Translations under genes and position numbers: made by a program
In this document: positions 1 to 64,000 of the stretch, piece after piece
How the letters are laid out: each line of letters begins with the position of its first letter
Position numbering within the stretch: position 1 is the stretch's first letter
Notes under the pieces: model-generated
Told to the model about the DNA's origin: nothing
The model's database searches: none
The model's input: only the letters and a program-made list of their open reading frames with translations
From: Arthrobacter citreus
GTDB taxonomy: Bacteria; Bacillota; Bacilli; Bacillales; Bacillaceae_G
Length of the DNA: 64,000 nt
Assembly: GCA_013200995.1 (NCBI GenBank)
Contig: CP053688.1
Coordinates: forward strand, 992,001 to 1,056,000
Direction of reading: 5' to 3'

Positions 1-63
1 AATTAGGATTAATCAATTAAATATAGGTAATTGGATATAATTAGCGTTAAAGGTGGTAATAAA

Positions 64-741
64 ATGTTTACTTATAATGAAATCAATCACCAAGAAAATA
101 AAACATTTATTTTTGTTGAAAATACACTTTTCGTTTCTGGAATTTGTACCATATTAGAGCATCATAAATTAAATGTAAGAAAAATAGATTTCCATCATAT
201 CAATACAGGGGAATTAAATGAAACTTATTTTATTTGTCATGTAAAAAATGAAGAAATGGTAAATAAATCGCAATTATTAAAGTTGCGTGATAAGAAAATC
301 AAGATCATCATCATAAAAAATAATATAGATTACAGAGAAATTGTGGACTTGATGAATATCGGAGTTAATGGAATATGCTTAACAGATATAGATGAACAAT
401 ACTTAATTCAAATTGTTAAACAAGTACAAAACGGTCAATTCTTTCTAGATTCACGATTAACAAATAAAATTGTACAAGAAAACAATCGACTAATTGAGAG
501 TGGTAGAAAAAGAAAAGAATTAGACTATAAAGCAATGAATAATCTGTTAACGAAAAGAGAAATTGAAATATTAGATTTACTAGGTAAAGGTTATTCGAAC
601 GTACAAATCGGTGATGAATTGTATATCTCAAGTAAAACTGTAAAAAATCACGTTTCAAATATAATTCATAAATTACAAGTTTCCGACCGATTAAACGCAG
701 TCATTTTTGCGATAAAAAATAATTGGATTTCCCTTGATTAA
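64..741 (+). CDS. LuxR/FixJ-type regulator with degenerate receiver domain
   Basis: DNA-binding transcription factor of about 225 residues. The C-terminal third (about residues 165-225) is a clear LuxR/GerE helix-turn-helix: LLTKREIEILDLLGKGYSN followed by SSKTVKNHVSNIIHKL. The N-terminal part has the length and spacing of a NarL-type receiver, but the acidic pocket is missing: the usual DD is VEN, the phospho-Asp strand reads YFICHVKN, and the conserved Lys position reads LTDI. It is therefore probably not a classical phospho-switch. The start is ATG 64 with AGGTGG just upstream; a TTG at 31 is in frame but has no ribosome site. It is monocistronic. Target unknown. Confidence 0.8.
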   Translation: MFTYNEINHQENKTFIFVENTLFVSGICTILEHHKLNVRKIDFHHINTGELNETYFICHVKNEEMVNKSQLLKLRDKKIKIIIIKNNIDYREIVDLMNIGVNGICLTDIDEQYLIQIVKQVQNGQFFLDSRLTNKIVQENNRLIESGRKRKELDYKAMNNLLTKREIEILDLLGKGYSNVQIGDELYISSKTVKNHVSNIIHKLQVSDRLNAVIFAIKNNWISLD

Positions 742-748
742 TATGGAT

Positions 749-806
749 GAAAAAATACAATTAATCTTTAATCTTTATGAGGTGAAAGGATTATTGTATT
801 TTTTTT
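749..806 (+). terminator. Intrinsic terminator after the LuxR-type gene
   Basis: AAAATACAATTAATC pairs with GATTATTGTATTTT across a loop of about 22 nt, followed by a T run. It lies between two convergent genes; its reverse strand is also rich in T. Confidence 0.55.
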
Positions 807-826
807 ATGTATTTAAAGCGTTTTCA

Positions 827-1522
827 TTAAGAGATAATCCCTTTACGGACTAATTCTCCAACTGCGTGTGAGCGATTATTAGCTCCAAGCTTTTTGATCG
901 CGGATTTCACATATTGTTTTACTGTAAGTTCGCTAATATTCATTGAATCTGCCATTTCTTTCGTACTTTCACCCCAAGCAATTCTCTTCATTACTTCTAA
1001 TTCTCTTTTACTTAATTCAATTGAATGGTGAGATCCAGTTGTATTTTCTAAAAATTTACCAATTAACTTACCATAATATGTAAAAGACGATAATAATTTT
1101 TCATCCATTTTTAATTCATCTTTAAATTCTGTTGAACAAATATAACCAACAACCACTGTCCCAAAACAAATAGGCACTGCAATCATGGAACTGACACTAG
1201 AAGGGAAGATATATTTACTACTTGTTTGTTTTAAGTATTCAATACCAGAACAAAATTTTGCTTTTCTCTCACAAATTGCTGAATAAATAATCGGTAGTGA
1301 ACGAATATCATCTCTAATTTCACGAATATGAGATAATCCATCCGTAGTAATTAATATGATACCTTCTCCTAAAAATCCAAAAGGAGAATATCTAAATAAA
1401 TATGCATTTTCTACCGGAAAAAGATTCATATACAGATCAAGGGTGTTGTACATATGTTCTTCGTGACTAGTACTAACTTCAATTTTTCTAATTTGTTCTT
1501 GTATGGTATAGTCAGAAACCAC
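827..1522 (-). CDS. GAF-LuxR transcriptional regulator
   Basis: Regulator of 231 residues. Residues 10-155 have GAF-like composition and spacing, including MIAVPICFGTVVVGYI, a typical GAF core strand. The C-terminal 65 residues are a LuxR-type HTH (LSKRELEVMKRIAWGEST, then NISELTVKQYVKSAIKKLG). The GTG start at 1522 has AAGGAGATGA upstream. It is divergent from the esterase-monooxygenase pair and shares a 145 bp intergenic region with it, so I infer it senses a small ligand and controls that pair. No phosphorylation domain is present. Confidence 0.82.
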   Translation of the reverse strand: MVSDYTIQEQIRKIEVSTSHEEHMYNTLDLYMNLFPVENAYLFRYSPFGFLGEGIILITTDGLSHIREIRDDIRSLPIIYSAICERKAKFCSGIEYLKQTSSKYIFPSSVSSMIAVPICFGTVVVGYICSTEFKDELKMDEKLLSSFTYYGKLIGKFLENTTGSHHSIELSKRELEVMKRIAWGESTKEMADSMNISELTVKQYVKSAIKKLGANNRSHAVGELVRKGIIS

Positions 1523-1560
1523 TTTATCATCTCCTTTTTAGGGATGTTATATATGCAAAA

Positions 1561-1575
1561 TTAGGAATATTCTAA
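1561..1575. promoter_or_regulatory. Near-palindrome in divergent promoter region
   Basis: TTAGGAATATTCTAA is a dyad with one mismatched pair. It sits between the divergent GAF-LuxR and esterase genes and touches a TATACT-like element at about 1577. It is a plausible operator of the LuxR-type regulator. Confidence 0.35.
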
Positions 1576-1667
1576 TTATACTAAAAATTATATTCTTTAG
1601 ATAGGCTTTTTGAGATATAGGATCTCGTAAAGTAAAACAAAATTCGAATGTGAAAGGGAGATGTATA

Positions 1668-2618
1668 GTGGCTAATTTAGATCCAAAAGCAAGAGCATAT
1701 GTGGAGATGTTTAATCAAATGCCAGCGATTCACAAAATGGAACCAAATGCAGTAAGAGAAATGTTTGCAAGTGTACCACCTGTAGAAGTTGAACTAGCTC
1801 CGTTAGCGAAAATTGAAGATCGAAAAGTTTCAGTTGGACAAGATGACCAAATTAAGATTAGGGTATACACTCCAGAGGGGGAAGGCCCATTTCCAGTATT
1901 TGTGTATTACCATGGTGGCGGTTGGGTAATAGGTGATTTAGAAACATCAGAAGCAAGTTGTAGAATGCTAGCTAATCGTACGAATAGAATAGTTGTTTCT
2001 GTTGATTATCGACTTGCTCCAGAATACAAATTTCCAATACCAGTTGAAGATTCTTATACAGCATTAAAATGGGTGAGTGAGCATGCTAATGAATTTAATG
2101 GAAACGCCTCCAATTTAGTTGTTGGTGGGGATAGTGCAGGAGGAAATCTTGCAGCAGTTGTATCGCAACTTTCAAAAGATCAAAACGGACCTAATATTTT
2201 AGGACAAGTACTTGTATATCCTGTTACGGCTTTAACTTATGATACTAAATCGTATTTTGATTTCCAAGAAGGGTATGGACTAGATCGCGATTTAATGATC
2301 TGGTTTGGAAACCATTATATCAATTCTGAAGAAGACTCTAGAAATAAATATGTTTCTCCACTTTCATCTGAAGATTTAAGTAACCTACCTTCTGCGCTTA
2401 TTATTACTGCAGAAAATGATGTACTTCGAGATGAAGGAAATAAATATGGTCAGCGTTTAAGAGATGCAGGTGTAAATGTAGAGATGCATTGTGAGGAAGG
2501 ACTTGTTCACGGATATTTTACAAATATGGCGGTGTTTCCTGAGCGAATAGAGAAATCGATTAATCGAATTGAGGAGTTTTTAAATAAATTGAATCAAACG
2601 GTTTTAAATAAAGGATAA
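1668..2618 (+). CDS. Alpha/beta hydrolase (HSL-family esterase)
   Basis: Carboxylesterase of the hormone-sensitive-lipase family, about 316 residues. Visible motifs are the oxyanion HGGG (YYHGGGWVIGD), the nucleophile elbow GDSAGG, and C-terminal Asp and His in ENDVLRDEG and LVHGYF. GTG 1668 follows AAAGGGAGAT at good spacing and gives MANLDPKAR; the in-frame GTG at 1650 lies before that ribosome site. The gene is 49 bp ahead of a Baeyer-Villiger monooxygenase, and cleaving the ester that enzyme makes is its likely role. Cytoplasmic, no signal peptide. The natural substrate cannot be read from sequence. Confidence 0.9.
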   Translation: MANLDPKARAYVEMFNQMPAIHKMEPNAVREMFASVPPVEVELAPLAKIEDRKVSVGQDDQIKIRVYTPEGEGPFPVFVYYHGGGWVIGDLETSEASCRMLANRTNRIVVSVDYRLAPEYKFPIPVEDSYTALKWVSEHANEFNGNASNLVVGGDSAGGNLAAVVSQLSKDQNGPNILGQVLVYPVTALTYDTKSYFDFQEGYGLDRDLMIWFGNHYINSEEDSRNKYVSPLSSEDLSNLPSALIITAENDVLRDEGNKYGQRLRDAGVNVEMHCEEGLVHGYFTNMAVFPERIEKSINRIEEFLNKLNQTVLNKG

Positions 2619-2667
2619 GATTGATTCCATTCTTAAAAAAAATTTATTTAAAGAAGGAGGATTTGAA

Positions 2668-4290
2668 ATGAAAGCTAACATTCAACATTTTGACGCAATT
2701 GTTATTGGTGCAGGCTTTTCGGGGTTATACATGCTCCATCGCTTAAGAGAGGATGGAATCTCGGCTCGTGTATTTGAAGCTGGTGAGGGCGTTGGCGGGA
2801 CATGGTTTTGGAATCGTTATCCAGGAGCAAGATGTGATTCAGAAAGCATTTACTATAATTATACATTTTCTGAAGAATTATATAAAGAATGGACATGGAC
2901 TTCTAGGTATCCTGAGCAACCTGAAATATTAAGCTATTTGAATTTTGTAGCCGATAAATTTAATTTACGTAAAGATATTCAATTTAATACAAAAGTTCAA
3001 TCTGCACACTATAATCCTGAAAATAATTTATGGAATATTAAACTTGAAAACAACACAAACGTAACGGCAAAATACTTTATTACTGGTGTTGGATGTTTAT
3101 CAGCAGCAAATGTGCCTGACTTCAAAGGAATCGAATCATTCAATGGAGAATGGTATCATACAGGTCACTGGCCAAGAGATAAAGAAGTTGATTTAAAAAG
3201 TAAACATGTTGGAATCATTGGAACAGGATCGAGCGGTGTACAAGCTATTCCAGTGATTGCACAGCAAGCAGGTCACTTAACTGTATTTCAACGAACACCT
3301 CAATATAGTGCACCTGCGAGAAATCATCCTTATGACCTAGAATATATCCGAAATACTAAAGCAAATTTTAAAGAAATTAAAAAACAAATGCGAGAATCTA
3401 CTGGCGGTCAACCTACTGAAGTACCAACTCAATCTGCACTAGAGGTTAATCATTTAGAAAGAACTCAAAAATACGAAGATATTTGGAAAAATGGCGGACT
3501 TGGACTTTTTGGAGCATTTACTGACCTTACACTGAATGAAAAAGCAAATGAAACAGTTGCTGAGTTTATCCGCTCAAAAATTAGTGAAATAGTACATGAT
3601 TCTAAAGTTGCCAAAAAATTAATGCCATATTATTACTATGGTACAAAACGTCCGATTATTGATACGAATTATTATGAAACATATAATCGTGATAATGTTA
3701 CATTAATTGATGTCAAGAGCGATCCAATCGAATCAATTACACCTGCTGGTTTGAAAACTAAAGATAATGAATACGAATTAGATGTTATTATTTTTGCTAC
3801 TGGTTATGATGGGATGACCGGTCCGTTAATGAAGATCGATATAAAAGGAAAAGATGGAGTTACATTAAAAGAAAAATGGGCAGGAGGAGCTCAAACTAGA
3901 ACCTATCTTGGAATTGCTAACGCAGGATTTCCTAATATGTTTATGATCACTGGCCCTGAAAGTCCTTCAGTTTTAAGTAATATGCCAGTTTCAATCGAAC
4001 AACATGTAGAATGGATTGCGGATTGTATTCAGTTCTTACGACAAAAGGACATCGATGTAATTGAAGCTAATATTGAAGCAGAAAATGCATGGAGTCAACA
4101 TTGTCGAGAAGTTGCCGAGGCGACACTTTTTACTAAAACCGAATCATGGTACACCGGGGCAAATATTAAAGGAAAACCAAGAGGGTTTCAAATTTATTTA
4201 GGCGGTGTTGGAGCATACCGTAAAAAGTGCGATGAAATTGCTTCGAGTGGGTATGAAGGTTTTGTTTTAACTTCAACTGCAGTTCACTAA
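2668..4290 (+). CDS. Baeyer-Villiger flavin monooxygenase
   Basis: FAD- and NADPH-dependent monooxygenase of 540 residues, the usual size of cyclohexanone monooxygenase-type enzymes. It inserts oxygen next to a ketone to give an ester or lactone. It has an N-terminal FAD GxGxxG (IGAGFSG), the diagnostic signature FxGxxxHxxxWP (FNGEWYHTGHWP, about residues 152-163), and a second Rossmann motif (IGTGSSG) for NADPH. AAGAAGGAGG precedes the ATG. It is the second gene after the esterase, with a terminator behind it. The pairing implies catabolism of a ketone; whether it is aliphatic, cyclic or terpenoid is open. Confidence 0.93.
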   Translation: MKANIQHFDAIVIGAGFSGLYMLHRLREDGISARVFEAGEGVGGTWFWNRYPGARCDSESIYYNYTFSEELYKEWTWTSRYPEQPEILSYLNFVADKFNLRKDIQFNTKVQSAHYNPENNLWNIKLENNTNVTAKYFITGVGCLSAANVPDFKGIESFNGEWYHTGHWPRDKEVDLKSKHVGIIGTGSSGVQAIPVIAQQAGHLTVFQRTPQYSAPARNHPYDLEYIRNTKANFKEIKKQMRESTGGQPTEVPTQSALEVNHLERTQKYEDIWKNGGLGLFGAFTDLTLNEKANETVAEFIRSKISEIVHDSKVAKKLMPYYYYGTKRPIIDTNYYETYNRDNVTLIDVKSDPIESITPAGLKTKDNEYELDVIIFATGYDGMTGPLMKIDIKGKDGVTLKEKWAGGAQTRTYLGIANAGFPNMFMITGPESPSVLSNMPVSIEQHVEWIADCIQFLRQKDIDVIEANIEAENAWSQHCREVAEATLFTKTESWYTGANIKGKPRGFQIYLGGVGAYRKKCDEIASSGYEGFVLTSTAVH

Positions 4291-4308
4291 TTGGTTTTGT
4301 AATATTTT

Positions 4309-4360
4309 AAGAGGATGTCCCGAAAGTATAACTTTAGGGGCATCCTTGGCTCTTTTTATA
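4309..4360 (+). terminator. Terminator after the monooxygenase operon
   Basis: AGGATGTCCCGAAAGT pairs with ACTTTAGGGGCATCCT (14 of 16 positions) around a short loop, followed by TGGCTCTTTTTA. Confidence 0.75.
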
Positions 4361-4364
4361 GGTA

Positions 4365-4558
4365 ATTAGAAACTTATACTAAATGTTAAGCGAAAATAAG
4401 CGAGTGAACATACGAAAAATGGATCAGAAACAGCATTAATGTCGCCGTGTAAATAAGTGCTTGAAAGGTGCATATATGTAATCAGAAATTGCATTAATGG
4501 GGAAGTGAAAATAAATGTGTAAAACGTGCAATTAGGAAATCAGAAACTGCATTAATTT
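4365..4558. repeat. 58-bp imperfect tandem repeat, about 3.3 copies
   Basis: The motif ATCAGAAACTGCATTAAT recurs at 4423, 4481 and 4539, exactly 58 bp apart, with a decayed copy (ATTAGAAACTTATACTAA) at 4365. Between the motifs, the elements aaataagtg and ggtgcat also recur in decayed form. No ORF spans the array. Confidence 0.8.
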
Positions 4559-4644
4559 AAATTTCCTATAATCCCAAAATTCTATAATAATAGCTATACC
4601 CATTGGGGTATTTTGGCTTCATTTTGCCTCAATATAGACGGTCT

Positions 4645-4674
4645 AATATAGAAAATTAATTAATTTTCTATATT
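4645..4674. promoter_or_regulatory. Perfect 30-bp palindrome
   Basis: The left arm AATATAGAAAATTAA is followed at once by its exact reverse complement, with no loop. All bases are A or T apart from one G and one C. It lies in the long intergenic region upstream of the MFS gene and could be an operator or a cruciform; no T tract follows. Confidence 0.5.
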
Positions 4675-5061
4675 TCATTCAAAATAACCTTAGTTTGATA
4701 AAAAAATCTACTATATACCTAAAAATCAGAATTATAAAATTACCTTTAATTAAAAAACGCCACTAAAATACCCCCATATTTGCCTCGAGACAGTCAGCAT
4801 TATTAATAAATTTAAAAATGGAAGCTCCTTTACCAGTTAAGTTGTATTCTAAAACTTCAGTTTTAAAGGATTTAGATTTTATAAAAAAAACTTATTTAGT
4901 AATAGCTTTATCCCATCTAATTATTAAAATTCATTAAGGTTAAGGTGAATTAATCCACTAATCCAGAGTAAAAATAGTATAATGATTTGTATTTAAATTT
5001 TATCTCTAGTATAAATATTCATTTTGCTAGATGTAAGAGATAAAAAGGGGAGAGTTTTATT
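4675..5061. other. AT-rich intergenic stretch
   Basis: No convincing ORF on either strand. It presumably holds the promoter of the downstream MFS gene (TATAAT-like sequences near 4976 and 5008), with a ribosome site at 5044-5053. Confidence 0.4.
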
Positions 5062-6300
5062 TTGTCTGCATCAAATAAATCTATTTTTAAAGGGACTTCA
5101 TTTACGAACTTCTGGATCTCGCGAATGATGACCTCTACGTCTTTTCAGATGTTATCCGTTGCAATTGGATGGCAAATGTATGATTTGACTCATGACGCAT
5201 TTAGTCTTGGTTTAGTAGGACTAGCGCAGTTTATTCCGATGGTATTACTTACATTAGTAGTAGGTCAGGTCGCTGACAGAGTTGATCGTCGAAAAATCGT
5301 TTTCATATGTCAAATGATTGAAGCGCTTATTGCAGGACTTCTTTTATATGGAAATTATGCAAATTGGCTTAGTCGTGAGGAAATATTAGTAGCTGCATTT
5401 ATACTCGGTGCTTGCCGATCTTTTGAGGGTCCAGCTTCATCAGCTTTATTGCCACAAGTAGTTCCAAAGTCTATTTTACAACAAGCTATTTCTTGGAGTA
5501 CTTCTGCAGGTCAAACAGCACAAATATTAGGGCCATCTCTTGGAGGAGTATTATTTTCAGTTGGGCCGGCTTATGTTTATGCAACTTCAGCAATTGCCTT
5601 ATTACTTTCATCAATCCTTACATACTTCATTAAATTAGATAGTCAATTTATTCGAAAATCAGAGCCAGTTACTTTACGAACAATGCTAATGGGTTTAGAA
5701 TTTGTATATAAACATCCAATTATTTTAGGAACGATTTCGCTTGATTTATTCGCGGTTCTACTAGGTGGAGCTACAGCCCTTTTACCAATTTATGCGCAAG
5801 ATATATTACATACGGGTGCATGGGGATTAGGTTTAATGCGAACTGCACCTGCTGTGGGAGCATTAATCATGTCACTAATATTAGCGTATTCTCCACTAAA
5901 AAAATCATATGGTCCGATATTATTTAGTGCATTAATTGTGTTTGGATTGGCTACTGTGCTATTTGCAGTTTCAACAAATATAGTCATTTCATTAATTGCT
6001 TTATTTATCATCGGAGCTTCTGATGTAGTCAGTGTAGTAATCCGTTCTTCACTAGTGCAGCTACAAACTCCAGACGATATGAGAGGTCGAGTCAATGCCG
6101 TAAATTCGCTATTTATTGGAACCTCAAATCAACTTGGAGAATTTGAATCTGGTACGATGGCTGGATTAATTGGTACTGTTCCAGCAGCAGTAGTTGGAGG
6201 TCTTGGGACGATAGTAGTTGCTGGACTTTGGATGTATTTATTCCCTTCGCTTAGAAGAATTAATTCACTTTCTGGAGAGAAAACAGAAAAAGTAGGATAA
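5062..6300 (+). CDS. MFS exporter, EntS/MFS_3-like
   Basis: Integral membrane transporter of 412 residues with about 12 hydrophobic segments, DHA3/enterobactin-exporter-like subclass. The MFS signature between TM2 and TM3 is GQVADRVDRRKIV; a second loop motif is DMRGRVNAVNSLF, typical of this subclass. The TTG start at 5062 is supported by AAAAGGGGAGAG. Proton-driven efflux of a siderophore or drug is the family expectation; the substrate is unknown. A DUF1801 gene follows 19 bp later and probably shares the transcript. Confidence 0.85.
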   Translation: MSASNKSIFKGTSFTNFWISRMMTSTSFQMLSVAIGWQMYDLTHDAFSLGLVGLAQFIPMVLLTLVVGQVADRVDRRKIVFICQMIEALIAGLLLYGNYANWLSREEILVAAFILGACRSFEGPASSALLPQVVPKSILQQAISWSTSAGQTAQILGPSLGGVLFSVGPAYVYATSAIALLLSSILTYFIKLDSQFIRKSEPVTLRTMLMGLEFVYKHPIILGTISLDLFAVLLGGATALLPIYAQDILHTGAWGLGLMRTAPAVGALIMSLILAYSPLKKSYGPILFSALIVFGLATVLFAVSTNIVISLIALFIIGASDVVSVVIRSSLVQLQTPDDMRGRVNAVNSLFIGTSNQLGEFESGTMAGLIGTVPAAVVGGLGTIVVAGLWMYLFPSLRRINSLSGEKTEKVG

Positions 6301-6319
6301 TTTAATTAAAGGAGAATTT

Positions 6320-6709
6320 ATGGAAAATACAAAAAAAACATTTGATACGATTGATGAATATATTTCACAATTTCAACCAGAAATTCAAGAAAAATTACAA
6401 GCTTTAAGAAGGACAATTAAAGAAATTGTACCGAATGCAGTTGAAAAAATTAGTTATCAAATGCCTGCATTTGCGCTTAATAAAAACTTAGTACACTTTG
6501 CAGCATTTAAAAATCACATAGGATTTTATCCTGGAGCAAGCGGAATTGCAGCATTTAAGGAAGAGTTATCAGTTTATAAAGGCGCAAAAGGGTCTGTTCA
6601 ATTTCCAATAAATGAACCACTACCGTTTGATTTAGTAAAAAAGATTGTTAAATATAGAGAAATTGAAGATATAAAAAAAGAAGAAGAAAAAAAACAAAAG
6701 AAGAAATAA
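6320..6709 (+). CDS. DUF1801 (YdhG-like) protein
   Basis: Soluble protein of 129 residues. The core IDEYISQFQPEIQEKL, QMPAF and FYPGASGIAAFKEEL is typical of the DUF1801/YdhG family, some members of which are described as frataxin-like iron chaperones. The tail is a Lys/Glu run. AAAGGAGAA precedes the ATG. Its pairing with an EntS-like exporter would fit an iron or metal theme, but that is inference only. Confidence 0.75.
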   Translation: MENTKKTFDTIDEYISQFQPEIQEKLQALRRTIKEIVPNAVEKISYQMPAFALNKNLVHFAAFKNHIGFYPGASGIAAFKEELSVYKGAKGSVQFPINEPLPFDLVKKIVKYREIEDIKKEEEKKQKKK

Positions 6710-6734
6710 ATTTTATAAACATGAGTCAAATATG

Positions 6735-6778
6735 AAGTAAAAACCTCTAAGTCAATTTAGTCTTAGAGGATTTTACTT
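6735..6778 (+). terminator. Terminator after MFS/DUF1801 unit
   Basis: AAGTAAAAACCTCTAAG pairs with CTTAGAGGATTTTACTT with one mismatch. The extended A/T flanks make it potentially bidirectional. Confidence 0.75.
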
Positions 6779-6833
6779 CTTAAAGGGAAATGTCTGATGA
6801 CATTTTGTTCATAATTCTGTCAAAGAATTTGCT

Positions 6834-6860
6834 TTGAAAACTTAAATTATCCGTTATACT
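6834..6860 (+). promoter_or_regulatory. Possible sigma-A promoter of nir operon
   Basis: TTGAAA at 6834 and TATACT at 6855 with a short 15 bp spacer. It would give a leader of about 95 nt containing the FNR/Rex-like palindrome. Confidence 0.35.
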
Positions 6861-6920
6861 AAACTTGTATTCAACTAGTAAAACGATTTGTTATCAAAAA
6901 AAATTTTTTTTAGAAGTTTA

Positions 6921-6936
6921 TGTGAAAAATTTCACA
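6921..6936. promoter_or_regulatory. FNR/Rex-type palindrome before nirB
   Basis: TGTGAAAAATTTCACA matches the FNR/CRP consensus TGTGA-N6-TCACA exactly, and the Rex consensus TTGTGAA-N4-TTCACAA with one mismatch at the outer base. It ends 25 bp before the nirB ATG and lies downstream of the visible promoter, which suits a repressor such as Rex better than an activator. Confidence 0.6.
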
Positions 6937-6961
6937 ATTCCTATTTTGGGGGACATTGCAG

Positions 6962-9361
6962 ATGAAAAGAAAATTATTAATGATTGGTAATGGAATGGCA
7001 GGAGTTCGTTGTATAGAGGAGATTTTAAAAAGAAATAAAAATTTATTTGAAATTACAATCATTGGAGATGAGCCACATCCGAACTATAACCGAATTATGC
7101 TTTCAAATGTGCTACAAGGTAAAACTACAATTGATGAAATAAATATTAATGATTGGAATTGGTATGAAGAGAATCAAATTACATTACTTACAAACGAAAG
7201 AGTTACGGAAATTTCACCTTTAGATAAAATAGTAGAAACAGAAAAAGGAAAAATGATTTCTTATGATGAACTTATTATAGCTACTGGTTCGCGTGCATTT
7301 ATACTGCCGATTCCAGGAAATCAACTTGAAGGAGTAGTCGGTTTTCGTACAATTCAAGATACTGAACTAATGATAAATTGCGCACAAAAATATAAGAAAG
7401 CCGTTGTAATTGGAGGTGGCCTATTAGGTTTAGAGGCAGCAAGAGGTTTAATTGATCGAGGAATGGAAGTTCATGTAGTCCATCTACTACCTACTTTAAT
7501 GGAACAACAACTAGATGAACCTGCAGCAAAAATGCTTAAAAAAGATTTAGAAGCTCAAGGTATGAATTTCTTAATGGAAAAACAGACGGTTTCGATTAAC
7601 GGTACAAATCGTGTAGAAGGCATTAATTTTTCAGATGGTACTAGTTTAGAATGTGATTTGGTAGTAATGGCAGTTGGGATCAGACCTAACATATCATTAG
7701 CAAAAAATGCAGGAATTGATGTAAACCGTGCAATTCTTGTAAACGATTTTATGCAATCATCTGATTCATCAATTTATGCTGTAGGTGAATGTGCCGAACA
7801 TAATGGAACTACTTATGGATTAGTAGCGCCGTTGTATGAACAAGGGATTGTACTTGCAGATCATATAACCGGTTTCCCAACCAACGGATATAAAGGAAGC
7901 ATATTATCAACTCAGTTAAAGGTTTCAGGATGTGATCTATTTTCCGGAGGACTAATTCACGAGGAAGATGATACACAAGCGATCGTAATAAATGACCAAT
8001 TTGCTGGTCTTTATAAAAAAGTAATTGTAAGGGATGAAAAAGTTGTTGGTGTAGTTTTATACGGAGATGCATCAGATGGTAATCGACTGTTCAATATGCT
8101 GAAAAATGAAACTAATATTAAAGAATTTACAAGTGCTTCGATTCTCCATAAATCAGGAGAGGATTCAGCAGAAGACTTTGTTCTATCCATGAGTGCAAAT
8201 GATACAGTTTGTGGGTGTAATGGAGTAACGAAAGGCACAATCGTGCAATCAATTTTAGAACAAGAGCTTACTACGTTTGAAGATGTGAAAAGTTGCACAA
8301 AGGCTGGAGCATCTTGTGGAAAGTGTAAAGGAATGGTTGAAAGTATTTTAGCAGCAACACTTGGTGATACATTTGATCCAAATGCTGCAAAACCAGGCAT
8401 GTGTGGATGTACACACTTATCTCGTGATGAAGTTATGAATGAAATAAAAGAAAAAGGGTTACAAACTCCTAGGGAAGTTCGAATGGTTCTAGGTTTTGAA
8501 AGTGAAGAAGGATGTTCAAAATGTAGACCAGCTTTAAACTATTATTTAAGAATGATGTATCCAAATGATTATCATGATGATAAGTCATCTCGTTTCGTAA
8601 ATGAAAGAATGGAAGGAAATATTCAAAAAGATGGTTCATTCTCTATTGTACCTCGAATGTATGGTGGGGTTACGACTGGTGATGAATTGATTAAAATTGG
8701 TGAAGTTGCAAATAAATTTAGCATACCGTTAGTAAAAGTTACGGGTGCAAGCCGAGTTGGTTTATATGGTGTAAAAAAAGAAGACGTACCAAAGGTTTGG
8801 CAAGAATTAGGGATGCGTTCTGGCTATGCATATTCTAAGTCCTTAAGAAACGTTAAATCATGTGTCGGAAATCGATTCTGCCGATTTGGAACACAAGATT
8901 CATTAGGATTAGGAATCCAACTAGAAAAAGCAATTGAAATGGTAGATACTCCGCACAAAATGAAGATGGGTGTAACAGGCTGTCCAAGAAACTGTGCTGA
9001 AGTACTGACAAAAGACTTTGGAGTAATTTGCGTGGAAAATGGCTATCAGCTTTATATTGGCGGGAATGGTGGAACAGAGGTTAGAGAATGTGATCAACTA
9101 ACGACTGTTATAACTGAAGAAGAAGTAATTCATATGGCAAAAGCATACGTTCAATTCTATCGAGAAACTGGCGTTTACGGTGAACGAACTGCTCCTTGGG
9201 TAGAAAGACTTGGAGTGGATACAGTTAAAGAAGTGTTGTTAAATAAAGAACAAGAAAATGCATTAGTAGAGAAATTCAATCAAGCAAAAGCAACATATGA
9301 AGAAGCTTGGGGTCAAGCGTTAACGAATCAATTAGATCTTTATGAAGTTATTAGAAAATAA
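6962..9361 (+). CDS. nirB: Nitrite reductase [NAD(P)H] large subunit
   Basis: Siroheme enzyme that reduces nitrite to ammonium with NAD(P)H, 799 residues, cytoplasmic. In order: an FAD/NAD(P) reductase fold (MIGNGMAG near residue 5, VIGGGLLGLEAA near 146), two BFD-like [2Fe-2S] segments (CGCNG...CGKCKG near 417-455; CGCTH...CSKCRP near 479-522), then the nitrite/sulfite reductase half with the siroheme/[4Fe-4S] ligands CVGNRFC near 633 and CPRNC near 673. ATG 6962 has GGGGGAC upstream; the in-frame TTG at 6956 is too close to it. First gene of a five-gene operon that also supplies siroheme and nitrite transport. Equivalent to nasD of Bacillus subtilis. Confidence 0.96.
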   Translation: MKRKLLMIGNGMAGVRCIEEILKRNKNLFEITIIGDEPHPNYNRIMLSNVLQGKTTIDEININDWNWYEENQITLLTNERVTEISPLDKIVETEKGKMISYDELIIATGSRAFILPIPGNQLEGVVGFRTIQDTELMINCAQKYKKAVVIGGGLLGLEAARGLIDRGMEVHVVHLLPTLMEQQLDEPAAKMLKKDLEAQGMNFLMEKQTVSINGTNRVEGINFSDGTSLECDLVVMAVGIRPNISLAKNAGIDVNRAILVNDFMQSSDSSIYAVGECAEHNGTTYGLVAPLYEQGIVLADHITGFPTNGYKGSILSTQLKVSGCDLFSGGLIHEEDDTQAIVINDQFAGLYKKVIVRDEKVVGVVLYGDASDGNRLFNMLKNETNIKEFTSASILHKSGEDSAEDFVLSMSANDTVCGCNGVTKGTIVQSILEQELTTFEDVKSCTKAGASCGKCKGMVESILAATLGDTFDPNAAKPGMCGCTHLSRDEVMNEIKEKGLQTPREVRMVLGFESEEGCSKCRPALNYYLRMMYPNDYHDDKSSRFVNERMEGNIQKDGSFSIVPRMYGGVTTGDELIKIGEVANKFSIPLVKVTGASRVGLYGVKKEDVPKVWQELGMRSGYAYSKSLRNVKSCVGNRFCRFGTQDSLGLGIQLEKAIEMVDTPHKMKMGVTGCPRNCAEVLTKDFGVICVENGYQLYIGGNGGTEVRECDQLTTVITEEEVIHMAKAYVQFYRETGVYGERTAPWVERLGVDTVKEVLLNKEQENALVEKFNQAKATYEEAWGQALTNQLDLYEVIRK

Positions 9362-9386
9362 TAGCGAAATCGAGAGGAGCCATAAT

Positions 9387-9704
9387 ATGATCACAACACC
9401 AGAAAAAATTAATGTTATTGATGTAGAATCATTACCAATACAAATAGGAAAAGAAATCGTTATTAAAGGGGAATCAATTGCTTTATTTCGTTTATCAAAC
9501 GGAGAAGTATATGCAATCGAAAGTACTTGTCCATATACTAATGGGCCACTTGCAGAAGGTATTGTTTCAGGTGAATATGTATTTTGTCCGCTACGTGACT
9601 GGAAAATTTCATTAAGAACTGGTGAAGTACAAAAACCAGATGATGGAATTGTAAAAACATATGAAACAGAAATAATTGACGGTTATGTTTATATTATGGT
9701 GTAA
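9387..9704 (+). CDS. nirD: Nitrite reductase small subunit, Rieske fold lacking His ligands
   Basis: Small subunit of about 105 residues, partner of NirB. The Rieske-like fold is plain (CPYTNGPLAEG, then CPLRDWKISLRTGEV), but family members that bind a [2Fe-2S] cluster have CPH and CPLH; here Tyr and Arg replace the two His while both Cys remain. Cluster binding is therefore unlikely. Escherichia coli NirD also lacks the ligands, so the subunit may still be functional. ATG 9387 follows GAGAGGAGC; the longer ORF from 9342 overlaps nirB. Same transcript as nirB. Confidence 0.9.
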   Translation: MITTPEKINVIDVESLPIQIGKEIVIKGESIALFRLSNGEVYAIESTCPYTNGPLAEGIVSGEYVFCPLRDWKISLRTGEVQKPDDGIVKTYETEIIDGYVYIMV

Positions 9705-9707
9705 CTT

Positions 9708-11132
9708 ATGACAAAAAAAGATGGATTTATCTCATTTGTAGGTGCTGGTCCTGGCGATTTAGGTTTAATAACTGAAAAAGGAATGAATTGTATTCGAGAA
9801 GCAGAAGTAATCTTATACGATCGACTTGCAAATCCAAGATTACTACGAGAAGCGACTGGAAATTGTGAATTCATTTACTGTGGAAAGCTCCCTGATCGAC
9901 ATACTATGCGACAAGAAATGATTAATCAAACATTAGTCAATTATGCAAAAGAAGGTAAATATGTCGTTAGATTAAAAGGTGGAGACCCATCAGTTTTCGG
10001 AAGAGTAGGGGAAGAAGCAGAGGAAGCTTCAAAGCATAATATACCTTATGAAATTGTACCGGGCATTACATCTAGCATCGCTGCAGCTGCATATGCTGGT
10101 ATTCCAGTCACACATCGTGAATATAGTACAAGCTTTACATTAAGAACTGGACATAAATGTTTGGAAAATGAAGATTTAAAGGAATCAAATTGTTCCGATC
10201 AGTTAGGAGATACACTTGCATATTACATGGGAGTAAATAATCTCCCTAAAATATGTAAGCATTTAATCCAAAATGGTAAATCGAAAGAAACTCCGGTAGC
10301 TGTAATACAGTGGGGAACAATTGGAAAACAAAAAGTTGTTGAAGGAACGATTGAAACAATTGTATCAAATATTGAGAAAGAAAAAATTACAAATCCTGCG
10401 ATGACTATTATTGGAGATGTAGTTAAACTTCGCTCAAAGCTTGCTTGGTTTGATAAGAAAAAATATTTTGGACGAAAAATTTTATTGGCAAAAGCTACTG
10501 CAACAGTAGAAAAGAAAGGACTAGAAGCTTATTTATCTGAGAATGGTGCTGAGGTTTATTCTTTTCCTACACTTAAATTGGTTGAACTTCCAATTGAAAA
10601 TGATCAGTTAGTTGATGCATTTTGTCATGAAAGATTAGTTTTTTGTACGCCAGAAAGTGTGGAATTATTTATTTCTAATATGCACAGATCAAATTACGAT
10701 GTACGTAAACTTCCAATGAGAATTGAGTCAATTTCTTCGAAGACAAGTAAGGTACTTGCGAAGTATGGAATTCTTGCAGAGAAGTTCATTGATGAAGAAG
10801 TCTCAACAGTATTTGTTGGATCTCAAGACAAGGAAGACCCAAAGCCACCTAAATCTAAATTTTTGGCAACACATAAAATTATTGCAGATTCTCGCTTTGA
10901 TGTAATAAATCAAAGAATGTTAGATGAAACGAATTGGGAGTCAATTATTTTTCCAAATAAGTCGTCGGTAGATTGGTTATTAAAAGAATTAAATGAAACA
11001 GATCAACATGCTTTAAAAAATTTACCTTTTGCATATATCGGTGAATCAGTTAAGGAATATGCATTTAAGTGTGGTTTTACAAAAGTTGATGAAGAACTAC
11101 AAGATCAACTATTGCTTAGAGATTGGAAGTGA
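9708..11132 (+). CDS. nasF: Uroporphyrinogen-III C-methyltransferase fused to HemD-like domain
   Basis: Bifunctional tetrapyrrole enzyme of 474 residues. Residues 1-250 are a SAM-dependent uroporphyrinogen-III methyltransferase: VGAGPGDLGLIT, VILYDRL, VRLKGGDPSVFGR and EIVPGITS are signature segments; it makes precorrin-2. Residues 255-474 match a uroporphyrinogen-III synthase-like (HemD) domain, weaker in conserved residues. It starts 3 bp after nirD. The fusion would channel substrate to siroheme for NirB. The HemD half could be degenerate; a fold search would decide. Confidence 0.88.
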   Translation: MTKKDGFISFVGAGPGDLGLITEKGMNCIREAEVILYDRLANPRLLREATGNCEFIYCGKLPDRHTMRQEMINQTLVNYAKEGKYVVRLKGGDPSVFGRVGEEAEEASKHNIPYEIVPGITSSIAAAAYAGIPVTHREYSTSFTLRTGHKCLENEDLKESNCSDQLGDTLAYYMGVNNLPKICKHLIQNGKSKETPVAVIQWGTIGKQKVVEGTIETIVSNIEKEKITNPAMTIIGDVVKLRSKLAWFDKKKYFGRKILLAKATATVEKKGLEAYLSENGAEVYSFPTLKLVELPIENDQLVDAFCHERLVFCTPESVELFISNMHRSNYDVRKLPMRIESISSKTSKVLAKYGILAEKFIDEEVSTVFVGSQDKEDPKPPKSKFLATHKIIADSRFDVINQRMLDETNWESIIFPNKSSVDWLLKELNETDQHALKNLPFAYIGESVKEYAFKCGFTKVDEELQDQLLLRDWK

Positions 11133-11136
11133 AGTC

Positions 11137-11865
11137 ATGTTTGATGCCGTCGTTTATATTGGACACGGAAGTCGTAGGCAAGAAGGTAATGAACAATTTA
11201 TTCACTTTATTCAGTCAGTCATCAAAAACGTTGCAGTCCAAAAACAAGAGTATGCATTTTTAGAATTAGATGAGCCAACCATTCAGCAAACGTTAGAAAA
11301 AGTAATTTTAGAAGGTGCGCAAAAAATATTAGTCGTACCAGTATTATTATTTGCAGCCGGTCATTTTAAACGAGATATACCAGACGAATTAAATCTTATA
11401 TTAGACCGATTTCCACAAGTGAAGATTACAATAACTGAACCGTTTGGTGTACATGAGAAAATGATTCAATTAGTTCAAAAACGAGTAATGGTCGCAAAAG
11501 AAACTAGTCATTCTGCAATATTATTAGTCGGACGAGGTAGTAGTGATACTGAGCCAATTGAAATGCTTGAACAAATAGGAAATGCTGTAGAGGATCGTAT
11601 GGGAGTACCTGTTCGGACAGCTTTTTTAACAGCTGGAAAACCAAAGTTAGAAGATATGATTAATAAGATGAGTAAAGAATTTCAAAGTATTTATGTTATG
11701 CCCTATTTATTATTTACAGGTCTACTGCTTGAAAAAATTAAGAGACGCATTGCACTAGAAAATGAAAAGTTTCACCTGTGTGGGAATTTACAATTTGATG
11801 AATTAATGAGTGAAGCACTTATAGAACGTATTCAAGAAAAGGTAAAAAGTCTAAATAAAGGGTGA
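11137..11865 (+). CDS. sirB: Sirohydrochlorin ferrochelatase (SirB/CbiX-like)
   Basis: Chelatase of 242 residues that inserts iron into sirohydrochlorin, the last step of siroheme synthesis. The N-terminal active-site His is in YIGHGSRRQEG and a second in LLFAAGHFKRDIP, both typical of SirB/CbiX; the second half repeats the fold (LLVGRGSSDTE). ATG 11137 is 4 bp after the preceding stop; the ribosome site is weak (GGAAGTGAAG), suggesting translational coupling. No precorrin-2 dehydrogenase is present in the operon, so that step must come from elsewhere. Confidence 0.88.
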   Translation: MFDAVVYIGHGSRRQEGNEQFIHFIQSVIKNVAVQKQEYAFLELDEPTIQQTLEKVILEGAQKILVVPVLLFAAGHFKRDIPDELNLILDRFPQVKITITEPFGVHEKMIQLVQKRVMVAKETSHSAILLVGRGSSDTEPIEMLEQIGNAVEDRMGVPVRTAFLTAGKPKLEDMINKMSKEFQSIYVMPYLLFTGLLLEKIKRRIALENEKFHLCGNLQFDELMSEALIERIQEKVKSLNKG

Positions 11866-11870
11866 TAAAT

Positions 11871-12686
11871 TTGAAAGAAATTATAGATACAATTGGAAAT
11901 GCAGCTTTAGTTAGGACAAACCAAGTAAATTCAAGTAAAACAAAATATATGGTTCCTACAATGATGGCAGGCTTTTTTGTAGGATTAGGTATTATATTAA
12001 TCTTCACAATTGGTGGATTACTAGCTCCCACTGCCTTTGCTGGAACAAAAATTATTATGGGTGTTTCATTTGGAATTGCATTAAGTTTAGTCATTATGGC
12101 TGGAGCAGATTTATTTACGGGAAATAACATGATTATGTCAATTGGCATGTTAGAAAAAAAGGTGAGTTGGACTGATACTTTGAAAGTATGGTGCTATAGC
12201 TATCTTGGAAATTTATTAGGTTCAGTACTTGTAGCTGTATTGTTTGTATACTCTGGATTAGCTAATGGTGGTGTAGCAGATTTTATTAATAATGCAGCAT
12301 CAGCAAAAATGAATGCTCCATTTGTTGAGCTACTAATACGTGGAATTCTTTGTAATATTCTTGTTTGTTTAGCTCTTTGGTGTTCATTTAAAATGAAATC
12401 TGAATCTGGTAAATTAATTATGGTATTCTGGTGCTTGTTTTCATTTATTACTTCAGGGTTTGAACATAGCATTGCAAATATGACATTATTATCAATCTCT
12501 TTATTAATCAAACACCCTGAAACAATTACATTCGCAGGAATGGTTTCAAATTTAATACCAGTTACAATTGGTAATATTATAGGTGGAAGTCTTTTTGTTG
12601 GAGCGGCTTACTGGGTTTCTAGTTCTGGAACTACAAATAAAAAATTATCATCTACTAAAAACAGTCATAGTAAGAAAGTAAGTTAA
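11871..12686 (+). CDS. nirC: Formate/nitrite channel, NirC-like
   Basis: FNT-family membrane channel of about 271 residues with six hydrophobic segments. Family features are the segment GADLFTGNNM (FNT signature after TM2) and a matching half in TM5. Position at the end of a nitrite reductase operon makes nitrite the likely substrate. TTG 11871 is preceded by AAAGGGTGAT; GTG 11862 overlapping the sirB stop is the alternative. A strong terminator follows. Confidence 0.9.
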   Translation: MKEIIDTIGNAALVRTNQVNSSKTKYMVPTMMAGFFVGLGIILIFTIGGLLAPTAFAGTKIIMGVSFGIALSLVIMAGADLFTGNNMIMSIGMLEKKVSWTDTLKVWCYSYLGNLLGSVLVAVLFVYSGLANGGVADFINNAASAKMNAPFVELLIRGILCNILVCLALWCSFKMKSESGKLIMVFWCLFSFITSGFEHSIANMTLLSISLLIKHPETITFAGMVSNLIPVTIGNIIGGSLFVGAAYWVSSSGTTNKKLSSTKNSHSKKVS

Positions 12687-12705
12687 TAAAATTTGCATAA
12701 AAAGG

Positions 12706-12744
12706 AAACAACCTTATTCAAAAACTGAATAAGGTTGTTTTTTT
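12706..12744 (+). terminator. Terminator of nir operon
   Basis: AAACAACCTTATTCA, loop AAAAC, TGAATAAGGTTGTTT, then a T run: a perfect 15-bp stem. Confidence 0.9.
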
Positions 12745-12766
12745 ACGCATGAAAGTGAAAACAGTA

Positions 12767-12850
12767 CTATTCTTCTTTTGTTGTTAAATCAACAAAAATA
12801 ATGATACTGATTACTGCTACTAGGATTAATGAAAATGTTAAAATGAACAA
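12767..12850 (-). CDS. Candidate 27-residue membrane peptide of the oxidase cluster
   Basis: Very short ORF on the oxidase strand, just behind subunit I: TTG start at 12850 with GGTAGGAGTGA upstream, stop at 12767. It reads MFILTFSLILVAVISIIIF then VDLTTKEE, one transmembrane helix with a charged tail. Tiny single-helix subunits are known in heme-copper and bd oxidases, and Bacillus cba clusters carry extra small genes. The ribosome site and the perfect single-helix design argue that it is real. I do not recognise a named family. Confidence 0.5.
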   Translation of the reverse strand: MFILTFSLILVAVISIIIFVDLTTKEE

Positions 12851-12862
12851 TTTAATTCACTC

Positions 12863-14527
12863 CTACCATGTTTTGAAGCCCTCTGATCCTGTCGGATGAT
12901 GTTGATGCATCATATGTGATAATGGAATTGTATAAGCAATTAAGATTAATACAATCGATACACCAATCCATAACCACCAATTTTCTAAAATACGTGGCGT
13001 GTTTTCAGTATTACTTTCAGCAACTGGGAATTCTACTAATTCTTCCTTAGATTGAGCTGTCGGTAAAGCGAAAATTGATTGAGCGACAATAAAAATTAAT
13101 AACAAAGCAGATAAAAATAAGATTGAACCACCAACTGCAACTGTAAAATGGTTTGTGAAAACGCCAGTAAACCATTTGGCTGCTGCCGGATGTCCCATAT
13201 AATCGGTATATGAAGTACGTCTTGGAGCACCGTAGAGGCCAAGTATGTGCATTGTTGTTGACATTAAAAACATACCAATAGCCCATGTGAAAATTTGGAT
13301 AAACGCTAATCTTTGAATTTCTTTTGTAAGTTTTTTCCCTGTTAAATAAGGAATTAACCAAAAAGTTAATCCGAAAAATGTCATAGCGACAGGTGTACCA
13401 ACTGTAATATGGAAATGACCTACAATCCAAAGTGTATTATGAACGATCTCGTCTAGTTGATAACTTGCATTTATTATCCCACCTGCACCACCAGGAGCAA
13501 AAAATAACATTGCTATGAAAAGTGATGTAAAGCGAACATCTTTCCAAGGTAATTTAAAGAACCAACCGAATAGCCCACTTGCACCTTTTTTCCTTCCTGA
13601 AATTTCAAATACCGCAAACATAGAGAAAGCAGTCATTAACGACGGGATAATTACCATAAATGTTAACACCGTTTGGAGGAATTTCCAGAAACTTGAAATC
13701 CCAGGTTCTTGGAGTTGATGGTGAAACCCAACCGGAATTGAGAATAACAGGAATAAGATAAATGCTAATCGTGCAAGTGAATCACTAAATACTTCTCCGC
13801 CAACAATCTTTGGCATAATTGCATACCAACCAATATAAGCAGGGAGCAGCCAAAAATAAACAAGTGGATGACCAAAAAACCAAAAAAGCGAACGACTTAA
13901 TTCTACATTAATTGTATCAACCCAACCGAAAGCCCACGGTATAAATTGAAATAGTACTGTCGCAGCAACACCAAGACTTGCGATTACCCATAAAGCAATC
14001 GTTGCAACTGTCATAAAAGCAATTAGCGGACTTATCATTCCTTTATTTTTTTTCTTCCAAGCAACATATTGGCCAACTAGCGCAAATCCAGTTATCCAAG
14101 TGCCAACGACAAAAAGTGCTAAAGCAACGTAAAACCAAGCACTAGCCTGAAGTGGGGCATAAAAAGTATATAATACAGATGCTTGACCAGAAAGAATCAT
14201 GATAACTGCAAGGATCGTACCAATTGTCATGACAATAAAACCAACCCAACTAAAAGACTTTACTTTTGGGCCGAAGTCACCTAGCGTTTTACTCATTCCT
14301 GTAATCAAGAAACCAAAAATAAAGTATGTAGTAAAGACAATAGCAAGCAAGATACCATGGGCAGTTAAAACTTGATAGTAATCAAGCCACTTTGGTAGTT
14401 CAAGTGCTTTGTTTCGAACAAATACCTGCAATAAACCAGCAAAAGTACCTAGTAAAAATGCAATATATGCAACTATAATGTGAGTTAATGCAAGTTTACG
14501 ATCTGATTTTCCAATCATTTCATTCAT
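12863..14527 (-). CDS. cbaA: Cytochrome ba3-type oxidase subunit I
   Basis: Heme-copper oxidase catalytic subunit of 554 residues, at least 12 hydrophobic segments. The B-type signature GHPLVYFWLLPAY (near residue 217) carries the CuB His and cross-linked Tyr; HHQLQEP (near 269) provides two more CuB His and GHFHITVGT (near 372) the heme ligands. Reduces O2 to water and pumps protons in the cytoplasmic membrane. Subunit II overlaps by one base upstream. Members of this class have high O2 affinity, which fits the adjacent nitrite reductase operon as a low-oxygen theme (inference). Confidence 0.93.
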   Translation of the reverse strand: MNEMIGKSDRKLALTHIIVAYIAFLLGTFAGLLQVFVRNKALELPKWLDYYQVLTAHGILLAIVFTTYFIFGFLITGMSKTLGDFGPKVKSFSWVGFIVMTIGTILAVIMILSGQASVLYTFYAPLQASAWFYVALALFVVGTWITGFALVGQYVAWKKKNKGMISPLIAFMTVATIALWVIASLGVAATVLFQFIPWAFGWVDTINVELSRSLFWFFGHPLVYFWLLPAYIGWYAIMPKIVGGEVFSDSLARLAFILFLLFSIPVGFHHQLQEPGISSFWKFLQTVLTFMVIIPSLMTAFSMFAVFEISGRKKGASGLFGWFFKLPWKDVRFTSLFIAMLFFAPGGAGGIINASYQLDEIVHNTLWIVGHFHITVGTPVAMTFFGLTFWLIPYLTGKKLTKEIQRLAFIQIFTWAIGMFLMSTTMHILGLYGAPRRTSYTDYMGHPAAAKWFTGVFTNHFTVAVGGSILFLSALLLIFIVAQSIFALPTAQSKEELVEFPVAESNTENTPRILENWWLWIGVSIVLILIAYTIPLSHMMHQHHPTGSEGFKTW

Positions 14528-14997
14528 TATTTCACCGCCTCAATTGTTGTTTGCATAAACGAATGACCTGTTCCGCAATACTCATTACATAAAATTAAAT
14601 AATTTCCAGGTTTTTTAAACGAATATTCCTTCGTATTAATTTGACCAGGAATAGCCATCATATTTACATTTGTATGAACGATCGAAAAACTATGATTTAC
14701 ATCTGTACTCGTTAAAACGAATCGAATCTTCTTTCCAACTGGTACTTTTAGTTTAGTTGGTTCATAAGCAAATGTTTTTGTAAGTATAACAACATCATAA
14801 GTACCATCATCCTTTGCATACACACCTGGATGATTGAAAGGTGCAGTATTTTCAACAGTTTGCGGATTAACTGTGACCATACCACCCGCTGGTTGAAGAT
14901 GGGAACGAAAAGCTGTTACACCGATAATGACTAGAAAAACAATTAAAGAAATTCCTCCAAATGTTAGCCAAATTTTTTCGTATTTATGTAGATGCAT
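14527..14997 (-). CDS. cbaB: Cytochrome ba3-type oxidase subunit II
   Basis: CuA subunit of 156 residues. One N-terminal membrane anchor (residues 10-32) then a cupredoxin domain with the CuA set: NHSF and CNEYCGTGHSFM (residues 136-148) supply His, Cys, Glu, Cys, His and Met. There is no fused cytochrome c domain. It accepts electrons from cytochrome c outside the membrane and passes them to subunit I. Translationally coupled to cbaA; the IIa gene lies 14 bp upstream. Confidence 0.93.
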   Translation of the reverse strand: MHLHKYEKIWLTFGGISLIVFLVIIGVTAFRSHLQPAGGMVTVNPQTVENTAPFNHPGVYAKDDGTYDVVILTKTFAYEPTKLKVPVGKKIRFVLTSTDVNHSFSIVHTNVNMMAIPGQINTKEYSFKKPGNYLILCNEYCGTGHSFMQTTIEAVK

Positions 14998-15011
14998 GTA
15001 AATTCTCCTAG

Positions 15012-15140
15012 TTAACGACTTAAATAAAATGCATAGAAGCTAAACCATAAAATGACAATGAAAACACCTAGTACGAGAACACTAATAAAAGTTCCATTTA
15101 AATTATGATCATGCTCACTCCCAGTTTTCTTTGAACTCAA
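15012..15140 (-). CDS. Cytochrome c oxidase subunit IIa
   Basis: Single-helix subunit of 42 residues, too short for most gene callers. It reads MSSKKTGSEHDHNLNGT then a helix ending WFSFYAFYLSR; the NLNGT...VLGVFIV...WF pattern is that of the CoxIIa family of ba3 oxidases (CbaD in Geobacillus). TTG start at 15140 with GGAGGGATTAAA upstream. First gene of the cluster, 14 bp before cbaB. Confidence 0.8.
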   Translation of the reverse strand: MSSKKTGSEHDHNLNGTFISVLVLGVFIVILWFSFYAFYLSR

Positions 15141-15721
15141 TTTAATCCCTCCATATGCTAAAATAAAAAATAAATTCTAAAAGATAGTATTATTTTTTCC
15201 AAGTATTTCTATTCAAGGAAATGATTTGTAAGTTACTATTCTTTAAAGAAAAAATTCAAGCTAAAAGTAGATTTCTGAAAAAATGTAGTGATTTAATGAA
15301 ATTTTAATGAAAAAGGGGGGAAAGAGAATGGGAAATATAGAAGAGTTAAATTGAGGTCATTTTTAATTTCTAGGTGGTTTCAATCATGATAGATCATTAA
15401 GAAAGATTAATTATTAGCGGAATGAAATTTCAATAGTTACATTTGGGGCCAGTAGTTTGTTTAATGAAATTACCATTCTATTAAAAAAGCTGTTAATAGG
15501 TGAGATTTGAGTGAGCTAGTAGACGTTTAAAGCCTCATTAAAGATGAAAATAGAAATGAATTTTACCTAGTTAAATATCTTTTTATACATAAACATTTAA
15601 ATGAAAATTGACAGTTGATGAAGCGGAGTCTATGAAACGAAAGTGATTATACTCTATTGAACTGATTAGAAAGTTCTTTAATGAATCTATACTTATTAAT
15701 ACATGGTAAGGAGTGGATGAT
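15141..15721. other. Intergenic stretch with possible gene remnant
   Basis: The left part should hold the promoter of the oxidase cluster (reverse strand). The plus strand from about 15360 to 15520 reads as short open pieces broken by stops (for example NEISIVTFGASSLFNE), which looks like decayed coding sequence, but no family is recognisable. Confidence 0.3.
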
Positions 15722-16048
15722 TTGTCTAACACTGTGCATTGTGATCGTTGCTCTCAGGAAATAAGGATAAGAGGAGATCTTGTAACTGCAACAATGTTTT
15801 TTCAAGTAGTTCCATATCACGTAGATTGTTATGCGAAAGATTTAAAGGGAGCAAAAACACTTATTTTAAATAATCAGCCAATTAATGGATTCTCTGGGAA
15901 CTTTCTTACTTTTATAGCGATCATTGTCTTCATCGTATCATTTTTTATAAATGATGAAACGATGATTTATTTGTCAATTTTATCGGTAATTCCGATAATT
16001 TATCGGCTTTATTCATTTTTAATTTATGAGCGACATTTAGAAAAATAG
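15722..16048 (+). CDS. Small zinc-ribbon-like membrane protein
   Basis: Unknown protein of 108 residues. The N-terminus has a CDRC pair and a distant VDCY, a possible metal-binding knuckle (Cys-X2-Cys plus His/Cys), and the C-terminal half has two hydrophobic helices with DE between them. TTG 15722 is well spaced from TAAGGAG; GTG 15713 overlaps that ribosome site. Monocistronic. I do not recognise a function. Confidence 0.6.
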   Translation: MSNTVHCDRCSQEIRIRGDLVTATMFFQVVPYHVDCYAKDLKGAKTLILNNQPINGFSGNFLTFIAIIVFIVSFFINDETMIYLSILSVIPIIYRLYSFLIYERHLEK

Positions 16049-16143
16049 GGAACAAATTTATAAAAGTTATTAATAATAACTTTACTTTTGCGCCAATATT
16101 TTTTAAGGTTTAGAATTGATGTCTTTTTTACAAAACAAAAATT

Positions 16144-16173
16144 AAAAAAACTCTGATTGACAGAGTTTTTTTT
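16144..16173. terminator. Bidirectional terminator
   Basis: AAAAAACTCTG, loop, CAGAGTTTTTT. It serves the minus-strand gene ending at 16178 and possibly the plus-strand gene ending at 16048. Confidence 0.8.
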
Positions 16174-16177
16174 AATA

Positions 16178-16414
16178 TTATTTACCGAAATTGCCAGCAA
16201 ATTGCATGACAACTGCCTTAACTTCTTCTAATTTATCTGGTTTTAATAGAGTAATCATTTTTGGAACAAATTGTTGAACTTCTTCTAAAGAAAAAGTACC
16301 TTCATCTTGTTTCTTGAAGTTTTCTAAAAGAATCTCTTTTGCTTCATTTTCTTTGCCTTCTTGTACTCTTTGTAAAATAAAATTTAAGAACATTTCTTGA
16401 GCTTGCTTGTCCAT
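16178..16414 (-). CDS. Small helical protein of unknown function
   Basis: Protein of 78 residues, predicted almost wholly helical, starting MDKQAQEMFLNFILQRVQEG and rich in Glu and Lys. No Cys, no membrane segment. GGCAACAAAGGGATGG gives a weak ribosome site. I know of no characterised family. The promoter upstream is of consensus quality and buried in a large inverted repeat, so the gene is probably tightly regulated. Confidence 0.6.
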   Translation of the reverse strand: MDKQAQEMFLNFILQRVQEGKENEAKEILLENFKKQDEGTFSLEEVQQFVPKMITLLKPDKLEEVKAVVMQFAGNFGK

Positions 16415-16443
16415 CCCTTTGTTGCCTCCTAAAAAATAAAATT

Positions 16444-16491
16444 ATACAACCATTTGGTGTTATTTATTATTATAACACCCTATGGTTGTAT
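16444..16491 (-). promoter_or_regulatory. Strong promoter embedded in 20-bp inverted-repeat operator
   Basis: Arms ATACAACCATTTGGTGTTAT (16444-16463) and ATAACACCCTATGGTTGTAT (16472-16491) are inverted repeats matching at 18 of 20 positions, 8 bp apart. On the minus strand TTGACA, 16 bp, TATAAT is laid across the right arm, so the arm fills the spacer and the other arm covers the start site. This is a typical repressor operator layout. Confidence 0.65.
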
Positions 16492-16777
16492 GTCAATTTT
16501 ATTTTTCTCTATTGATTGATTCAGTATGTATTAGTTTGACGATATTTTTGTAAATCCGATTTATTATGTGAGTAGGAAGAAGTTAAATTAACTGAGAGTA
16601 ATATACTTGTATTTTATCAATTAAAAGATATGAATTATGTAAATTTAATTAACGTTTTGTTGGATTTTTAGTGAAGTCATTAATTTAAAGATTAATACAA
16701 ACCTCTACTAAAAGTGGCCAAATTGCGTTTATAATATTTAAGTAGCTAGGTTTCTAAAAAGGGGAGGCAATCAAAAT
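16492..16777. other. Intergenic, no gene seen
   Basis: No credible ORF. It contains the leader of the downstream PP-loop gene, with its ribosome site AAAAGGGGAGG at about 16757. Confidence 0.4.
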
Positions 16778-17461
16778 TTGAAGAAAAAAATAGCAGTATC
16801 TTTTAGTGGAAAAGATTCAACATTGGCTTTACATGATTTAATGCATTCAAATGAATTCGAAGTCGTATTGTTAATAGCATCTGTAACGGAAGGATTTAAC
16901 CGTACTAGTATTCATGGGGTTAGAGTCGAATTATTAGAGGCTCAAGCAAAATCAATTGGACTTCCATTAAGGAAAATTTGGATTCCGGAAAATTGTTCGA
17001 ATGAGTTATACCAAGAGATCATGACAAAGGTTAATTTAGAATTAATAGAGCAAGGGATTGAATATGTTGCATTTGGAGATCTTTTTCTTGAAGATGTCCG
17101 AAAGTACCGAGAGGAAATGTTAAAACCACTAGGAATAACGCCAATTTTTCCTCTTTGGGGTGAAAGTACATCAAACGTGATTAGACGTTTTCTATCATTA
17201 GGATATAAAACGATTATTACTTGTGTAGATTTAACTAGATTATCTGAAGAATCTTCAGGCAAAGTGATCGATAAACAGTTTATAGATGAACTTCCAAAAG
17301 AAGTTGACCCTTGTGGTGAAAACGGTGAATATCACTCATTTGTGTTTGATGGACCGATTTTTAATACTCCAATTCATTTTGAGATTGGTGAAAAGAAACG
17401 ATCTGCAGATATTTATACAGGTGAAATTAGATTTTGTTTTACCGATATTGTTCCTAACTGA
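16778..17461 (+). CDS. PP-loop ATPase, Dph6-like (diphthine-ammonia ligase family)
   Basis: Protein of 227 residues with the PP-loop SFSGKDSTLAL at the N-terminus, which binds ATP and forms adenylates, and the family block VAFGDLFLEDVRKYRE; later PCGENGEYHSFVFDGP is the conserved C-terminal motif of the diphthine-ammonia ligase group. Bacteria lack diphthamide, so the bacterial substrate is unknown. TTG 16778 has AAAAGGGGAGG upstream. Monocistronic and convergent with the next gene. Confidence 0.82.
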   Translation: MKKKIAVSFSGKDSTLALHDLMHSNEFEVVLLIASVTEGFNRTSIHGVRVELLEAQAKSIGLPLRKIWIPENCSNELYQEIMTKVNLELIEQGIEYVAFGDLFLEDVRKYREEMLKPLGITPIFPLWGESTSNVIRRFLSLGYKTIITCVDLTRLSEESSGKVIDKQFIDELPKEVDPCGENGEYHSFVFDGPIFNTPIHFEIGEKKRSADIYTGEIRFCFTDIVPN

Positions 17462-17489
17462 ATCGAAATCAACAAGTAAGAACATAAAA

Positions 17490-18065
17490 CTAGTTCTTAA
17501 TACTTGGACCCCATGGTGGAGTTGTTCCTTCATACATAGTAATATTTTGTTTCGCTAATCCAACTTGTTCGGCATAATAGTTTAACATCTCAAATACTGT
17601 TAACCGATGAAATGAGCCATTATTAAATTGTGGTTCATTTCTTTTTTTTTGATCCACTCTCCAAAGTGATACGGAGACTTTTGCAGTATGGTCATTAAAT
17701 TCATTGATTGGAACACTAAAGTTGATGTTTTCATTATAATCATTTGCAACTGTAATAAGCGTAACTTCACCCATTTCCTTTTTTGGAAAACGAAAATCCT
17801 TTGTTACGGTTACTTGTAATTTTGCAGTTCCATTTGAATCCGTCAATTCTGTTCCAATCACTTTACCTAATGAATTGATAACAATAATTCTTGCTCCTTT
17901 AATTGGTGTAACCTCATCTATCGAATTAGTGGAATTAGAAGAGGGGCTTACTTGAACTGTAAGTGTGGCCGAAACATTATTCGACATATCTGCAAATGTT
18001 AATGATGTAAAACTAAAGAATAGTAACGCACTTAAAATAGTTGTCATATATATTTTTTTCATCAT
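17490..18065 (-). CDS. Secreted Ig-like (carboxypeptidase-regulatory-like) protein
   Basis: Exported protein of 191 residues: a Sec signal peptide (MMKKIYMTTILSALLFFSF to about residue 26), then a beta-rich domain with GARIIVINSLGKVIGTELTD, SNGTAKLQV and YNENINFSVPI that resembles Cna-B/carboxypeptidase-regulatory folds. No LPXTG or other wall anchor. The function is unknown; a role as a spore- or surface-associated protein is only a guess. Confidence 0.6.
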   Translation of the reverse strand: MMKKIYMTTILSALLFFSFTSLTFADMSNNVSATLTVQVSPSSNSTNSIDEVTPIKGARIIVINSLGKVIGTELTDSNGTAKLQVTVTKDFRFPKKEMGEVTLITVANDYNENINFSVPINEFNDHTAKVSVSLWRVDQKKRNEPQFNNGSFHRLTVFEMLNYYAEQVGLAKQNITMYEGTTPPWGPSIKN

Positions 18066-18290
18066 TTCGCACCTTATGAATTATTTAATGACTTAGTTTA
18101 AGTTTAATTATTCAATTATATACTTTTAAATAGTAAACAATCTTTCTCTAAATAAAGAAGGTAATTGGGAACGTTCAACCACATAATTTCTAGACTAGAT
18201 ATATCTTAGGTTAGAATATAAATGTTAATTTTACTTAATACTATTTAGCAAAAATAATCTTTTACGTACTAATACAAGAGGCAAGCTAAT

Positions 18291-20249
18291 ATGGAAATCT
18301 TTGAATTCATTTTATTTATGTTAAGTGGCGTTTTTATTTCTAATGTAGTTAGTAGATTAATTCCTAGTATTTCAGTACCACTTATTCAAGTTGGTTTAGG
18401 AATTTGTTTAGCTATTCCATTATCCGGCCATTCGATCGAATTAAATCCGGAACTTTTTCTTCTTCTCTTTATGGCACCTCTTTTATTTAATGATGGGGCA
18501 AATGTTAATAAAAAAGCTTTATGGGCAGTTAGAAAACCAATTTTATTACTTTCTGTTGGATTAGTATTTTTAACTGTAGCTATTTTAGGCTATTTCATTC
18601 ATTGGATGATTCCGATTATTCCTTTTCCTGCATGTTTTGCCCTCGCAGCCGCATTAGCGCCTACAGATGCAATCGCAGTTAGTGCTATGGCAAATAAAAT
18701 TAAAATTTCACATAAAATTTTGAATATCTTAGAAGGTGAATCACTTATAAATGATGCTTCTGGATTGGTATCTTTTCAATTCGCTGTAGCAGCATTGATT
18801 ACCAGTTCCTTTTCAATCTTTCAAGCGAGTACTAGCTTTTTATTTCTTTCTCTTGGTGGGGTTGTTTTAGGAGCATTTTTAAGTTTTCTTAAAATCTTGC
18901 TAATGCGTTGGTTTAGACAACTAGGGATTGAAAATACAATTTCATTTATTTTAATGGAACTTTTATTACCATTTTTAATTTTTGTAGTCGCAGAACATTT
19001 TGGCGTAAGTGGAATATTGGCAGTTGTTAGTGGGGGAATTGTTCATTCGTTTAGCTATAAACATATGAATCCAGAAATCGTTCAATTAAATCTATTATCC
19101 AAAAACACTTGGTCAGTATTAACATTTAGTTTGAATGGATTAGTATTTATTCTATTAGGTACTCAAATACCAATTATTTTACAAACAGTTCAGCAAAAAA
19201 ATTATATAAGTAGTGACACCCTCTTAATTTATATACTAAGTATCACACTAGTACTACTGGCTTTACGTTTTATTTGGGTTTATTTCTTTAATAATTTTGA
19301 ATCAGATTCAGCGAATAGCTTTAAAAGCAAACTTAAAACAACCTCTTTATATACAATTTCAGGTGTCCGAGGAACAATTACGCTAGTCAGTGCACTATCG
19401 TTACCGATCGAATTAAGTGTAGGAAGATATTTTTTAGAAAGAGATTTATTAATTATTATCTCAGCCGGCGTAATCCTAACTACATTACTACTTGCAAACT
19501 TTACTTTATCATTATTTGCACCTAAAAAAGAAAGAATAACTGGTCAAAAGGATTACACCAAGGAAATTGAGATATTAAGAGAGGTCATAGAAAAAATAAA
19601 GAGTTATCAAACTGATGAAAATGATGTTGAGATTGCTGAAATCATTCATATTTATAATAATCGTATCCTTTCATTAACAAGTTCAACTGATCTAAATAGT
19701 AATGTAAAGCTATTAAACCGTTTTATATTAGAAATGCAAATAGAAGATACAAATAATTTACTTAAAAATAGACAGATTTCTCTCCAAATAGCGTTTCCTA
19801 CTTTAAAGCGCTCGAATAAAAGGCTTTATTTTCTTACAAAGGATAAACGATATAAAGCGGATGTATTTTATAAGGAATTAATAAATAACAATCTGCACGT
19901 AGGTAATTTTATTCCACGATCATTTGAAGAAAATCGAAGACAATTAATTAAACTAAAAAACAGTAATAATCAGTTTGTTTTAGAAAAATTGAAGGAATTA
20001 AAATCATCTATAATTCCACAAGAAATCATTGATGTTTTTATTAAAAAATACACTCAACAAATAGAAAAGACTAGTGAACGACTTAGCATTACGAATGAAT
20101 TCTTTCAGGAATGGCTTGATTTTGCTTCTCAAATTGAACGAGAGGTGATACAACATAATTACGAAAAAGGCGAAATTAATCGAAATGAATTAAAAGAATT
20201 TAGACAACATTTATTAATGCTCGAAAATGTAATCCAATTTATAGAGTGA
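18291..20249 (+). CDS. CPA1-family Na+/H+ antiporter
   Basis: Membrane antiporter of 652 residues. Residues 1-410 hold about 12 hydrophobic segments with the CPA1 core LAPTDAIAVSAMA and GESLINDASGLVSF, the ion-binding Asp/Asn region. Residues 415-652 form a long charged, helical cytoplasmic tail, as in NhaK (YvgP) of B. subtilis, which has similar length. It exchanges Na+, K+ or Li+ for protons for pH and salt homeostasis. Monocistronic, with a terminator behind it. Confidence 0.88.
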   Translation: MEIFEFILFMLSGVFISNVVSRLIPSISVPLIQVGLGICLAIPLSGHSIELNPELFLLLFMAPLLFNDGANVNKKALWAVRKPILLLSVGLVFLTVAILGYFIHWMIPIIPFPACFALAAALAPTDAIAVSAMANKIKISHKILNILEGESLINDASGLVSFQFAVAALITSSFSIFQASTSFLFLSLGGVVLGAFLSFLKILLMRWFRQLGIENTISFILMELLLPFLIFVVAEHFGVSGILAVVSGGIVHSFSYKHMNPEIVQLNLLSKNTWSVLTFSLNGLVFILLGTQIPIILQTVQQKNYISSDTLLIYILSITLVLLALRFIWVYFFNNFESDSANSFKSKLKTTSLYTISGVRGTITLVSALSLPIELSVGRYFLERDLLIIISAGVILTTLLLANFTLSLFAPKKERITGQKDYTKEIEILREVIEKIKSYQTDENDVEIAEIIHIYNNRILSLTSSTDLNSNVKLLNRFILEMQIEDTNNLLKNRQISLQIAFPTLKRSNKRLYFLTKDKRYKADVFYKELINNNLHVGNFIPRSFEENRRQLIKLKNSNNQFVLEKLKELKSSIIPQEIIDVFIKKYTQQIEKTSERLSITNEFFQEWLDFASQIEREVIQHNYEKGEINRNELKEFRQHLLMLENVIQFIE

Positions 20250-20279
20250 TTAGACAAGGTTTTGATTTTTTCAATGTGG

Positions 20280-20318
20280 AAAATAGAGTATGACCATAAT
20301 TGGATCATACTCTATTTT
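20280..20318 (+). terminator. Terminator after antiporter
   Basis: AAAATAGAGTATGA pairs with TCATACTCTATTTT: a 14-bp perfect stem followed by a short T-containing tail. Confidence 0.8.
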
Positions 20319-20466
20319 ACGTAATTGGAAGAAGGATCAATTTACATTTAATTTTTGTGAAGTGAGATTCTAATAATACATTGAAACTTTAGGGGAATTT
20401 ATTTTCTTGTTTTATATAGATGGGATGTTTATAATGAATTTATTAAACAGGAGATGAGCAGACGAT

Positions 20467-21132
20467 ATGACGAATTTTTCAAAGGTGCCGCGTCGTAAAT
20501 TAGCAGACGAGGTATTGGAACAATTACAAAGAAAAATTTTTTCTGGTGAATATAAAGTGGGTGACAAATTACCTTCAGAACCACAGTTAATGGAAGAATT
20601 AGGTGTTGGTCGTTCAACACTAAGAGAAGTAATTAAAATTTTAGCTCACGCAGGTATTTTAGAAGTTAGACAAGGTCATGGCACACATATCATTTCTAAT
20701 AGTCCTGTTCAAAATTCGTTGGAAAAAAACTTGAAGGATGCAAATAAAGCACATCTTCTTGAAGCTAGAGCGATGATCGATAAAGAAGTGACATCATTAG
20801 CTGTTAAGCGCCGTAATGATGATGACCTTTTACAAATGAAAACGTATCTAGATAAACGAAAAAATGCACTGAAAGAAGGGCAGTATGCTGAATATTTAGA
20901 AGCAGATATTTCCTTTCATTTGTCAATTGCAAAAGCAAGTAAAAACCCAATACTGATTGATTTATATCAGTCATTTATTCCTGTTCTACGTCAAGATTTA
21001 AGTAAATTAATCATGAACACTTCCAATTATCAAGACAATTCGGATATACATGAGAAGTTGTACTTAGCAATTTTAAACCAAAATGAAGAAGATGCAATAA
21101 AATATGCGATGAAAAATATGGAGCCACTATAA
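20467..21132 (+). CDS. FadR-type GntR regulator
   Basis: Transcription factor of 221 residues: winged HTH (residues 10-75; LADEVLEQLQRKIFSGEY, LPSEPQLMEELGVGRSTLRE, VRQGHGTHI) and an FCD effector domain (LLEARAMIDKE, ADISFHLSIAKASKNP with the usual metal-binding Asp and His). It probably senses an organic acid and controls the MFS gene 66 bp downstream. The ribosome site is CAGGAGATGA. Confidence 0.87.
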   Translation: MTNFSKVPRRKLADEVLEQLQRKIFSGEYKVGDKLPSEPQLMEELGVGRSTLREVIKILAHAGILEVRQGHGTHIISNSPVQNSLEKNLKDANKAHLLEARAMIDKEVTSLAVKRRNDDDLLQMKTYLDKRKNALKEGQYAEYLEADISFHLSIAKASKNPILIDLYQSFIPVLRQDLSKLIMNTSNYQDNSDIHEKLYLAILNQNEEDAIKYAMKNMEPL

Positions 21133-21198
21133 GCTCCTATTGTTATGATTTAAACATCTGATGATATGATGAATTATTAGTATAAAGGAATGATCAAA

Positions 21199-22368
21199 AT
21201 GAAATTAAAACCTATTTTTTATGTTTTAGCACTATTTTTAGTATCAATAAATTTACGGATTGGAATTACTTCAATTTCTCCAGTTTTAGAAATCATTCGA
21301 CATGACTTAAATATGAGCAACTTTGTAGTTAGCTTTTTAACTTCTATTCCAGTTTTATGTATGGGGATATTTGCTTTATTTACTGGACAATTAAGTAATA
21401 GATGGGGTAGTGAAAAAACAATTGCTGCTTGTATAATATTAATCGGAGTCGCAACAGGTTTAAGAGCGGTAGCTACAACTTCTGCAACTTTATTATTTAC
21501 CGCTTTGTTGGTTGGTATTGGAATTGCAATTATTGGTCCTTTACTTTCTGGATTTATAAAAAAAATGTTCCCTAATAAGTTGGGAATGATGATTGGAATC
21601 TATTCAGTGGGTATGGGACTTGGTGCATCTTTAAGTTCGGGACTCACGATCCCTCTACAAAAAACGTTCGGAGGGTCATGGAATAAGGCACTTGCAATAT
21701 GGGGTGTATTAGCTATTATAGCTTTTATTGCTTGGTACCCAATGATTAAAAAAAGTGTAAGAAATATAGAAAATAAAAAGAGTGGATTACCTTATAAAAA
21801 TAAGAAAGCATGGATGTTTACATTAATTTTTGGTTTACAATCAGGTTTATTTTATTGTATCAGTACATGGCTTGCACCATTAGCAGGAAAATTTGGAATC
21901 TCTAGTACAAAAGCAGGCACAGTGATTACTTTATTTACATTGGTTCAGATGGTGTGTAGCTTTATCATACCGACTCTAGCTGATCGATTTAAAAACCAAA
22001 AACTTTATTTAATAGGAAGTACAATTTTCGTCATGGCAGGCCTGTTATTTATTATTTTTGAAATTAACTTGTGGATTGCTGTTATTTTTATTGGGATCGC
22101 TTTAGGTGGTTTATTCCCATTAGCATTAGTTTTACCTTTAAATGCGACTAATACCGCTGAAGAAGCTAGAGCATGGACTGCTTTAATGCAATCAGTTGGA
22201 TATATTATAAGTGGCTTTATTCCGATTATAGCTGGTCTTATACTCGATGCTACAGGAAGTATTATGAATATTTTTATTTTATTAGTAGTATTAAGCTTTA
22301 TATTATTATGTCTAATTTTAGGTATTCCTCTAAAAGAGACATTAAAAATGAGCCGTAAAGCTAGTTAG
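21199..22368 (+). CDS. MFS transporter, CynX/NimT/YycB family
   Basis: Membrane protein of 389 residues with about 12 helices. The segments INLRIGITSISPVLEIIRHD and LLSGFIKKMFPNKLGMMIGI are characteristic of the CynX/NimT (YycB) group. ATG 21199 follows AAAGGAATGAT at proper spacing; ATG 21190 touches the ribosome site. Paired with the GntR regulator just upstream. The cargo is unknown; cyanate and 2-nitroimidazole are the named substrates of relatives. Confidence 0.85.
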   Translation: MKLKPIFYVLALFLVSINLRIGITSISPVLEIIRHDLNMSNFVVSFLTSIPVLCMGIFALFTGQLSNRWGSEKTIAACIILIGVATGLRAVATTSATLLFTALLVGIGIAIIGPLLSGFIKKMFPNKLGMMIGIYSVGMGLGASLSSGLTIPLQKTFGGSWNKALAIWGVLAIIAFIAWYPMIKKSVRNIENKKSGLPYKNKKAWMFTLIFGLQSGLFYCISTWLAPLAGKFGISSTKAGTVITLFTLVQMVCSFIIPTLADRFKNQKLYLIGSTIFVMAGLLFIIFEINLWIAVIFIGIALGGLFPLALVLPLNATNTAEEARAWTALMQSVGYIISGFIPIIAGLILDATGSIMNIFILLVVLSFILLCLILGIPLKETLKMSRKAS

Positions 22369-22392
22369 AAATACAATCGAAATGATAACATC

Positions 22393-22443
22393 AAAGGGCC
22401 GTCCTTAAAGTTAGCTAAACTGACTTATTGACGGTCCTTTTAA
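22393..22443 (+). terminator. Terminator after CynX-type gene
   Basis: AAAGGGCCGTC and GACGGTCCTTTT form the stem around a loop of about 29 nt. Confidence 0.7.
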
Positions 22444-22447
22444 TATA

Positions 22448-22675
22448 TTGTTGTTCTATGCTTCATTAACAATTGCTAATATAAAAAAGCCATTCAATAA
22501 AGTAATCAAATCTGCTATCGTTGCACTTCCAATGGTTTTAGGAATAGGAACTTTAACGAATGTTATTGGACCTTCAGGAGAAACACGGAATTCTAATGTA
22601 ACGATAGATGTAAAGCCTTCAGCTCCTTCAAAAATTAATGAATCTAAAGAAAAAAGTTCTAACAGTCACATATAG
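22448..22675 (+). CDS. Doubtful small ORF
   Basis: 75 residues from a TTG with no ribosome site. The middle is hydrophobic (IKSAIVALPMVLGIGTLTNV) and the tail is Ser/Lys-rich. A good terminator follows at 22683, which suggests some transcript ends here, so it may be the 3' remnant of a membrane or secreted protein gene. No family recognised. Confidence 0.3.
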   Translation: MLFYASLTIANIKKPFNKVIKSAIVALPMVLGIGTLTNVIGPSGETRNSNVTIDVKPSAPSKINESKEKSSNSHI

Positions 22676-22682
22676 TATCTAT

Positions 22683-22717
22683 AAAAAAGGAATTTCACTT
22701 TGAAATTTCTTTTTTAT
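22683..22717 (+). terminator. Terminator
   Basis: AAAAAAGGAATTTCA, loop CTT, TGAAATTTCTTTTTT: a strong stem with T run. Confidence 0.8.
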
Positions 22718-22851
22718 TATCTCCATTATAAAAAACGACAGGTTAGTAGAATGAGAGATGATATAATATGGTAAAGCATGGGCTTTTATATTCGGAGACG
22801 ATTAAAAGTAAAATCTTTTTTGATATAGAAAAATAAAAGTGAGGAACATAA

Positions 22852-23970
22852 ATGATAGAATTTAACGGAAAATACAATAATGGAAAAATACTACTTGATT
22901 ATGTGGATACAAATGTTATTACACAATTAAAAACGATATTAGATACGGAATGTTTTTCAAATTCAAACATCGTTGTTATGCCAGATTGCCATATATCTAG
23001 TGGCGGTGTAATGGTTGGTTTTACAATGACGTTGAATGATTATATTATTCCTTCAATCGTAGGAGTTGATATCGGGTGTGGTGTGAGTGCATATTATCTA
23101 GGGCGGATGAAAACAGTAAAGTCTGAAAAACTTGATAAGTTTATCCGAAAAAATATCCCAATAGGATCAAATATCCACGATGAACCAGTAATTGAACCGG
23201 AAGAGATTGCTGAGGCAATTGAGAGACTTGGTTTAAATTATAATTACGTAATGAGCAGTATTGCAACCCTTGGTGGTGGAAATCATTTTATTGAAATTGA
23301 TAAAGATGAAAATAATCATTTTTGGCTCGTAATCCATACTGGTTCAAGACATTTTGGATTTGAAATTGCAAAACATCATATGAATGTCGCAAAAGAAAAT
23401 ATGAAACAATTATTCGGAGAAAACTATAAAGGTTTTGAATACTTATCTAAAAAAGAAGATAAAGATGCTTATTTAAAAGATCTTTCGATTGCGCAACACT
23501 TTGCTTCATTAAATCGTGAACAAATTGCGAAAATTATTATCGGAAAATATTTTAAATTAGATTTTGATGGAATTAGGAAAATCGAATCAATACATAATTA
23601 TATCGATCTTAAAAACAATATCTTAAGAAAAGGTGCAATTTCAGCTACTGAAGGCGAAGAAGTGATTATTCCTTTTAATATGGCATTTGGTTGTGCCGTT
23701 GGAAAAGGTAAAAGTTCAGGTGACTATAATTTCTCAGCACCACATGGAGCAGGGCGTATTATGAGCAGAACAGATGCAGCATATAAAGTAGACTTAGATA
23801 TTTATCAAAAAGCGATGAAAGGTGTCTTTACAACATCGATCAACAAACATACAATTGACGAATCTCCAATGGTGTATAAAAAACCGAAATTAATACTTGA
23901 AAATATTACTGAACAGATTGATATCGAATTTTTTATGAAGCCGATTTACAATTTAAAAGCAGACAAATAA
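22852..23970 (+). CDS. rtcB: RtcB-family RNA ligase
   Basis: GTP- and Mn-dependent RNA-splicing ligase family, 372 residues, shorter than E. coli RtcB (about 408). The metal/guanylylation residues are in MPDCH, VGVDIGCGV, LGGGNHFIE and HTGSRHFG, and the guanylate-accepting His in APHGAGRIMSR. It joins 2',3'-cyclic phosphate (or 3'-phosphate) and 5'-OH RNA ends. No rtcA or rtcR is adjacent; the gene stands alone. The ribosome site is GTGAGGA. Confidence 0.9.
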   Translation: MIEFNGKYNNGKILLDYVDTNVITQLKTILDTECFSNSNIVVMPDCHISSGGVMVGFTMTLNDYIIPSIVGVDIGCGVSAYYLGRMKTVKSEKLDKFIRKNIPIGSNIHDEPVIEPEEIAEAIERLGLNYNYVMSSIATLGGGNHFIEIDKDENNHFWLVIHTGSRHFGFEIAKHHMNVAKENMKQLFGENYKGFEYLSKKEDKDAYLKDLSIAQHFASLNREQIAKIIIGKYFKLDFDGIRKIESIHNYIDLKNNILRKGAISATEGEEVIIPFNMAFGCAVGKGKSSGDYNFSAPHGAGRIMSRTDAAYKVDLDIYQKAMKGVFTTSINKHTIDESPMVYKKPKLILENITEQIDIEFFMKPIYNLKADK

Positions 23971-24041
23971 TGTTTCAACTAAATAAGTCGTAATTAGATC
24001 GCTCAAGATTCACAATTATATAGTCTATAGAGTGAAAACTA

Positions 24042-24076
24042 TTAAAAAAAGAAGTAGATGAAAATCTACTTCTAAT
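24042..24076 (-). terminator. Minus-strand terminator
   Basis: Read on the minus strand: AGAAGTAGAT, loop TTTC, ATCTACTTCT, then a T run. It belongs to the minus-strand remnant ending at 24088. Confidence 0.75.
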
Positions 24077-24087
24077 ATTTAAAACTA

Positions 24088-24282
24088 TTAATTGGATCTA
24101 AAGTTACTGAAAAGCCAAACATTAGCACCTCTCCAAACACGACTTATAGGGTTAAGTGCCACAGTGAAAGTAGGGTTACTACCACCATCAAGTCTATTGT
24201 TTACCACTTCTTCAATAATGCTATTTGTAGAAAATTTACCGTTTACTTCAAAATCTTTTCCTAATACTAAAACTTTTTTAAT
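24088..24282 (-). pseudogene. 5'-truncated small gene
   Basis: On the minus strand an open frame of about 64 codons ends in TAA at 24088 and is followed by a good terminator. It includes KDFEVNGKFSTNSIIEEVVN and NPISRVWRGANVWLFSNF, which look like real protein, but there is no ATG/GTG/TTG at its upstream edge, where a TAA blocks the frame. A ribosome-like AAGGAGAA lies about 20 nt upstream with nothing to start. I infer a gene that lost its 5' end. Family unknown. Confidence 0.5.
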
Positions 24283-24445
24283 TTATTAATCGGTTATTCT
24301 CCTTAAAGTAGTTTGTAATAAAAGTCATTCAATAATAATATCGGTTGATTTATTTACGATAGCTAATAATTTTTTGATAAATATTTATCAATTTTATAAT
24401 TTTTAAAACAATACTTAACATTAATACTTTTATAGCGGGGAAACG

Positions 24446-24471
24446 GTCGACATATTTGTCGATTTTTTTTA
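24446..24471 (+). terminator. Orphan hairpin with T run
   Basis: GTCGACA, TAT, TTGTCGA followed by eight T. No gene ends just before it on the plus strand, so it may end a small RNA or a lost gene. Confidence 0.45.
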
Positions 24472-24570
24472 TTGTGATAATTGAAAGTAGGTCAATAAGA
24501 TTATTAGTAGGGGCATAAATTAGATAAAACGAAATTAATATTGAAGTGTTTAATATCGGGAGGTGCGAAG

Positions 24571-24981
24571 TTGAAGATTGCTTTTTTTAGAAATCTTAAC
24601 AAAGTAGAAACTTATGCTACAAATAAAAAACAAGTAAAATTGAATCTGCCGAATAAAGAAGATGCTAATGTTTTATTTGGGCTAAGAAGAAAGTTTGAAT
24701 TTGATACTCAGTGTTCACGACCACCTCAAATTAGCGGCACCGTTGTAGCTTCGGTTACTTGTAACAGAGATAAGGATATATCAATCTATTTTTATCCAAT
24801 TTCTCAAAACATTTATCCTGAAAAAGCTAAATCACAATTTCATAATGATGTATTACCGGAACTAAAAAAATGGATTGAGAAGCAGTCATCAAAACCAGAT
24901 ACTGCGGTTTTAGGTGTTGAGGAATATATAATTGAATGGAATGGGAAAAACCATTTATTCCACCAAATTAAATTTTTATAA
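24571..24981 (+). CDS. Conserved-looking protein of unknown function
   Basis: Soluble protein of 136 residues. Visible segments: LNLPNKEDANVLFGLRRKFE, ISGTVVASVTCNRDKDISIY, KWIEKQSSKPDTAVLGVEEY, YIIEWNGKNHLFHQIKFL; mixed alpha/beta, no membrane helix. TTG 24571 is set by GGGAGGTG; the longer ORF from 24541 begins before this site. Own terminator behind it. I do not recognise the family. Confidence 0.6.
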   Translation: MKIAFFRNLNKVETYATNKKQVKLNLPNKEDANVLFGLRRKFEFDTQCSRPPQISGTVVASVTCNRDKDISIYFYPISQNIYPEKAKSQFHNDVLPELKKWIEKQSSKPDTAVLGVEEYIIEWNGKNHLFHQIKFL

Positions 24982-25000
24982 AATAAATCTAATTTTAAAG

Positions 25001-25037
25001 ACGATAGGAGGGAGTACTCTCTTATCGTTTTTATTTT
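25001..25037 (+). terminator. Terminator
   Basis: ACGATAGGAGGGAGT faces ACTCTCTTATCGT with one bulge, then TTTTTATTTTT. Confidence 0.75.
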
Positions 25038-25052
25038 TGGTTGTTTTTATCA

Positions 25053-25093
25053 AAAACTTAAAAAACTTAATTATTTTAAGTTTTTTAAGTTTT
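25053..25093. promoter_or_regulatory. 18-bp perfect inverted repeat before deoR-type gene
   Basis: AAAACTTAAAAAACTTAA, loop TTATT, then the exact reverse complement. Each arm contains ACTTAA-like units twice. It is 83 bp upstream of the DeoR-type ATG and is a plausible autoregulatory operator; DeoR-family proteins often bind such repeats. Confidence 0.5.
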
Positions 25094-25175
25094 AATGTAG
25101 ATATCTTTAAATTAATCTTATATACTATTTATAGACTTCTCATTTACATAGGGAATTGATAAAGGAGTTTCGGTA

Positions 25176-25961
25176 ATGTATCAAGAACAAAGACTAACTT
25201 TAATATTGAAATATTTGGACTCAAATAAAGAAATTATGTTAGAAGAAATATGTGAAATGCTTAGTGTTTCAAAAGATACAGCGAGAAGAGATCTCGTTAA
25301 GCTTGAAGAGCGTGGAGAGATTATGAGGATAAAAGGGGGAGCGACCCTTCCAACTAGTAATCGAGAATTAATTGATTATAAAGAAAGAGATCTAACTGAA
25401 GGAAAAGAGAAAATTGCAAAGAGGGCCTCATTACTAATTCGCGAAAATAGTGATTTACTGATGGATACTTCATCAACTTGTGCACTCATGTCAAAATTTA
25501 TGTTTGATAAGCAAGTGAATGTGATTACGAACTCAATTGATGTAGTTGATTTATTAGGTGAATATGAAAAAATTAACACGTTCATGCTACCTGGTAAATT
25601 CAATCGAAAAAATAGGAATTTAGTAGGCCCTAGGACATTGGAAACATTAAATGACTATAGAGTTGATCAACTTTTCCTTGGTGCATGCGGCATCAACGCT
25701 GAAGGATTAACATCTCCTGATGAGGAAGAAGCGTTTTTAAAGAAAAAAATGATAAGCTGTGCAAGACAGGTAGTTTTACTAGCGGATCATTCAAAGTTTG
25801 AAAAAATCTTTTTGCATAAAGTTTGTAATATTAAGGATATTGATGTAATCATTACCGACAAAGATCCAGATGAAGAATTTAAAAGAAACATAATTGAAAA
25901 TAATATACATTTAATCGTGGTAGAGGAAGAAAAGGAGCTGTTTTTAGATGAAAAAAATTAA
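25176..25961 (+). CDS. DeoR-family transcriptional repressor
   Basis: Regulator of 261 residues: N-terminal DeoR HTH (RLTLILKYLDSNKEIMLEEI, VSKDTARRDLVKLEERGE, RIKGGAT) and C-terminal sugar-phosphate-sensing DeoRC domain (ANSD-like TSSTCALMSKF, LFLGACGINAEGLTSPDEEE). Binds a phosphorylated sugar or polyol. It overlaps the iolW-like dehydrogenase by 14 bp, so it likely controls that gene and the third gene. AAAGGAG precedes the ATG. Confidence 0.9.
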   Translation: MYQEQRLTLILKYLDSNKEIMLEEICEMLSVSKDTARRDLVKLEERGEIMRIKGGATLPTSNRELIDYKERDLTEGKEKIAKRASLLIRENSDLLMDTSSTCALMSKFMFDKQVNVITNSIDVVDLLGEYEKINTFMLPGKFNRKNRNLVGPRTLETLNDYRVDQLFLGACGINAEGLTSPDEEEAFLKKKMISCARQVVLLADHSKFEKIFLHKVCNIKDIDVIITDKDPDEEFKRNIIENNIHLIVVEEEKELFLDEKN

Positions 25962-26988
25962 GGTTGGTCTAGTTGGATATGGATTTTCAGGTGCTACATT
26001 TCATGCACCATTTATTAAAGTATTAGAAGAATTTGAATTGTCAAAAGTTGTTAGCTCAAAAAAAGAAGAAGTTCAAAAAGAATTAGGTGCTGTCGAAGTA
26101 GTAAGTGCTTTAGAGGATGTACTTGCAGATGAATTGATTGATTTAGTTGTCATAACCACTCCAAGTGGAATGCATTATGAAATGGCTAAACAAAGCTTAT
26201 TAGCAGGAAAGCACGTAATTTTAGAAAAGCCAATGGTAGTACAGACATGGGAAGCGGAAGAACTAAATAAGATTGCTGAAGAAAAGAAACTACTTTTAAG
26301 CGTGTATCATAATAGAAGATGGGATAATGACTTTTTAACCGTTAAAAAGTTAATAAACGATGGTGCATTAGGAGAAATCAATACATATCAAGTTCATTTT
26401 GATCGATATAGACCAGAAGTTAGGAATCGTTGGAGAGAACAACAAGGTCCTGGATCTGGTATGCTATATGATTTAGGTTCGCATTTAATTGATCAGGCTT
26501 TAAACCTTTTTGGACTGCCTCAATTCATTTCAGCAGATGTTTTTGCACAAAGAGGAAATGCCAAAACAGATGATTATTTTCATATTATTTTAGGCTATGA
26601 CAAGCTTCGTGTTATTTTACATTCTGGTTCGATTGTCCCAAGTAATGGGCCTCGCTTTCAAGTGCATGGAACTAAAGGTAGCTTTATAAAGTATGGAATG
26701 GATGGTCAAGAAGCAGCTTTAAAAGAAGGTAAAAAACCTACAGAAGAATCATGGGGGGCAGATGAACCACAATTTTTCGGTAAGCTCTTTACTGTAGATG
26801 GGGATAAGGAAATGGAAGAAACGATAGTCACATTACCAGGCTCTTATACAACTTATTATAAGAAAGTCGCCAAAAGCATTTTGGAAGGTAAAAAAGCCCC
26901 TGTTACAGGTGAAGAAGGCTTAAATGTTATTAAAATTATTGAAGCAGCACTTAAAAGTAGTGAAGAAAAGAAAGTTATTTATCTATAA
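25948..26988 (+). CDS. iolW: Gfo/Idh/MocA dehydrogenase, IolW (YvaA)-like
   Basis: NADP(H)-type oxidoreductase of 346 residues. Rossmann VGYGFSGATFH, EKPM (ILEKPMV), and the blocks YHNRRWDNDFLT, QVHFDRYRPEVRNRWRE, LYDLGSHLIDQALNLFG and IVPSNGPRFQVHGTKGSF agree closely with B. subtilis IolW (YvaA), an NADP-dependent scyllo-inositol dehydrogenase. Middle gene of a DeoR operon. The inositol substrate is inferred from similarity only. Confidence 0.87.
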   Translation: MKKIKVGLVGYGFSGATFHAPFIKVLEEFELSKVVSSKKEEVQKELGAVEVVSALEDVLADELIDLVVITTPSGMHYEMAKQSLLAGKHVILEKPMVVQTWEAEELNKIAEEKKLLLSVYHNRRWDNDFLTVKKLINDGALGEINTYQVHFDRYRPEVRNRWREQQGPGSGMLYDLGSHLIDQALNLFGLPQFISADVFAQRGNAKTDDYFHIILGYDKLRVILHSGSIVPSNGPRFQVHGTKGSFIKYGMDGQEAALKEGKKPTEESWGADEPQFFGKLFTVDGDKEMEETIVTLPGSYTTYYKKVAKSILEGKKAPVTGEEGLNVIKIIEAALKSSEEKKVIYL

Positions 26989-26999
26989 TAGGGGGAAGT

Positions 27000-27482
27000 A
27001 TGGTCAAAAATATCCAAACAAAACTTGAAGAAGTTAGGAAACAGGAAGAAAATCTAATCTTTAAAAGTTTTTCTAATAAAGATGCATTAGAAATTGGTTT
27101 ATCAATTATTGAAGCAGCTAAAGGACTTGAAAAACCAATTGCTATAAATATAGTGAAAAACGGTCAAACGGTATTCCATTATGCAATGGATCATACTGCT
27201 CCAGACCAAGATATATGGATTAAACGAAAATCAAATGTTGTTCTTCGTCATCATTGTAGCTCTTATTATATGAGGCTTTACAATGAAATGAAAAATCGCT
27301 CATATTATGATTTTTACTCAGCTAGTCCATTTGAATTTGCAACGCATGGTGGAGCATTTCCAATTAAAATTGAAGGTTCAGGAGTAATTGGTGTGATTAC
27401 TGTTTCGGGCTTAGCTCAGGAAGATGATCATAATCTGATCGTTGAGGCATTGACTAAATTCCTAAATAGAACGATTGCATAG
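27000..27482 (+). CDS. UPF0303/HbpS-like protein
   Basis: Protein of 160 residues of the UPF0303 (DUF336, GlcG/HbpS-like) family: KPIAINIVKNGQTVFHYAMD, WIKRKSNVVLRHHCSSYYM and FATHGGAFPI are typical. Relatives bind heme or cobalamin or accompany sugar-acid dehydrogenases; here it follows iolW by 11 bp and ends the operon. GGGGGAAG precedes the ATG. The exact function is unknown. Confidence 0.82.
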   Translation: MVKNIQTKLEEVRKQEENLIFKSFSNKDALEIGLSIIEAAKGLEKPIAINIVKNGQTVFHYAMDHTAPDQDIWIKRKSNVVLRHHCSSYYMRLYNEMKNRSYYDFYSASPFEFATHGGAFPIKIEGSGVIGVITVSGLAQEDDHNLIVEALTKFLNRTIA

Positions 27483-27489
27483 TAAAATA

Positions 27490-27541
27490 TCTATGCAATA
27501 ACGAAGGAGTCACAATTTCGGCTCCTTTGTTATTACATAGA
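27490..27541 (+). terminator. Terminator of deoR-iolW operon
   Basis: CTATG-AATAAC-AAGGAG pairs with CTCCTT-GTTATT-CATAG, with single-base bulges. Confidence 0.75.
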
Positions 27542-27832
27542 AAAATTTGGTCTAATTTAATAGCAAATCGTGTCGAATTTTATAATAGGATTCTAAAGTT
27601 GAATGGGAAAATTAGCAATGTATTAATTTGTCTAGTACTTTTTTATTTTTGGCTGTAGTGTTGGAATAATTAATAGATTAATATCTTAAGTCTCGAAAGA
27701 AATAACTTAAGCTTTTTTTATGAATTGTATTCGAGCGGACAAATTTATTGAACGGAATGCAAAGGTTAATATCAGAATATTATGATATTTAGTTTGTTAT
27801 GGTAAAAGACTAAAAAACTTAAATAAATGTAA
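27542..27832. other. Intergenic, no gene seen
   Basis: AT-rich with no credible ORF. A weak CTTAAG...CTTAAG hairpin followed by T6 lies at 27684-27719. Confidence 0.35.
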
Positions 27833-28077
27833 ATGAAGAAAACAATTGGAGCAATTTATATTCATATGGCCTTATTCATGTTTTTTTAATCCCTATTGTA
27901 GATAATTTGTGTAAGGCAATTTCTTACTCCAGTTTTATTGGAGTTAATCGTTTTTTACAATATAAAGCAGCTTTAGTTTGGGTTCCAATTATTACTTTAA
28001 TAATCGGTATTTTATGTTTTTATGGTACTGAATTATTAAAATGGTTTAAATCATTTGATATAACTAATAATCCATGA
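27833..28077 (+). pseudogene. Small membrane protein gene frameshifted at a T7 tract
   Basis: ATG 27833 opens MKKTIGAIYIHMALFMFF and hits TAA at 27887; the next frame continues at once with LIPIVDNLCKAISYSSF...VNRFLQYKAALVWVPIITLI and ends ITNNP at 28077. One extra T in the T7 run (27881-27887) would give one protein of 81 residues with two hydrophobic helices. It is either an inactivated gene, a phase-variable tract, or a base-calling error. No family recognised and the ribosome site is weak. Confidence 0.6.
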
Positions 28078-28250
28078 AGAGTTTAATTCTATAATAATAG
28101 CATTTTCATATAAAAGTTTGGCTTGTAAGTAACGGTGTTCAAAAAAGTGAGAGAATAATTATTAAAACTTACTATTTTCATTTTCCTTTCATAATTCTAT
28201 GGGATTATTAATTGCATTTAAATTAAAAATGAAAGGGAATGATATTTAGA

Positions 28251-29099
28251 ATGACAACTGCAAAAGAAATTGTAAAATCGTCTGTTAGCAAAATTCCTCA
28301 ATTGACACTATTGTTTTGGATTATGAAGATTGCTGCAACAACACTAGGAGAAACAGGTAGTGATTTGGTTACTGTACCTGGAGCGGAAGATAATTATTTA
28401 ACCCCTTTTCTGTTTTTCGTGGGCATATTTGCTGTCTTTTTAATTATTCAATTGTTTATTAAGAGATATGTTCCATCAGTCTATTGGACTGTAATTCTAT
28501 CTACTAGTCTTGCGGGCACAGCATTTTCTGATTATATGGATCGTTCATTAGGATTAGGTTATATGAAGGGTTCACTTATACTTATAAGCTTATTAGCTAT
28601 CATTTTTATATTTTGGTATTTTACTGAACCAACATTAAATGTTAAAAATATTGCAACGAAGAGGGTAGAGGTTTTATATTGGATTGCTATTCTTGTGTCT
28701 AATACTTTAGGCACAGCCGCAGGCGATTTTTTATCACACAAATCTGAAGGAGTAGGTACACTAGCAGGTGGTGGAAGTTACCTAGAACATGGATTAGGAC
28801 TAACCATTGCTCAAGGGGCTATGCTTACTGGTGGATTAATATTAATAATCCTTTTAGCGTATTGGTTTACAAACTTAAATAGAGTGTTTTTATTTTGGCT
28901 AGCATTTGTTTTGACAAGACCGTTCGGAGCAACTTTCGGAGATTTCTTAATTAAACCTCAAGAAAAAGGTGGATTAGGCTTAGCAAATGGAACACAAATT
29001 GCCTCTGCTATATTATTGGCTATTCTTTTAGTCTGTATTATCATCCAGATTATTACGAATAAATCGAAAGTACATAAAACTAATATTCAAGTAAATTAG
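28251..29099 (+). CDS. COG4705-like repeat membrane protein
   Basis: Membrane protein of 282 residues with about eight helices arranged as repeats, each with a small-residue/acidic motif: TTLGETGSD, GTAFSDYMD, TLGTAAGDFLS, PFGATFGDFL. This is the pattern of the COG4705 membrane family. The repeated Gly/Thr-Asp in membrane helices suggests cation handling, but I infer no substrate. GGGAATGAT precedes ATG 28251; an earlier ATG at 28239 sits on that ribosome site. Confidence 0.7.
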   Translation: MTTAKEIVKSSVSKIPQLTLLFWIMKIAATTLGETGSDLVTVPGAEDNYLTPFLFFVGIFAVFLIIQLFIKRYVPSVYWTVILSTSLAGTAFSDYMDRSLGLGYMKGSLILISLLAIIFIFWYFTEPTLNVKNIATKRVEVLYWIAILVSNTLGTAAGDFLSHKSEGVGTLAGGGSYLEHGLGLTIAQGAMLTGGLILIILLAYWFTNLNRVFLFWLAFVLTRPFGATFGDFLIKPQEKGGLGLANGTQIASAILLAILLVCIIIQIITNKSKVHKTNIQVN

Positions 29100-29122
29100 T
29101 ACGAATTACACCAGTTTTTTAA

Positions 29123-29175
29123 AATAAGAGATGGGAAGAACGTAAGAAAGTGACTTCCCATCTCTTATTTTATTT
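29123..29175 (+). terminator. Terminator
   Basis: AAATAAGAGATGGGAAG pairs perfectly with CTTCCCATCTCTTATTT, followed by TATTTTTGG. Confidence 0.85.
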
Positions 29176-29228
29176 TTGGAGTAGATAAAAAATAAATAGT
29201 AGAAATAAAAAAGAGCTGCCAAAGCAAC

Positions 29229-30074
29229 TCATTTTATCTCTTTTAAATCCAACCATTCAGAATATGTTAAAATGTTTAGCTCTTCTTTTTTGCTTACTAC
29301 ATAATTAACAATCGATTTATACTTACTTGGATCAAAATTCATTTGTGCTTTATCAGCTTTTTTTTCAAACCGATGATTCGTAAATACAATTGTTTGTTTC
29401 GTTTGTATTGCTAAATCAATCTGTTCTTTAACCCAAGATATATTTGTACTAGGAAGTAAATTGATCGTACGCACTTCATATTTTTTGATATTGTTTGTTT
29501 GAATTCCATCCTTAATGGTTCGAGCACTTCGATAATGCTCTTCCTGTAGGAGTTTCAAAGTTTCTTGATTAAAAGAACCGTATGGATAAACTGCAATATT
29601 ACTCGCTCTTTTAAAACAATGTCCATTTAACCAATTACGTGCTTCATTTAATTCTTTTTTTTGTTCTTGCTTATTTAAATTTGCTAAATGTCGATGTGAA
29701 TTTGTATGGTTCATCAAGTCCCAACCTGATGAATATAAGGTATTTAATTGACTTAATGACATATATCCTTCAGTACCAACTTTTGTTGGTATGACAGCAA
29801 TACTTCCTTTTATCCCTTTACCTTTTAAAATTTGAAACCCTTTAGTAAATTGAGTTTCCCACCCATCATCCATTGTAAAAATAATATTAGCTTTATTTTG
29901 TTGTTTTTGAATATTTTGTGGTGTTTGTTTCAAAGGTTTACACTTATAAGTTTGAAGTAAGTTATTTTGTTGTATTGGTTCTGACAAATAAGACGCACTA
30001 CTCTTCATAAATGGGTATGCGATCATGAATGATGAAATAAGAATTGCATATACAATAACAAGTTTTTTATCCAA
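29229..30074 (-). CDS. Polysaccharide deacetylase (PgaB/IcaB-like)
   Basis: Extracytoplasmic NodB-fold deacetylase of 281 residues: N-terminal signal anchor (residues 5-27), then FTMDDGWET (metal and base Asp), HTNSHRHL (the two metal His), YPYGSFNQET and TNHRF. A probable N-deacetylase acting on the polymer made by the upstream glycosyltransferase, whose gene it overlaps by 8 bp. TTG start with GGTGAAGG upstream. Confidence 0.85.
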   Translation of the reverse strand: MDKKLVIVYAILISSFMIAYPFMKSSASYLSEPIQQNNLLQTYKCKPLKQTPQNIQKQQNKANIIFTMDDGWETQFTKGFQILKGKGIKGSIAVIPTKVGTEGYMSLSQLNTLYSSGWDLMNHTNSHRHLANLNKQEQKKELNEARNWLNGHCFKRASNIAVYPYGSFNQETLKLLQEEHYRSARTIKDGIQTNNIKKYEVRTINLLPSTNISWVKEQIDLAIQTKQTIVFTNHRFEKKADKAQMNFDPSKYKSIVNYVVSKKEELNILTYSEWLDLKEIK

Positions 30075-31437
30075 CCTTCACCATTCCTTTATCCTTTTCT
30101 AAATCATAAACTCTTCCGGATCTTGAAACTTTGTTCCAATCGTTCCGGTTTATAAAATATGAGACTGTACCAATGAGTACGAAAAAAAGCGTTACAAAAC
30201 GGTAGACAAATAAGTCTAAAATAATCGTGATCGCTAAACGTATCATTTCTTTCCCTTTAAATTCAACTCCGTAATAGCGAGCTAAATACAAAGCAAATAG
30301 ACTGTAAATTATATTTAGAGATACGACTCCAAGCAAATAGATTAGTAGGAGACTTTGAGCATGTTTTAAATTTGTAAAGAACATATAACCTAAATTGAAA
30401 ATCGTAAAATAAATTGCTACTGTACCTAAAATAAACGAATCAATTAGCATAAAGAAAGAAACTGTACGGAACAAAAATGTCTTTATGAGCATTGGAAAAT
30501 AATAAACGATACAGTCAATAAATGCCTTTTGCCAACGAATCCTTTGTTTAAATAAATCCTTCCAGGTTTCCGGACATTCGGTATAACATACCGCATTTGG
30601 AACAAATACCATTTTCATGCCAGGATTTTTTAAAATGTATTGTTGAAATTTTAATGTAATGTCGATATCTTCACCTAAAGTCTTTCTGTATCCACCAACT
30701 TTGAGCAAAATTTCTCTATTAAAAACCCCGAATGCACCAGAAATAACTGATAGTGCATCGAATTTTGCAAGTGAAACTCTATTAATATAGAATCCTTTTA
30801 TGAATTCAAAAACTTGAAATCGAATGACATGATTTACGGATAAAGTGCGTTCGACTTTCTTGCGCTTAAATCGAACTCCTTGAAGTGGGTGCACCATTCC
30901 GCCTGCTGCGATTACATTATCATCTTGAAATACTTCATTTAACACTTGTAATGCATTTTCATCAAGAATACTATCTGCATCTAAAGTTACTACTAATTCA
31001 TTTTTTGAATACATTATTCCAGCGTTTAATGCGTCATGTTTACCACCATTTATTTTGTCAATTACGTAAACGTTAGGGAAAACAGTAGACTTATAGAAGT
31101 TTTTGATTTCATTACTTTTTAACTGATTGGATATTTTTCGATCTTCCGGTACAAGACGTAGTAGTTCATGTAAGATATTCATTGTATTATCTTGGGATCC
31201 ATCGTTAATATAAATAACTTCTTTTGCGGAGTAATCTAATATCTTCATACCTTTTATAGCTGTTTCGATTATACTTTCTTCGTTATAACATGGAATGAGA
31301 ATGCTAATCCTTTTATTTTTTCGTACTTGATTATGTATTATTTTCTTACGTTTTAAAAAAATTGGAAGAGCATTAATCATATGTAAGAGAGGAAAAAAGG
31401 TACATAAGAATAATATGAGTATTGTAACAAATTGCAT
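30067..31437 (-). CDS. Family 2 membrane glycosyltransferase (PgaC/IcaA-like)
   Basis: Processive glycosyltransferase of 456 residues: N-terminal membrane helix, catalytic GT2 domain with ISILIPCYNEES, INDGSQDNT, VTLDADSIL (DxD-like), GEDIDITLKFQ (catalytic Asp) and the processivity motif QRIRWQKAF, then four hydrophobic helices. This is the layout of poly-N-acetylglucosamine synthases. With the deacetylase it forms a minimal PNAG-type exopolysaccharide operon; IcaD/IcaC-like partners are not present. AAGGAGA precedes the ATG. Confidence 0.87.
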   Translation of the reverse strand: MQFVTILILFLCTFFPLLHMINALPIFLKRKKIIHNQVRKNKRISILIPCYNEESIIETAIKGMKILDYSAKEVIYINDGSQDNTMNILHELLRLVPEDRKISNQLKSNEIKNFYKSTVFPNVYVIDKINGGKHDALNAGIMYSKNELVVTLDADSILDENALQVLNEVFQDDNVIAAGGMVHPLQGVRFKRKKVERTLSVNHVIRFQVFEFIKGFYINRVSLAKFDALSVISGAFGVFNREILLKVGGYRKTLGEDIDITLKFQQYILKNPGMKMVFVPNAVCYTECPETWKDLFKQRIRWQKAFIDCIVYYFPMLIKTFLFRTVSFFMLIDSFILGTVAIYFTIFNLGYMFFTNLKHAQSLLLIYLLGVVSLNIIYSLFALYLARYYGVEFKGKEMIRLAITIILDLFVYRFVTLFFVLIGTVSYFINRNDWNKVSRSGRVYDLEKDKGMVKVG

Positions 31438-31510
31438 AATAAAATCTCCTTAAAACTAGTATCTTAGTTTCATATTCATGCTAGTTATATTAAATTAAAT
31501 TACCAAGTTT

Positions 31511-31532
31511 GAATGATGACGATCAATCATTC
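31511..31532 (-). promoter_or_regulatory. Candidate operator of exopolysaccharide operon
   Basis: GAATGAT, 8 bp, ATCATTC: perfect 7-bp arms, 74 bp upstream of the glycosyltransferase start. The size suits a TetR-like (IcaR-type) or LysR-type regulator. Confidence 0.4.
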
Positions 31533-32380
31533 GTAACAAAAATAATTTCAAATACTAAAATAAACATAAGATATATCTTAACGGGATTTTATAATTATTC
31601 ATATGAATTTTTTAGAACAATTTATTTCAATATGAAGTCAAATACTACGAATATTAAAATGTTTTTCTATTAGATTATATTTAGGAAAAATAGCGTGTAA
31701 TTGTAAAACGTTACTTTTAATAAATTAGAAAAAAAGAAAAAAATGAGTCTAAGTTTTATTTTTGTAATGTGTATTTTTAAATAAATAGTTTAAGAAAAGC
31801 GAATAATTTCACGTACTGTAGTATATTTAAAAATTTTAAAATAATAAAAACGATAATATTGGGAACTTATGTATCATGTCTTTTAAGTATTCATTTAAAG
31901 AAAATGGAACATAAAAAACTGCAACTCTATATTTAACAATCGCTTTACAGTAAATATTTATGATTTTTTAAATTAAACAAAGAATAATGATATGTAATTC
32001 CAGTTACTTTTTAATCATCTAAGCACTTTGGTGAATACAAAAAGAGCAATTGATTTAATGAAGAGCGTTTATAGGTATGGATTTCCAAAATACAAGTGGA
32101 TGCAGCCAACACGCTGATTTTTTTACTTTTCTTATATGGAGAAAACAGATTAAATATTGGTAAGTACCTTATATTTGAATAGGATCCGAAATCTGGATAT
32201 TCACATAAATACAATAAATTACTTGTAAAGAAATACACTAGCAAGTTACTCTGTTCCCAAGAATTTAGTGAATCCAATCATTAGAGGTTTAAGTCAACCA
32301 TTGATGTAGGGTTTACTTGGAGTATTAGAATTGAAGATATTGTTTTAAAAATTAGTTGAAACTTCGTAAAGATTCATGGA
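31533..32380. other. Long gene-poor AT-rich stretch
   Basis: About 850 bp without a convincing gene. Short open pieces around 32030-32290 occur on both strands (one plus-strand piece reads FLLFLYGENRLNIGKYLIFE before a stop), but no ribosome site or family is visible. It may be decayed coding sequence. Confidence 0.35.
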
Positions 32381-32387
32381 TATTAAA

Positions 32388-32432
32388 AATAAACCAGCCG
32401 AGAACTTAACAAAAAGTCTCGGCGGTTTTATT
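32388..32432 (-). terminator. Terminator of nupC-like gene
   Basis: On the minus strand: CCGCCGAGAC, loop, TCTCGGCTGG, then TTTATTTTT. CCGAGA/TCTCGG form the core. Confidence 0.7.
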
Positions 32433-32463
32433 TTTAATAAGTATAATAATGAACTGTTAAGTA

Positions 32464-33642
32464 TTATCTAACGAATAATCCTACGATTGTTCCAGTTAAA
32501 ACTGAACCTAATGTAGCAACTAGTAAAACTTTTAAACCAATTTTAGCAAAGAGCTCTGATTGTTTTTTATCAATCGCAGCAATAGCACCGTATATAATAC
32601 CAATTGATGAAAAGTTTGCAAATGATACTAAGAATGATGACACAATCGCAACGGTTTTCGTCGATAATTTAGGGATGAGTTTTTGGAAGTCAAGCATCGC
32701 TACAAACTCATTTGCTGCAACTTTTGTTCCCATTATTGATCCTGAACGTACTAGTTCATGAGTTGGGATTCCCATTATGTACGCCACTGGAGCGAATACA
32801 TATCCTAATATTTCAGTAAATGTCATACCGAAAATCGAATTGAAAACGAAATTAATCATAGCTAGTAAGCCAATGTAAGTTATTAGCATTGCACCAACAA
32901 TTAGTGCAACTTTACCGCCATCAAGAGCACCGTTACCGATTGCCTCAAATAATGATTTTTCTTTAATCATGTCTTTAACATTAATTTCTTCATCTTGTTC
33001 TGATGTTACAGGACTTACCATTGATGATAGTATTAAACCTGAGAATACATTGATCGGTAGTGCAACTAGTACATATTCTGGAGGAATCATTTGCATATAA
33101 GCACCTAAAATTGAACATGAAACTGCTACTAATGATGACGTTACAACTACGAATAAACGGTTAGGTGTCAGTTTGTGTAATTCGGATTTTACTGAAAGAA
33201 TGGCAGTTGTATCACCGAAAACCATACTATTTACCGCAACGAAAGATTCAATCTTTGGTAATCCAGTTACTTTAGCAACTGCACCACCAATGTATCTAAT
33301 TGCTAATGGAAGTATTCTTGTATAAGTTAAAATTGATAATAATGAAGATACGAAGACAATCATCATTAATACGTTAATCCAGAAATAACCTTTTGTTGAT
33401 AAATCACCGAATACAAACGCAATACCTTCATTACCAAATGATAAAACTTTATTAAAGAATGCAACAATCTTTTTAAGAATCGTTTGTCCAATGGATGTAT
33501 TAAGCATAAACCAAGCTATAATTAACTGGACAACTAACATAATTATTACGGCTTTATAATTAATATTCTTTTTATCATTCGACATTGACCAGGAAATAGC
33601 AAGTAAGAGAATGATGCCGATAATTGCGATTATATATGTCAT
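32464..33642 (-). CDS. nupC: Concentrative nucleoside transporter (NupC family)
   Basis: H+- or Na+-coupled nucleoside symporter of 392 residues, about the length of B. subtilis NupC (393). Motifs include SMVFGDTTAILSVKSELHKL, GNGALDGGKVALIVG-like ALDGGKVA, and SGSIMGTKVAANEFVAML of the CNT core, with PIALGDTTA-type substrate loops. TTGGAGGAAAATTA precedes the ATG. Monocistronic. Confidence 0.9.
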   Translation of the reverse strand: MTYIIAIIGIILLLAISWSMSNDKKNINYKAVIIMLVVQLIIAWFMLNTSIGQTILKKIVAFFNKVLSFGNEGIAFVFGDLSTKGYFWINVLMMIVFVSSLLSILTYTRILPLAIRYIGGAVAKVTGLPKIESFVAVNSMVFGDTTAILSVKSELHKLTPNRLFVVVTSSLVAVSCSILGAYMQMIPPEYVLVALPINVFSGLILSSMVSPVTSEQDEEINVKDMIKEKSLFEAIGNGALDGGKVALIVGAMLITYIGLLAMINFVFNSIFGMTFTEILGYVFAPVAYIMGIPTHELVRSGSIMGTKVAANEFVAMLDFQKLIPKLSTKTVAIVSSFLVSFANFSSIGIIYGAIAAIDKKQSELFAKIGLKVLLVATLGSVLTGTIVGLFVR

Positions 33643-33741
33643 TAATTTTCCTCCAAACTACAAAATGTAGAATAAATTTCTAATTAGCAATATTATTATT
33701 TCCAATCAAATTAAAAATATCATTAATCAGTATTAAGTTAT

Positions 33742-33897
33742 TTAAATAAATAATTGCACTAATTTCATGCCTCCCCATACGCCAATAATTCCACATATCG
33801 CAGAAAATACTGGAGGTGCAGGGATTGGTAATTTAATAAGAGTAAAAACAACTCCAACAATTAACCCTGCCAATAAGCTCATAATTATTTCATGCAT
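33742..33897 (-). CDS. XapX-domain protein
   Basis: Small membrane protein of 51 residues, MHEIIMSLLAGLIVGVVFTL then LPIPAPPVFSAICGIIG, the XapX domain: two helices around a Pro-rich turn. TAGGAGTGAATATCAA precedes this ATG; a longer in-frame start adds 13 unrelated residues. Function unknown. Confidence 0.8.
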   Translation of the reverse strand: MHEIIMSLLAGLIVGVVFTLIKLPIPAPPVFSAICGIIGVWGGMKLVQLFI

Positions 33898-34179
33898 TTG
33901 ATATTCACTCCTAAAAAATTTTTCGAAAAAGAGCAATTGAAGTACATTTAAATTGAAAATTGCTGATTTAGTTTAAATTTAATAGAAGTAGTATCCCCAA
34001 AATAAATTTAAAACCTCATAATTTAAAATTTGAACACATAAGAAAACGCTAAAATAGAAAAGAATGATGCCGTTAGAAAGGTAAAATTAGAATTCTTAGG
34101 GAATATATTGTAAAAAGTAATTTCTTAATTTAATTGCTTAACTTGTAGATAAGATGTGCAACTTGAAAGGGGATTAAAA

Positions 34180-34803
34180 ATGAAACAATCGCTGTTAGAG
34201 GAAATTAACAATTTTTCTTTATATGGTGAACATACGGATTACTTTGAATACTTAGCAAGTGGAAAAGATGGAGATGTATACTCAAGAAATCAGTACGTTA
34301 TTAAAGTATTTAAAGCAGATGGAAAAAGTCGTGATGATGGGATAAAACTACATCTACTTGAGAAAAGCATTTATTATCCTAAAGTCCATGCCTTTACAAA
34401 TGACTATATGGTAAGTGATCGGGTAATTGGAGAGACTTTGTATGACTTAGTTGGGCATGACAAAACTATACAAAAACAGTTTGAAAAAGAGATTAATCAA
34501 GCTGTTATTGATGCTCAAAAAGTAGGATTATATGCATTTGATTTACATAATCACAATTTAATGTTAACAAATAATGGTGAAATTCGAATTGTTGATGTAG
34601 GTCGATTTTCGTTTGAGATTGATACACATCAATTAGGTTTTTTTAGGTCCTTATTTGGCTCTAGTTCTAACCGACGTCACCGTAAGCATAAAAAACGACA
34701 TCATCACTCTTCATCAAAAGATTTTTATAAACATTCTTCATCTTCTAGACGATATCATCGTAGACATTCACATTCTAGTTCTAATAGCTCATACTCTTCT
34801 TAA
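34180..34803 (+). CDS. Small Ser/Thr protein kinase-like protein with His/Ser/Arg tail
   Basis: Protein of 207 residues. Residues 1-155 are a minimal kinase fold: glycine-rich loop ASGKDGDVY, ATP-binding Lys in YVIKVFK, catalytic loop FDLHNHNLML and a DFG-like DVGRF; it resembles the short YrzF/YbdM-type kinases of Bacillus. Residues 160-207 form a low-complexity tail of Arg, His, Lys and Ser (RRHRKHKKRHHHSSSK, HRRHSHSSSNSSYSS), like phosphorylated spore-coat CotB/CotG-type tails. ATG 34180 is set by GAAAGGGGATT. I infer self- or coat-phosphorylation during sporulation. Confidence 0.75.
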   Translation: MKQSLLEEINNFSLYGEHTDYFEYLASGKDGDVYSRNQYVIKVFKADGKSRDDGIKLHLLEKSIYYPKVHAFTNDYMVSDRVIGETLYDLVGHDKTIQKQFEKEINQAVIDAQKVGLYAFDLHNHNLMLTNNGEIRIVDVGRFSFEIDTHQLGFFRSLFGSSSNRRHRKHKKRHHHSSSKDFYKHSSSSRRYHRRHSHSSSNSSYSS

Positions 34804-34904
34804 AAAAGTCCAAGTGTAGGTAAAGAAGTCTTCTTAATATCTAAAAATAGAGGTTTAAAAACACTACTCAAATACCAGTAGATCAACAATACTTCTCGAA
34901 ATAA

Positions 34905-34956
34905 ATAGAGGCCACTTATTAGTCAAATACACTGACTATTAAGGTGGCCTCTTAAT
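34905..34956. terminator. Large stem-loop after the kinase gene
   Basis: TAGAGGCCACTTATTAGTCA pairs with TGACTATTAAGGTGGCCTCTTA (a few mismatches). There is no strong T run, so it may be a processing or partial terminator structure. Confidence 0.45.
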
Positions 34957-35030
34957 CATGTTCAGCTTTGTATATTAAGTATTATAATGGAAAAACTAAC
35001 CAGTATTATTATAAATATTGGAGGTTTCAA

Positions 35031-35552
35031 ATGTTTAAATTTTTTATTACGGTAATAGTATTCACATTTATTAGCTTACCCTTCAATCATATTTTGGAAG
35101 CAGAGGCAAGTGTTTTGTCAAAAGAGATGTTAAAGAAAGAAATTGAAAATTATGGTGAGAAGGAAACGAACAAGATTCCAGTTGCTTATAGTAAAAAAGA
35201 TGCACTAAAAAATGGAGATGTAATTGTTAAAGGAAAAAATACAAATCAAAATGCACAGATTAAACGATTTGTTAACAATGTAAAAAATAAAAAGCCAGAC
35301 TTTATTCGATTTGTCGAATTTACAACGAAAGGTGATCCCGTAATTACCGAATATCAATTTAATGGAAAATTAATTTATTATCGATTTGATAGTTCTAGAG
35401 TGCAATCTGATAAGTATAGAAAAGGTACGTTTGCAATGGGTAAATTTGTTGCAGCTACAAAAGTTTTAGAAGATTATTGCCAAAAAATTGTCGTAAATTC
35501 AAAAGATTCTTATTTAACGAATTGTTATCATTTCGATAAAGTTGAATTTTAA
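35031..35552 (+). CDS. Secreted DUF4362-like protein
   Basis: Exported protein of 173 residues: signal peptide (FITVIVFTFISLPFNHILEA, cleavage after about residue 25), then a domain with AYSKKDALKNGDVIVKGK, DFIRFVEFTTKGDPVITEY and a Cys pair in EDYCQKI and LTNCYHFD that could form a disulfide. It matches my memory of DUF4362 proteins. ATG 35031 follows TTGGAGG. Function unknown; own terminator. Confidence 0.75.
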   Translation: MFKFFITVIVFTFISLPFNHILEAEASVLSKEMLKKEIENYGEKETNKIPVAYSKKDALKNGDVIVKGKNTNQNAQIKRFVNNVKNKKPDFIRFVEFTTKGDPVITEYQFNGKLIYYRFDSSRVQSDKYRKGTFAMGKFVAATKVLEDYCQKIVVNSKDSYLTNCYHFDKVEF

Positions 35553-35557
35553 TCTTT

Positions 35558-35593
35558 AAAACGTCGGTTAAAAAATCGACGTTTTTTATTTTG
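35558..35593 (+). terminator. Terminator
   Basis: AAAACGTCG, loop, CGACGTTTT then TTATTTT. Confidence 0.85.
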
Positions 35594-35596
35594 AGG

Positions 35597-35735
35597 AAAT
35601 TTCATATACCGTACTAACAACAAAAAAAGAGTATATATAACAGAAAATTTCATTTACCGTATTAATAACCAAGAAAAGAATATAAACAATAGAAATTTCA
35701 TATACCGTAATATACTGAAAAAAAATATACTTTTA
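35597..35735. repeat. 48-bp tandem repeat, three copies
   Basis: AAATTTCATATACCGTA begins at 35597, 35645 (ATTTACC variant) and 35693, exactly 48 bp apart. The stretch between copies is A-rich and also similar (AACAACAAAAAAAGAG, AATAACCAAGAAAAGA). It sits between the DUF4362-like gene and the next gene. Confidence 0.8.
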
Positions 35736-35849
35736 GCAATAAGATAGACAAAAAGCTCAAAACTACTCTATAATTTCTACATAAAACGATTAAAGCAACT
35801 ACAAAAAATTGGAAATAAAGTAAAAGAACTACTAAAAGGAGCTTTTAAA

Positions 35850-36584
35850 ATGAAAGATAATATAATTGAAAAAGAAAAAAGTGAATTAGTTAAATACATA
35901 CCACCCAAAGGGGAATATACAACATTTTTATCAGATGAGGACTACTTAGAAAAAGGACGATCTTGGGGATTATTTAATAAAAATCCAAAATATGATTTTT
36001 TATTTAAAGGTCAAGATTTTCAAATGAATGTAAAACTGGTAGGTTATGAAACATACGGAGTTACAGATGAGTATCATACAATTATTATTGAATTTTCAGA
36101 TGGCAATTTATCTTGTATACATCCAGCCTATTTGAAGGAAATGCAATCGCCTAGCTTTAAGAAAGTTTATACAGTCGGTGAGAGTGATTCAAAACCAGTA
36201 GAAGAAAAGAAAACGGAAACTAAAGTAAAAGAAACTACTTCTAAAGCGACTCCAAAGAAAAAAGCCGAAAAGAAAGAAGAAATTACAATCACTTTACCAA
36301 CAGAAAAATCACATTTCAATGGTACAGTAAAAGAATTTAGTACAAAGTATAACCATTTTAATGACAGCGAAGAAGAAATTGTTATTTGGGAAAATATAAT
36401 CATTAAGGCAGATCCAGAATTACAAATTGGTAATGCCTGGTGTTCTTTAAGCAAAACATTAAAAGCAGCGGAATTAGAAGTCGGTAAAACATATCAATTT
36501 GATGGTAAAGTAGTCGATAAGAAATTGAATAAAGAGGTTAAATATAAATTAAATAATCCGTCTAAAGTATCTGAACTTGAATAA
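35850..36584 (+). CDS. Unknown protein with Lys/Glu linker and possible OB-fold C-domain
   Basis: Protein of 244 residues in two domains. Residues 1-110: IPPKGEYTTFLSDEDYLEKG, WGLFNKNPKYDFLFKG, YETYGVTDEYHTIIIEFSDG. A linker of about 40 residues is rich in Lys, Glu and Thr. Residues 150-244 (SHFNGTVKEFSTKYNHFNDS, ENIIIKADPELQIGNAWC, LEVGKTYQFDGKVVDKKL) look like an OB-type beta barrel. No membrane segment. AAAAGGAGC precedes the ATG. I do not recognise it; it could bind nucleic acid. Confidence 0.6.
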   Translation: MKDNIIEKEKSELVKYIPPKGEYTTFLSDEDYLEKGRSWGLFNKNPKYDFLFKGQDFQMNVKLVGYETYGVTDEYHTIIIEFSDGNLSCIHPAYLKEMQSPSFKKVYTVGESDSKPVEEKKTETKVKETTSKATPKKKAEKKEEITITLPTEKSHFNGTVKEFSTKYNHFNDSEEEIVIWENIIIKADPELQIGNAWCSLSKTLKAAELEVGKTYQFDGKVVDKKLNKEVKYKLNNPSKVSELE

Positions 36585-36599
36585 TTTGAAAAAAAAAAC

Positions 36600-36644
36600 A
36601 AAAAAACTCACAAAATTTTTTATTTTGTGGGTTTTTTATTTTTC
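36600..36644 (+). terminator. Terminator
   Basis: AAAAAACTCACAAAAT, loop, ATTTTGTGGGTTTTTT with T run. Confidence 0.8.
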
Positions 36645-36782
36645 TAAAGTGCGAGTCCAATTTAAACAGGTATAGTGGACAAGCCTAATTATATAAACTA
36701 AAAATATAGATTTTGCTGCGAAAACTACATTTATTATGAATAGTTAGGTATTTTTACTAAATTAAATAACTAGGAGGGTTCG

Positions 36783-37826
36783 ATGGAATGTATTCATGAA
36801 ATTCTAGAAGAGTTGTCGACTCCTTATGAAGGTGATGTTTTAGCTACTATTATTCATGTAGAGGGCTCTGCGTATCGAAAAGAAGGTTCTGCTATGTTAT
36901 TTAAAGGAAATGGACAACAGATTGGTTTATTGAGTGCGGGTTGTCTTGAAACAGATTTATCCTATAGAGTAGCAGAAACAAGAGAAAATAAAATACCACA
37001 AATTTTTATGTATGATATGAGTGCAGAAGATGATTTATCTTGGGGGAACGGGGCTGGCTGTAATGGCATTGTTACTGTTCTATTAGAACCAATAGATGAA
37101 TGCTTATTTAATTTATTATATAAGCTAAAATTAAATCTTTTAAATAGACAACGTGTAACAATGATGAAAATTTTATCTAGAGATAATTATGAAGTTAAAA
37201 CCATGTTAAAAGTTGATGAAAATACCTATTTCGGAAATTATGATGATCAAGAGTTTGGTAAGCTAAAAGATGTACTTACTGAATTTCATTCTGAAAATCA
37301 GAAAAGCGGAGTTCGTTCAATAGAAGCTATTGGAAACGAGATTTATGTTCATAGTTATAACCCAAAACCGCGCTTATTTGTTTTTGGGGCTGGTAAAGAT
37401 GCAATACCATTAGTTAAACTTGCTTCAAATGTAGGATTCTACGTGACGGTTACAGATTGGCGTGATGATTTATGTTCTGAACAATATTTTCCCAATGCCG
37501 ATCAAATAGTAGTAGGTTTTCCTAACGAAATCATCCCGAATCTTCAATTGGCAGCTTCTGACTCAGTCATCATCATAACTCATCAATTTCAAAAAGATAA
37601 AGAAATACTGAATCAACTATTGAATATTAACTTAAAGTATTTAGGTGTGCTTGGAGGAAAGAGAAGGATCCAACTATTATTAAATGGGAAAAAAGTAGAA
37701 TTTAAAATTAATAGTCCAGCTGGGCTACCTATTGGTGCTGAAGGACCAGAAGAGATTGCCATCAGTATTATTGCCGAATTAATTCAGACACAACGAATAA
37801 AAAGGGAGCCTAGAAATGAAGAATAG
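36783..37826 (+). CDS. pucA: XdhC/CoxI-family molybdoenzyme maturation protein
   Basis: Protein of 347 residues. N-terminal XdhC/CoxI domain (ATIIHVEGSAYRKEGSAMLF, GLLSAGCLETDLSYR, WGNGAGCNGIVTVLLEP) and C-terminal XdhC Rossmann domain (RLFVFGAGKDAIPLVKLA, LGVLGGKRR). It binds and helps sulfurate molybdenum cofactor for xanthine dehydrogenase-type enzymes, as PucA does. ACTAGGAGGG precedes the ATG. The target enzyme is not in this window. Confidence 0.85.
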   Translation: MECIHEILEELSTPYEGDVLATIIHVEGSAYRKEGSAMLFKGNGQQIGLLSAGCLETDLSYRVAETRENKIPQIFMYDMSAEDDLSWGNGAGCNGIVTVLLEPIDECLFNLLYKLKLNLLNRQRVTMMKILSRDNYEVKTMLKVDENTYFGNYDDQEFGKLKDVLTEFHSENQKSGVRSIEAIGNEIYVHSYNPKPRLFVFGAGKDAIPLVKLASNVGFYVTVTDWRDDLCSEQYFPNADQIVVGFPNEIIPNLQLAASDSVIIITHQFQKDKEILNQLLNINLKYLGVLGGKRRIQLLLNGKKVEFKINSPAGLPIGAEGPEEIAISIIAELIQTQRIKREPRNEE

Positions 37827-38460
37827 TAAAATCGTTGCCATATTACTTGCTGCAGGAAGTAGTAAACGCATGGGTCAAAATAAACTTTTTCTTCCTTTAG
37901 GTAATTCAACAATCGGAAACTTTGGGCTACGAAAATTTATTAATTCAAACATAGACCATATTTTTGTAGTAACAAAAGATCATGATTCATTAGATTGGAT
38001 TGAACGGGATCTTTTTCAATTACCTTTTAAAGATTATTGGACTCAAGTAACTTGCAGTAGTGCTAGTAAAGGTCAAGCTTATTCATTAAAAAGCGGAATA
38101 ACCGAAGCACTTAAAATGAGACCATTAGGCATTATGATCCTTCTCGCTGATCAACCTTTTTTATCGATTTCAACTATTAATAAATTGCATCAAAAATATT
38201 TAAAAGAAGTCAAAGAAAATAAACCCACAATTCCTTTTTTAGCAGCAAGCTTTCAAGGGATTCCAAGGCCACCAATAATCTTGTCTCCTAATACTGCACT
38301 AGATATTTTCATGCTTAATGGAGATCAAGGAGCAAGAGCAATTATTCGTAATCATTCAAATTTGGAAGGTTTGTTAATTGAATTTGAAAATGAGCTAGAT
38401 TTTTTTGATATAGATACAAAAGAAGCATATGAGCATGCGAGAGAAATTGCATGTAAATGA
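37816..38460 (+). CDS. pucB: MobA-like nucleotidyltransferase (PucB-type)
   Basis: Nucleotidyltransferase of 214 residues: AILLAAGSSKRMGQNKLFLP (NTP loop and Lys), LLADQPFLS (metal Asp), FQGIPRPPIILSP, and NGDQGARAIIRNH. It is the MobA/MocA group that converts molybdopterin to the cytosine dinucleotide (or related) form used by xanthine dehydrogenases. Overlaps the xdhC-like gene by 11 bp, so the two are translationally coupled. Confidence 0.85.
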   Translation: MKNSKIVAILLAAGSSKRMGQNKLFLPLGNSTIGNFGLRKFINSNIDHIFVVTKDHDSLDWIERDLFQLPFKDYWTQVTCSSASKGQAYSLKSGITEALKMRPLGIMILLADQPFLSISTINKLHQKYLKEVKENKPTIPFLAASFQGIPRPPIILSPNTALDIFMLNGDQGARAIIRNHSNLEGLLIEFENELDFFDIDTKEAYEHAREIACK

Positions 38461-38567
38461 GTCTATTTCAATAAATCCAAAGATATAAATAAAAGTCACT
38501 TACTTTTAAGCTTTGTCCTTCTATATATATTCTATGGAACATAGGGTAAATAAGAGGGGGTTTTTTT

Positions 38568-38759
38568 GTGTACAAAGATATTTTAAATTTCATATACGGC
38601 GCATTTGCTGGTTTTTGCATTCTTAAAATAACGATTAATTTATTGATAAATAATAATTCTAATTCTTTGTTTTATATATTTAGTTTGTTTCTAATAATAG
38701 TAGTTGAACGGCAAAAAGATGGATTTTTTCATGGTTTTAGTTTTAAAAAAAAGAAGTAA
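38568..38759 (+). pseudogene. Possible detached N-terminus of a sensor kinase
   Basis: GTG 38568 has the strong ribosome site AAGAGGGGG and encodes 63 residues with two hydrophobic helices (GAFAGFCILKITINLL; SLFYIFSLFLIIVV) then a basic tail and stop. The kinase core opens in another frame inside it. The good start signal belongs to this ORF, so I infer that it and the kinase core were once one membrane sensor kinase, split by a deletion or frameshift. Confidence 0.45.
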
Positions 38760-38763
38760 GAGC

Positions 38764-39582
38764 ATGATATTTCTCAAGTTTAATAAAATGATCATTATGC
38801 TCAATAATCATTTGCTATACAATCGTTCTGAAATTAAAGTGATTCCTGATGATAATGGTATATTAGCAATTTTTAGTGATATTTCTGAAAAGAAAGTACT
38901 TGAAGAAGAGCAAAAATATTATGAAGAACTTAAAATTATTGGCGAAATGGTGGCTGGGGTAGCTCATGAAATAAGAAATCCACTTACTACTGTAAAGGGT
39001 TTTTTGCAGCTTGGTTTACAAAATAAAGCCTTTGACGGTTATAGTCAAATATTTGAAATTATGATTGATGAAATTAATCGAGTTAATTCAATCATTACAG
39101 AATTTCTTGATATAGCAAAGAAAAAGCCAAGCAAATTAGAAGAACATAATTTAAATAATATTATTAACTCTTTATATCCGTTACTTGAAACTAGAGCAAT
39201 CAAGGAAGACAAAGTAATCAGTCGTAATTTAAATGATATTCCTAATTTAATTATTGATCAAAATGAGATTAGACAACTTCTTTTAAATCTCGTAAATAAT
39301 TTTTTTGATGCAATGGAAAGAAGAAAAACAGTAAGCATACATACATATTCAGAAAACGATAAAATTATTATGTCAATTAAAGATGAGGGAAATGGTATTC
39401 CAACAGAAATAATTGATCGAATATCAACTCCATTTGTCACAACGAAAGAAAATGGTACTGGATTAGGTCTAGCAATTTGCTTTGCGATTTCTAAAAGAAA
39501 TAATGCAACAATCGATTTTACAACTAGTGGAAACGGGACGAAATTTAATATTAGGTTTAGTAATAGACCTTATTTAGTTTAA
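38764..39582 (+). CDS. Truncated sporulation-type histidine kinase core
   Basis: About 272 residues: end of a PAS domain (IPDDNGILAIFSDISEKK), HisKA with the H box GVAHEIRNPLTTVKGF, and HATPase boxes NLVNNFFDAM (N), DEGNGIP (G1) and GTGLGLAI (G2). The H box is of the KinA-KinE sporulation kinase type. The sensor half is missing or out of frame, and the start is uncertain (TTG 38704, ATG 38719 or ATG 38764, none with a strong ribosome site). It may be inactive. Confidence 0.65.
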   Translation: MIFLKFNKMIIMLNNHLLYNRSEIKVIPDDNGILAIFSDISEKKVLEEEQKYYEELKIIGEMVAGVAHEIRNPLTTVKGFLQLGLQNKAFDGYSQIFEIMIDEINRVNSIITEFLDIAKKKPSKLEEHNLNNIINSLYPLLETRAIKEDKVISRNLNDIPNLIIDQNEIRQLLLNLVNNFFDAMERRKTVSIHTYSENDKIIMSIKDEGNGIPTEIIDRISTPFVTTKENGTGLGLAICFAISKRNNATIDFTTSGNGTKFNIRFSNRPYLV

Positions 39583-39670
39583 GATTTTTTTCATGTCTAA
39601 TGTTGTTCCGTGGGGATAACGATTATTCATATTTGTGGTCAATTTTTCAGCTATTATCGTTCTTAATCAT

Positions 39671-39719
39671 TTGAAAGACTGATCTCAAAAATAAATTCAG
39701 ATTAGTCTTTTTTTTTGTT
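39671..39719 (+). terminator. Terminator after kinase
   Basis: AAAGACTGATCT pairs with AGATTAGTCTTT, followed by a T run. Confidence 0.75.
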
Positions 39720-39738
39720 CATGGAAAGTACCATGAAC
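39717..39738. promoter_or_regulatory. Inverted repeat GTTCATGG/CCATGAAC
   Basis: Perfect 8-bp arms with a 6-bp spacer, 27 bp left of an FNR-type box. Possible second operator for the small membrane peptide gene. Confidence 0.35.
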
Positions 39739-39762
39739 TAAAAATCGCTATCTATAAAAAAC

Positions 39763-39782
39763 TTTGTGAAATTTGTCACAAA
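39763..39782. promoter_or_regulatory. Perfect FNR-type box
   Basis: TTTGTGA, AATTTG, TCACAAA: matches TGTGA-N6-TCACA exactly with extended symmetry. It lies 86 bp before a 44-residue membrane peptide gene. Confidence 0.6.
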
Positions 39783-39867
39783 ATATACAAATATAAGAGA
39801 AGTGAGTATGAATTTTATATGTTAAATTTAATTTGTGAGAAACATTAAAATTAAAGGTGGTTATCAT

Positions 39868-40002
39868 ATGTTCTTAGTAATCGGATTTTGCACAATGCTT
39901 TTATTTTATTTAGTGGCGATCACAGTATTATTTGTATTAACATGTAAACAGGGACCACAAGACTGTTTCATAGAAGATGTATCGAAATTAGCACAACAAT
40001 AA
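39868..40002 (+). CDS. 44-residue single-helix membrane peptide
   Basis: Short ORF: MFLVIGFCTMLLFYLVAITV then LFVLTCKQGPQDCFIEDVSK and LAQQ. One transmembrane helix and a short soluble tail with two Cys. AAAGGTGG precedes the ATG, a perfect FNR-type box lies upstream and a very strong terminator follows, so it is a complete transcription unit. I do not recognise a family. An oxidase- or respiration-linked micro-subunit is a guess based on the FNR box alone. Confidence 0.6.
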   Translation: MFLVIGFCTMLLFYLVAITVLFVLTCKQGPQDCFIEDVSKLAQQ

Positions 40003-40033
40003 ATTGTAAATTGAACTTATAAAACATATAATT

Positions 40034-40084
40034 ATAGGGTGTCCAAAAATCAGTTTAAATGATTTTTGGACACCCTTTTAATTA
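40034..40084 (+). terminator. Strong terminator
   Basis: GGGTGTCCAAAAATCA and TGATTTTTGGACACCC form a perfect 16-bp stem, followed by TTTTAATTAT. Confidence 0.9.
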
Positions 40085-40194
40085 TGTAGAAGGTTTTCAA
40101 ATTTTATACATATAAAACTAACAAAGTCTAAGTTATATCATAACTTAAATAGAAGAACTTCTATTTGCCTAGTATGACAAACGGGGTGTGGATC

Positions 40195-41112
40195 ATGGAG
40201 CGATTAAAAATTAAAAAATATTTTATTTGGATGTTAATTTTGTCACCATTTATTTTCTTTCTTCTTCCGATTTTAGTCGGGTTAATATTGACTCATCCAT
40301 TTAGGCGAAAAACAAATGAAACACCTTCTGATTACAATTTGCATTTTGAGGAAGTAGAATTTCAAAGTAAGTTAGATCAAGTTGTCCTTAGAGGATGGTG
40401 GATACCAGCTGAAAAACCAACATCTAAAACTGTCGTTACTGCACATGGATACACGGATGAGCGAAGTCAAAAAAAGATAAATGGACTTAGAATTGTAACA
40501 TCATTGCAGGAAAAAGGATATAATGTTCTAATGTTTGATTTTCGAAATAGCGGTAAATCTGGTGGTCGTCGTACAGGAATTGGATTTTATGAACAACATG
40601 ATTTATCCTCTGCTGTTGATTACGTTATTCAAGAAAAAAAGCAGGAAGAAATTGTTTTACTTGGATGGAGTATGGGAGGAGCAACATGTTTACTAGTTGG
40701 AAGTGTTCACCCGCAAATTAAAGGGGTTATTGCAGATAGTCCATTCCATGACTTGCAAACTTATTTAGAAGACAATTTAAACGTATGGTCTAAGTTACCT
40801 AAAAAACCTTTTACTTCAATAATTCTTCGTTCAATGAAGCATTTATTAAAGATTGACCCTAAAGAAGTTTCTCCAGTTATGTCTGTTCAAAAAGGAAAAT
40901 CTACTAATTATTTGTTAATTCATGGAAAGAATGATACAAAAGTACCTTTTAGTAGCAGTGAAATGATCTTTGAACAAATTCCTAAAGAAAATGAAAAGAC
41001 CTTATGGCTTACAGAACATGGGCATATTACTACTTTTGTTGAGGAGCCAGAGTCGTATACGAGTAAAATAATTGAATTTGTTGATAAAACCTTCAATTCG
41101 AATGAAAAATAA
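40195..41112 (+). CDS. Membrane-anchored alpha/beta hydrolase (YqkD-like)
   Basis: Hydrolase of 305 residues with an N-terminal membrane helix (IWMLILSPFIFFLLPILV), HGYTDERSQ (oxyanion region), MFDFRNSGKSGG, nucleophile elbow GWSMGGAT, Asp in IHGKNDTKVP and His in TEHGHITT. The length and layout agree with B. subtilis YqkD. ATG 40195 is placed by ACGGGGTGTGG. Substrate unknown. Confidence 0.82.
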   Translation: MERLKIKKYFIWMLILSPFIFFLLPILVGLILTHPFRRKTNETPSDYNLHFEEVEFQSKLDQVVLRGWWIPAEKPTSKTVVTAHGYTDERSQKKINGLRIVTSLQEKGYNVLMFDFRNSGKSGGRRTGIGFYEQHDLSSAVDYVIQEKKQEEIVLLGWSMGGATCLLVGSVHPQIKGVIADSPFHDLQTYLEDNLNVWSKLPKKPFTSIILRSMKHLLKIDPKEVSPVMSVQKGKSTNYLLIHGKNDTKVPFSSSEMIFEQIPKENEKTLWLTEHGHITTFVEEPESYTSKIIEFVDKTFNSNEK

Positions 41113-41127
41113 ATTAGATTTACTTAA

Positions 41128-41162
41128 AACAGATGAACCAAAAAGGTTTATCTGTTTTTTAA
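41128..41162 (+). terminator. Terminator
   Basis: AAACAGATGAACC, AAAAA, GGTTTATCTGTTT then T run. Confidence 0.85.
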
Positions 41163-41292
41163 TTGATTAAGGAGTTCTTCGGTACATGAAAGTAGAGTCA
41201 GTAGAAAATACTACTATTTATAAATAAGTAAGAAATAGTATGATATGTTGCTCCAAACAGCTCTATTTTACTGAAAAGGCAGGAGAACTAAG

Positions 41293-43818
41293 ATGGCAAA
41301 TGAATACCGTTCGCGAGAGGAACGTAAACGGCTGGAAAAGCCCTCAAAAAAACCTTCCACAAAGTCTGAAGGCTTATGGAAAAAAATTACTGTAACATTA
41401 TTATCAATTGTAATTGTTTTCATACTTGTAGGAGTGGGAATTTTTGCTTACTTAGTAAGCGGAGCTCCCGCATTAGATGAATCGAAGCTAAAAGTACCCC
41501 TTTCTTCTACTATAGTAGATAAAGATGGTAATGTAGTGGCGGAGTTAGGTAGAGAACAAAGAACAAAGGTATCTTATAATGAAATTCCAAAGGTAGTTGA
41601 AGACGCATTTATTGCGACTGAGGATGTTCGTTTTTATAAGCATAAAGGAGTTGATATTCGTCGGGTATTCGGAGCGGTTTTAGCGAATATTACTGGGGGA
41701 TTTGGTTCACAAGGTGGAAGTACAATCACACAGCAAGTAGTAAAAAACTCATTTTTATCATCTCAAAAAACGATTAAGCGTAAAGTGCAAGAATGGTATT
41801 TAGCTTTTAAATTAGAACAACGTTATTCTAAACATCAAATATTAGAAATGTATTTAAATAAAGTATATTTTTCAAACGGGCTTAAAGGGCGCGGTGTTTA
41901 TGGTGTAGCAAAAGCGTGTGAAACGTATTTTAGTAAAGATTTATCTAAAATTACTTTACCTGAAGCCGCAACTTTGGCAGGTATGGTGAAGGCTCCAAAT
42001 AGTTATAATCCAGCTAAACATCCAGTTGAGTCACAAAATAGAAGAGACACTGTTTTAAGTCAAATGAAAAAATACGGTTATATAACTGATTCACAATACA
42101 ATACTGCAAAAGCTATCCCAATGAAATCATTAGTAAAAGTACATGAATCAGGTGGTACAAAATTTCAGTCATTTATTGATGTTGTAGTTAATGAAGTAGA
42201 TAAAAATAGCGACGCAAATGTTTATACAGATGGGCTAACAATTGAAACAACTTTAGATCCAAAAGCCCAACAAAAAGCAGATGAGATTCTAGCACGAGGT
42301 AAAGGTTTTTATCCAAGTGATGAATTTCAAACAGGCTTTGTATTATTAGATACAAAAACTGGTGAAGTTCGCGCAGTAGGAGCGGGTAGAAACACAAGTT
42401 CCGGTGGATTAAATTTTGCTACAGATATTAAAAGACAGCCGGGATCTTCTATTAAACCTATACTTGATTATGGTCCTGCTATTCAATATTTAAAATGGTC
42501 GACTTTTCATCAAATTCTTGATGAACCCTATTCATACTCGAATGGAACGCCAATTCGAAATTGGGACAGAGGATATAAAGGTAATATTTCAATTCGATTA
42601 GCACTCGTGGATTCTAGAAATATCCCTGCATTAAAAACTTTTCAGGCAGTAGGGAGCGAAAAATCACGAGAATTTGGTAATGGGTTAGGTTTTAATTTTG
42701 CGAAGAATACATTTTATGAATCATATTCGATTGGTGGGTTCACTGGCGTCTCAGCTATGGAAATGGCAGGAGCATATGCGGCGTTTGGTAATGGTGGAAC
42801 ATATAATAAGCCTCATTCCGTTAAAAAAATCATTTATCCAGATAAAACAGAAAAAGTATTTGCAACTCAGCCAAAACAAGCAATGAGTGATTATACTGCT
42901 TATATGGTTACAGATATGCTGCGTGATGTTGTAAAAACGCCACTTGGTACTGGTAGAAGAGCAAATGTGCCTGGACTTGATATGGCGGGTAAAACAGGAA
43001 CAACGAATTACACAGATGAAGTAAAACAAAAATATGGATTCCCAGATAACGCAACACGAGATAGTTGGTTCATCGGTTATTCTTCTGATGTTACAATGGC
43101 AGTATGGACAGGATATGAAAAAAATAAGAAAAATAATTTCCTTGGAAAAAGTTCAACCACTATTGCTAAATTTATCGCCAGGGATATGTTAGCAGCTAAT
43201 GGAAATCGAAATGCTGTTTTTATAAAACCTTCGTCAGTCGAAGAAATACGTCATGAATTATATATTCGTGGGGAAAAAGTAGATGATATACCTAAGGATA
43301 TTGTCATTCAATCTGTAAAAGATGTAAAAGCAAATTATGATCCTGTAACAAGCAATATTTCAATAAATTGGACGTACCCTGCAGATTTACTACCAAAAAC
43401 AACTTTCGAAGTAAATTATACTGTAAATGGTGTAAGTGGCCAAACTCAGAAAATTCAAGGTACAGCTACAAGTATTAATGGAATCGTCCCAGGCAACGTT
43501 GTAAAAATAACTATTATAGCTACAAATGCTGAAGGTAAGAGTTCTCCTGTTACCGTTACAGTAGATTTAACATCGACTGAGCAGCCTACAACACCTCCAA
43601 CAAATGAAGGAGATCAAGGCAATGGGAATAAAGAAGGCAACGGAAACGGAAACGGAACAGGTGAAGGTGGCTCAAATCAAGGTGGAAACGAAACGAATCC
43701 AGGAACAGGAACAGGTACTGGAACGGGTACAGGTACTGGAACTGGAACTGGAGGAACTGGTGAAGATAATGGAGATAACACGACAAATCCAGTTGTCCCT
43801 AATCCTAAAAAACCGTAG
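41293..43818 (+). CDS. Class A penicillin-binding protein (PonA/PBP1-like)
   Basis: Bifunctional peptidoglycan synthase of 841 residues. Short basic cytoplasmic tail, one membrane helix (residues 32-54), glycosyltransferase GT51 (ATEDVRFYKHKGVD, GSTITQQVVKN, EMYLNKVYFSNG), transpeptidase with Ser in PGSSIKP (about 386) and KTGTT (about 565), an FN3-like module (about 680-765) and a tail of Gly, Asn and Thr that becomes (GT)n. The layout fits PonA, but recU is not adjacent, so it may be a paralogue. CAGGAGAAC precedes the ATG. Extracytoplasmic activity. Confidence 0.92.
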   Translation: MANEYRSREERKRLEKPSKKPSTKSEGLWKKITVTLLSIVIVFILVGVGIFAYLVSGAPALDESKLKVPLSSTIVDKDGNVVAELGREQRTKVSYNEIPKVVEDAFIATEDVRFYKHKGVDIRRVFGAVLANITGGFGSQGGSTITQQVVKNSFLSSQKTIKRKVQEWYLAFKLEQRYSKHQILEMYLNKVYFSNGLKGRGVYGVAKACETYFSKDLSKITLPEAATLAGMVKAPNSYNPAKHPVESQNRRDTVLSQMKKYGYITDSQYNTAKAIPMKSLVKVHESGGTKFQSFIDVVVNEVDKNSDANVYTDGLTIETTLDPKAQQKADEILARGKGFYPSDEFQTGFVLLDTKTGEVRAVGAGRNTSSGGLNFATDIKRQPGSSIKPILDYGPAIQYLKWSTFHQILDEPYSYSNGTPIRNWDRGYKGNISIRLALVDSRNIPALKTFQAVGSEKSREFGNGLGFNFAKNTFYESYSIGGFTGVSAMEMAGAYAAFGNGGTYNKPHSVKKIIYPDKTEKVFATQPKQAMSDYTAYMVTDMLRDVVKTPLGTGRRANVPGLDMAGKTGTTNYTDEVKQKYGFPDNATRDSWFIGYSSDVTMAVWTGYEKNKKNNFLGKSSTTIAKFIARDMLAANGNRNAVFIKPSSVEEIRHELYIRGEKVDDIPKDIVIQSVKDVKANYDPVTSNISINWTYPADLLPKTTFEVNYTVNGVSGQTQKIQGTATSINGIVPGNVVKITIIATNAEGKSSPVTVTVDLTSTEQPTTPPTNEGDQGNGNKEGNGNGNGTGEGGSNQGGNETNPGTGTGTGTGTGTGTGTGGTGEDNGDNTTNPVVPNPKKP
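43699..43757 (+). repeat. Gly-Thr coding microsatellite in PBP tail
   Basis: Alternating GGA/GGT and ACA/ACT/ACG codons give about nine Gly-Thr pairs. Synonymous variation between units suggests selection on the peptide or old expansion. Confidence 0.7.
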
Positions 43819-43843
43819 CAGACATAAGAACGAAATGAGGAAA

Positions 43844-43878
43844 TTAAACGCATTGAGTAAGATCAATGCGTTTTTTTA
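43844..43878 (+). terminator. Terminator after PBP
   Basis: AAACGCATTG, loop, CAATGCGTTT then T run. Confidence 0.85.
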
Positions 43879-43904
43879 TGTACCTTCTTGAAAGGAGAGT
43901 TAAA

Positions 43905-44329
43905 ATGAATGATGAATTTACGATCAATATTTATTTAAATAAAAGTGATAACGTATTTGCAAGCTATTACAATACTGACGATTTACATTTAAATTCAGAT
44001 TTAGAAGATTTTATTATTTCCAAGCTACATAATGCAAAACAAAAAATATAAAGATTACATATTATGGACAAAAAAATATTGATGAAGACTCATTAAAATC
44101 GGCAACATTTAACTCTTTTTCAAAACTTATGAAAGAAGACGAGCTCGTTTATACTAGAAATATTAAAAAGACCATCATCTTATTTGTTATAGGGATTTTA
44201 ATTGGTGTGTTTTATTTGACGCTTTCAAGTAAACATGAATATATAGGAGGAATATTGACTATTGTTTGCTGGGTATTTATTTGGTCAGGAACGGAAGTAT
44301 ATTTCTTTGATAATTTACAAATTAAGTAG
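43905..44329 (+). pseudogene. Membrane protein gene frameshifted at an A6 tract
   Basis: ATG 43905 with AAAGGAGAG encodes MNDEFTINIYLNKSDNV and so on to TAA at 44049. The next frame continues without a gap as KITYYGQKNIDEDSLKSATF, then two hydrophobic helices (TIILFVIGILIGVFYLTL; GGILTIVCWVFIWSG), ending FFDNLQIK at 44329. One more A in the run at 44041-44046 would restore a 141-residue protein. Family unknown. Confidence 0.6.
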
Positions 44330-44497
44330 AAAATCAGAAAATGTAAGGAATTGCTTAGTACAGATGTATACAAAAAAACCTCCGAATAAACAAGGTTTTT
44401 TTTGAATTTTACTTATTTATCTCTACATTATGAAAAGTATTTTTCAAGATGTAGTAAGATTGTTTAATTCGCTCATGATAAATAGGTGAATCATCAT

Positions 44498-44825
44498 TTG
44501 AATCTAATGAAACTAAAGCTTCACCAACGTATGTTTAAAAAATTTTCACTTCAAATACATGCATCTATTTATAAATTTCAAAAAAACACAGGTATTAATG
44601 AAAATACTGCTTTATCTCAGTCATTAGAAATTCAATTATTACACTGATATAAAATCAAGCTTGGATCGAATATTTGATATTTTAGATATAAGAACTGAGC
44701 TATTGAATCATGCATTAGAGAAAATTGACGAAAATAGATAAACTTTAAAAACACAACAAAAAATAATAGAGGATCAAAATAGAAGAATTAACACAATCGT
44801 TGATAAATTGATTGGAAAAATGTAG
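44498..44825 (+). pseudogene. Decayed helical/coiled-coil protein
   Basis: Pieces in several frames: FKKFSLQIHASIYKFQKNTG, then SLDRIFDILDIRTELLNHAL, then TLKTQQKIIEDQNRRINTIV up to TAG at 44823. They are separated by stops and at least one frame change. The last piece is coiled-coil-like. It looks like the remains of one gene; the family is not recognisable. Confidence 0.4.
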
Positions 44826-44967
44826 AGTACTTAATCTAGTTTTTATATAGATTAAAGACGATATATTTCAACTTTTTGTATACGTAATATAATTGATCAT
44901 ATGATATTAAATGCACTATTGCCTGATCATGTAATAAGTGAATCAGTCGTTAGTCTAAAAAATATAG

Positions 44968-45002
44968 TTGACACTTTTAACTGTAAAGAATAAAATTACA
45001 GT
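44968..45002 (+). promoter_or_regulatory. spxA2 promoter with SaiR-like operator
   Basis: TTGACA (44968), 17 bp, TAAAAT (44991). ACTGTAA-N9-TTACAGT (44980-45002) lies in the spacer and across the -10 element, so a bound repressor would block RNA polymerase. Confidence 0.75.
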
Positions 45003-45046
45003 ATACTCATTTAAATTGAGCATGGAGATAACTTATTTCGTTTTAA

Positions 45047-45091
45047 CAGTTAAAAATCATTTTTATCTTAACTGTAATTTTTTTTATTACA
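45047..45091 (+). promoter_or_regulatory. Leader hairpin and second operator before spxA2
   Basis: ACAGTTAA and TTAACTGT can form a hairpin followed by a T8 run, like an attenuator. The right side also forms TGTAA-N9-TTACA (45073-45091), a second copy of the operator, 29 bp before the ATG. Confidence 0.55.
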
Positions 45092-45119
45092 TTTTCAAAT
45101 ATAAGGAGTGTGTAAAAGA

Positions 45120-45518
45120 ATGGTGAATCTATACTTAACACCAAGTTGTACATCATGTCGTAAAGCAAAAGCATGGTTAGATGAACATAATATTGAATAT
45201 AGTGTTAAAAATATTATGAATGAATCACTTACACTTGAGGAGATTAAATCTATTCTACGCATGACAGAAACTGGAACGGACGAAATTATATCGAATAAAT
45301 CAAAAACGTTCCAAGAATTAAATATAAATATTGAATCGCTACCACTTAATGAATTATATCAATTAATCATAAACAATCCAAAAATGCTGCGCATGCCAAT
45401 AATCCAAGACGAAAAAAGATTACAGATTGGTTATAATGAAGAAGAAATTCGGAGTTTTCTTCCTCGTAAGCTACGAACAGTCTCATTCAATAAGTTACAA
45501 AAAGTAGCTAATTCATAA
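45120..45518 (+). CDS. spxA2: Spx-family regulator, SpxA2-like
   Basis: Redox-sensing RNA polymerase-binding regulator of 132 residues, ArsC fold. CXXC switch in [24 protein letters not shown] holds the Arg and Gly used to bind the alpha-subunit C-terminal domain; [19 protein letters not shown] is the Spx C-terminal block. Close to but distinct from the usual SpxA of Bacillus, and paired with an Rrf2 regulator as spxA2 is with saiR in B. anthracis. Clp-type degradation is expected from the family. The AAGGAG ribosome site is 11 bp from ATG 45120. Confidence 0.88.
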
Positions 45519-45540
45519 TCGTATTAAAAGGTCAGTTTTC

Positions 45541-45573
45541 TTGACAAGATAATCTGTAACAAATAAAATTACA
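45541..45573 (+). promoter_or_regulatory. saiR promoter with the same operator
   Basis: TTGACA (45541), 17 bp, TAAAAT (45564), with CTGTAA-N9-TTACAG at 45554-45574. Operator and promoter are in the same register as at spxA2. Confidence 0.75.
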
Positions 45574-45623
45574 GTAATATTTAATATCATCGAACTTTAA
45601 ATAATGATTATAGGAGGCAGGCC

Positions 45624-46037
45624 ATGAATAGTGATTTCACTCTTGCCATTCATAGTTTAACGTATCTCGCGCTGCAGCCTGATCGGATGTCTACAAGTGA
45701 TGCAATATCAGAGAGTGCCTGTGTTCATGCTGTACGTATTCGAAAAGTGCTTAGTTTGTTAAAAAAGCATGGATTTATAAAATCGAAAGAAGGAACTGGT
45801 GGTGGATTTATATTTGCCACTGATTTAAATGAAGTGAATCTTTGGGATATTTATTTGATCACTTCTGAGGGTGCATTGCAGCCAAAGTGCCCTGAATCAA
45901 ATGAAAAGTGTGTTGTTGGGGCAAACATGCAAAATGTTCTTTTTAATATTTTCTTAGGCGCAGAAGAACATCTTGGAGGATATCTAAAGCAATACACTAT
46001 TAAAGACATTATCGATCATATCAAATATGAGAAGTGA
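45624..46037 (+). CDS. saiR: Rrf2-family repressor, SaiR-like
   Basis: Winged-helix repressor of 137 residues. Rrf2 features: FTLAIHSLTYLAL, VHAVRIRKVLSLLKKHGFI (recognition helix), SKEGTGGGFIFA (wing), and two Cys in CPESNEKC, which could sense oxidation; there is no third Cys for an Fe-S cluster. It follows spxA2 by 105 bp. In B. anthracis SaiR represses spxA2. Four TGTAA-N9-TTACA sites around these genes support autoregulation. AGGAGGCAGG precedes the ATG. Confidence 0.85.
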   Translation: MNSDFTLAIHSLTYLALQPDRMSTSDAISESACVHAVRIRKVLSLLKKHGFIKSKEGTGGGFIFATDLNEVNLWDIYLITSEGALQPKCPESNEKCVVGANMQNVLFNIFLGAEEHLGGYLKQYTIKDIIDHIKYEK

Positions 46038-46078
46038 GAAATTAAAACAGTGAGGGCTTAGCCTTCGTTTAATTGAAA

Positions 46079-46097
46079 TGTAATAAAAAAGATTACA
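46079..46097 (+). promoter_or_regulatory. Fourth SaiR-like operator, before IDEAL gene
   Basis: TGTAA, TAAAAAAGA, TTACA: same motif and spacing as the three sites at spxA2 and saiR, 69 bp before the IDEAL-domain ATG. Confidence 0.65.
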
Positions 46098-46165
46098 GTT
46101 TGATTTAAGTGCTTTTTTGATTACAAATTTTTTAACTTATAACTCTAAAAAAGAAGGTGCAAAAA

Positions 46166-46501
46166 ATGAATTTAAATATTGATACAATTTTAAAAACAGG
46201 AGACTGGGTTAAAGGTATTTCAATGGGTGGAGAGTTAGTAATTGGTTTTATTGAATCCTTTACGATTCAAGATGAAATAGTAAAGGTAAATGTAATAACC
46301 TCAGATAATGAAAAGACTGTTGGGAAAACAATTAACATGCTAAATAAAAACGTAAAGAAATTGCCAGATTCGAAAGTGACAAACAAAGAACAAATTTCCT
46401 TTCTAATTGACTTAGCCCTTTCAACTGGGGACGAGGAGTGGTTTGAGGAGTTATCATCTCAGTTAAAATCCATGAGACAACTTGTTAGTGGATTAAAATA
46501 G
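46166..46501 (+). CDS. IDEAL-domain protein
   Basis: Protein of 111 residues. N-terminal beta-rich part (GDWVKGISMGGELVIGFIES) and a C-terminal IDEAL domain (ISFLIDLALSTGDEEWFEEL), a short helical hairpin found in Bacillus regulators and adaptor-like proteins. ATG 46166 follows AAGAAGGTG. The SaiR-like site upstream suggests control with spxA2; a link to Spx turnover is speculation. Confidence 0.78.
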   Translation: MNLNIDTILKTGDWVKGISMGGELVIGFIESFTIQDEIVKVNVITSDNEKTVGKTINMLNKNVKKLPDSKVTNKEQISFLIDLALSTGDEEWFEELSSQLKSMRQLVSGLK

Positions 46502-46999
46502 CGCTAGTCTATTTTTCTTAGAAATGTAAATTATTTAAACTATATAGGTACGGTTTTAAGTATGATATTTAAAGGGATTAGAACTATAATCCGATACTGA
46601 TTTGTTAACGTAGCCCTAGATATTAATCAAATAATAATAATCCCTTTTAAGATTTCTAAAGCTTATTTAGCATATTGCTATAGTTGAATGAAGGGTACCT
46701 AAAAGTTGTCTAATTAGACAACTTTTTTTTATTTTATAATTAAACACTGAAATTTTACTGAGCCATTAATAAAAAAATTATTTAATCATTCAGATACTTG
46801 CTCGATCTATACTTTAAAAAAGGAAATTTAACAATCTTAATATAACTATTTTTGTCATTTCAATGTTTGTAAAAATAAATTGTTTTTGTAAATAATTACA
46901 TCTCATATGATTTTCAATAATTTTATTAAACTAAAAAGTCAAAATGATAAATATATATGTTTAATAGAGCATAAAAAGAGTATAGCGGAGGAGTGAAAA
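46502..46999. other. Intergenic stretch before the vWA/TelA cassette
   Basis: No ORF. It holds a terminator (46701-46732), a TGTAA-N4-TTACA palindrome at 46887-46900 that may be an operator for the cassette, and the ribosome site GCGGAGGAG. Confidence 0.45.
46701..46732 (+). terminator. Terminator
   Basis: AAAAGTTGTCTAATTAGACA and its symmetric half make a 12-bp stem followed by a T run. Confidence 0.75.
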
Positions 47000-47734
47000 A
47001 TGACTAAAGGGTTAAAATTAGTGGGGCTAATCGCTTTCATAAGTATTTTGAATGTGATTGTATTTTCTCCTGGATTAATCGGAATCCAATTAACTAATTC
47101 AAGTGCTTTTCAAACTGCTTTTGGTGTTTCGTTCATAATAGCGAATATATTCGTACTAATTTTTAGCATGTTCCATCTATACTTTAAATCTGCAGAAGTA
47201 AAACCAATCAGGAAACTAAAAACGAATGAAGACTATGTCGAGGCTCTTAGTCGCTTTAAAAATAGTAAAGTTTTAAAAGATGATATTATTACCTCAATCG
47301 AGCAAATACAGCGAATGAAAAAGAAAAAAGGATTGTTTAATAGTTTACTCTCTAATCGTTTTTCACCAACAGAAATTACATACAGCAAGTTTGCAGCTGT
47401 TGTGGACGAGGTTGAAACTTTATTTTATTTAACGATTAGAAACATCTTAAATAAAATCAGTACTTTTGATGAATCTGAATACAGAAAGATAAAAGGTAAA
47501 GATGGCTTTCGATATTCAAAGTCTTTACTCCAAGAAAAGATTAATCTGTATAATGAGTATTTCGAATTTATTCAAAGAGCAGTTGAAATGAATGAGGAAA
47601 TTCTAGTCAATATTGATAAATTAATTTTGGAAATTTCTAGGCTTGATGAAATCGGAATTGATGAAATTGAAAATATGGAATGTATGAAAGAAATTGATTC
47701 TTTAATTCAACAAACAAAACATTATAGACAATGA
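47000..47734 (+). CDS. Two-helix membrane protein of vWA/TelA cassette
   Basis: Protein of 244 residues: two N-terminal membrane helices (residues 5-27 and 37-60) and a cytoplasmic helical domain with many charged residues (FKNSKVLKDDIITSIEQIQR, DEVETLFYLTIRNILNK). First gene of a three-gene operon; its stop overlaps an ATG upstream of the vWA protein start. It occupies the place that XpaC has next to TelA in B. subtilis, but I see no clear XpaC similarity. GCGGAGGAG precedes the ATG. Confidence 0.7.
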   Translation: MTKGLKLVGLIAFISILNVIVFSPGLIGIQLTNSSAFQTAFGVSFIIANIFVLIFSMFHLYFKSAEVKPIRKLKTNEDYVEALSRFKNSKVLKDDIITSIEQIQRMKKKKGLFNSLLSNRFSPTEITYSKFAAVVDEVETLFYLTIRNILNKISTFDESEYRKIKGKDGFRYSKSLLQEKINLYNEYFEFIQRAVEMNEEILVNIDKLILEISRLDEIGIDEIENMECMKEIDSLIQQTKHYRQ

Positions 47735-47751
47735 ATGAAAGGATGAAAAAA

Positions 47752-49431
47752 ATGAAAAAAAGTAAATTTTTTTTCGCATCTATTATCGTTATCGTTATTG
47801 TTTTTCTTCTTGTCTATATCGGAGTAAATTTAACGTCAGATAAAAAAGTAGTAAAAATTACAGATAAAAATAAAAGTCAGCAATTAGAAAAAATGATATC
47901 TAACATAGATATTTCCAAGGTAAAGCCAATTAAAGGGCAGATTGACTTAAATACAGCTGATGTAGCAAGTGAACTTCCTGATATTTCAAAATTTCCTGTA
48001 TCAGTTGAAAATACAACTGAAAACTATGTTGAAATATTTTCGTCAACAGAAAAATCAAGTGATGGGAAAAATGGTTGGTTAAATGAAGTTGCAAGTAAAT
48101 TTAATAATGCAAAATTCAATTTAAATGGTCATCAAGTATCTGTAAAAATTCGAAACATAGCATCTGGAACGGCAACGGATTTTATTAAATCAAGTAAATA
48201 CGTCCCAGATGCATTTACACCTTCAAATGAACTTTGGGGTCAAATGATTACAGCAAGTGGCGTTAAAACAGAAACAATTTCGAGCCGATTAGTCGGCAAT
48301 GTACCTGGTATTGTCATTTCAAAGGCAAAATATGATGAATTGATGAAAAAATACGGAAAAGTCGATACGAAAACTGTTATTGATGCTATGACGAAAAATG
48401 AATTATCTATGGGTTATACGGATCCATTTACTAGTTCAACAGGTTTGAATTTTTTAGTTACTGCATTAAATTCCTTTGATTCAAAAGATGTTTTAAGTGA
48501 AACTGCTGTAAAAGGTTTTGAAAGTTTCCAAGCAAATGTACCTTTCATTGCTTCAACAACACTTCAAATGAGTGATGCTGCGGAATCGGGTGTTTTAGAT
48601 GCATTTGTATTAGAGTATCAATCATATGTTAATTTACCTGATTTAAAAAATAGATACGAGTTTATCCCGTTTGGGGTACGTCATGACAGCCCTCTTTATG
48701 CATTAGGGGATTTACCGAAGGATAAAATTGATATATTGAATAAATTTGCAGAATTTACAGGTCAAAGTAATCTTCAAGAACTGGCAAAAAAAGATGGATT
48801 TAACGGGTTGAATAACTATACTTCAGAGCTAAAAGCGATCGATGGTAATACATTAACAGCTGCACAGAAACTTTGGAAAGGAAAGAAAAATACTTCAAAT
48901 CCAATTGCAGCCGTATTTGTAGCAGATGTTTCAGGTAGTATGGATGGAAAGCCATTAAATGAGTTAAAAGAATCATTACTAAAAGGTCAAAAGTATTTAG
49001 GAAGGGATAATAGTATTGGTTTAATCTCATATTCTGCGGATGTAACAATCAATCTACCGATTGCAAAATACGATGCGAATCAACAATCAAAATTCGTTGG
49101 AGCAGTATCTAGCCTTGATGCAGGTGGAGATACTGCAACAAATGACGCAATACTCGTAGCCATTAATATGCTCAAAGAAGAAATGAAAAAGAATCCAAAT
49201 GTAAGGCCACTCATATTTGTATTAACAGATGGTGAGACGAATCATGGTCATTCATTGAAAAATGTAAAAGGAATTATTAAAGCTTATAAAATTCCAATTT
49301 ATACAATAGGATATAACGCTAATATTAAAGCTCTTGAAAGTATTTCAAATATTAATGAAGCTGCAAATATTAATGCCGACTCAGATGACGTAATCTATAA
49401 AATTCGAAATCTCTTTAATGTTCAACTCTAA
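47752..49431 (+). CDS. Surface-anchored solute-binding/vWA protein
   Basis: Protein of 559 residues. N-terminal membrane anchor (FFFASIIVIVIVFLLVYIGV), then an extracellular solute-binding-like domain (residues 80-370; VEIFSSTEKSSDGKNG, WLNEVASKFN, AFTPSNELWGQMI, YTDPFTSSTGLNFL), then a vWA domain with a complete MIDAS: ADVSGSM near residue 390, a Thr in GGDTATNDA, and LTDGETNHG. A binding protein fused to an adhesion-type vWA. ATG 47752 is set by AAAGGATGA; in-frame ATGs at 47731 and 47743 lie before or on it. Confidence 0.83.
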   Translation: MKKSKFFFASIIVIVIVFLLVYIGVNLTSDKKVVKITDKNKSQQLEKMISNIDISKVKPIKGQIDLNTADVASELPDISKFPVSVENTTENYVEIFSSTEKSSDGKNGWLNEVASKFNNAKFNLNGHQVSVKIRNIASGTATDFIKSSKYVPDAFTPSNELWGQMITASGVKTETISSRLVGNVPGIVISKAKYDELMKKYGKVDTKTVIDAMTKNELSMGYTDPFTSSTGLNFLVTALNSFDSKDVLSETAVKGFESFQANVPFIASTTLQMSDAAESGVLDAFVLEYQSYVNLPDLKNRYEFIPFGVRHDSPLYALGDLPKDKIDILNKFAEFTGQSNLQELAKKDGFNGLNNYTSELKAIDGNTLTAAQKLWKGKKNTSNPIAAVFVADVSGSMDGKPLNELKESLLKGQKYLGRDNSIGLISYSADVTINLPIAKYDANQQSKFVGAVSSLDAGGDTATNDAILVAINMLKEEMKKNPNVRPLIFVLTDGETNHGHSLKNVKGIIKAYKIPIYTIGYNANIKALESISNINEAANINADSDDVIYKIRNLFNVQL

Positions 49432-49449
49432 TTGGTAGGAGGACTTTAG

Positions 49450-50598
49450 ATGTCATTTTCGATGCAAGTTGTAAATGAAGAAGAAATCAAGGCAGTAATA
49501 GAAGAGCAAGTTAAGCCAGTGCCTGAGGAATTAGTTAAATTAAAAGAAGCAGCAGAAGCAAATGTTGCGATGATTATGGAATTAAATACCGTTTCAAAGG
49601 AAACATTTGATCAACGTAAGGAGATCCTACAAAAGGTAGAAGCATTCGGGCTACAAACGATGAAATCCTCTGCGAATAAAAATTCGCTACTCAAGGTTTC
49701 TCTCGGTCAACTAGCTAAAAGTGGTGATGAGGGTGGGCAAGTTGCAAAAGGATTAGCGGATTTACAGCTTCAATTAAAAGATTTAGACCCAGGAGCAATT
49801 GATTTCGCAAAAACTGGTTTTCTAGGAAAGTTATTTAATCCAATCCGATCATATTTTCAAAGATTTGAAAAAGCAGATATCGCAATTGCTGATATTGTGA
49901 AATCACTTGATAAAGGGAAAAAAGTACTTGAAAATGACAACACAACATTAGAGCATGAACAGCTTTCGCTTCGAATGCTTTCAAAAACATTAGAAAAAGA
50001 AATTCAACTTGGAACATTAATGGATGAGTCAATTGAAAATCAAATTGAAAAAGCAAAAGTCGAGGGAGAAGAGCAGGAGAAAATAAAATTCATTACTGAA
50101 GAAGTTCTCTATCCACTACGACAAAGAGTAATGGATTTACAGCAAATGTTAGTAGTTAATCATCAAGGAGATATGTCATATGAGGTGGTTATTCGAAATA
50201 ACAGAGAGCTAATACGTGGTGTTGAACGTGCTAAAACAGTGACCATTTCCGCATTAAACACAGCAGTAACAGTTGCTAGTGCATTATATAATCAAAAAAT
50301 TGTATTGCAAAAAATAACTGCTTTAAATCGAACTACAAATACAATCATTGAAGGAACATCCAGATTATTAAAAGAACAAGGAGTTGCTATACAAAAACAA
50401 GCGATGGAATCGGCTGTTTCTGTTGAGACGCTTAAAACTTCTTTTACAAACGTTATATCTGCGTTTGAATCGATTAGTACATTTAAACAAGAGGCATTAC
50501 CAAAAATGCGTCAAACAATCTTGGAATTTCAAGAATTAGCTGAAGTCGGATCTCAACAAATTCAACGGCTTGAAAAAGGGGACCGACTTGGCTTATAA
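49450..50598 (+). CDS. telA: TelA-family (toxic anion resistance) protein
   Basis: Soluble helical protein of 382 residues of the TelA/YaaN family: DLDPGAIDFAKTGFLGKLFN, YFQRFEKADIAIADIVKSLD, LEHEQLSLRMLSKTLEKEI, RNNRELIRGVERAKTVTISA are all typical. Members are linked to tellurite, antibiotic or envelope stress resistance by unknown mechanism. GGTAGGAGG precedes the ATG. Third gene of the cassette; no terminator is seen before the truncated protease gene behind it. Confidence 0.9.
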   Translation: MSFSMQVVNEEEIKAVIEEQVKPVPEELVKLKEAAEANVAMIMELNTVSKETFDQRKEILQKVEAFGLQTMKSSANKNSLLKVSLGQLAKSGDEGGQVAKGLADLQLQLKDLDPGAIDFAKTGFLGKLFNPIRSYFQRFEKADIAIADIVKSLDKGKKVLENDNTTLEHEQLSLRMLSKTLEKEIQLGTLMDESIENQIEKAKVEGEEQEKIKFITEEVLYPLRQRVMDLQQMLVVNHQGDMSYEVVIRNNRELIRGVERAKTVTISALNTAVTVASALYNQKIVLQKITALNRTTNTIIEGTSRLLKEQGVAIQKQAMESAVSVETLKTSFTNVISAFESISTFKQEALPKMRQTILEFQELAEVGSQQIQRLEKGDRLGL

Positions 50599-50622
50599 AA
50601 ATGCTGGAAAAAGACATGTAAA

Positions 50623-51291
50623 ATGAAGCATGTAGCTCCATTTAATAGCCGTGGACCAGCTTGGCTGACATTTGACATAAAGCCTGAAATAACCGCACCT
50701 GGTGTCAATGTTTATTCTACAATTCCTTTTTATATGGATGGTGGAAACGGTAATTATGACTACTCATATGACCGATATTCCGGAATCTCAATGGCTTCAC
50801 CTCATGTTGCCGGCGTAGTTGCGTTACTAAAAGCAGCCCATCCGAACTTAAGTCAATTAGATATCAAATCGATTTTAATGAACACGGCAGAAAATGATAT
50901 TCCTGCAAATGTTGAAAATGTGGAAGTAGAAGTAAAAGTTCCAGGTCATTTATCTACTAAATTACAAATTAATGAAATAAATGATTTGATTAATTCTAAA
51001 TATGCAGGTAGTTTTATTAAGCTTCCAAATACTATGCTTACTCCTGGAGATATACATGGAGATGATGTAATTGATGTATTGGATGCAGTAGAAATCAAAA
51101 AATATTTGGGAACAGAAAACCGTTCAGCTGATATTAATTTTGATGGTACTGTAAATAAACAAGATATGTGGAGTGTTTATTTATATTATTTAGCTATAAA
51201 TGATGCTATTTTAAACGCACCTCAACCAAAAGAAACCTATAATGGAGAGACATTGCAAGATAATATGAATGAACTGGGAATTAAATTTTAA
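50623..51291 (+). pseudogene. 5'-truncated subtilisin-like protease with dockerin-like repeats
   Basis: An open frame of 222 codons begins just before FNSRGPAWLTFDIKPEITAP and holds the Ser motif GISMASPHVAGVVALLKAAH, but the Asp and His parts, prodomain and signal peptide are absent. The C-terminal part has two calcium-loop repeats like type I dockerin (DIHGDDVIDVLDAVEIKKYL; DINFDGTVNKQDMWSVYLYY). There is no ribosome site at 50623. The telA stop is only 25 bp upstream, so the cassette boundary seems to have cut the protease gene. Confidence 0.75.
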
Positions 51292-51297
51292 GTAGTA

Positions 51298-51336
51298 TTG
51301 CAAAAAACTAAGATTAATTTGATCTTAGTTTTTTGC
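51298..51336 (+). terminator. Terminator
   Basis: GCAAAAAACTAAGAT, loop, ATCTTAGTTTTTTGC: perfect 15-bp stem, effective in both directions. Confidence 0.85.
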
Positions 51337-51354
51337 TTTATAATTTTAACTTTG

Positions 51355-52251
51355 TTATTTCGCTCTCAGACGTTTAATGTCTTCTTTTGGTGGGAAACCA
51401 AATAAACGAGAGTATTCTCTACTAAATTGGGATGGACTTTCATACCCAACTCGGAAAGCAATTTCTGCTGCATCAGAAGATTCAGACATTAATAATAGTC
51501 GTGCTTCCTGTAATCTTAAATGTTTCTGAAATTGAAGGGGACTCATCGCAGTCACCTCCTTAAAGTGTCTATGAAGTGAAGAAACACTCATATTTGCTAT
51601 ATCAGCAAGCTCTTCAATACGTAAAGACTTGTAAAAATTCATTTTTATTTGTTCAATTACTTCACTTATACGATTTGTCGTGCTACCTTCTATTGCAATT
51701 TGTTGCAATATTCCCCCGTGCTGTCCTCGTAAAACTCGGTATAGAATTTCTTTTTTAAAGATCGGAGCTAGAATTGGGATATCTTCAGGTGAATCTAATA
51801 ATCGGACTAGTCTAATCACTGCATCTAAAAGTGATACCTCTAATTGACTTACAAAGATCGCTCTTTTCGCATTTTCCTTTGAATTTGTAGAAATTTTAGT
51901 TTCAGTTAAAATTTCTACAATCTGATTTGGACTAAATTCAAGTCTAAAAGCCAGATACGGAGAGTTTGGTGTAGATTCAATAACTTGTCCTGTAACTGGT
52001 AAATCAACAGAAGCGACTAAATAATTTCCAGGACCATATTTATAACTTTCATTTGCTAGTAATAATTCCTTTACACCTGAAACTACAATACAAAGTGAAG
52101 GTTTATATACTCTGTATTTAGGTTCAGTAATGTTTGATTCTCGGATGAAAAATAATGAGTCAATTACTGTCTCGTTAACTCCTTCATGGCTCGTATAGCG
52201 CTCAATTAGTTCGGTTAATTCATTTTGTTTCGAATAATTTATTTCAGACAT
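51355..52251 (-). CDS. AraC-family transcriptional regulator
   Basis: Regulator of 298 residues. N-terminal AraC_N-type domain (YRVYKPSLCIVVSGVKELLL, PYLAFRLEFSP) and two C-terminal HTHs (LRIEELADIANMSVSSLHRH; DAAEIAFRVGYESPSQFSRE, YSRLFGFPPKEDI). Related regulators control aldehyde reductase genes, but none is adjacent here. A ribosome site AAGGAGGGC precedes the start. Confidence 0.87.
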   Translation of the reverse strand: MSEINYSKQNELTELIERYTSHEGVNETVIDSLFFIRESNITEPKYRVYKPSLCIVVSGVKELLLANESYKYGPGNYLVASVDLPVTGQVIESTPNSPYLAFRLEFSPNQIVEILTETKISTNSKENAKRAIFVSQLEVSLLDAVIRLVRLLDSPEDIPILAPIFKKEILYRVLRGQHGGILQQIAIEGSTTNRISEVIEQIKMNFYKSLRIEELADIANMSVSSLHRHFKEVTAMSPLQFQKHLRLQEARLLLMSESSDAAEIAFRVGYESPSQFSREYSRLFGFPPKEDIKRLRAK

Positions 52252-52477
52252 AAAGCCCTCCTTGTTTTCTTATATTAAAAAGTCACATGAATTTTCTTTG
52301 GATATGTAAATGTAAGAGGATTAGGCAATCATTTGAGAGGAATAAGTTAACGTTCGATTGTTATTTTAATGCATAATTAAGTATAGCAAACATATCTTCA
52401 AAACTATAATATTATCATTTGACAAGATCCTCATCTCTTACGATTCAAATTAAATACATATTTAGGGAGAGATTCTT

Positions 52478-53346
52478 ATGAAGCTTATCGCTTTATACTT
52501 GGACGGAACTACTTTAAGTTCTAAAAGAATATAAGCAAAGAAAATTTAAGTTCAATCAAAAAGGCTCAACAGCAAGGGCATATCATTATGATTTTATCCG
52601 GTCGTTCACCAAGTTCTATTCATGATGAAATGACAAAATACGAATTAAATTGTCCGATTGGAGGTCACAATGGTTCCGCATTATATGTAGATGGAAAATT
52701 AATTGAACTAAATTCTTTAAGAAGAAATCAAATACAAAAGCTTGCGTTAGAAGTTGAAAAAGAAGCCTTACCTTACAATATTTCTACCAAAAAGGGCATT
52801 TTTGCACCTCGGAATTGGAATGAACGTTTCGAACAAGTTATTTCGTCGGGGCGAGTTCCTGAAGAATACTTCGAAAATAAACACTTCAAAATGTTTACTA
52901 CACCTCCAACTGTATATGGGCATTCGCTATTTAATAATGTTCAAGAAGTTATTAATAATGATGATTTTAGTATTCTAAAGTTTCTTATTTTAGCGCTAGA
53001 TCCAAAGCAAAAAGAGAGGCTTCAAAAGAGTTTAAGACTAATAGATGGGACTTTTCTAACTAGCTCATCACCATTTAATCTAGAGTTCACACATCAACAT
53101 GGAAATAAGGGGTATAGGTTAAAAGCAATGGCTACATATTTTAAAATTCCTTTAGAAAATACAATTGCAATTGGAGATGAGAAAAATGATATTCCAATGT
53201 TTAATATAGCAGGCTTATCAATAGCTATGGAAAACGCAGAAGAAGAGGTTAAGCTCTCTAGTGATTTGGTTACATTAAGCAATGATGAAAATGGAGTAGC
53301 TTATGCTTTTGAAAAATATATTTTTAAAGAGTCAAATGTACTATAA
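52478..53346 (+). pseudogene. Dead Cof-type HAD phosphatase gene
   Basis: ATG 52478 with AGGGAGAG encodes MKLIALYLDGTTLSSKRI and stops at 52532. The frame needed resumes at once (SKENLSSIKKAQQQGHIIMI, LSGRSPSSI) and runs through the Cof cap domain to GDEKNDIPMFNIAGLSIAM and the end at 53346. The nucleophile Asp of the DxD motif is also changed: LDLDGT reads LYLDGT. Two independent lesions make it a true pseudogene rather than a read error. The downstream ORF from 52588 is its remnant. Confidence 0.85.
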
Positions 53347-53486
53347 TGATATAGGAATCTAAATACAACTAAATCATTAATATTTTCCTTGGTTAAATTG
53401 GTGACGTAATTTAATTTTCCCAGGGATGTTTTTGTTTGCTATTTTAATCAGTCGATTAAAATAATGAAAGGTTAGGGGGCTTTATA

Positions 53487-54707
53487 TTGGTTAGACGGAT
53501 AAAAGATCTATTTGCAATTAAGGGGTATAGTTTATTTGTCATATGTTTGTTGTTTGTAGGGATCGGACTTTCTATTACAACTCCTTACTTATCGCTGTAT
53601 TGTACAAAATACCTTGGCATGAGTACAGGAGCATTTGGAATCTTTATGGCAGTGATTTCATTAAGTGGAGTCTTAGTTAATTCAATTATTGCTGAACGTT
53701 CTGATCGAGGGTTAGACAGAAAATGGATTATTTTGTTTGCGATGATTTCATCAGCAATTGGTTATGCTTCCTATTTAATATTTCATAACTACTTTATATT
53801 ATTGGTTTTTGTAGGAGTGTTTAATGGATTAGGTGCAGCTTCGATGCCTCAAATTTTTGCATCTGCACAGGAATCCGCTAATGCTAGCCAATCAAAAGAT
53901 AAGACATTAGCATTATCAACTTTACGATCACTAGTGTCTTTAGGCTTTTTAATTGGACCTTTAATTGGTACTTTAATTTTAAGCGCTAAGGGCTATGACG
54001 GACTTTTTCTTGGAACATCTAGCATTTATGTAATGATTGCATTTCTAGTATTCTTCTTTTTAGAAAAAAGAAAGCAATCCGAAAATAATGTGAAGAAGAA
54101 AAATAAGACAGTTGTCTCTAGGGCAAAACGAAAACAGTTAAGATTACCATTTATTGCTTTTATTCTATTATTTGCAGTTAGTTCAATTAATTGGATTAAC
54201 ACACCACTTTTTATTGTAAATGAACTACATGGTACGAATAGGGATGTCGGATTTGTCGTCAGTTTATGTGCAGGTTTAGAAATTCCAATCATGCTGATAT
54301 TGGGAGTTCTTTCAAAAAAAATCTCTAATCATATGTTGATGATCTACGGCTGCTTTATTGGTTTAGCCTATTATTTAATCTTAAGTGTATCAACACACAC
54401 ATGGGAGTTAATCATCGCACAACTATTACAGGCAACATATATCGCAATTGTGATGGGGAATGGTATAAGCTACTTCAACGACCTACTTCCTAATTCACCA
54501 GGTTTTTCTGCGTCAATTTATGCAAATTGCTCAACAATCGGAAGCTTAGTTGGTAATTTAGGTGGAGGTATGTTTGCTCAACTTGCAGGTTTTCGAAACG
54601 TTTATTTCCTTTGTCTATTTTTTGTAGTTTGCTCACTTTTTATCTTATGGAGATCAAAAAACAATGTGGAAATGGAAATATCGACAAGTCAAAGTCAGTC
54701 GGTATAG
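53487..54707 (+). CDS. SET-family MFS sugar efflux transporter
   Basis: Membrane protein of 406 residues with about 12 helices. GIGLSITTPYLSLYCTKYLG, GVLVNSIIAERSDRGLDRKW and FNGLGAASMPQIFASAQESA are typical of the SetA/SetB-type efflux group. TTG 53487 follows TTAGGGGGC. Presumed export of sugars or analogues; the substrate is not evident. Monocistronic with its own terminator. Confidence 0.82.
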   Translation: MVRRIKDLFAIKGYSLFVICLLFVGIGLSITTPYLSLYCTKYLGMSTGAFGIFMAVISLSGVLVNSIIAERSDRGLDRKWIILFAMISSAIGYASYLIFHNYFILLVFVGVFNGLGAASMPQIFASAQESANASQSKDKTLALSTLRSLVSLGFLIGPLIGTLILSAKGYDGLFLGTSSIYVMIAFLVFFFLEKRKQSENNVKKKNKTVVSRAKRKQLRLPFIAFILLFAVSSINWINTPLFIVNELHGTNRDVGFVVSLCAGLEIPIMLILGVLSKKISNHMLMIYGCFIGLAYYLILSVSTHTWELIIAQLLQATYIAIVMGNGISYFNDLLPNSPGFSASIYANCSTIGSLVGNLGGGMFAQLAGFRNVYFLCLFFVVCSLFILWRSKNNVEMEISTSQSQSV

Positions 54708-54708
54708 T

Positions 54709-54737
54709 GCAACGAGCTACTTAGTAGCTCGTTTTTT
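54709..54737 (+). terminator. Terminator
   Basis: AACGAGCTACTTAGTAGCTC then GTTTTTT: a stem with a tiny loop and T run. Confidence 0.85.
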
Positions 54738-54821
54738 CATGTTGAAATAAAACCAAGTCAAGTTTGAAAAATGAATTGAAGATAAACCTGACCGATACAC
54801 CCGATCGTAAAATAATATAGT

Positions 54822-54896
54822 GTGTTCATGAGTAATTAAAACAAGCGAAATCTAAAAAAGTGTTACTCATAAAGTGTTCATGAGTAAGTAAAACAA
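54822..54896. repeat. 52-bp direct repeat, two copies
   Basis: GTGTTCATGAGTAATTAAAA at 54822 and its near copy (one base different) at 54874, both followed by CAA, 52 bp apart. TTACTCAT (54863) and ATGAGTAA (54880) are also inverted repeats. It lies in the leader region of the cold shock gene. Confidence 0.7.
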
Positions 54897-55106
54897 TACT
54901 TAATGAATGTAAGATAAAGCAATCTAAACATTTAAAGACGTACTCTAAGTATACATTTAATCAATAATAATTATTTCTAAAGAAAGAAACTCTATTTGAA
55001 ATAAGGCAGATATTTTTATTTTTTTTAGTGGATTTGATTATTGAAACATTTATTGTTAATATTGATATATTAAAATGTGTGTAACTCACACAAGGAGGAA
55101 ACATTA

Positions 55107-55307
55107 ATGGAACATGGTAAAGTAAAATGGTTTAATGCAGAAAAAGGATTTGGATTTATCGAGCGTGAAAATGGTGATGATGTATTCGTTCACTTCTCAG
55201 CAATTCAATCTGAAGGTTTCAAATCATTGGATGAAGGTCAAGCAGTTACTTTTGAAGTAGAACAAGGTCAACGCGGAGCTCAAGCAACTAATGTTAAAAA
55301 AGCATAA
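55107..55307 (+). CDS. Cold shock protein
   Basis: Nucleic-acid chaperone of 66 residues, full family length. RNP1 KGFGFIE and RNP2 VFVHFSAI are intact; [17 protein letters not shown] start. Binds single-stranded RNA and DNA and melts structures. ATG 55107 follows CAAGGAGGAA; the gene region upstream is long and without ORF, as expected of a cold-shock leader. Strong terminator follows. Confidence 0.95.
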
Positions 55308-55318
55308 TTAACTAAAAG

Positions 55319-55354
55319 AAAACAGATTCTATCAAGTAGAATCTGTTTTTTTTT
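55319..55354 (+). terminator. Terminator of csp
   Basis: AAACAGATTCTA, TCAAG, TAGAATCTGTTT then T run. Confidence 0.9.
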
Positions 55355-55372
55355 ATATCTTATAAAATAAAA

Positions 55373-55398
55373 ACCCTTATTCAAAGTTGAATAAGGGT
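55373..55398 (-). terminator. Second hairpin, minus-strand orientation
   Basis: ACCCTTATTC and GAATAAGGGT; on the minus strand it is followed by a T-rich run. It may be a backup terminator for the small minus-strand gene. Confidence 0.45.
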
Positions 55399-55530
55399 AA
55401 AATTGAACGTGGATCTCGGTAAAGAGAATGGTTTAAAGTATTATAGTCCAAATAAAACTAATATACAAATGTCTTCAAATAATAGAAAAATCATTTATAC
55501 CTATTTATATTTCAATCCGTTCAACGACGA

Positions 55531-55558
55531 AAAAGCATCCAAATTAATTGGATGCATA
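55531..55558 (-). terminator. Terminator of small minus-strand gene
   Basis: On the minus strand GCATCCAATTAATTTGGATG then CTTTTT. It overlaps the stop codon of the gene. Confidence 0.7.
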
Positions 55559-55756
55559 TTTTAGAATTCCACTTAAAAAGAGTGAATCCTCTTGCTGTGT
55601 GCACTCTTTTAGTTTGATTAATCCATCTTGCTCTAATTCCTTAGCCAGTTTTTTAATCAAATCCGTATCATTTTCTAAGGAATTTTTTATATTGATTAAA
55701 AAGAAATTTCCTCTTGTAGCAAGTCTCAAGCTCTTTAATAGATTCTCTTTACTCAT
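55544..55756 (-). CDS. Small protein of unknown function
   Basis: 70 residues: MSKENLLKSLRLATRGNFFL, INIKNSLENDTDLIKKLAKE, LEQDGLIKLKECTQQEDSLF, LSGILKYASN. The helix-helix-strand layout could be a small winged helix. GAAGGGAG precedes the ATG and a terminator covers the stop, which argues it is real. No family recognised. Confidence 0.6.
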   Translation of the reverse strand: MSKENLLKSLRLATRGNFFLINIKNSLENDTDLIKKLAKELEQDGLIKLKECTQQEDSLFLSGILKYASN

Positions 55757-55950
55757 TTTCCAAACTCCCTTCTAATTTAAGATAATTCGACACAATGGAG
55801 GTCTTCTCCTGTATATTCAGATTAAATACCAATTTTTTGCAAATACTTTTTCATTTTAGTGCAATATTTTGGTAAATAGCACGAAGATGCTATATTACTT
55901 ATATATTCCAAATTTAATAAAAAAAAGTTTACATTGTGTGGGGAAGAAAA

Positions 55951-56643
55951 ATGAATGATTCTGTGAATATTTTAGTTGTTGAAGATGATGAGGATATTAA
56001 TCGATTACTATGTGATATTATCGTTAAAAATGGCTTTATTCCAAAGGCTGCATATTCAGGCACTGAAGCTCTAATCCATTTAGAGATTCAAAATTGGGAT
56101 TTGGTTTTACTAGATTTGATGCTACCAGGATTATCTGGTGAAGAATTGTTAAACAAGATTACCGAGGAAACTAACATCCCGGTAATGATCATATCAGCAA
56201 AACTTGAAATGAAAACAAAAATAGACATTTTAAGAAGCGGAGCAGATGACTATATTACGAAGCCATTTGATATTGAAGAGGTTTCTGCTCGTATTGAGTC
56301 ATGTCTAAGAAGATATCGACGCATAGCTAAAATAGGCGTAAATAACCAAATACGGCACAAGGATCTTTTGATCGATATGGATTCAAAAAAAGTGTCAGTT
56401 AACGAAATTGAGTTAAAACTAACAGCAATTGAATACGAAATATTATGTTTACTATTATCATCACCTAATAAAGTCTTCACAAAAGCTAATTTATTTGAAA
56501 GTGTTTGGCATGAAGAGTTTTATGGAGACGATAACACGATAAATGTACATATGAGTAATATTAGAAGTAAACTGACGAAAGCAAATCCGACTGAAGAATA
56601 TATAGAAACAATTTGGGGTATGGGTTACCGACTAAAAACTTAA
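55951..56643 (+). CDS. OmpR-family response regulator
   Basis: Response regulator of 230 residues: receiver with VEDDEDINRLL, phospho-Asp in LVLLDLMLPG, Lys in DYITKPFDIEE; C-terminal winged HTH (LTAIEYEILCLLLSSPNKVF, INVHMSNIRSKL, IWGMGYRL). ATG 55951 follows GGGGAAG. First gene of a unit that also encodes an ABC transporter and the partner kinase. It likely binds the TTAAG repeats that start on its stop codon. Confidence 0.92.
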   Translation: MNDSVNILVVEDDEDINRLLCDIIVKNGFIPKAAYSGTEALIHLEIQNWDLVLLDLMLPGLSGEELLNKITEETNIPVMIISAKLEMKTKIDILRSGADDYITKPFDIEEVSARIESCLRRYRRIAKIGVNNQIRHKDLLIDMDSKKVSVNEIELKLTAIEYEILCLLLSSPNKVFTKANLFESVWHEEFYGDDNTINVHMSNIRSKLTKANPTEEYIETIWGMGYRLKT

Positions 56644-56678
56644 GGTTTTCTTAAGATTTAACTTAAGACATTCTTATG
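56640..56678 (+). promoter_or_regulatory. TTAAG direct-repeat array (response regulator site)
   Basis: TTAAG at 56640, 56651 and 56663, and TTATG at 56674: spacing 11, 12 and 11 bp, about one helical turn, as for OmpR-type dimers. A TATAGT -10-like element lies at 56689. Confidence 0.65.
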
Positions 56679-56789
56679 TTTTCCTTCTTATAGTTAAAAG
56701 TGTTCACAATTAAAAATTGGTTCCAAATGGTCATTTAGATAATAAAGCATTTGGACAAGCGATAAAAATTTGTGTTAGGAGGAAAACTT

Positions 56790-57713
56790 ATGAATGAATT
56801 TATACTTAAAACAAATCAATTATCTAAGAAGTATCAAAATAAATTGGCCCTTAATAAGGTAAATTTATCGATAAAAAAAGGAGCTATTTACGGTTTTATT
56901 GGGCAGAATGGTGCAGGGAAATCAACATTAATACGATTAATTACGGGATTAGGGTATCCGACAACTGGTTCCTTTGAATTGTTTGGAGAAAACAGTGAAC
57001 GAGGGTTGATTGAAGCAAGAAAAAGAGTTGGGACAATTATTGAAGGTCCTGCTTTATACCCTCATTTGACGGCAGCTGAGAACTTAGAAGCACATAGGCT
57101 TTTAAAAGGAATTCCTGGGAAAGAATGTATCAAAAAAACACTTAAGCTAGTTGGGTTAGAAGATACAGGTAAAAAGAAGGTCAAAAATTTCTCTTTAGGG
57201 ATGAAGCAGCGACTTGGGCTTGCAATTGCATTATTGGGAGATCCCGAATTTTTAATATTAGATGAACCAATTAATGGCCTCGATCCTATGGGTGTTGTAG
57301 AAATACGAGAGTTACTAAAGAAACTTAATAAAGAGTATGGTATAACGATTTTAATTTCGAGTCATATTTTAAGTGAACTTCATTTATTAGCAACGCATTA
57401 CGGAATTATTCATGAAGGTGTGTTACTAGAAGAATTATCACTTAAGGAACTAGATGAAAAATGTAAACACTTTTTGCATATTAAAGTTGATAATCCAAAC
57501 AAAGCTGCTACTGTAATTGAACGATTTTTTAATACGCAGAATTTTGAAGTATTGCCTGACGGTTCGATTAAATTATTTGAATATGTTGATAGAGCAAGAG
57601 AAGTATCAAAATCTCTAACAAGTGAAGGGTTAATTATTGAGGAATTTATGCCTATGGGTGAAGATTTGGAAGCATATTTTACAACTCGAATCGGAGGTGT
57701 AAATCGTGGATAA
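56790..57713 (+). CDS. ABC transporter ATP-binding protein (BcrA-like)
   Basis: ATPase of 307 residues: Walker A IGQNGAGKSTLIR, signature FSLGMKQRLG, Walker B FLILDEPINGLDP, H loop SSHILSELHL. The C-terminal extension of about 85 residues is typical of the BcrA/lantibiotic-immunity group. Works with the permease encoded next (8 bp overlap). TTAGGAGGAAAA precedes ATG 56790. Probable peptide antibiotic resistance. Confidence 0.92.
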   Translation: MNEFILKTNQLSKKYQNKLALNKVNLSIKKGAIYGFIGQNGAGKSTLIRLITGLGYPTTGSFELFGENSERGLIEARKRVGTIIEGPALYPHLTAAENLEAHRLLKGIPGKECIKKTLKLVGLEDTGKKKVKNFSLGMKQRLGLAIALLGDPEFLILDEPINGLDPMGVVEIRELLKKLNKEYGITILISSHILSELHLLATHYGIIHEGVLLEELSLKELDEKCKHFLHIKVDNPNKAATVIERFFNTQNFEVLPDGSIKLFEYVDRAREVSKSLTSEGLIIEEFMPMGEDLEAYFTTRIGGVNRG

Positions 57714-58452
57714 TTTATTAAAATCGGAACTATATAAATTGAAAAAAGATCGTTCATTTCGAACTTTAGTTTTAATATTAATTCTTTTTTCTGTTTTATA
57801 TCCATTTACGACTAAAGTAAGTTCAGCGGCCAAACTTACTTTAGATGAATATTATATCTATAACATTTTAAGTATTAACAATGATATTATTAAGCTTTTA
57901 CCATGTATATTTGCTGGCTTCTTTATAACAAGTGAATACTCGACCGGAACGATGAAAAGTATTGCTTCTTCAGGAAATAGTAGATTACGAATTTACTTTT
58001 CAAAGTTAACGATGTTTTCAATTGGTTCAATCATCATCTTATTAATCCTTCCTGTCTTTATGACGACAACTGCAGGAGTTTATTTCGATTTTAATGGTAC
58101 AACTGATTGGGTGTATATCCTTAAGACATTTGGTCTAATAGCAATCTATGGAGCTGCGTTTGCTTCAGTTATGACGATTGTTGCGACTGTTTTTACTGAC
58201 AACGGAAAAACAATAGGATTTCTACTAATGTTTTTTGCTTTAATTAATTCCCTTTTAGATTTTATAGCTTCAAAATTAACTTTTCTTAAAACAATCATAA
58301 ATAATTCAGTATTTATTCTATATCCAGGCATATATAAATTCAATGAACTCGATGATAGCGAATTGTTTACACTTATAATTGTTCCAATTTTGACATTTAT
58401 TGTATTAGGTGTATTAGGAAGTTTAATATTTAGAAAAAAAGAAATTAAGTAA
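57706..58452 (+). CDS. ABC transporter permease (ABC-2/BcrB-like)
   Basis: Membrane protein of 248 residues with six hydrophobic segments; ITSEYSTGTMKSIASSGNSR is the typical cytoplasmic motif of ABC-2/lantibiotic-immunity permeases. GTG 57706 follows CGGAGGTG inside the end of the ATPase gene. Forms the transporter with that ATPase. Confidence 0.87.
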   Translation: MDNLLKSELYKLKKDRSFRTLVLILILFSVLYPFTTKVSSAAKLTLDEYYIYNILSINNDIIKLLPCIFAGFFITSEYSTGTMKSIASSGNSRLRIYFSKLTMFSIGSIIILLILPVFMTTTAGVYFDFNGTTDWVYILKTFGLIAIYGAAFASVMTIVATVFTDNGKTIGFLLMFFALINSLLDFIASKLTFLKTIINNSVFILYPGIYKFNELDDSELFTLIIVPILTFIVLGVLGSLIFRKKEIK

Positions 58453-58464
58453 GAGATAAGGCGG

Positions 58465-59373
58465 GTGAGTTTTATAAACTATGTAACTATAATCGTTAGT
58501 TTACTTTTATTGTTTTTTCTCACCCGGTATTTTCTATTAAAAAAAGAAATTAAAAGAACTCACCGACAGATACATGAGCTAAACAAACATGCAATGGATA
58601 AGAAAATAGATTTGAAGTATTTTGATAAGGATATTGAAAATCTTGCCGTGGAAATAAATAAACAAGTTGATTTAACAAGGAAGTCAAAAGCAGAAAAGCG
58701 CTTAAGTGAAAATGAATTAAAACAGGCCATTTCATATATTTCGCATGATATCCGAACACCTATGACCTCAATTTTAGGATATATTCAATTTTTAGAGTCC
58801 GAAGAAATAACGACAGAAATGAGAAAAGAATATACGAATATCATAAAAAATAGTGCCCAAAGATTGAAGGTACTACTTGAAGACTTTTTTGAACTCTCAA
58901 TTATAGATCAAATTGATTATCCAATGAAGCTTGAAAAAATAAAATTGAATCAATTGATACTAGAAGTTCTTTTAGGATTTTATGAGGAATTCAATAAACG
59001 GAACCTAGAACCTACGATTGAGATTCCTAATACAGAAATCATGATAATGGCTGATTCATCTGCAGTTAAACGAGTAATTGAAAATTTAATCATAAATGCG
59101 ATTAAACATTCATGTGGAAATATAAATATCTGTCTTGAAAAATCAAAAGCATCAACTCAATTGACGATTAGTAATTCTGTTAATGAGTTAGGTGAATCAG
59201 ATTTACAACGAATGTTTGATCGTTTTTATAAAGCGGATCAAACGAGAACTGGGAAAGGTACAGGTCTTGGTTTACCAATTGCTAAAAGTTTAATGGAAAA
59301 GATGAATGGTAATATTAGTGCTGAATATAAAGAGAATAAATTATTTATGAAATGTGAATGGTTTAAAATGTAG
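58465..59373 (+). CDS. Sensor histidine kinase of the ABC operon
   Basis: Kinase of 302 residues: only one N-terminal membrane helix (VTIIVSLLLLFFLTRYFLL), no extracellular sensor, HisKA with SHDIRTPMTSILGY, and HATPase boxes NLIINAIKHS and GKGTGLGLPIAKSL. Short kinases of this form are found with antibiotic-peptide ABC transporters, where the transporter may sense the drug. GTG 58465 follows AAGGCGG, 12 bp after the permease stop. Confidence 0.9.
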   Translation: MSFINYVTIIVSLLLLFFLTRYFLLKKEIKRTHRQIHELNKHAMDKKIDLKYFDKDIENLAVEINKQVDLTRKSKAEKRLSENELKQAISYISHDIRTPMTSILGYIQFLESEEITTEMRKEYTNIIKNSAQRLKVLLEDFFELSIIDQIDYPMKLEKIKLNQLILEVLLGFYEEFNKRNLEPTIEIPNTEIMIMADSSAVKRVIENLIINAIKHSCGNINICLEKSKASTQLTISNSVNELGESDLQRMFDRFYKADQTRTGKGTGLGLPIAKSLMEKMNGNISAEYKENKLFMKCEWFKM

Positions 59374-59390
59374 TCTTTAAAGGTAAGTTT

Positions 59391-59436
59391 ATTAAAGGTT
59401 AAGTTCCTTAGTGAGTGGGACTTAAACTTTTTTTAT
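59391..59436 (+). terminator. Terminator of the ABC/two-component operon
   Basis: AAAGGTTAAGTTCC faces GGGACTTAAACTTT (two mismatches) and a T run. Confidence 0.75.
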
Positions 59437-59661
59437 TATTAAATTGTGAACTTATTATTTAATACTTAAATATGTCCTTCTATTTATCCTACGCTAAAAT
59501 AATATTGCTGTCTTTCACAAAATTACAGGCCGACAAAGATATAACGATTTATTTTTTTGGTAAAATGATATAAAAAGGATATCTTTAGTAAAGAATCGAA
59601 TACTTTAAACGGGACTTTATGCTTATGGAAAAAACAATAAATTTGAAAAGGATGGTCTAAT

Positions 59662-60141
59662 TTGACTCTTAATTTAACACAAATGAATAAACAAGATTTT
59701 CAAAGATTTCTAGATTTAGCAACTGTGAATTTTGCGAAGGATAAAGTGAAAAATGGGAGCTGGAAAGAGGAGACAGCTTTAGATCAATCTAAAGCGGCTT
59801 TTCAATCATTATTGCCTGAAGGAGAAAAAACTGAAACTAATTATTTGAAAAATATAGTTTTGAATGAGCAAGTCATTGGCTATATTTGGTACTCAATTAA
59901 TGTAAAACAAGAGCCAAACTATGCGTATTTATATGAGATTCTCATTTATCCGGAGCATAGAGGGCATGGTTACGGTAAAGAAGCGATGAGTGTATGTATT
60001 AAAGAAATTAATGAATTAGGAATAGAAGACGTATTGCTACACGTTTTTGGTCATAATCAAGGCGCATTAAAACTTTACCAACAACTCGGTTTTGAAATTA
60101 CAGACTATAACTTAAAGGTTAGTTCAGCACGATTTAAATAA
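59662..60141 (+). CDS. GNAT acetyltransferase
   Basis: Acetyl-CoA-dependent N-acetyltransferase of 159 residues: IGYIWYSINVKQE, YLYEILIYPEHRGHGYGKEA (acetyl-CoA pyrophosphate loop RGHGYGKEA) and NQGALKLYQQLGFEI. TTG 59662 is set by AAAAGGATGG. The substrate is unknown. Monocistronic. Confidence 0.88.
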   Translation: MTLNLTQMNKQDFQRFLDLATVNFAKDKVKNGSWKEETALDQSKAAFQSLLPEGEKTETNYLKNIVLNEQVIGYIWYSINVKQEPNYAYLYEILIYPEHRGHGYGKEAMSVCIKEINELGIEDVLLHVFGHNQGALKLYQQLGFEITDYNLKVSSARFK

Positions 60142-60180
60142 TATAAGAGAAATATATTTTTAATCTCAACTATTAATACA

Positions 60181-60214
60181 AAAAAGGAGCTGTTACTCAT
60201 ACAGCTCCTTTCTT
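60181..60214. terminator. Bidirectional terminator
   Basis: AAAGGAGCTGT, loop, ACAGCTCCTTT between convergent genes, flanked by A and T runs. Confidence 0.85.
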
Positions 60215-60237
60215 CATGCAATGCAATATAAGAAAGT

Positions 60238-61638
60238 TTAAGATTCCATCTGATGATCGAGGTATTGTGATAATACTTTTAATCCTGTATCTAGCTCATC
60301 TAAGGAATGTGTAGATGAAAGTGCAATACGTACATACTTTTCAGATGAATCATGCCCACTTAGAAAACGATCAGAATGAAATACACGTATTCCTAGCTTA
60401 TTTAAATTCGCTTCAAAACATATTCCATTACTATGTCCATGTATTGGAAGCCAACGATAAAAACAAAGTGGATGGCGACTCTTATTTAAAGGGAAATAGG
60501 ATGAATAAAGATCATTTACTGTTTCAGCGAGCTGTTTTTTTTGATGAACGATCTCATGTGCTTTTCCAGATAAGATCAGTTCAGTGATCACCTCAACATC
60601 AAGTGAAGATGTCTTAACATTAATATTAAAAATACCATGCGAAATTTTCTCTCGTAGTGCCTCTCCAAAAACCATATAAGCAACCCTCAACCCAGAACAT
60701 ATAGACTTTGATGTACCACAAATATATACGCTTTGTTCTGGAACTAGGTTATACATAGGTTGTTGATAATCAGCTATTATTCCAGCAGTTAAGAATGCAT
60801 GAATATCATCTTCAATTAATATTAACCGATACTTTCGTATGATCGAAGCTAATTCATGTTTTCGAATATCAGAAATCATTACTGTGGTTGGGTTAGAACA
60901 TGAAGGCATTAGGAATATTCCATGTATATTTAACTGGCTACATTGCTTTTCAAGTTCATCTGGCATCATGCCATACTGATCTCCAGGAATTGGAATTAAT
61001 TGAATATGAAGCATCTTTGCTAACTCGATAAAATTTGAAAATGTATAAAAATCGGTTGCAATTCGATTGCCTGGCTCAAATAAACTTGCCAAAGCAAGCG
61101 TCAGTGCATTTTGGGTACCTGATACGATTGCTACATTTTCTTGAGTAGCTTTTATACCAAAAGCTTCCATCCAGTTAAGTGCCGCTGCCTTCTGGTGTGG
61201 GATACCAGTCGGATCATTGTAATTTAATAATTGATCTAAATAGTTTTTATTGACTACTTTCTGGATAGCTTCTGTCACAATACTGTTGGTTTGTTCAAAA
61301 GATGCTACAAATCCAAGGTCAATATAGTTTGCTGTTTTATCTGTTGAAATCGTGATCGAACGGGCTGCATTTGGGGCCACAAATGTTCCGCTTCCTGTAA
61401 TAGCGTAAATTAAACCTTTTACCTCACATATTTTATATGCTCGGGTAATCGTTGTAAAATTTATGTCAAGATAATCCGCTAATTCTCGTTGCGGTGGTAG
61501 CTTTGTACCAGGTGCCAAAAAGCCATTTATAATATCTTGTTCAAGAAGGAGTGCAATAGAATGATAGTAAGGCCGTTTTAATGACTGTTTATCGGGTTTC
61601 CAAGACATTGGATAATTTTCAAATGAATTTACTGGCAT
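60238..61638 (-). CDS. MocR-type GntR/aminotransferase regulator
   Basis: Regulator of 466 residues: N-terminal GntR HTH (LEQDIINGFLAPGTKLPPQR, LDINFTTITRAYKICEVKGL) joined to a fold-type I aminotransferase domain with the PLP-Lys region ICGTSKSICSGLRVAYMVF and LIEDDIHAFL (PLP Asp). MocR proteins bind PLP adducts of amino acids or vitamers. Divergent from azlCD with two matching operators between them, so azlCD is the likely target. ATG 61638 is placed by GGGTGG; GTG 61650 sits on it. Confidence 0.9.
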   Translation of the reverse strand: MPVNSFENYPMSWKPDKQSLKRPYYHSIALLLEQDIINGFLAPGTKLPPQRELADYLDINFTTITRAYKICEVKGLIYAITGSGTFVAPNAARSITISTDKTANYIDLGFVASFEQTNSIVTEAIQKVVNKNYLDQLLNYNDPTGIPHQKAAALNWMEAFGIKATQENVAIVSGTQNALTLALASLFEPGNRIATDFYTFSNFIELAKMLHIQLIPIPGDQYGMMPDELEKQCSQLNIHGIFLMPSCSNPTTVMISDIRKHELASIIRKYRLILIEDDIHAFLTAGIIADYQQPMYNLVPEQSVYICGTSKSICSGLRVAYMVFGEALREKISHGIFNINVKTSSLDVEVITELILSGKAHEIVHQKKQLAETVNDLYSSYFPLNKSRHPLCFYRWLPIHGHSNGICFEANLNKLGIRVFHSDRFLSGHDSSEKYVRIALSSTHSLDELDTGLKVLSQYLDHQMES

Positions 61639-61662
61639 AAAATTTTCCACCCTTATATATTA

Positions 61663-61695
61663 ATTCCATACAATTATATCATTTTTGTATGGAAT
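61663..61695. promoter_or_regulatory. MocR operator 1
   Basis: ATTCCATACAA, 11 bp, TTGTATGGAAT: perfect inverted repeat just upstream of the mocR-type start, so probably autoregulatory. Confidence 0.75.
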
Positions 61696-61782
61696 TCTAA
61701 AAATATCAAATCCTGAGAATCTGAGTAGAAAATGTGTAAACAAGCACTAAAACGCACTTTATTTAATTTTTAGAAAATTGTA

Positions 61783-61814
61783 ATCCATACAATTTATTCG
61801 TTTTTTGTATGGAT
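61783..61814. promoter_or_regulatory. MocR operator 2
   Basis: ATCCATACAA, 12 bp, TTGTATGGAT: same arms as operator 1, 48 bp before azlC. Confidence 0.75.
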
Positions 61815-61861
61815 TTAATATGGTAAATTTAAATAAATTTAACAAAACAGGAAGTGAATTT

Positions 61862-62575
61862 ATGAAAAACGAAAACAAAATATGGATCGCGTTTCGTGCA
61901 GCTTTTCCACACACAATACCTATATTTGCAGGATTTTTATTTTTAGGTATCGCTTATGGCGTCTTTATGAATTCACTTGGATTCAGTGCAATTTATCCGA
62001 TTTTGATGGGGTTAACCATTTTTGCAGGATCGATGGAGTTTATAGCCGCAAACCTATTACTTATTAGCTTTAATCCAATTAACGCCCTACTACTAACCTT
62101 AATGGTCAATGCAAGACATTTGTTTTATGGAATTTCGATGTTAGATAAATATAAAGGTACAGGTAAGAAAAAGTATTATTTAATATTTGGACTATGTGAT
62201 GAGAGTTTCTCAATTAATTACAATGTAGATATACCAGAAAATGTAGATAAGAGTTGGTTTATGTTTTTTGTTACTTTTCTTAATCATTTGTATTGGGTAA
62301 TAGGTGCATCTATTGGTGGGATTTTTGGTTCTCTTGTGAAATTTAATACGAAGGGTCTAGACTTTGTAATGACTGCTCTTTTTATTGTCATTTTCATAGA
62401 ACAATGGATGAAGGAGACAAAACATTTAAGTGCAATAGTAGGAGTTGGACTATCAGCGATTTGTTTACTGATATTTGGTGGAAACAACTTCATTATACCG
62501 GCGATGCTTACAATACTGGTAACACTAAGTGTACTTAGAAGAAAACCAAGTGAGAAAGTAGAGGTTTCGGTATGA
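61862..62575 (+). CDS. azlC: AzlC-family amino acid exporter large subunit
   Basis: Membrane protein of 237 residues: [49 protein letters not shown] are AzlC signature segments. With AzlD it exports branched-chain amino acids or analogues. ATG 61862 follows CAGGAAGTGA; the longer frame from 61805 runs through the operator. Overlaps azlD by 4 bp (ATGA). Confidence 0.9.
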
Positions 62576-62904
62576 CGATGAACTTAACACAGCAAATTAT
62601 GACAATAGCAATGGTCGTTTTAGGAACAGTGCTGACAAGATTTCTGCCATTCATTATTTTTCCAGCAGGAAAACCTACACCTAAATATGTACAGTATTTA
62701 GGTAAAGTCCTACCACCAGCAGTAATTGGGTTACTGGTCGTTTATTGTTTTAAAAATGTAAATATACTTTCAGGAAATCATGGTGTTCCAGAGTTTATTG
62801 CCGTATTAGTAGTTGTATTTCTTCACGTTTGGAAAAAGATGATGCTTCTATCGATTGCTGGAGGAACGATCGTTTACATGATTTTAGTGCAATTAGTTTT
62901 TTAA
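62572..62904 (+). CDS. azlD: AzlD-family amino acid exporter small subunit
   Basis: Membrane protein of 110 residues: [38 protein letters not shown], and a helical C-terminus typical of AzlD. Partner of AzlC. The start overlaps the azlC stop; a second ATG two codons on is possible. The yerA-like gene follows 18 bp later. Confidence 0.88.
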
Positions 62905-62922
62905 TTCTTTAGGGGTGAACGA

Positions 62923-64000
62923 ATGAAAAATTATCGATGGAGTAATGAGCAAATTAGAAATCAGGTAAATGTCCTTGATGAGAAGATCAAGCCTCATATT
63001 ATATTAAAAAATGCAACGTATTTAAATACTTATTTGAACAAGTGGTTACAAGCGAATATTTGGATTTATGAAGACCGTATTGTATATGTTGGAAAAAATC
63101 TTCCGGAAAATTTAAATGAAATTGAAGTCATTAATGTTGAAGGTGAATTTTTAGTTCCTGGGTATATTGAACCACATTCTCATCCATATCAGTTATATAA
63201 TCCATTAACATTAGCAAAGCATGCTGCACAATTCGGAACAACAACTTTAATTAACGATAACTTAAAATTTTTCTTGGAAATACCTGCTAAAGATGCATTT
63301 GTTTTACTCAATCAATTTAAAAACATACCAACAAGCATGTATTGGTGGTGCAGGTTTGACGGGCAGACTGAATTCCAAAATAATGATGAACTATTTAATA
63401 ATGAAGAAATTATGACTTGGCTTAATAATGAATTGGTTTTACAAGGTGGAGAATTAACAGCATGGCCCAAGCTGTTAAATGGGGACAATAAAATGCTAAG
63501 CTGGGTCCAAGAAACTAAGAGATTAAATAAGAAAGTAGAAGGACATTTCCCTGGTGCATCAGAACGTACATTAGCAAAACTAATGTTATTAGGTGCAGAT
63601 TGTGACCATGAAGCAATGACAGGAGAAGAAGCAGTAATGCGTTTAATGCAGGGCTATACTGTATCACTAAGACACTCGTCAATTCGACCTGATTTAGAAG
63701 TTCTATTAAAAGAAATTAGGGAATTAGGGATCCAAAAGTTTGATCGATTTTTCTTCACTACCGATGGTTCGCATCCTTATTTTTATGAAAATGGAATGAC
63801 TGACGAACTAATAAAAATAGCAATCCGACATGAAGTACCTATAATTGATGCATATAACATGGCAAGCTACAATGTAGCTCTTTATTATAATATGGAGCAT
63901 TTACACGGTTCAATTGCTACAGGGAGAATTGCTAATATTAATGTATTAGAAAGTAAAGAAAACCCAACACCTATAAGTGTTTTAGCAAATGGTAAATGGG
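62923..64000 (+). CDS. yerA: Adenine deaminase-like amidohydrolase (YerA), partial
   Basis: About 359 codons are visible and the frame runs off the window. Amidohydrolase metal site IEPHSHPYQLYNP (HxH), VEGHFPGASE, DHEAMTGEEA and FFTTDGSHPY agree with adenine deaminase-like YerA of B. subtilis, which resembles Ade but lacks proof of that activity. AGGGGTGA precedes ATG 62923. Third gene behind the MocR operators, so the substrate may be an amino acid- or purine-like imide handled with AzlCD export. Confidence 0.87.
   Translation, partial: MKNYRWSNEQIRNQVNVLDEKIKPHIILKNATYLNTYLNKWLQANIWIYEDRIVYVGKNLPENLNEIEVINVEGEFLVPGYIEPHSHPYQLYNPLTLAKHAAQFGTTTLINDNLKFFLEIPAKDAFVLLNQFKNIPTSMYWWCRFDGQTEFQNNDELFNNEEIMTWLNNELVLQGGELTAWPKLLNGDNKMLSWVQETKRLNKKVEGHFPGASERTLAKLMLLGADCDHEAMTGEEAVMRLMQGYTVSLRHSSIRPDLEVLLKEIRELGIQKFDRFFFTTDGSHPYFYENGMTDELIKIAIRHEVPIIDAYNMASYNVALYYNMEHLHGSIATGRIANINVLESKENPTPISVLANGKW

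Follow-up and report, generated by a model that had tools for sequence, protein, structure and literature searches.

In the window (the whole stretch of DNA analysed here, 64,000 nucleotides of the Arthrobacter citreus contig CP053688.1), three intact genes lie in one direction at positions 47000-50598 and encode a small membrane protein (P1), a protein with a solute-binding and a vWA domain (P2), and TelA. TelA proteins take their name from tellurite resistance, and the arrangement raises the question of whether the three genes form one unit and what kind of system that unit would be. Among the papers listed by searches of an open-access library, none dealt with the P1-P2-TelA set. The genes and their neighbouring features are the following:

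46701..46726, + strand: terminator-like hairpin between an IDEAL-domain gene and the cassette (pattern scan; weak alone)
46920..46999, + strand: conserved leader 5' of P1, containing a GGAGG ribosome-binding site (9 aligned upstream regions from the genus)
47000..47734, + strand: P1, 244 aa, two-transmembrane protein with a predicted helical cytoplasmic domain, without known family (ORF)
47731..49431, + strand: P2, 566 aa, N-terminal membrane anchor, SBP_bac_11 and vWA with intact MIDAS (Pfam)
49450..50598, + strand: TelA (PF05816), 382 aa, predicted cytoplasmic protein (Pfam)
50623..51291, + strand: C-terminal fragment of an S8 peptidase with a dockerin domain, outside the module (Pfam)

Gene layout and protein architecture

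The first-pass annotation had described three tightly spaced genes, with P1 as a two-helix membrane protein and P2 as a solute-binding fold joined to a vWA domain with intact MIDAS, and the open reading frames and Pfam matches agree with this description in both coordinates and domains. In the window, the P1 and P2 reading frames overlap by 4 bases, and 18 bases separate P2 from TelA. On inspection of the sequence, clear GGAGG-type ribosome-binding sites were seen 5' of P1 and TelA and no notable one before the first ATG of P2, which, together with the overlap, suggests that P2 may be translated by coupling to P1. Across the 9 upstream regions compared in the genus, the last ~70 bases of the leader are all closely alike and the sequence farther upstream is poorly alignable. 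The hairpin scan of the region returned four hairpins, where 2.0 would be expected from shuffled sequence.

P1 has two hydrophobic segments (residues 4-22 and 40-58) and gave no match in PHROGs or PADLOC, nor any above cut-off in Pfam and NCBIfam. P2 has a single hydrophobic segment (residues 14-32), followed by SBP_bac_11 (E 1.3e-10, residues 112-357) and VWA (E 5.6e-20, residues 395-548). All 44 aligned homologues retain the MIDAS residues D399, S401, S403, T468 and D500 (DxSxS...T...D), as well as S145, Y229, P232, N240 and H318 of the solute-binding part, which is probably extracellular. The structure model of P2 has low confidence (pLDDT 39.8), so that the argument for a binding pocket is one of residue conservation only. 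TelA has no hydrophobic segment and matches PF05816 with 237.1 bits against a cut-off of 30 (E 3.5e-70).

The three genes are conserved as a unit

Among Firmicute-type genomes, P1 adjoins P2 in all 38 genomes that carry a full-length P2 (9 families), and TelA directly follows P2 in 35 of them (6 of the 9 families), most of the 38 being close kin (family f5). In a draw of 398 genomes, P1 and full-length P2 occur in the identical 10, and all eight close relatives of the window locus carry the three genes in order with the identical 4-base overlap and with 19 bases between P2 and TelA. P1, P2 and TelA are a real conserved unit, and the earlier proposal that they belong together, for which recurrence elsewhere had been named as the check, is borne out by these counts.

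The linkage is strict for P1 and P2 and nearly so for TelA, which is not next to P2 in three of the 38 genomes (3 of 9 families). In G397, TelA was not found anywhere in the genome, and in G207 and G378 it lies elsewhere, each of these two genomes having one copy next to an XpaC-type gene, indicating that P1 and P2 can exist without a dedicated TelA. P2 can in turn exist without both partners: cyanobacterial homologues, annotated only as VWA domain proteins, cover 80-87% of P2 at 31.5-33.7% identity with the solute-binding and MIDAS residues conserved, but a profile search of three such loci found no P1 or TelA nearby.

It had also been suggested that the cassette had moved, as it cuts a gene at its downstream boundary, and this argument fails. 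The cut gene, which matches only positions 186-276 of the 288 of the Peptidase_S8 profile plus Dockerin_1, is left over from a protease family that has expanded hugely, 134 stretches of its own genome matching it; no match to it was found in the fetched flanks of the eight close relatives. Moreover, the AraC-type gene of the window also lies downstream of the cassette in 7 of these 8 relatives, with other genes intervening in L005 and L008, two frames in L010 and a copy cut by the end of the locus in L005.

A possible path from the cell surface to TelA

We propose, at roughly even odds, that P1, P2 and TelA constitute one trans-envelope module in which a P1-P2 receptor controls a sub-membrane TelA for envelope protection. 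The N-terminal helix of P2 would fix this protein in the membrane, with a ligand-binding domain and a metal-dependent, protein-binding vWA domain exposed, and P1 would cross the membrane twice with its helical domain in the cytoplasm, where it may recruit or control TelA, a soluble protein acting at the inner face of the membrane. An outside ligand or damage would be passed from the vWA domain through P1, so that TelA is placed or released; TelA could then stabilise or seal the membrane against envelope-attacking agents such as cationic peptides, cell-wall drugs and toxic oxyanions, and possibly also against injection by competing phage.

The predicted anatomy, with a receptor domain outside, a membrane protein and a cytoplasmic TelA, is compatible with such a path. 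A module with its own membrane partner and an outside receptor with conserved binding and metal sites would give a concrete route from an outside signal to TelA. Envelope stress has been connected with TelA in published work: in Listeria, loss of the TelA relative lmo1967 is reported to increase sensitivity to nisin, some antibiotics and tellurite (PMC11765107, PMC12791056), and a transcriptome table in a paper on the Lactococcus CesSR envelope-stress response lists an XpaC-like gene and telA1 as up (PMC3139573).

Copies on virus contigs

All three parts also occur together on two IMG/VR contigs, L152 (88.6 kb) and L170 (251.5 kb). L152 keeps the order of the cassette (P1 E 1.4e-32, P2 46% identity, TelA E 3.7e-132). 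In L170 the parts are recombined: TelA comes first, then a P1-like gene, then an SBP-vWA gene with a lipoprotein-type signal. Its TelA is clear by Pfam (E 5e-76) and fits the model of the cassette TelA only marginally (E 7.8e-5). The P1-like protein (E 2.3e-11) scored 33.9 bits, where 400 shuffles and 31 other TelA-linked membrane proteins did not exceed 8.7, and 29.8 bits with a second model, where the controls reached at most 12.0.

Presence on phage-like contigs would link the TelA module to phage-host conflict. The boldest form of this idea, which we consider rather unlikely, is an undescribed modular alarm across the envelope, leading from an outside ligand-binding vWA receptor through a two-helix membrane protein to a TelA assembly under the membrane, and carried by large phages to close the infected cell to rivals; if so, L170, with its P1 and P2 homologues, distant TelA and new order, would make TelA the interchangeable effector and P1-P2 the receptor. 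Also unlikely, in our estimate, is an exclusion device that large phages carry against superinfection or to protect the infected cell, and bacteria against phage entry. The content of L152 is phage-like (UvsX-type recombinase, DnaB-like helicase, primase, Holliday resolvase, PhoH and dense co-directional genes), TelA of the window and of the contigs matches a PHROGs family labelled tellurite resistance in the moron category, and a distant TelA (20.5% identity) is present in 9 Lak megaphage records; Ter components including TelA have been proposed to act in superinfection exclusion in jumbo phages (PMC7824862). Against this, P2 of the window or of L152 has no match in 50,697 phage records, PADLOC gives 0 anti-phage families at E up to 0.1 for any of the three proteins, and within the genus the bacterial copies sit in what look like stable loci. 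On L152, Terminase_6N was not found, and the part that was read (39.7 of 88.6 kb) contained no recognisable structural gene; for L170, the assignment to viruses depends on IMG/VR and two homing-endonuclease-like genes.

Relation to XpaC, adhesins and transporters

We doubt that the cassette is a divergent XpaC-TelA system with P1 as an unrecognised XpaC and P2 as an accessory. The layout is shared, as a small membrane protein stands beside TelA, which adjoins XpaC in 26 of the 29 XpaC loci examined. PF10112 gave no match in P1, nor in 12 aligned P1 proteins at E up to 1, and none in 8 of 10 P2 genomes, the window's own included; as it finds nothing in the Bacillus subtilis control genome either, distant XpaC-like proteins can escape this model. 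Profile comparison of P1 with XpaC yielded an hhalign probability of 0.5%, with shallow profiles on both sides (Neff 2.7 and about 4), and no hmmsearch match. XpaC and P1 are separate genes in G207 and G378, and in a TelA tree of 71 rows a branch with support 100/99 separates 38 of 38 cassette rows from 26 of 26 XpaC-linked rows, although branches are long and the groups taken alone have support of 91/90 and 88/83. By sequence comparison, P1 is not detectably XpaC, and the set appears to parallel the XpaC-TelA pair while being distinct from it.

P2 could instead be a surface adhesin whose vWA domain binds a host, matrix or cell-wall ligand, P1 and TelA doing no more than tether it to a scaffold below the membrane. 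Among solved structures, the vWA part best matches inter-alpha-trypsin inhibitor heavy chains, calcium channel alpha-2/delta-1 and integrin I domains, which would suit this role, but the invariant residues of the solute-binding part would be superfluous in a plain adhesin and inspection of the P2 sequence shows neither an LPXTG motif nor a wall-anchor region, which makes this reading quite improbable. Uptake of a nutrient or anion, in which P2 would bind the substrate and P1 form the membrane part, is highly implausible: SBP_bac_11 is a Pfam family of extracellular solute-binding proteins, but inspection of gene starts in nine wide loci revealed no permease or ATPase next to the cassette, P1 has no more than two membrane segments, and no role is known for TelA and vWA proteins in transporters of this kind.

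Comparison with known systems

The proposed trans-envelope module is not wholly outside known kinds, since TelA and a vWA protein already appear in the published view of the Ter network as sub-membrane, membrane-associated components (PMC7824862). Like that network, with its TelA and TerF-type vWA proteins, the cassette combines TelA with a vWA protein; unlike it, the vWA domain is fused to a solute-binding domain behind an N-terminal anchor and is predicted to lie outside. No TerB, TerC, TerD or nucleotide-making genes were recognised among the flanking genes of 17 wide loci on inspection of gene starts.

A second likeness is to the YuaF/YqiJ-flotillin and YdjFGHI (PspA-SPFH) operons. In G342, a P1 paralogue lies directly upstream of a YqiJ-like gene (E 3.5e-4, just under cut-off) and band-7 genes. 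In YdjFGHI, small membrane proteins are described as helping to place a cytoplasmic membrane-protecting protein (YdjG/H, YdjI and PspA; PMC8581546), and P1 might stand in a similar relation to TelA. Of the three kinds of cyanobacterial plasmid locus, two also have band-7 genes in the vicinity of SBP-vWA genes (in L067, the nearer SBP-vWA gene is 2.5 kb away), and the L152 contig has two band-7 genes at a distance of about 24 kb. These links to SPFH membrane-scaffold genes speak for the proposed module, but they are few and partly distant, L066 has none, and band-7 genes occur in 14 of 14 control genomes. The cassette of the window differs in having no adjoining SPFH gene, and TelA is not PspA.

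Another parallel is the XpaC-TelA (YaaN) pair of Firmicutes, in which a small membrane protein gene adjoins the TelA gene and for whose TelA envelope-stress phenotypes are reported, as in the Listeria studies cited above. The cassette departs from this pair in a P1 that profile comparison does not relate to XpaC, in an extra SBP-vWA surface protein and in a TelA on the other branch of the tree. In conclusion, the P1-P2-TelA set is probably a novel form of TelA-type membrane-stress module.

A conserved three-gene unit

Three open reading frames of the window, which lies in a genome of 5.47 Mb, encode a small membrane protein (P1), a protein with SBP_bac_11 and VWA domains (P2) and a complete member of PF05816 (TelA):

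47000-47734, same direction as P2 and TelA, open reading frame of P1
47731-49431, same direction as P1 and TelA, open reading frame of P2
49450-50598, same direction as P1 and P2, open reading frame of TelA

The P1 and P2 genes have 4 bases in common and 18 bases separate P2 from TelA, in agreement with the tightly spaced membrane protein, SBP-vWA and TelA genes of the first-pass annotation. By hydropathy, the window proteins have two membrane segments in P1, one N-terminal segment in P2 and none in TelA, and the nine P1 homologues shown have one to three each. P1 matched no family above cut-off in Pfam, NCBIfam, PADLOC or PHROGs; the scanning also covered 12 aligned P1 proteins. Its predicted model is wholly helical, with a pLDDT of 80-91 at residues 71-210, save one ten-residue block at 77, and of 52-68 elsewhere. 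Motif reading detected a lipoprotein signal at the P2 N-terminus in L019 (a locus of genome G207, outside the class) and in a virus contig (L170), suggesting that the remainder of P2 is extracellular.

The close P2 homologues given by a related-locus search come from Gottfriedia and from strains filed under Bacillus sp. When 398 genomes of the phylum were searched by protein, P2 had 29 matches; the 19 that were vWA-only were dropped, leaving 10 of full length including that of the own genome. The alignment-based search found P2 in 29 of 398 genomes of the class and, among 249 genomes of the order, in 6. Linkage was counted with P1 and TelA profiles built here over 43 loci (five of them repeats), giving a deduplicated set of 38 genomes with nine family codes, the majority of which are close kin of one family (f5), so that independent lineages are nearer nine. 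P1 directly adjoins P2 in all 38 genomes, and TelA lies directly on the other side of P2 in 35, from six of the nine families; the conserved three-gene neighbourhood that had been proposed as something to seek is thus found. TelA was absent by search from one genome (G397), and in two others (G207 and G378) it is not next to P2, one copy in each adjoining XpaC. A P1 search of the 398-genome draw matched exactly the 10 genomes with full-length P2 and none besides, one of them (G342) having a second, weaker match. P1 is present in 12 of 13 genomes of the genus; in the one that lacks it (G951), the order search likewise failed to find a full-length P2. The order P1-P2-TelA is kept in 8/8 named relatives. 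The three genes form a real unit.

Constraint on both domains of P2

We aligned 44 P2 sequences (38 from genomes, window included, 4 cyanobacterial and 2 viral). The five MIDAS residues of the vWA domain are unchanged in all 44, as are, in the SBP part, S145, Y229, P232, N240 and H318; G228 has a single change. With the two viral sequences left out, the remaining 42 share 24 invariant columns in the SBP part and 18 in the vWA domain. Such invariance points to strong constraint on the binding and vWA domains alike. The conserved SBP residues may line the predicted pocket, the P2 structure model being too poor to place them there.

The cassette in virus contigs

The IMG/VR scan revealed the cassette, in the order of the window, in the 88.6 kb contig IMGVR_UViG_3300028048_000113 (P1, E 1.4e-32; P2, 46% identity; TelA, E 3.7e-132). 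Gene content was read over 39.7 kb, where all retained frames except one have a single direction and no tRNA was found; Terminase_6N was not found in the entire record. This contig encodes a UvsX-like recombinase, a DnaB-like helicase, primase, Holliday resolvase, tRNA-His guanylyltransferase and PhoH. The phage-like contig (also read as L165 and L166) further encodes a Tpt1/KptA RNA 2'-phosphotransferase and a cell-wall hydrolase, and in our reading its two tandem band-7 proteins resemble HflK/HflC. Its P2 had no match in the phage collection, and its TelA had only distant relatives there, at 20.5% identity over 63% of its length, in nine Lak megaphage records (H6-H14, from Prevotella phages Lak-B1 to B9).

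The 251.5 kb contig IMGVR_UViG_3300021431_004083 (L170) has the order TelA, P1-like protein, four further open frames and a complete SBP-vWA protein (38% identity). The P1-like protein scored 33.9 bits (E 2.3e-11) against at most 8.7 in controls, and 29.8 against at most 12.0 with a model of bacterial P1 only; the controls were 400 shuffles together with 31 membrane proteins linked to TelA, XpaC-type and others. The TelA of this contig is a strong PF05816 member (Pfam E 5e-76) and scarcely fits the cassette TelA model (E 7.8e-5), so that here a remote TelA accompanies the P1-P2 pair. No other finding speaks as strongly for TelA as a functional partner rather than a bystander.

Position and movement of the cassette

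The cut gene downstream of the cassette had been read as a sign of movement. The fragment (window 50623-51291) is a C-terminal piece of an S8-dockerin protein, matched by 134 stretches on contigs C1 and C2 of the own genome, the majority within open frames some 1,350-1,460 residues long and many clustered on the map. This genome has a hugely expanded S8 peptidase family with dockerin-type C-termini. The fragment was not found in the fetched flanks of eight relatives, and the AraC-type gene of the window also lies downstream of the cassette in seven of the eight: directly or almost directly in five (in one split into two frames) and beyond other genes in L005 and L008; in L007 it was not found downstream. 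It is therefore the fragment that is new or a relic, while the cassette seems to occupy its normal position, so that the reading as movement does not hold. Upstream, the eight relatives have several different arrangements.

P2 had no close plasmid relative, the full-length plasmid matches being cyanobacterial at 31.5-33.7%, and no match in 50,697 phage records. Apart from the own genome, none of six same-order genomes had P2 in the phylum search, and five of the six positive genomes of the order search belong to the genus. This patchy distribution, together with the virus contigs, suggests that the cassette has moved over longer times.

Putative role and published links

Anatomy, linkage and conservation of the cassette are direct observations. 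As a mechanism, P2 would sense, P1 would couple P2 to TelA and TelA would act at the membrane, with envelope protection as the most likely role and phage exclusion as a serious alternative. Collins 2010 is reportedly the primary paper for the Listeria TelA gene. Disruption of this gene makes the bacterium less resistant to nisin, to tellurite and to some antibiotics, according to passages of PMC12791056 and PMC11765107. PMC7824862 attributes to TelA and a TerF vWA protein sub-membrane structures that prevent the entry of phage or xenobiotics, and places TelA in jumbo phages. By its entry in the reference list of an unrelated review, a 2007 paper relates TelA to major vault protein. Titles, abstract starts and passages from an open-access library gave no paper on the P1/P2/TelA set; a 2012 review of Ter-linked systems may already mention it.

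YuaF/YqiJ-flotillin operons are tied to PspA membrane protection in PMC11237479, whose main text contains neither TelA nor vWA. The genome G342, which also has the full cassette, carries a P1 paralogue directly upstream of YqiJ-like and band-7 (flotillin-like) genes, the YqiJ-like assignment being just below the Pfam cut-off:

6896-7693 of L150/L151, minus strand, P1 paralogue (E 4e-9 in the genome search)

Of the three kinds of cyanobacterial plasmid locus, two also have band-7 genes in the vicinity of SBP-vWA (one small gene away in L065 and its near copy L153, 2.5 kb away in L067, none near it in L066), and two lie about 24 kb from the cassette in the 88.6 kb contig. As band-7 genes were present in 14/14 control genomes, only the direct P1 neighbour in G342 carries much weight. 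The SBP-vWA proteins of the plasmids L065-L067, two in tandem in L067, are encoded close to genes whose annotation reads CHAT or caspase family, band-7 or prohibitin, serine protease and DnaJ.

Comparison with other TelA pairs

The second TelA of the own genome (L001, G000:C1:3225725-3226690, minus strand) belongs to another branch and directly adjoins a large unidentified protein, like the YceG-YceH arrangement. The XpaC-TelA pair, in which TelA adjoins XpaC in 26 of the 29 XpaC loci read, has the same layout as P1 and TelA, whereas P1 is not XpaC by comparison of shallow profiles and a 100/99 branch separates XpaC-linked from cassette TelA. Since the profiles are shallow and PF10112 gave no match in the Bacillus subtilis control, P1 and XpaC may still be remote kin. 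The membrane partner encoded directly before another TelA branch (L059-L061) is of a third type: it has a long low-complexity linker and, in a weak test, showed no similarity to P1 or XpaC. TelA may thus have acquired membrane partners on several occasions.
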